Positions 1 through 20,281 of a stretch of 20,281 nucleotides of DNA are shown here, piece after piece. A program made the translations under genes and the position numbers. Source of the DNA: Amoebophrya sp. AT5.2 (Eukaryota; Sar; Dinophyceae; Syndiniales; Amoebophryaceae). The stretch's first letter is position 1. The number at the start of each line of letters is the position of its first letter. Location of the stretch: positions 1-20,281 of the forward strand of contig RXOD01004574.1 of the NCBI GenBank assembly GCA_005223375.1, written 5' to 3'. The notes beneath the pieces were generated by a model. That model searched no databases. It was given only the letters and a program-made list of their open reading frames with translations, and was not told the DNA's origin.

Positions 1-517
1 CCTCCCCCCCCCCCCGTCGCTCCCGCGTATGCTTGCTTTAAAACTCCCTTTACGATGGCCCGATCCCTAACTGCTGCCCTCAAATCAATGGAGTGGCACT
101 GTAGCTGTACAACTGTCTTCCGCGCCAAGCAGTACCCATACCGGTAGATTGAAGTGCAGATGCACCCCCCTCTCACAACGTGTCCAGTTGGACTTTACTT
201 ACATTGGGATACTTATTTGCGGCTCGCGGTTCAGCAACATCAGAATTCCCCTGAGTGGAATCATGTCGACGCCACGCCCTCCATCTCCCGCCTGTGCAAC
301 TAGGAAAAACAGCAGCTGGAGCTGCTCCCGCGACACTTTCGCTTACCCGTCGTAGGTAGGTACGTACGTACAAGGCAGCGAAGTTTCTTGTTCTTCTCCA
401 TTCTTGATGATCTTGCATTCTACTTTTTCTTCCATTTACTACTTTCTTCTACACGGCCGCCTTCAATTCGTTTTTCTTTTTTTTTTCCACCTTCATTATC
501 ATTTTTTGTTGTAGGAG
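1..517. other. Non-coding flank downstream of the transporter gene
   Basis: I see no gene here. The stretch begins with a run of about 12 C residues at 4-15 and contains pyrimidine-rich tracts at roughly 420-510, next to the stop codon of the minus-strand transporter. It is most likely the 3' untranslated and intergenic sequence of that gene. The short open frames on both strands have no family resemblance and are low-complexity. Confidence 0.5.
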
Positions 518-2997
518 TCACGAACTGTAACCCCCGGAGCCGTATTCTGATGCCGTTGTCGAGGCGCCCCCGGTGAGCCCCGGCACTTCCGCGGGCACTA
601 AGTTGCCCGCCTTCAGTGGCAGGGTTTCCTCGCGTTCCTCCTCGTCGAACGAATTTTCGCCATCCTTCCCGGGGGATGCCGAAGAACCGGCTAGCTTCGG
701 CGCGTCCTTGGAGATAGCCTTGTTCTGCGCGCCAGAAGGCAGGTTCAGCGCAGCGAGCGGCCCCGACTCGAAATACAGCGTCCAAGCAAGAGCAGTGGAT
801 ATGAAACTCAAGAGCGTGAAAAACTTCTCGATCTCGCCGTAAGCAGTCAGCTTGCCATCCACACCCGTGGCATTATCCTGTAATAAATGGCGTGGCGTTT
901 GCTTTTGGTTTCGCGCAGCTCCATGATCGTAGAGCAACATATTTTTTTATTATATTTTGCCCGAAGAATGAAATCGTTTTTGATCATCGTGAAAATTTAG
1001 AAATAATCCATCACCTCCATCGAGAACCAGCTACAAGAACGAGATCCATCGAGAGAAAAAGAGTATCATGAGAGTGACAGTGAGAGTGAGACGTAGACCT
1101 AGAAGTAGGAAGGATTTTTTTTCAGTACCGCATGCTGTTGAAGGTCCCCGACCAAGATTGGGATGCTCGCAAGCCCGATGTTTTGGAGGCACACGCAGAC
1201 CCCGTATGCTGTTCCCAGCGAGTTTTTGTTTACGACCAGGGCGATGCTCGGCCACAGCGCGGCGGCGAAGACGGTGTACACAGCGCCGAGCTGCACCGAC
1301 GCCATGTACGGGTTCAGCAGCATCATGGTGCCGTGTGTGGCCGTGAGCAGCGTTGCGGAGACGGCCAGCAGCGCGGGCCGCCGTCCGAAGCGGTCGACCA
1401 TGTGCCCGAAAATCGGGGTGGCAATCGCCGAAATCGCAAACATCCACGCGCTGGCGCGGGAGGCGTGGAGAGACGCGATCGTGGTCGCCTCGCTGCTGTA
1501 CGCCCTGCGGATCGATGATGGAGGATGAACGAACAATGAATAGTGCGCGCGCGCAGCGACTTATCCTTCGTGTAAGTATTAAAAAAAAAGGTTAAGAACA
1601 TTAAAGTGTAACACACAACCAGTACGTGGCGATGAAGAGTGGTTGCGCGATGTTGTTGAAGGGGAGAATTGCTCCGTACATCAACACACAGAGCGCGGTG
1701 AGGAACCAGTATGGCCGCGTCAGCTTCGTGATCATATTCAGAGAGACCTCTTCGTCGTCCAATCCCCCCTGCCGTCCGAAGTATTCCCGCCAGACGCTGC
1801 CGACGTTGGCGAAGGAGGACGCAAGGCACAAGAGCCACCCGACGGCGAACGGGACTACTGGGTTGTTGTCACACAAAGTGGCGATCCAAGGTGTAGAAAC
1901 GGCGTTGACACTGCTTCCCATCCGCGCGATGGACAGATTCAGCCCGAGTGCAAGAGCGATCTCGGCGCCCTCGAAGTACCTGCAGAGAAGAGTAAAATTG
2001 ACAGATCGATGACCACATCCACGCCAACTTCCACTTCGCGGCCTGTTGATTTATCTATTGCGCTGGATGAGCAGAAGGCTTCGAACCCGGCCAGATGGAC
2101 GCGGGCAGCAGGGGTCCTGTGTGAGGGAGCGCCGGCATCCTCAACCACAAATAGTTTCCCTATGACATCATACATCTGTTGATTTGACGTCCTCGAGGAG
2201 GTGGTCTTTACAGTAACAGTTTGTCGCTAAATTTATTTTATTAATTGATGATACGAGAACAGAAGTGCGTTCTGCGCCACTTGCAGTGACTCGCCTCCGA
2301 CGCCGAAGAGTGCGCGGCCGAGAAGCATGAGGGGCCACGATGTTTGATGTGCTCCCAAGACCACCAATCCGCCACCGGTTGCCACAAGCGACGCCAGCAC
2401 AAGTACGGAGAGCTGTCAGTGATCATGATACTCGTTGACGCACATTCAATTGCCGCATGGAATTAGGAGTTTCAGTTTGTCTTTGTTCTTGTTGAATTAC
2501 TTTGGTGGGGGTAATGCGTCCGTAGACGTAGAGACTACTAAGATCAAGAAGTTGCACTTGCAGACAATATAAAAAGAAAGGTGGGAACATGAAGTACACA
2601 GACTGTATTTTTTGAGTAGTAGTATGTAAGTACGAAGTCGTAGTACCTTGATTCCAATCCGGTCGATGAGGATTCCGCAGACGAGCGGCAGGATGATGTT
2701 TGGGATGGAGTAGAACGAGTAGAGCATGTTGAAGTGCAGGTCGAAATTGGCGTCGTCCTTGAAGCGTTCCCGCATGGCTGAGTACAAGGTAGACGGGTTA
2801 TCGTAGGCGTAGAACTGACCGAAGAGACCGAAACAGGTCATCGCGAGTACCGCCCATCGACTCTTGTGCCGGTTCTGTTTCGCCAACGCCTCTGCACTCC
2901 GCTGGGACACGACACCAGCGGCCGCGCCGCTGCGGTCAGGAGCGCGCATCGAGGGACTCTGCATGTCGTTTAGGTTTGGGTTTCCGCCAGCATCCAT
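518..2997 (-). CDS. MFSD1: MFSD1-like major facilitator superfamily transporter, five exons
   Basis: Predicted 12-helix transporter. MFSD1 relatives are lysosomal dipeptide exporters; the substrate here is inferred only from the family. Exons on the minus strand are 2997-2647, 2412-2255, 1979-1626, 1504-1129 and 877-518. All four introns are GT-AG and the phases (0, 2, 2, 0) agree, giving about 532 residues, somewhat longer than human MFSD1. Family blocks seen: the first-helix block ending YDNPSTLYSAM, the helix-2 end GILIDRIGIK, then LGRALFGVGGESLQVAQNAL, YFEGAEIALALGLNLSIARMG, GHMVDRFGRRPAL and ALWPSIALVVNKNSLGTAYG. The last exon adds one more helix and an acidic, Ser/Gly-rich cytosolic tail. 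I chose Met at 2997 because it precedes the usual short tail before helix 1. The frame stays open to a Met at 3231, but that extension is Val-rich and atypical. The family is secure; the exact start is not. Confidence 0.88.
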
Positions 2998-4585
2998 GGT
3001 CGTGCCCGGCCCGAGCTTCTCGCAATCGCGTTCTTTTAGGAGCTGGTTTTTTTTGGCGCTACTTCTGAAGCTGCACACGAAAACGACCACAACTACAAAC
3101 CCGCGTAGCCCCCTACATCCATCATGTACATTTGATTGATTTGAATTCACGCTTCTCGTAAAAGGGTCGCGCTCATGGAGTCCGTGTCTGACTGGTCCAC
3201 TCGGTCTACTGGTACCGCTACTGATGTGCAACTGGCTCTACTAAATGATAAGTAAAAGTATTCTGCTTCTGCAACAGGAACGCAAGCAAACGGGAGAAGA
3301 GAACGTCACACTCTGACGCTGCTCGTGAAATCAAATCAATGATGTCCTCTGTGGAAATGTCACTCGCAGACTGCCCCTTAGCAATTCTACCTAGTTATGT
3401 ACGAGGAAGTATGCAGATGCGGCACGACGGAAACACCATACAAGGCGGTGCCGACGTTCTCAAATGCGGATGCTCATGCTGACTTGAAACGCACTACGAG
3501 AACATAGGTACGAACTACACCACATGCTAAACGAAATCCGATTGCTTCAGTTCGTTCCCGACACGAAAACCGATTTCAAATTTTGCGAAAGCGAAATCTG
3601 CACGCGCAACGAAATCGAGCGAACCCACTCAACGAAGTTCACACGAGGTAACCGAATGCGAGAGCTGGCGCCGACACCGAGACGATGACGATCGAAGCAT
3701 CATGCACTACCGAAAGAACAACGATCGAGGGCGAGCAGACTGCCTCACGACACACACTGTCACTTCGGAGCACCAGTTGTGATTGTAGCCAACGCCCTCG
3801 AATAGATGATATTCGTCCCTTCGGCTGAATGTGGTAGCGGCGACGTGATTTTCATTTTCGTGTTCGTCCTTTCCCCGTAAGCAGACAGATCTTGAAACTC
3901 GTCTGAACTGACGTCATCCCGACCCGGTTGAAGGCAGTAGATCGTCGTTATTCACAGAAGGAAAAGAGCAGCGGAAGGGAATGCTCACCGCTACAGGTGT
4001 ATTTCCGACGTGTACGAAGATAAATAGTATGAGTTGTGCTAGTAGAAGAGCTATTCCTTTGAGGTCATCGTCAACGTCACTCTGAAGTTAAACTAAAACA
4101 AAGCAAACAGCATATCTATGGCTGAAGCGAACCTATGAAAAGCTTAAGTGAGTCAGAATAAAATAGACAAAATTATACAGGTTTCCACGGAAGAAATAAA
4201 TCCAAACATATATACAAGTGTTATTCCCGGTTTTGCGTTTTAAATTGAGCTGGTAAAATGCTGCTTCAAATTCAATCTAGATCTATTAATTACATAGCTT
4301 GCTTGGTGGAACAGAAACCGCGAGAATCGAAAATATCGCGTCACCATGCAGATGTTGTAAGCAATAAACATAAACAAGTGGAAGAGGTCATAGCAGCTCT
4401 CCTACAGCAGGAACAGCAGGACGTAGGATTGTACAAGACGTGAACAGGGCATATGCAATCTATCTGGTCAAATAAATCAATCTGCATGATAAATAGCCGG
4501 ACAGTTCGGGCGCGTTAAATAGCCGGACAGTGTCACAGTGAAGATGAAGCACGCCATTACATAACCCACAGGTAGTACAACGCGT
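2998..4585. other. Intergenic region without a supportable gene
   Basis: This holds the upstream side of the transporter and the downstream side of the HAD gene. No open frame has a recognisable domain. A short plus-strand frame at 4258-4443 (61 codons, Gln/Glu-rich end) is the only mildly protein-like one, and I do not call it. The sequence becomes AT-richer around 4080-4260. I see no tRNA, promoter motif or spliced-leader relic. Confidence 0.4.
4491..4531. repeat. Short direct repeat, two copies of AAATAGCCGGACAGT
   Basis: The 15-base word AAATAGCCGGACAGT occurs at 4491-4505 and again at 4517-4531, a period of 26 bases, just downstream of the HAD gene's predicted stop codon. Its function is unknown. 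It may be a small tandem duplication. Confidence 0.7.
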
Positions 4586-7289
4586 CTAGGCTCTCATGCC
4601 TCCGCCGGCCACGCCCATCCTTGCGCCTTTCAGTCCACCGCTGAGCCCAGCGTGCCCGCTTCCAACCACTCCGCGCGCTCCGGACAAGCCCGTCATGCTA
4701 CTACCGAGTTGTCCTCCAGTCATACCATTTGGCGAAGAATTGCCTACGTAGTTGCTCCCACCTGTGTTGGAGCGGCTGTTCCCGTAGCTCGTACTATCAT
4801 GTTGTCCTTACAGGACCAAATCTCATGTTTTCAACGGGTATGCCAAAATTTTTGAATGCAAATGCAGAACCAGGGCGGGATAGGCATCAAACCAACGCAT
4901 CGCAGGTGCGGTAGCATCGGGGCAGCAGCATCAGCATCATTCACATCAGCATCATTCACATCGCAATCAAATACTCATCAGGTAAGCCCATCAAGCATCA
5001 ATCTAATAAAAACGCGAAAGAGATAAGGAATCCGGAGGCCCAGCGGGCGCGTTAGGTCTTGGTAGCCGTGCCGTGGATCGTCCTGAAGAGGACCACTGAT
5101 CAGGGAGGCGTCTGGGGGTGTCTCGGAGGGGGGTCTTGGAACCCCCTCCAAAACGCAGATACTGGTGCGGGATAAGCCTTTACGAAGTGTCCAAATGCAG
5201 GGAAAAATGAGGGGCCTCCCGGACCCCCCTCCGGAACCCCCCCAATTCGACATCCACGGCACGGCTGCCAGGACCTAACGCGCCCGCTGGGCCTCTGGAT
5301 TCCATATTTCTTTTGCGTTTTTTATTAGTTTGTTTGGTGATGGGTTACCTGATGATTGTTTCAATGGATGACTTCGATGCTGATGTGAATGATGCTGATG
5401 CTGCTGCCCCGATGCTACCGTACCTGGGATGCGTTTGCTTGATGCTTCTCCCGCCCGCGTTCTGCATTTGCATCCAAAAATTTTTGCATATCCTCGGCAA
5501 ACATGAGATTTGCCGTTGTAATGTCCTGTTGTAGTTGTAATTGTATTCGTCCCAGCCACACCTGCTCCGCCGTGCACGTTGAGCGCCTTTGCGACCAGCT
5601 GGTCGACTTCAGAGTGGGACTGGTGGTCGTGCTTGTTCAGAATGTTTATCGATTGCTCCACGAGGTCGTTGGTGAGACCCACAAGCGGATTGCACTTGAT
5701 GAAGTGGGGCCGCATCCGAGGCTCCCCAGCGTTCAAATCCATGTCGTCGATCGCAATCCAATCTGAAGGGCGAAAAAAGGTTTTGGTTTTATAAAGGAAG
5801 AACGAGTACGAGCCACAGTACTGTACGCATTTGAGTTCGTCGACTGTAGCTAGTCGCGCACGCGCTGCTTACCAGGATCAAAAGCCAGAAGATCACGATC
5901 CTAGGCGGGTCCCAAATCACACAGTCAGCACCTTTGATCTGGTATTTGTCGACCCAGGTGAGGATTTCTGCTGATCTTTTGCCGCAGAGCCCATAGTCTG
6001 GGGTGATGTCGATCGGCGTTGCGATTCCGTGTTTTTGTAGCATGGCGTACGCCATGCGCAGCGTCGGTGCCGTTCGCCGCCATGCGGAGGAGAGCACGAT
6101 CTGCGCCCCCGAGGCGTTCAGAATGCGTCGCAGAAGCCCCATTTTCTGCGCGTTAAACAGCTGCTCCTGCCGGGTCACGCGAATCGAATGGAGCACCTGC
6201 GATTTTTTTTTTTCATTCTGATTCTGGTTTATCTTTATTCTTTGTTATTCAGTGCCGCGAAAGAATTCTATTGGGGATACGCCATACGGATAGTTGTCGT
6301 TGCTTACCCCATCGACGTCGAGAAAGACGATTTTGGGTTTTTTCGCTCGTTCTTCTTCTTGCATTTTGAAGGCCTGGCTGTTCGACATGGTCTTTCGCGC
6401 TGCCGCGTCCTTCTTCTGGCTCTTCTGCACCATCATGGGATGGGCGGGACGACGATGCAGCAGAACCAGAAGAAGGACGCGGCAGCGCGAATAACATAAA
6501 GAATTGGCAGCACAAGCCATCGCGTGCAAAAATCCTCCTACTAGTTTTATTTTTCCTCTGGTTTCGCTGGCCGTGCCGATCGTTAACCGGCCACCGTCAC
6601 GGCTGGGCTCCATGCGAAAGAATGCACAGGTACTTCGTCCGGAAAGCCATCCGCAAGGGTTGCGCGTGGCGTGTGCAGCTGACGCCCAGCCTGGACACCT
6701 CGCCGACTGGCGTCAGCTTTCCAGGCCCACGCGCAACCCCTCAAGTCCGTCGGGATCGTCGTCGTCGCCGGTATTCATTGAAAAGTACTACTTTTGAGCA
6801 GCATAGTTATGGGGGAAGGTGAAATTGCTTGAATTTGCGCGGGTTCGTTTCAAGAGGTCCCCGAGACGTCTCCCGGAGACCACTCCGGGGACCACTCTGG
6901 GGACCCCTCTTGAAACGCATAGTCCTATCGGGGGAAGCGTTTCGGAAGGGGCCTCCCGGAGACCCCTCCGGGAGGGGTCCCCGGAGGTCATTTCTTGGCT
7001 TCGTTTGGAGTCGCTCAAGTCTGGACCCGAAAGCAAAAAAGTACGCCTGTCGAAAATTGCTTACCCCATCGACGTCGAGGAAGACGATTTTGGGTTTTTT
7101 CGCTCGTTCTTCTTCTTGCATTTTGAAGGCCTGGCTGTTCGACATGGTCTTTCGCGCTGCCACGTCCTTCTTCTGGTTCTGCTGCATCGTCGTTTTTTCG
7201 CGGATTTCGGGAATCCCATGATGGTGGTATGCGTGCGGGCGGTTCGGGTTCGGGGTCGCACCTTTCGAGGGCTGCAGATTGCCTGCCAT
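4586..7289 (-). CDS. HAD-superfamily phosphatase (Swiss Army Knife RNA-repair type HAD domain), four-exon model
   Basis: HAD phosphatases use an Asp nucleophile; members of this subfamily are associated with RNA repair modules, so an RNA-end phosphatase role is possible but inferred. Model exons: 7289-7065, 6196-5923, 5762-5349 and 4806-4586, about 377 residues. Joining exons 1 and 2 creates motif I, FLDVDGVLHS (nucleophile Asp and Asp+2, near residues 72-74). Motif II is VLSSAWRR. Joining exons 2 and 3 with donor GTGTGA gives YWIAIDDMDL, the motif IV Asp pair. The domain ends near GLTNDLVEQSINIL. The tail is His/Gln/Ser-rich, then Gly/Ser/Asn-rich (for example TGGSNYVGNSSPNG), ending GGGMRA. 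The last join is phase-consistent and continues the low-complexity style. Unsure points: a second near-identical exon 1 lies at about 6300-6425; exon 3 could instead contain very short introns (for example 5526-5559) that open another frame; the last exon could belong elsewhere. The HAD core is confident, the 3' half is not. Confidence 0.72.
4821..5504. repeat. Large inverted duplication of the exon-3 end, arms about 255 bp
   Basis: Sequence 4821-5078 is the imperfect reverse complement of 5252-5504, with substitutions and small indels scattered over the arms and a spacer of about 170 bases. The right arm holds the 3' part of HAD exon 3 (His/Gln-rich segment and donor). The left arm lies in the following intron as an antisense copy. 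A nascent transcript could fold into a long hairpin that includes the splice donor. The arms share the innermost word AGCCGTGCCGTGGAT. Confidence 0.88.
5079..5251. repeat. GC-rich fold-back element, copy A (centre of the inverted duplication)
   Basis: The spacer between the large inverted arms is a GC-rich block with local dyads, for example GGAGGGGG next to CCCCCTCC near 5127-5152 and GGGGCCTCCCGGA at 5211. It shares blocks in the same order with 6846-6985: an ACCCC-TC...AAACGCA stretch, then a GGG..AAGC..TT stretch, then GGGGCCTCCCGGA followed by CCCCTCCGG. This is a dispersed repeat seen twice in introns of the same gene. Confidence 0.55.
6300..6489. repeat. Extra copy of HAD exon 1 with donor, followed by an inverted copy forming a hairpin
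   Basis: About 120 bases from 6300 nearly match 7057-7180, the upstream exon 1 that encodes the residues up to DVDG plus its GTAAGC donor. On its upstream side (in gene sense), 6450-6489 is the reverse complement of 7153-7192 at 39 of 40 positions, and also pairs with 6396-6425. The result is a hairpin of about 30 bp or more at 6396-6489. In the gene model this segment lies inside intron 1. It could alternatively act as a second first exon, because it keeps an open frame starting MMVQKSQKKD and the same donor. Confidence 0.8.
6657..6739. repeat. Strong imperfect stem-loop in HAD intron 1
   Basis: Outer arms GGGTTGCGCGTGG (6657-6669) and CCACGCGCAACCC (6727-6739) pair perfectly. Inner arms AGCTGACGCC (6677-6686) and GGCGTCAGCT (6709-6718) also pair perfectly. 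The whole is an 83-base two-stage hairpin. It lies between the two exon-1 copies. It could be a small fold-back element. Confidence 0.8.
6846..6985. repeat. GC-rich fold-back element, copy B (HAD intron 1)
   Basis: CGTTTCAAGAGG at 6846-6857 pairs with CCTCTTGAAACG at 6906-6917, and the GGTCCCC beside the first arm also finds complement beside the second. A second dyad pairs CCTCCCGGAG (6952-6961) with CTCCGGGAGG (6966-6975). The element shares ordered blocks with the block at 5079-5251, so it appears to be a second copy of one repeat family. Confidence 0.65.
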
Positions 7290-8701
7290 GCTTCCGGATC
7301 GATTCAGTCCGCCCCTGTTCTGCAGAGGACCTGTTCGAGTTTGGAGTTCGAAGTTGTGCTGGGCGAGCACTGGGCGGATCGGATTCGGACTCGGAAGAGA
7401 TCTATCAACGAATTCGCTTGGACTCAAGAAAGAAAGTGGCAGTAGCAGTAGGTGTATGTGTATGTGCAACTACCTAGCTTTAAAAAAATCAATAGCAACT
7501 ACTGATTCTGACAACGACAAAAGTTAAAGTAACGACAATGAATTGTGGTACTTGAAACAGCTGCGCCAAGACCGCCGGCCATGGTTGTTCGGGAAGCGCC
7601 AGAGTAATACCGCTGAGCCTCGAGCGAATTCGATCTCGGGTTCGGGGATCTCATTTTTCTTCCGCCCTCCTTGTCAGACAGACGCCAGCGTTCTCTTTCC
7701 GGGAATTTTCGAACTTAATTACTTGACCAGCACGCGTCTTCTTTCGACACTCCACGGTTACCTACTAAGTGTCTTACTTCTTGTTTAACATTAATTCATG
7801 AGAGAGTGTAGCCCGTGGACTCGGTCGCTCAAGAGGGAAGAAGATGCAGTTTTTTCTGAGCCTGCTGTGGTGGGGGGCGAACGAAACAAAGTGGCAAATT
7901 GAATTCTTTGACTTGGACGCTGGGGAGGTCGGGGTGGTAAAATAATTCTATCAACTGTATAGGGGTCATACCGACTGGTTGGAAGAATGTCGTCCCACCC
8001 ACGGAAAGAAAACGGAAAAAACTCACGAGGGAGGAGGGTAAGTACACCCCGCTTCAGCAAAAAGACCAAGGCTTGCACAGACACACTAAAACCAACGCTG
8101 AATGATCAGATCTCCATCTTCCCCAATCGAAAAAAATAAAAAAGCTCGTCATCAACGGAAATACATCGTCACGGTCAACACGGATGCAGAATGACAGGAC
8201 GGCATGGACAAACTCAATAAACGTGAATGAGAAATAGTCGAGCTTCGGGCCTTCACTCGTCACGCGCAAGCTTGCACCAGGATCACACTAGATTCGCGTT
8301 GTTACTACTTCCTTGGTTAAAGAAGTTAGAAGTCGTGGTTCTGCGCCGAGGGTACACTCGCTCTACTCCAACATCGGCCTCGGAGTCAATTTTCTATTTC
8401 CAATGAAGTAGTGAGTGTGGTGGTCTGTGACCTTCAAATTGATTCATCTACGTACTGCCTCCACGACTCCGGTATGGGTTTTTATGACTGACTCGCATTT
8501 TTCCCCTACTCCTTCCCGGCAGCTACTTAAGATAGTATTTTTATAAGCGTTCCGTCGGACGAGGACGACGACGAGGCGAACGCGAGCACGCAAGTCAGTG
8601 CGCCCGCCGGGAAGCTTGGCACTACACTAGCGCGAATGGATGCTTCGTGAGCGTGAAGCAAGTTTGTTTCAGCCGTGAAGAAGAAGAAGATGATGTGCGG
8701 T
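7290..8701. other. Intergenic region without a supportable gene
   Basis: This covers the probable 5' flank of the HAD gene and the 3' flank of the next minus-strand gene. The open frames here are short, in conflicting frames and unlike known domains. I see no RNA gene. Confidence 0.4.
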
Positions 8702-10084
8702 TCATAGGAATTCAACCCCTGGCAAGTCATCCTGGTCGAGGTCGTGTACCCAGACCCCTTCGGGGGCTGGAACGGTTCTGGTGGCTCTCCTGGCACTACA
8801 AAAACAACGCCTCGCGCTCCGACCGCCTCGTGCTGCAAGAGCGTTGTCGTCCTCGTCATCTTGTTCATCGTCCTGTTCGATTGATTGTGATTCCGCCTCC
8901 GGCGGTTCAAGTTCCTCGCATTCCTGTTCCTCGTCTCGAGAACCCACCAGCCCGAGCCCCCAAGAACATCGCGACAGGACAAAGGCCGCGAGCCCAAGTC
9001 CTGCGTCACCCCCTGGCACGAAGAGTCCCGCCTTACTCGCCTCACCCTCATAGGTCTCGGCCATAGCGTCCGCCGCGGCAGCCTTCGCTATTGCTCCCGC
9101 CGCCTCTGCGTCGTCCGGCGGCGGCGGGTTGATCTTCTCGTAGATCGGCATTCGGGGGCTCGTCTTCATAAAGGGGATTCCCGCAGCCTGCGCCATCCGC
9201 GTCGCGTTTTCGTACGCCTCGTGGGCCGTATGCTCCAGATTCCGCGCCATGTTCGCCTGAGGCGAATGCATGCCGACCTGGGACGTGATGTACTTCGCCT
9301 GGCCCCACAAGTAATAGGCGTGCGTGGCCATGTCCGTGATGCGGACGCGCAGCTGGACGGGGTCACTCTGGTTCAACCCGATCCTGCTTCCCACCTTCGA
9401 CTTCGCTTTGAAATTCTTATCATCCTTGCAGTGGTCCGGCATCGGTGTTTTGTCTTTCCGAAACATGGTCGGGACGTCCTTCAACCAGGGGGGGACGCCG
9501 CGCACAAACTTCTCGATGGTGTACTCGGACTGCCGGAAAATCTTCTCGCCATCGTTCCGCCGGCGGGCCGCCTTCTCCGCGGCGGCCTCGATCTTAGCCA
9601 CCCGAGCGTCCTTCACGACGTAGTGCCGCGTCGGCTCGCGCCGGCCGGCCATCTCGTCCTCCGCTTTTTCGCGCTGCTGCCTCGCGAACAGCTCCACCTG
9701 CCATTTCAGAGGGTTGTCGGGCTCCGGTTGCTTGCCCCTCTGTGGCGGGCAGGCCGCCGCCATCTCCTCCGCCTGGGCCTGGAGGGACTCCGCGTGCGCC
9801 TGCTTGGGGTCTTCGCACCTCACGGGCCAGAAGGCAGTAGCGAGCCGATACCCCTGGTGCCGTGCTGCGATGTGACGGCGGGGGAGGGCGCCAACCTCCA
9901 TGGAGATGTACGGGCTGCTGAAGAGACCACCACTGAGACGACGGCGACTGCAATGAGCCTCTAGCTCTCCAGCATGCGCATGCGACCCGTGGAGCGCCTT
10001 CGAGCTTGTTGCAGCTCCTCCCGAACCGAGGTAGAGCTGCTCCTGCGCCGAAGTGCTCGACAAAGACACAGTCGAAAGGCGCAT
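8702..10084 (-). CDS. Unrecognised protein, Ala-rich with acidic C-terminal segment
   Basis: One uninterrupted frame of 460 residues on the minus strand, much longer than expected by chance even at this GC content. I do not recognise a family. The N-terminal 60 residues are Ser/Ala/Gly/Arg-rich and could be a targeting peptide. The middle is charged and helical (for example KIEAAAEKAARRRNDGEKIF), followed by EKFVRGVPPWLKDVPTMFRK and a moderately conserved-looking stretch, DMATHAYYLWGQAKYITSQV. Near residue 400 comes an acidic run with EQDDEQDDEDDN, then an Arg/Cys-rich stretch. The start may be elsewhere if an upstream exon exists, and the acidic tail could be read-through of an intron (a possible donor follows TYE). 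A mitochondrial lineage-specific protein is one possibility, not shown by the sequence. Confidence 0.55.
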   Translation of the reverse strand: MRLSTVSLSSTSAQEQLYLGSGGAATSSKALHGSHAHAGELEAHCSRRRLSGGLFSSPYISMEVGALPRRHIAARHQGYRLATAFWPVRCEDPKQAHAESLQAQAEEMAAACPPQRGKQPEPDNPLKWQVELFARQQREKAEDEMAGRREPTRHYVVKDARVAKIEAAAEKAARRRNDGEKIFRQSEYTIEKFVRGVPPWLKDVPTMFRKDKTPMPDHCKDDKNFKAKSKVGSRIGLNQSDPVQLRVRITDMATHAYYLWGQAKYITSQVGMHSPQANMARNLEHTAHEAYENATRMAQAAGIPFMKTSPRMPIYEKINPPPPDDAEAAGAIAKAAAADAMAETYEGEASKAGLFVPGGDAGLGLAAFVLSRCSWGLGLVGSRDEEQECEELEPPEAESQSIEQDDEQDDEDDNALAARGGRSARRCFCSARRATRTVPAPEGVWVHDLDQDDLPGVEFL

Positions 10085-11756
10085 GGTTCTTCGGTCGTGC
10101 TGCTACGAACGTACCGCGTCCGAGTGGAGTAGAGGTTGTACGGCGCCGAGACGATGCTCTTAGACTTGGAGTTCTTGTCCTTGGAGATGGAGCTACAGCT
10201 AGTAGGTACCTGCTGTCACGGATGTATCAGCTCGCTGTTGTACTAGTACTTGTACATTAAGGAGCGATGCTCTTCTTCTTCAGAGCGTAGAGTTAGACCT
10301 ACATCAAAAGTCGAGGTCGGCCTCCATCTTCATGGTCGAGGAACGGCTGATCATATCCACGAAACCGAAGATCTTGTCCTTGTGGCTCAAGCTCCGAGCC
10401 GACGAGTCTTTGTCTCTTCCTTTTTATCTTGATTGCCAGCGCCACGCCAGCCCTGCTGCACCGCACCCCCACCTCCCTCGAAAATCGAAACGAACGACAC
10501 GAATTAATGACAGGTCCACGTATGTGTATGTTGGGTTCCTTCGACAGTAGGCTCTTTCACGGTGGTCGCGCTCTACACCCTCTCTCGAAATTCGAACTTG
10601 TCCTTGTTGAGGAATAACATAAAGAACTACGAGCAGGAGCGCCCTGTCCGCGATGTTACTGCACGTCCAGTTGCAGTCGCAAGCGCACGGGCACGAATTC
10701 GATTTCGAAATCGTATCAGATTCATCCAGTAGTGCTACAGCTAGCGCTTCCATTTTTCTTCATCCTGTTCCTCCACGCAGTACAATTATTAACCGCCAGT
10801 GGTGCCGGCGGCGTGCTCAGGCAGCAGCACGAAGATATTGGTTCAGATTGACTCAGTGACGTACTACGTCGTCAGTGATGGAGGTGGCTGGCCAACGTCG
10901 AGCAAGTCAGGACGAGCTCGAGCTTCTTTCTCCTATAACAAAATCTAGTACCATGGATAACGTAGCGCCTCTGATTCTCGACTTCTACCAGCAAACCCAA
11001 ATGCCAAACGACCACTTCAAAGTGTGAAGAAGATTCCCAGCATTATACCACTACCCCCCGCTCCAACTTTGACTTAATATTGAATACTTGATGTTCTGCG
11101 AAGTGAGTGCTGGTTGCGCTTGCGCACGTCACCACTGCATATCTGAGATCTAGGACTAGGTAGAAGCTTGTCGAAGTAATATTTGCTTGCGCACACTTAA
11201 TACGTGCCTGGTTGTCGTTGGCGTTGTTCTTGTCGTTGTGGTACCACTAGACCTCCTAGAGCCCTCAACTCACGGTCTTCACCGGCGCCGGGTGGAGAGA
11301 CGTATCACACGGTATGCATATGATCGAAGCAGGAATTTATATTTTTCAGTATTGATGATCATGATCTCTAGCCCGACTACACCGCTATATAACGCTATAT
11401 GAATATCGAAACAAAGTACAAACTACAAAGAGGAAAAGCCCGAAGTGAGTCACGCTCATGATTGAGGGAGCCAATCAGTAGGAACAAAACGCGAGGAATG
11501 AAAATACAAGTTGAGGGCGAGCGCGAAGATCAGTGAATTATTTATGAATGTAGTTGCAATATCGTATAGTAAATTTCTAAATAAATTAAATAATTTACTA
11601 CTAGTTTCTTGCTCTGCGGCCGGCGCTGGCCGCAACGAAAAGCTCTCGGTCGTCTAAGACTAAGTGCCACACCTCTATAACAGAGTCAGAACTGCAGAAC
11701 TTGTTTGGTTCTTTGTTTTATTTCACGCTACTTTAAACTGTCGTCTACGTCTTCTT
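10085..11756. other. Intergenic region without a supportable gene
   Basis: This lies upstream of the 460-residue gene and downstream of the phosphatidylserine-synthase-like gene. Frames on both strands are short and low-complexity. The stretch 11320-11620 is AT-rich. I see no tRNA, rRNA or other structured RNA that I can name. Confidence 0.4.
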
Positions 11757-14700
11757 TTACTTCCCTTTAGTAGTACCAGCGCCAATGCCTCGCCCACCCG
11801 GGAAAACAGAGGGTGGCGCCGCGGGTCGCTTGCTATTGCTTTTCCCGAGAATCCCAGTGCCCAGGTCTTTCGGGATCGGTACCGGCATGATCATCAAGCA
11901 CGACAGAAGCAGCACTATCAAGGTATGGCGGGGACAGGTGGTAAGTGCTTAAGTGGTAAGTCAAATTTTGGGGAGGCTGGCTCTCCGGGGTGCCCTTTGG
12001 GGGTCCCAAGGAGTAGGAAAGCAGGTCTGCAGCAGCAACGCGCGCGGGCGGTTTCTCGCAGTCGGCAAAATTGCCACTCCTGCGCCCTCCCTGTAGCTGA
12101 CAACCAATCGCCACCCTGGCCGCCCTCTTTTGCCCTGCTTTCTTTAGGTTCTATCACCATTCAGATTCTATTAATTTCTAGGTAGTCGGTTGCTTTGCCC
12201 TAGCACTTCCGCTTCCCTCTAGCTACCACTACCTACCAATGGCTCATCGATCTCCTGTGGACGCCGACCGCCATCTTCCCCCACAATGGGGCATCTCTGA
12301 AACTCGCGCCGGGCGGTTCAGAGCGCCTAAGGCCCACTTACCACCTGGCCCCCTCATACAAGCCGAAACAGGCCGGAGGAATCTGCTGCAATCGCTGGTC
12401 TATCAGCAGAAGAGAAAGAACGATGGGACACGCGAGGTTTGTCGGAATACCTGACCGATCCATGATCGAAGCGATTCAATTTAGTACGCTCGATTGTCAC
12501 ATGTAAAAGTAGGCTAATGGAGATCAATCGAAAGAATGTGAGCAGGGGCCGCCGCAGCTGTAGCTGTTGCTGGGTTCGTCGCGCGAGCTTCGACGTTCTG
12601 GTTCTCAATCTCAATCTATCTGACGAAGCACAAAAAAACGTCGACGCATGCGCATCAAATCCTGTTTCTTTCTTCGAGATGGTAAATCAATATAAGTATG
12701 CCAGCTCCCATTGGATACCAACGAAGAATTCAGGCTTCCCGATCTTGTGCACGACGAGCTCCCGGGCGATTCGCGCGCAGGCGCAAACCGCATACACGTA
12801 CCCAACGAACCAGATCAGGACCGGACTTCCGTCGGTCTTGGCCGCCTGGTGCCGCACGAAGTAGGCCGCTGTGCTCAACCCAAAGCAGCTGAGATCCGCG
12901 AGTTGGTCGAAAGCGGCGCCAAACTTGGAGGATACGCTGGTGTGGTAGAAGTAGCCGTAGATATGTACCAACACCATTGCAATTCTTTCAGGTACTAAGA
13001 CCAACTTTACGTAAAACTTTCTATTTTTTTTACTTTCTATAGACAAAGGCTTGAAAACGGGCAGCCAGTGCGCCACGGGCGTGGTCGTTCAAAAGCTTTA
13101 AACCAGCCCAGACTTCTCTCGTTTCAGCAGCTAGCTACATATGGATTCTCGATTAAGAAAATATCGAAAAGCAAGACCAAAAGCAAAAGGAAGCACTTTT
13201 ACGCTACGAAGAAAGTAGAACCAACATGAATAGATAAAGGATACTTTTTTATGTACCTCAGCGACCTTGCAAGGAAGCCGTCCAAACTGTCAGCGAGCAA
13301 CCCGAGAACCGCCGCAACCAGTGCCCACTCGACGCTGTGTTTGAAGAATCAAAAAATTTTGTTGCCTATGAATTATCACTCTCCTGATGTACATGTATGA
13401 CCGTCAGTATATCAGCAGTGGAGACGAGTTCTTTATCTTCTACCAAGTTCTAATGAATCAATGTCATCTTCATCGTATTTTAGCGTCAGCGAAAACGGAT
13501 TTTAGAATTGAGCATACTAAAGTGCAGAATAGTAGGGCCACGCATTTTCTCGCCTGATCAACCGTTCAAGCCACATGCCAACTGTGGACTGCAACTCGAC
13601 CCCAGCGCGAAAAACGAAACCCGTTTTCCGGCGCGGGCTCCGAAAAAAAACAAACATACGCTCCGACCCGAAGCATTGTTTTGGGTCGGTTGTGAGATGC
13701 CAGCGTGCTGGCAGCCTTCGGATTTGAAAAATGAAACGTATGTTTCGGGCCGAAGCATGTGCTTCGTTCCCGGAGAGCAGCGGCAGGAAAAACGCATTTT
13801 GGCTTCGCGTCTAAATGAACGCGAAGCCAAAGTCTGGTTTTCATGGGTTTTGTTGCTGAGAACGAAGCCTATGCTTCGGCCAGAAGCATACGCTTCGTTC
13901 TCAGGCCGGGAAAGCCTCCAGAACGCGGAAGGGTTTTTGGCTGAGATAGCAGCTGCAGCCCCCGCGCTTGTGGTCGTGGTTATAGCCGCGCCACATGTGG
14001 CGTCGTGGTTGTAGTCACGTCACACGTGGCCACCGGGCTGCTTTGAGCCGGGGACTAAGGGGCGGCGATACGGTTTCGAATGTGATGAACTGCCCCGCCA
14101 AGACGGGCCATGTACAGCCATACGCACTCTACGGTCGAGAGGACTGAACCAAAAAAATAAAAATTTAAAATCTAGAATTTAAAATCTTAGACCTGGCGAA
14201 AAAATTTACAACCACCACCACAGCCAGCCCCACAGCGCAAACCTGTGGGAAAAGCCAAGAGCATCGATACGCTTGCGAGGCCTCAACGCATCACATGCGT
14301 CACATGTGGAACCGTATCACCCGCGCCCAGGCGCCTATCGGATCCGCCGCGTTGAGTGGTTTCACGGCGTCACATGTGAAACCATATCACCAGCGCCCGG
14401 ACGCCTCTAGGATCCGCTGCCCTGAGCCATTTCACGGCGTCACATGTGAAACCGAATCGCCACCGCCCCGACGCCTAAAGTTCGCTGCTTTGAGCCATTT
14501 TTCGGCGTCACATGTGAAACCGTATCACAACCGCCCCAAAGCCTATGTATAGATTCCGCTGCTTTGAGCCATTTCACAGCGTCACATGTGAAACCGTACC
14601 ACCACCGCGCCGACGCCTATAGATTCCGCTGCTTTGAGCCATTTCACGGCGTCACATATGAAACCGCATCACCAACGCCCCGCCGCCTATAAAATCCGGT

Positions 14701-15405
14701 GCTTTGAGCAATTTCATGCTAAGATGAACCATATCGCCGCACCGTATCACGAAACCGCATCACCAGAATCGCAGAAACCGCATCACAGCGCTGGTAAGTG
14801 CCTACGGTGTCCATTGCTTTGAGTGGGGGCGCCACACGAGACCGATAGCCTTCGTCTCGGCGTCGTTCCGCGCGGCATCTCCAGGTACCAGAGCGGACTC
14901 ATCTGCGTGGCCCTTCTATTCTGCACTACGGAGTCTAGAAGGATACGATCTGAAAAAAATAACGTCGAGAATCCCTGTGGTCGTGGACAACGACGTGTGT
15001 AACGGAGCACCTAAGCGGCTGCGGTCCCAACATCAGGAGGCATCCTGACAGTATGACCATGCAGGTGCACAAGTTCGGCAGTTGCGCGCGCCATATAGGT
15101 CCCTGCGGAAACACGGGCTTCTTGTCTGACGCGGTGCTCGAGCAGCTGTCCCCGCTCAACTTGTGAGCTACCTTCATTTCATCTGGAAAGCCAACGTCGT
15201 CTCCTACCGCACCTTCGAGTTCCCGGGGGCTCCTCGCGGCCGAGCCTCCCGCTCTTGACGCGGTCCGCTGCAAGGATTGGGGACTATAACCACCCTCGGG
15301 CATCTGCACGTGGTCACCCGAGGAGTGAGAGAGCGTTGGTTTCAGATTCCCGAGACAAGAGACGGGACGAAGGAGGAACTGTTGTGGTTCGCTCGGCTGC
15401 GGCAA
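11757..15405 (-). CDS. CDP-alcohol phosphatidyltransferase, phosphatidylserine synthase (PssA-type), five exons
   Basis: Likely transfers a phosphatidyl group from CDP-diacylglycerol to serine in a membrane. Model exons: 15405-15011, 13334-13257, 12936-12719, 12450-12359 and 11918-11757; 945 coding bases, 314 residues, all phases consistent. The first three introns are GT-AG. Splicing assembles the full family signature D-G-x2-A-R-x8-G-x3-D-x3-D: Asp150, Gly151, Ala154, Arg155, Gly164, Asp168, Asp172, split across introns 1 and 2. Before it is LPNLCTCMVILSGCLLMLG, like the PssA N-terminal PN..T....G helix. After it come FFVGIPTNLACP, like the PssA FxGxP segment, and a last helix LIVLLLSCLMIMP with a basic tail. 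Intron 1 is about 1.7 kb and full of repeats. Intron 4 coincides with a TIR element and lacks an AG acceptor. Serine specificity is inferred from the FxGxP block; another CDP-alcohol acceptor is possible. The first 100 residues are not conserved-looking. Confidence 0.82.
11923..12359. mobile_element. Introner-like element with 25-bp terminal inverted repeats
   Basis: The left end (11923-11947) begins GTATGGCGGGGACAGG and runs into TGGTAAGTG. The right end (12335-12359), reverse-complemented, matches 22 of 25 positions. The element is flanked by AAG on both sides (11920-11922 and 12360-12362), a possible 3-bp target duplication. It coincides with intron 4 of the phosphatidylserine-synthase-like gene. 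It encodes nothing recognisable at 437 bp, so it would be non-autonomous. The first 90 or so bases resemble the element starting near 20168. Confidence 0.8.
13648..13905. repeat. Cluster of palindromes built on GAAGCATA/TATGCTTC
   Basis: Within intron 1 of the phosphatidylserine-synthase-like gene there are several dyads. CCGACCC (13663-13669) pairs with GGGTCGG (13683-13689). CGAAGCATGTGCTTCG lies at 13751-13766. TTTGGCTTCGCGT (13798-13810) pairs with ACGCGAAGCCAAA (13819-13831). A 22-base arm beginning CTGAGAACGAAGC (13856-13877) pairs with 13883-13904 with one mismatch. The motif CGAAGCAT recurs in three related units. Confidence 0.8.
14300..14720. repeat. 70-bp tandem repeat array, six units
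   Basis: Units start at TCACATGTG-like words at 14300, 14370, 14440, 14508, 14582 and 14652, so periods are 70, 70, 68, 74 and 70. Each unit carries TCACATGTGAAACCGTATCA, a C-rich middle, then GCTGCTTTGAGCCATTTCAC. TTTCAC of one unit and GTGAAA of the next flank a four-base GGCG plus the palindrome TCACATGTGA, so every junction is a dyad. Degenerate pieces continue to about 14830 and also appear near 14010-14060. The array sits in a long intron. Confidence 0.9.
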
Positions 15406-16212
15406 GATAGCGCAGGAGTAGGCTACATGTTACCCCATAGATATGATCATCGATACCAGAAAGGAAGAGACCACGATGTAGATGTTATTGTGACGAAGAT
15501 GTAAAAAAAGTGTAAGAATAACAATGAAATGAAAGCCAAGATCAAGAAGCCGACTTCTAGTTTGTTAGTTTCTCGACGCTACAAATATGTAGATGTAAGA
15601 CTGATCGCTCGCGCTCGGAAAAGAAAATCAATTCTACTACTTGCTTGTTAAAAATAAAATCTCAATCTCTCTCCTTTCTCCATCCCGGACCCCCCCCGGC
15701 TTCGCCCGCCGCATTGCCGCCGCACGCGGCTGCAACACCTCCGCTGGATTTCCCAACGAGAAGGAAGGAGGTGCACCATCCCCAACCTTGAGTCAGAGGG
15801 AGTACTTTTAAATGTTTCATTTTTTCTGCTCCTGCGCACGCGCAGTCATCATGGAAAGTTGTATAATTATGCGTCCCAGGAGCGAATTAAACACGAACTT
15901 TTTTCGCTGCGGCCGCGGCGTCGGTGTCACTCTAAGAACACGCTCGGCAGGGGCAGTACACGATGCATGAAGGCTGCGGCCCCAGTCGGTGAAGACAACC
16001 ACCACTACCACCAAGACCATCGCACCAAATGTATGGAATGCGAATGGATTTCGCTTGTCGTGGGTGATGAGAGATCCGCAGTTACATCAGGAGCGAGTGG
16101 GCGACGTGCACCTCACGTCCTCCTTCTCCCTTATTATTTCTACCGCAAGCGAATAAAGGAGCAAGCTGAAGCTCCTGGTCCTGTGTAAAGTAAATCGATG
16201 CAGCACATCTAT
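15406..16212. other. Intergenic region without a supportable gene
   Basis: This is the probable 5' flank of the phosphatidylserine-synthase-like gene and 3' flank of the next gene. A GC-rich patch with a C run lies at about 15680-15735. No frame shows a recognisable domain. Confidence 0.4.
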
Positions 16213-17801
16213 CTATGGAATCTTCAGTGCCGCACTTTCATTTCTCGACGCAGGTTGGTCGGTCACGCCGCGCAGCGCAGAAAACTCGCGGTTTTTTCTC
16301 TTGTCAAGGTTTAGAAGCGCGATTGCGCACGCTATCATGTGCTCCTTTTCGCGCTCAAATTTCTCCGAGGCTTCCTCCGCCGCCTTTTTGTCCTCCGCTT
16401 TTCGTTCCTTCGAGAGCTTCAGGTCGATCTTCAGTTGATCCAGTTTGCGTATTTTTGCAGTTGTTGTCGCCTCGATCTCGCGCAAAAAGCCGCAGAGAGC
16501 TCCAAAACGTTTCTTCACCACTGCTTGTCCTTGTGGTTGCTGTTGCAGCTCTCGTTGCGCCGACGTGCTGTCCTCCTGCACGGGGTGCAAGGTAATCGGA
16601 TTGTCGCCCGTGAGCCAGTGCGAGCCGTGCCTCAAAACGCGAAAACAGTTCTCCGCCACCGAAAACCGCCACAAAGCCCGCACTTCTGGTGATTTTCCCA
16701 AGATCGCGGCACAGATAGAGCCGAACTCCGGCATCGTCTTTGGCAGAAACGTGCGCCAGACGCGGCACTCGTCGTCCAAAATACGGACGCGGATACCCAG
16801 ACAGGTCGTTGTGGTTTCATCTGGACGATCCGCAGGGGATACAGGCCCTCCTTCTTTCCCTTGTTGGCAGGATGTGGATGCGAGTCGTCCATGATCATGA
16901 TCCTCGACGTCGTGTTCCCTGCGACTTCTATCTTTCACTTTTGCAGGAGCGTCCACCGCCTCCCCAGGAAGTAGCTCCTCCCGACGAAACACTTCGTCAA
17001 AACGGAGGGCTAGTCGCGCGCGCCGGACCTCCTTCCACTCGAGCGCATTCGTCAGCAAACAGTCGGAGACGATGTTCATCTTCCACGACGACCACCAGCA
17101 ATAAACTCGCGCTCGTCAAAGTCGATGAGGCCTGCCGTGTAGGGCTTTTCCATCCAGACGATGACGCAGCGCTGCACTCTCCGTCCTTGGTCCGCTGTAT
17201 CCGCACGAAAAATCCGATCCAATTTGCGCAGCAACGCGAGGCGATTTGCCGTTTCCTGCCACAGCGCGACTAGGCGCTTCAGCGTGCGGACCGCGTTTGG
17301 TTTCCTGAGAAAGTCGGAGTCCTCCGGCGCCTCTGGCCGCAACTCGTCTGCCTCTGGATGCGTCTCAATCTGCTGGACTGCCTGTGCACTTGCCAGATCC
17401 TTCTCCAGTTGCTCCACCAAAACAAGTGCAGACGGCGCACCAGGAGCGACGAGGGCTGTGGCTGTTGAACGAGTGCAAATAGAGTTCGTGCTCAACGAGC
17501 ACGAGGTGAAGGCGCGCAACTCCGCGATTTGCTCCTGTAGGGTGCGCTTCAACTCACTCCATGCGCGGCGGTGGTCGGCGAATGTGCGCGCCTCGTCACG
17601 AGCGTTCTGGATGCGTTGGGAGACGCTCTGGCTTTCGGCTCTTCGCACGTCATCGACGTCGTACGCTTGGGTGGCGGCCGGACACGGGTTCAAGTCCTCC
17701 AGCTTCAGAAACGCCTGACAACTCTGCCGGACCAAGTCATCAGCGATGCGCTCGAAATTTACCCATTTTCGCAAAAACTGCTTATCCTGCGGACTATTCA
17801 T
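16213..17801 (-). CDS. Unrecognised charged, partly coiled-coil protein, two-exon model
   Basis: Two long minus-strand frames abut at about 17080 in different phases. An intron at 17095-17010 (86 bases, GTGGTC...CTAG) joins them in phase: exon 1 17801-17096 and exon 2 17009-16213, giving about 500 residues. A stop lies in frame just upstream of the Met at 17801. Exon 1 is helical and charged, with segments such as NAVRTLKRLVALWQETANRL and MEKPYTAGLIDFDEREFIA. Exon 2 has a compact-looking stretch around IRVRILDDECRVWRTFLP to RHGSHWLTGDNPITLHPV, then a Lys/Glu-rich helix including KERKAEDKKAAEEASEKFE that looks like a coiled coil. I do not recognise a family. The intron is inferred only from phase and splice sites; two genes or a frameshift remain possible. 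Confidence 0.5.
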
Positions 17802-18429
17802 TGCAGCGCGCCAGGCGACGTTGTGTCTTCTTTATTGGAATTGGTGTCGGAAGCTCCAATATCAATCTTGTTCCAGCAGTCGACAACAACATAAAAGAAA
17901 TCAAGTTGTATGACTGTGTCTTCGATCGATATAGCTACGTCGATTCACAATCACTACACGTTCACCTACAAGTTTGCCACTGTCGTTGGTGATGATCATG
18001 AGTGCTGCTGTCTATGTTAATGTTTTTCTTTTTCCCTTTCCTTCGGTGATAGTGAAGAAAGTGATTTCCTATTCCTTCCATAGTAGCACACGACTGTGTC
18101 TACTTCGTCTTCCTTGCTTCGTGCGAGACCGAGACATGAATGACCTACCACGCGCATCATGTGCGAGAATCACGCTCACGTCATGGAGCATGACGCGGGG
18201 CGAACTGTGGACACGGTCGGACCACCAAGCAACGTGATCTCCATCTCTGTCAAGAAGCAGCACGTGCACGATCATAAAACGAGAGGCGTAGTAGATACAA
18301 CTGGATTGAAAAGATTCAGATTGAGATTCGCTTGATGATCGAGATCGCGGTCACTTTCGATCACATTGATACACATTTATTTTTTTACTGAAAATGAATC
18401 TTCAAGCACCAGCACGACGACGAAGGAGG
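17802..18429. other. Intergenic region without a supportable gene
   Basis: I see only short frames in conflicting phases and nothing recognisable. An in-frame stop closes the upstream side of the neighbouring minus-strand gene. Confidence 0.35.
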
Positions 18430-18720
18430 TTATTTAATAAACCAAAACATCAAAAATGCCAATTGTTCTGGTAGCGGCCCATTGATGAATTCCTGCCTCA
18501 GCCTCTGGGTGTACTCACTTCTGGACGAGTGAAGAAACTCAACCGCAGCCCGAAGTGCCGGTGGGTGCACTTTGCATCCAGCAACGAACTTAGTGTTCAT
18601 GCGCTGTGTGTTGAGGGTGGCTCTCCATCGCCGTCGTCCTCCTCGTCTAAATATGGACATAGAAGGATCGATGCAAGCGCAACGCTGATATAAACGATAT
18701 CTCGACCACACGAGAAGCAC
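18430..18720 (-). CDS. Possible small or terminal exon, unrecognised
   Basis: An open frame of 96 codons on the minus strand, whose second half looks protein-like: CKVHPPALRAAVEFLHSSRS and then RQEFINGPLPEQLAFLMFWF. The first half is Arg-rich and may be non-coding. It could be the last exon of a gene whose other exons I cannot place, or chance. No family is recognised. Confidence 0.22.
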   Translation of the reverse strand: MLLVWSRYRLYQRCACIDPSMSIFRRGGRRRWRATLNTQRMNTKFVAGCKVHPPALRAAVEFLHSSRSEYTQRLRQEFINGPLPEQLAFLMFWFIK

Positions 18721-19496
18721 TTGGGCTTCCTCCGTCGATCAATCCTGGTTGAAGGCGAGCGCACGCTCATCAAACATCAATACATTCTTTATCCCGCTGC
18801 ATTCGCATCGGTGTAGCGGTTGCGGTGTGGTCGTGTCGTCGTCGTGGCCCTAGATGATCCTCTTCCTCATGGAACATATCATCGGCATTTTGGTGTGGTC
18901 GTGAATCGTACTACCGTTGGAAATTCAAATTCATCCCAATCGACTAAATCCTCGTCATGATGTAGATGTAGAAAGATAGTAGTACTGCATCAACACATCA
19001 ACCAGCCAGCGACACCGAGGAGTAGTTGCCTCTAATTTTGTCCGGCGCCCTGGCCGCCCTGGCCACCGCAAAGCGATTCTACTCGTCCAACGTGCGGCTG
19101 GAGCAGCCACAACTACGTCGCTTCTGCCTTGCCGCGCAACGTAGGAAGATTTTTCATCGGCACCGCAACTTATTAGTATCACTATGTCGTATTTCCTTCA
19201 TTTCGGGGCTGACTTCGGAAGCTGCCCTGCGAGTGCGAAGAGGAATCGAAAGAGCGGTGACGGTGAGAAAATCAACTGGCTCCGAGGCAGCACCGGCAAG
19301 TAGCAAGTGGCAGTACAGTATGTTGTAGCGCGTGCGCGTGGTCCGTCTTACCATAGCGTACCCCCCGTGGAATTCTCCAGAACGGACTACGTCGGAGCGG
19401 CCGCGAAAGGTGGATGGAGGCTCCTGGGGGCTTCTATGAATGCGCGTGCAGATGCAGAACAACCAAGCAGAAGCACGAGCGGAAGCGGAACAACAG
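18721..19496. other. Non-coding stretch downstream of the PP4-like gene
   Basis: This is the likely 3' untranslated and intergenic sequence of the phosphatase gene. The overlapping short frames on both strands show no domain. I see nothing else in it. Confidence 0.35.
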
Positions 19497-20168
19497 CTAG
19501 AGGAAGTATTCTGGTGCGATTTTTTTCGCTGGCACGCCCCGGCTCTCTGCTGGTGCCGCGTCGAAGGTTTTGAACGTCTGGTTGACCATGTCGTCGAACT
19601 CGAGTATGGATGCGATATTTCCGCACCGGTAGCAGTAATTTGGCGCGGACCACACAGTTACGAGCCCCGTGCGGTTCACGGGCGCTTTCTGGTTCCCGCC
19701 GGCGGAGGTTTGACTCCCATCTTCTGTCGCGCCCCCAGCACCAGCTCCACCGCTGCCGTTCATGTCTCTACTTATTCCCGGTGGATATCCATATCCGCTA
19801 TCATGATCACTAGTATCGTCCGCGACGTCCGTAAACATCCATTTGTAGCCCTCCATCACCAGCTGGTGCGCCCGCGCGATCAGCTGAATGTCGTTCACCT
19901 GGTTGAAGGTTTTCACCACGTCGCCGCCGAAGAGATATCCCGCGCCCCGCGGGCTGAGGCCCCAGCCGTTGCACTCCTCGGGATCGCTCCAGAGCAAATC
20001 GCACATGGCTCCGTCGTGGGGCACCTCGCACTTCCGGTCGATCGCGCGGATCTCGTCCAGATTCGACACCACCGGCGAGAGCCCCCCGTGCACGCAAAAA
20101 ATCTTGTCCTCGATCAGCGCGGAGAGCGCGAGGTAGTCGAAAATTTCGGTGCAGTACCGCCAGACATT
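19497..20168 (-). CDS. PPP4C: PP4-type serine/threonine protein phosphatase catalytic subunit, 3' exon (partial)
   Basis: C-terminal 223 residues of a PPP-family phosphatase. The first codon seen is the Asn of [20 protein letters not shown]. Conserved blocks follow: [11 protein letters not shown] (metal-binding His), [40 protein letters not shown] (metal-binding His) and [15 protein letters not shown]. The end, SRGVPAKK...EYFL, matches PP4 better than PP2A or PP6, and the final YFL is the methylated tail of this group. The metal-binding GDxHG, GDxxDRG and GNHE motifs would be in upstream exons outside the window. An insertion of about 53 residues rich in Gly, Ser and Asp lies between GYKWMF and VTVWS (19661-19831). 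The 5' edge coincides with the end of an introner-like element, so the upstream splice junction is probably at 20168/20169. The family is very secure; the PP4 assignment is good. Confidence 0.9.
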
Positions 20169-20281
20169 TATGACGAGACCAGTTGGTAAGTGGCTAGGTG
20201 GTAAGTGAACTTTTGGGGGGGCTCTTCGGGGTCCCCTTTGATGGTGAGGTCTGCACCAGAAGAAAAGGCGGCTGTCCGCGG
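20168..20281. mobile_element. Introner-like element, second copy, cut by the window edge
   Basis: The end at 20168-20192 (TTATGACGAGACCAG then TTGGTAAGTG) matches the terminal repeat of 11923-11947 at most positions. The following bases stay similar: a second GGTAAGT, a TTTTGGGG run, GGCTC..CGGGGT and CCCTTTG, and later AGGTCTGCA. It begins exactly where homology to PP4 stops, so it appears to be an intron of that gene. The other end is outside the window. Confidence 0.75.

Follow-up and report, generated by a model that had tools for sequence, protein, structure and literature searches.

The phosphatidylserine-synthase-like gene of the window, as the whole 20,281-nucleotide stretch of DNA analysed here is called, is interrupted by one copy of a dispersed family of short elements with inverted ends. 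Comparison of the copies with one another and with homologues of their host genes indicates that this family most probably consists of introners of the Amoebophrya kind, which would be removed at the borders between element and target, thereby restoring the coding sequence. In the proposed mechanism a non-autonomous, DNA-transposon-like element would have inserted into exons across an Amoebophrya-like syndinian genome and would now act as an intron. A transposase supplied in trans presumably placed the copies, each insertion making a 5-bp target duplication, and the removed segment would comprise the element plus one of the 5-bp target copies, which would give back the coding sequence as it stood before insertion. 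Removal is likely to take place at the RNA level, as has been reported, with RNA-seq, for the introners of A25 and A120. The cut positions may be set by the element ends and the target repeat, perhaps aided by pairing of the inverted ends.

The element and its host gene

The host gene lies on the minus strand and encodes a CDP-alcohol phosphatidyltransferase (PF01066, Pfam), the homologues of which are named CDP-diacylglycerol-serine O-phosphatidyltransferase. The exons and ordinary introns placed in this gene are collected in Table 1 together with the parts of the element, which is presumably transcribed along with its host. A preliminary description of the same DNA had assigned the element 437 bp, with 25-bp inverted ends matching at 22 of 25 positions; the ends stand as described, while the element proper measures 435 bp. 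The direct repeat CAAG at 11919–11922 and 12359–12362, when read with the guidance of the family, becomes a 5-bp duplication that matches at four of five positions. Cutting 440 bp out of the gene yields ...IPPACFG|LIVLLLSCLMIMPVPIPK..., in frame, in agreement with the earlier proposal that an excision between flanking CTTG words restores the phosphatidylserine-synthase frame. The boundary can slide within the repeat, and enumeration of the six possible border pairs (GC-TA, CT-AC, TT-CC, TG-CT, GT-TT and TA-TG) bears out the earlier remark that a single choice starts with GT and none ends in AG. The folded intron displays a modest excess of stability over shuffled sequences (z -1.39, with 8/100 shuffles as stable) and includes the terminal stem. 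The element is not a chance structure, because the genome contains 39 further scored places with sequence 67–82% identical to it.

Table 1. Features of the host gene and of the element family placed in the window.
Feature	Position	Strand	Basis
Last exon, stop at 11757-11759	11757..11922	-	Alignment with A120 and dinoflagellate homologues
Target-site duplication copy CAAGG (minus CCTTG), intron/last-exon border	11919..11923	.	4/5 match
Inverted terminal repeat arm 1 (GTATGGCGGGGACAGGTGGTAAGTG)	11923..11947	+	22/25 complementary to arm 2
Probable introner element, 435 bp, TATG...CATA	11924..12358	-	Ends, inverted repeats, 39 other scored genome places
Inverted terminal repeat arm 2	12335..12359	+	Partner of arm 1, 25 nt, 88%
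Target-site duplication copy CAAGC (minus GCTTG), exon/intron border	12359..12363	.	4/5 match
Penultimate exon (GIPTNLACPIVLSLLLIDQ...)	12363..12450	-	Sequence and homologue alignment
Ordinary GT...AG intron (TTG|GTATCC...TCAG|GTATTCC)	12451..12718	-	Inferred from homologues
Exon with part of the CDP-alcohol phosphatidyltransferase motif	12719..12936	-	Pfam, alignment
Ordinary GT...AG intron (GAG|GTACAT...CCAG|CGTATCC)	12937..13256	-	Inferred from catalytic motif spacing
Exon VEWALVAAVLGLLADSLDGFLARSL, most upstream exon placed	13257..13334	-	Sequence and homologue alignment
Second family member, left end alone, truncated at contig end	20169..20281	+	Direct repeat to the window element

The window holds further repeats. 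A 714-bp element at 4808–5521 has 146-nt inverted arms (87%) and TTAC...GTAA ends and is bordered left and right by TGTCC (5/5). A further inverted pair is nested inside it at 5008–5322, and the element is possibly another introner or transposon family. A 24-bp inverted pair (96%), its arms 1.4 kb apart at 13521–14927, encloses palindromic repeats and a tandem array of roughly 70-bp units at 14268–14760, and no target duplication was seen at this pair. At 6300–7193 a 135-bp direct repeat (96%) occurs together with a 43-nt inverted pair (6449–6491 and 7151–7193), suggesting a local duplication. Inverted repeats of every kind that carry a flush duplication were surveyed blindly over 184 kb (L009–L047 and the window) and counted against shifted controls. 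The survey returned no excess for 5-bp duplications (6 against 5–11 in the controls), nor for 6 bp (3 against 4–5) or 3 bp (58 against 56–73). For 4-bp duplications the count is 36 against 20–22, which could reflect further families. The survey is insensitive, most of the known copies having escaped it, and therefore speaks neither for nor against other families.

Copies across the genome

A search of the element's own genome (50.7 Mb, 2759 contigs) gives 40 scored places, the window included, among 200 first-look candidates, and a second query copy adds places on 12 contigs outside the first search. The 39 other loci were fetched, and together with the window they yield 25 copies with both ends assigned; the other 15 of the 40 places, in which an end is missing or unresolved, were left out (L013, L019, L021, L024, L026, L028, L031–L034, L036, L037, L039, L043 and L044). 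The preliminary description had supposed an introner and proposed a genome search for the ends and their coincidence with introns. The search does reveal a repeated family that lies mostly in coding sequence and is precisely removable without GT-AG borders.

The 25 resolved copies range from 399 to 668 bp. TATG starts 46 of their 50 arms, most of which continue like NNGGRCCAGNTGGTAAGTG. The target duplication matches at all five positions in 12 copies, at four in 8, at three in 2 and at two in 3. One of the last group, L023, acquires a 6-bp repeat once its end is moved by one position, and it was joined with that repeat; poor duplications are found in L012, L020, L022 and L025. Where the duplication is imperfect, inspection by eye of which target copy is kept in the message gives a mixed outcome. 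The element has the same orientation as the gene in 9 copies and the opposite one in 16 (n = 25).

A genome pattern search for the inverted end returned 4 weak places despite the existence of known exact copies; such a search skips very common words and was therefore not used for copy counts. No exact match to the inverted-repeat pattern was found in IMG/VR, and scanning against Rfam gave no match in the window or in the seven loci examined. The G+C content is 0.57 in the fetched loci, which are a biased sample, and 0.53 in the window. Near position 2487 of L048 a stretch reads TACGACCGGACCAGAGGGTAAGT, resembling the family ends. Two good matches to U6 snRNA are present in the genome, and a U6 snRNA gene lies at about 1500–1610 of L048. 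Genome searches for U1, U2 and U4 RNA gave no match, and as these searches were uncontrolled this is not taken as absence.

Reading frame, homologues and borders of the predicted excision

The lengths of the insertions fall into all three classes modulo 3. In a frame test based on codon usage, for which 23 long open frames of these loci served as training set (some overlap the tested flanks), removal of the element plus 5 bp is the best class in 21/25 copies (1/3 expected; binomial P 2.6e-7). This extends to 11/11 copies with both flanks scoring above 8 and to 13/14 with both above 5. The misses are L009, L038, L023 and the window copy; the failure of L023 is due to the 6-bp repeat, that of the window copy to short exons that score as non-coding. 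A cruder test, by length of the longest open frame running through the join, favours the element plus 5 bp in 16/24 copies and prefers another class in 8/24 (L011, L014, L016, L023, L025, L042, L047 and the window). After removal of the element, open frames of ~6.6 kb run through the joins of L012 and L023, so that some stretches of genes seem to be without other introns.

Joined products of 15 of the 25 copies were submitted to homology searches (L009, L015, L016, L020, L022, L023, L025, L029, L035 and L046 were left out), and 9 of the 15 have a match across the junction. Against solved structures, the alignment is free of gaps next to the junction in L018 (dynein stalk), L027 (dynein AAA1), L047 (AP-1 mu), L045 (Kv-type channel) and L040 (APC6). 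The L018 junction is likewise gap-free against ten further aligned sequences (of 120 listed), the nearest of them 87% identical; no Amoebophrya is among those listed in this search, the length limit of which excludes full-length dyneins. The alignments of L042 with its orthologues in A120 and A25 are continuous through the junction and show a one-residue gap about eight residues beyond. In L010 and L014 a Pfam domain covers the junction, as judged by its span rather than by inspection of the alignment. The window gene is the ninth product with homology across the junction, by way of A120. Pfam matches of L030 and L012 stop short of spanning the junction, Pfam gave none for L041, L042, L011, L038 and L017, and L041 has no PDB match. 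Among named relatives, Amoebophrya A120 comes closest for both the window gene and L042, joined by A25 for L042; the A120 proteins are 57% and 77% identical in the searches with these two genes. In these alignments the predicted cut position is fixed by the homologues to the residue.

The borders of the removed segment have no fixed dinucleotides when it slides within the duplication. Exact removal is compatible with GT-AG in 2/25 copies (L027 and L030) and incompatible in 23/25, sliding within the target duplication included. Five more copies (L014, L022, L029, L042 and L046) offer GT-AG pairs of the same length within about 35 nt, and use of these pairs would swap exon for element sequence. 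The two arms of a copy pair with a mean of -27.5 kcal/mol, against -29.2 kcal/mol for arms taken from other copies (permutation p 0.99), with no covariation. Thus the ends are able to pair, as proposed in the preliminary description, but do so no better within a copy than between copies, which gives no sign of selection for pairing and leaves a mechanism based on it unsupported.

Canonical splicing inside the element, from a donor at the GTAAGT about 17 bases in from the 5′ end to an acceptor AG towards the opposite end and with element residues kept in the product, appears improbable. In 22/25 copies a GTAAGT is found no more than 45 nt from the 5′ end in gene sense, so that a canonical donor is at hand; an in-frame GT-AG solution of some kind, element residues being allowed, is present in 20/25 copies, and one from GTAAG to AG in 16/25. 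However, GTAAGT is about equally common at the 3′ end when reverse-complemented (20/25, p 0.70), as an inverted repeat predicts, and therefore looks like part of that repeat. Moreover, 9/25 copies have no AG within their last 45 nt, 9/25 have no in-frame solution from a GTAAG donor, and the range searched holds no in-frame GT-AG solution at all in 5/25 (L010, L016, L017, L025 and the window). An intron of this kind is nevertheless found in a public gene model, the EukProt entry P0058 (g5377.t1, which we take to be an AUGUSTUS-style gene name), apparently a model of the same gene as the L042 host. It agrees fully with both flanking L042 exons, between which it carries 31 extra residues; these are the translation of the element's two ends flanking a GTAAGT-to-AAG intron inside the element. 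These 31 residues are absent from the A120 and A25 orthologues, and homologues are without extra residues at the junctions examined. The entry P0060, 94% identical over 73% of the L042 query, reads into the element; should its contig derive from RNA, this would represent retention. Taken by itself, the window gene might use T|GTTTCG as donor and ATAG as acceptor of a GT-AG intron and so lose six residues. Such an intron is very unlikely, and it would be compatible with the introner reading of the family. The pair exists, as had been pointed out in the preliminary description. The loss of six residues noted there is not decisive, as 11 of 12 aligned homologues (of 57 matches) lack about five residues at this junction. 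On the other hand, the ends of such an intron ignore the ends of the element and its product would be about one residue shorter than those homologues. A120, the exception among the twelve and the closest named homologue, equals the exact-removal product in length, and its C-terminal region aligns without gaps to the shared IPKDLGTG. No near-identical EukProt protein is among the matches listed for the window gene. Homologue lengths do not decide against the GT-AG alternative for this one gene; it is the family, not the window gene, that decides.

Elimination of DNA in some nuclear stage, in the manner of the internal eliminated sequences of ciliates and not by RNA splicing, would explain why the element should leave exactly with one target copy, why each end has TA and why either orientation is tolerated. 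We regard it as highly improbable, since the data seen here give no hint of two kinds of nucleus and the host proteins are Amoebophrya-like, a group in which RNA-seq backs similarly built introns (PMC7789003, in its account of introners). Ordinary MITEs that disrupt genes, the copies lying in pseudogenes or in an assembly of mixed alleles, would agree with the in-frame stops that all 25 copies bring when retained, and the prediction of removal was made from DNA sequence. Very little credence can be given to this explanation, as the frames on both flanks are open, for example the 6.6-kb frame through the L012 join, and conserved genes (dynein, AP-1 mu, APC6) give good alignments to the left and right of the junction, although copies are just 67–82% identical to that of the window. 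Removal as an introner at the element/target borders accordingly stays the favoured reading of the family.

Meaning and relation to known systems

In the available portions of two reports (PMC7789003, PMC11453091), 99.98% of AT5 introns are given as GT-AG, and the G+C content is listed as 55.9% for AT5 and 51.2% for A120. The identity of P0058 with the L042 exons, its style of gene name and the G+C content of the fetched loci lead us to suspect that the present genome is AT5 or close to it. A tentative reading, held at somewhat less than even weight, is that it does belong to AT5 or a very near relative and that this lineage carries many boundary-defined introners without GT-AG borders, which gene prediction forced to GT-AG hid, making false protein sequence out of element ends. 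The kind would then have a greater age and a broader distribution among Amoebophrya than published accounts allow, and the conserved GGTAAGT present in both inverted ends would perhaps be a recognition signal with the cut lying outside it. As P0058 carries residues derived from the element, introns of this type may be under-annotated. With at least one public gene model so affected, the family bears on the printed suggestion that introns of this type occur in only some members of the genus Amoebophrya (PMC12005148, in the part of the text available); if the genome is that of AT5 or a near relative, this subset is larger than suggested there. The family also bears on the recognition and excision of Amoebophrya introns that lack fixed splice sites. 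Its many copies serve as natural replicates that share their ends and occur in both orientations; their 5-bp target copies are mostly clean, and the conserved host proteins mark where the cuts should lie.

The copies are MITE-like in being short and non-autonomous, with terminal inverted repeats and target-site duplications, and long coding capacity was not noticed in an unsystematic look. Unlike MITEs, most of the examined copies sit in exons and have to be absent from the product. The nonconventional introns of euglenids (PMC4770533, PMC6221363, as far as the available portions of these papers describe them) similarly have variable, non-canonical borders and a structure that may draw the ends together. 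They belong to an unrelated lineage, and those portions mention no transposon family with shared ends. Maintenance of end pairing in each individual intron, as would be expected of introns of the euglenid type, is not seen here (p 0.99), while pairing itself is possible.

The DNA-transposon introners of Micromonas, Aureococcus and Symbiodinium (Gozashti et al. 2022, PMC9860276) likewise display target-site duplications and/or terminal inverted repeats in some families and insertion into exons and, in most families, leave the length of the mRNA unchanged, as is predicted here. According to the passages on splice sites in that report, they carry or co-opt 5′ sites of the GT, GC or GA type together with AG. 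In the family described here, carried or co-opted GT-AG sites combined with exact restoration are possible in 2/25 copies, the other 23/25 being incompatible with GT-AG. The closest likeness in design is to the introners of Amoebophrya A25 and A120, for which the descriptive sections of Farhat et al. 2021 (PMC7789003) give inverted and direct repeats, non-canonical borders and RNA-seq support. As in the present family, those are repeated introns with inverted ends, direct repeats of 3–5 nt over the borders and no fixed GT-AG, and the inverted repeats of A120 also start with TAT. The inverted ends are about 25 nt here against 8–20 nt in A120 and A25, and the present family further differs in its 5-bp duplication flush with the ends, its TATGNNGGRCCAGNTGGTAAGTG-like ends, its length of 399–668 bp and its occurrence in another genome. 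It would thus represent a further introner family in another genome of the Amoebophrya kind, set apart from those of A120 and A25 by their descriptions and not by a search with the end sequences.
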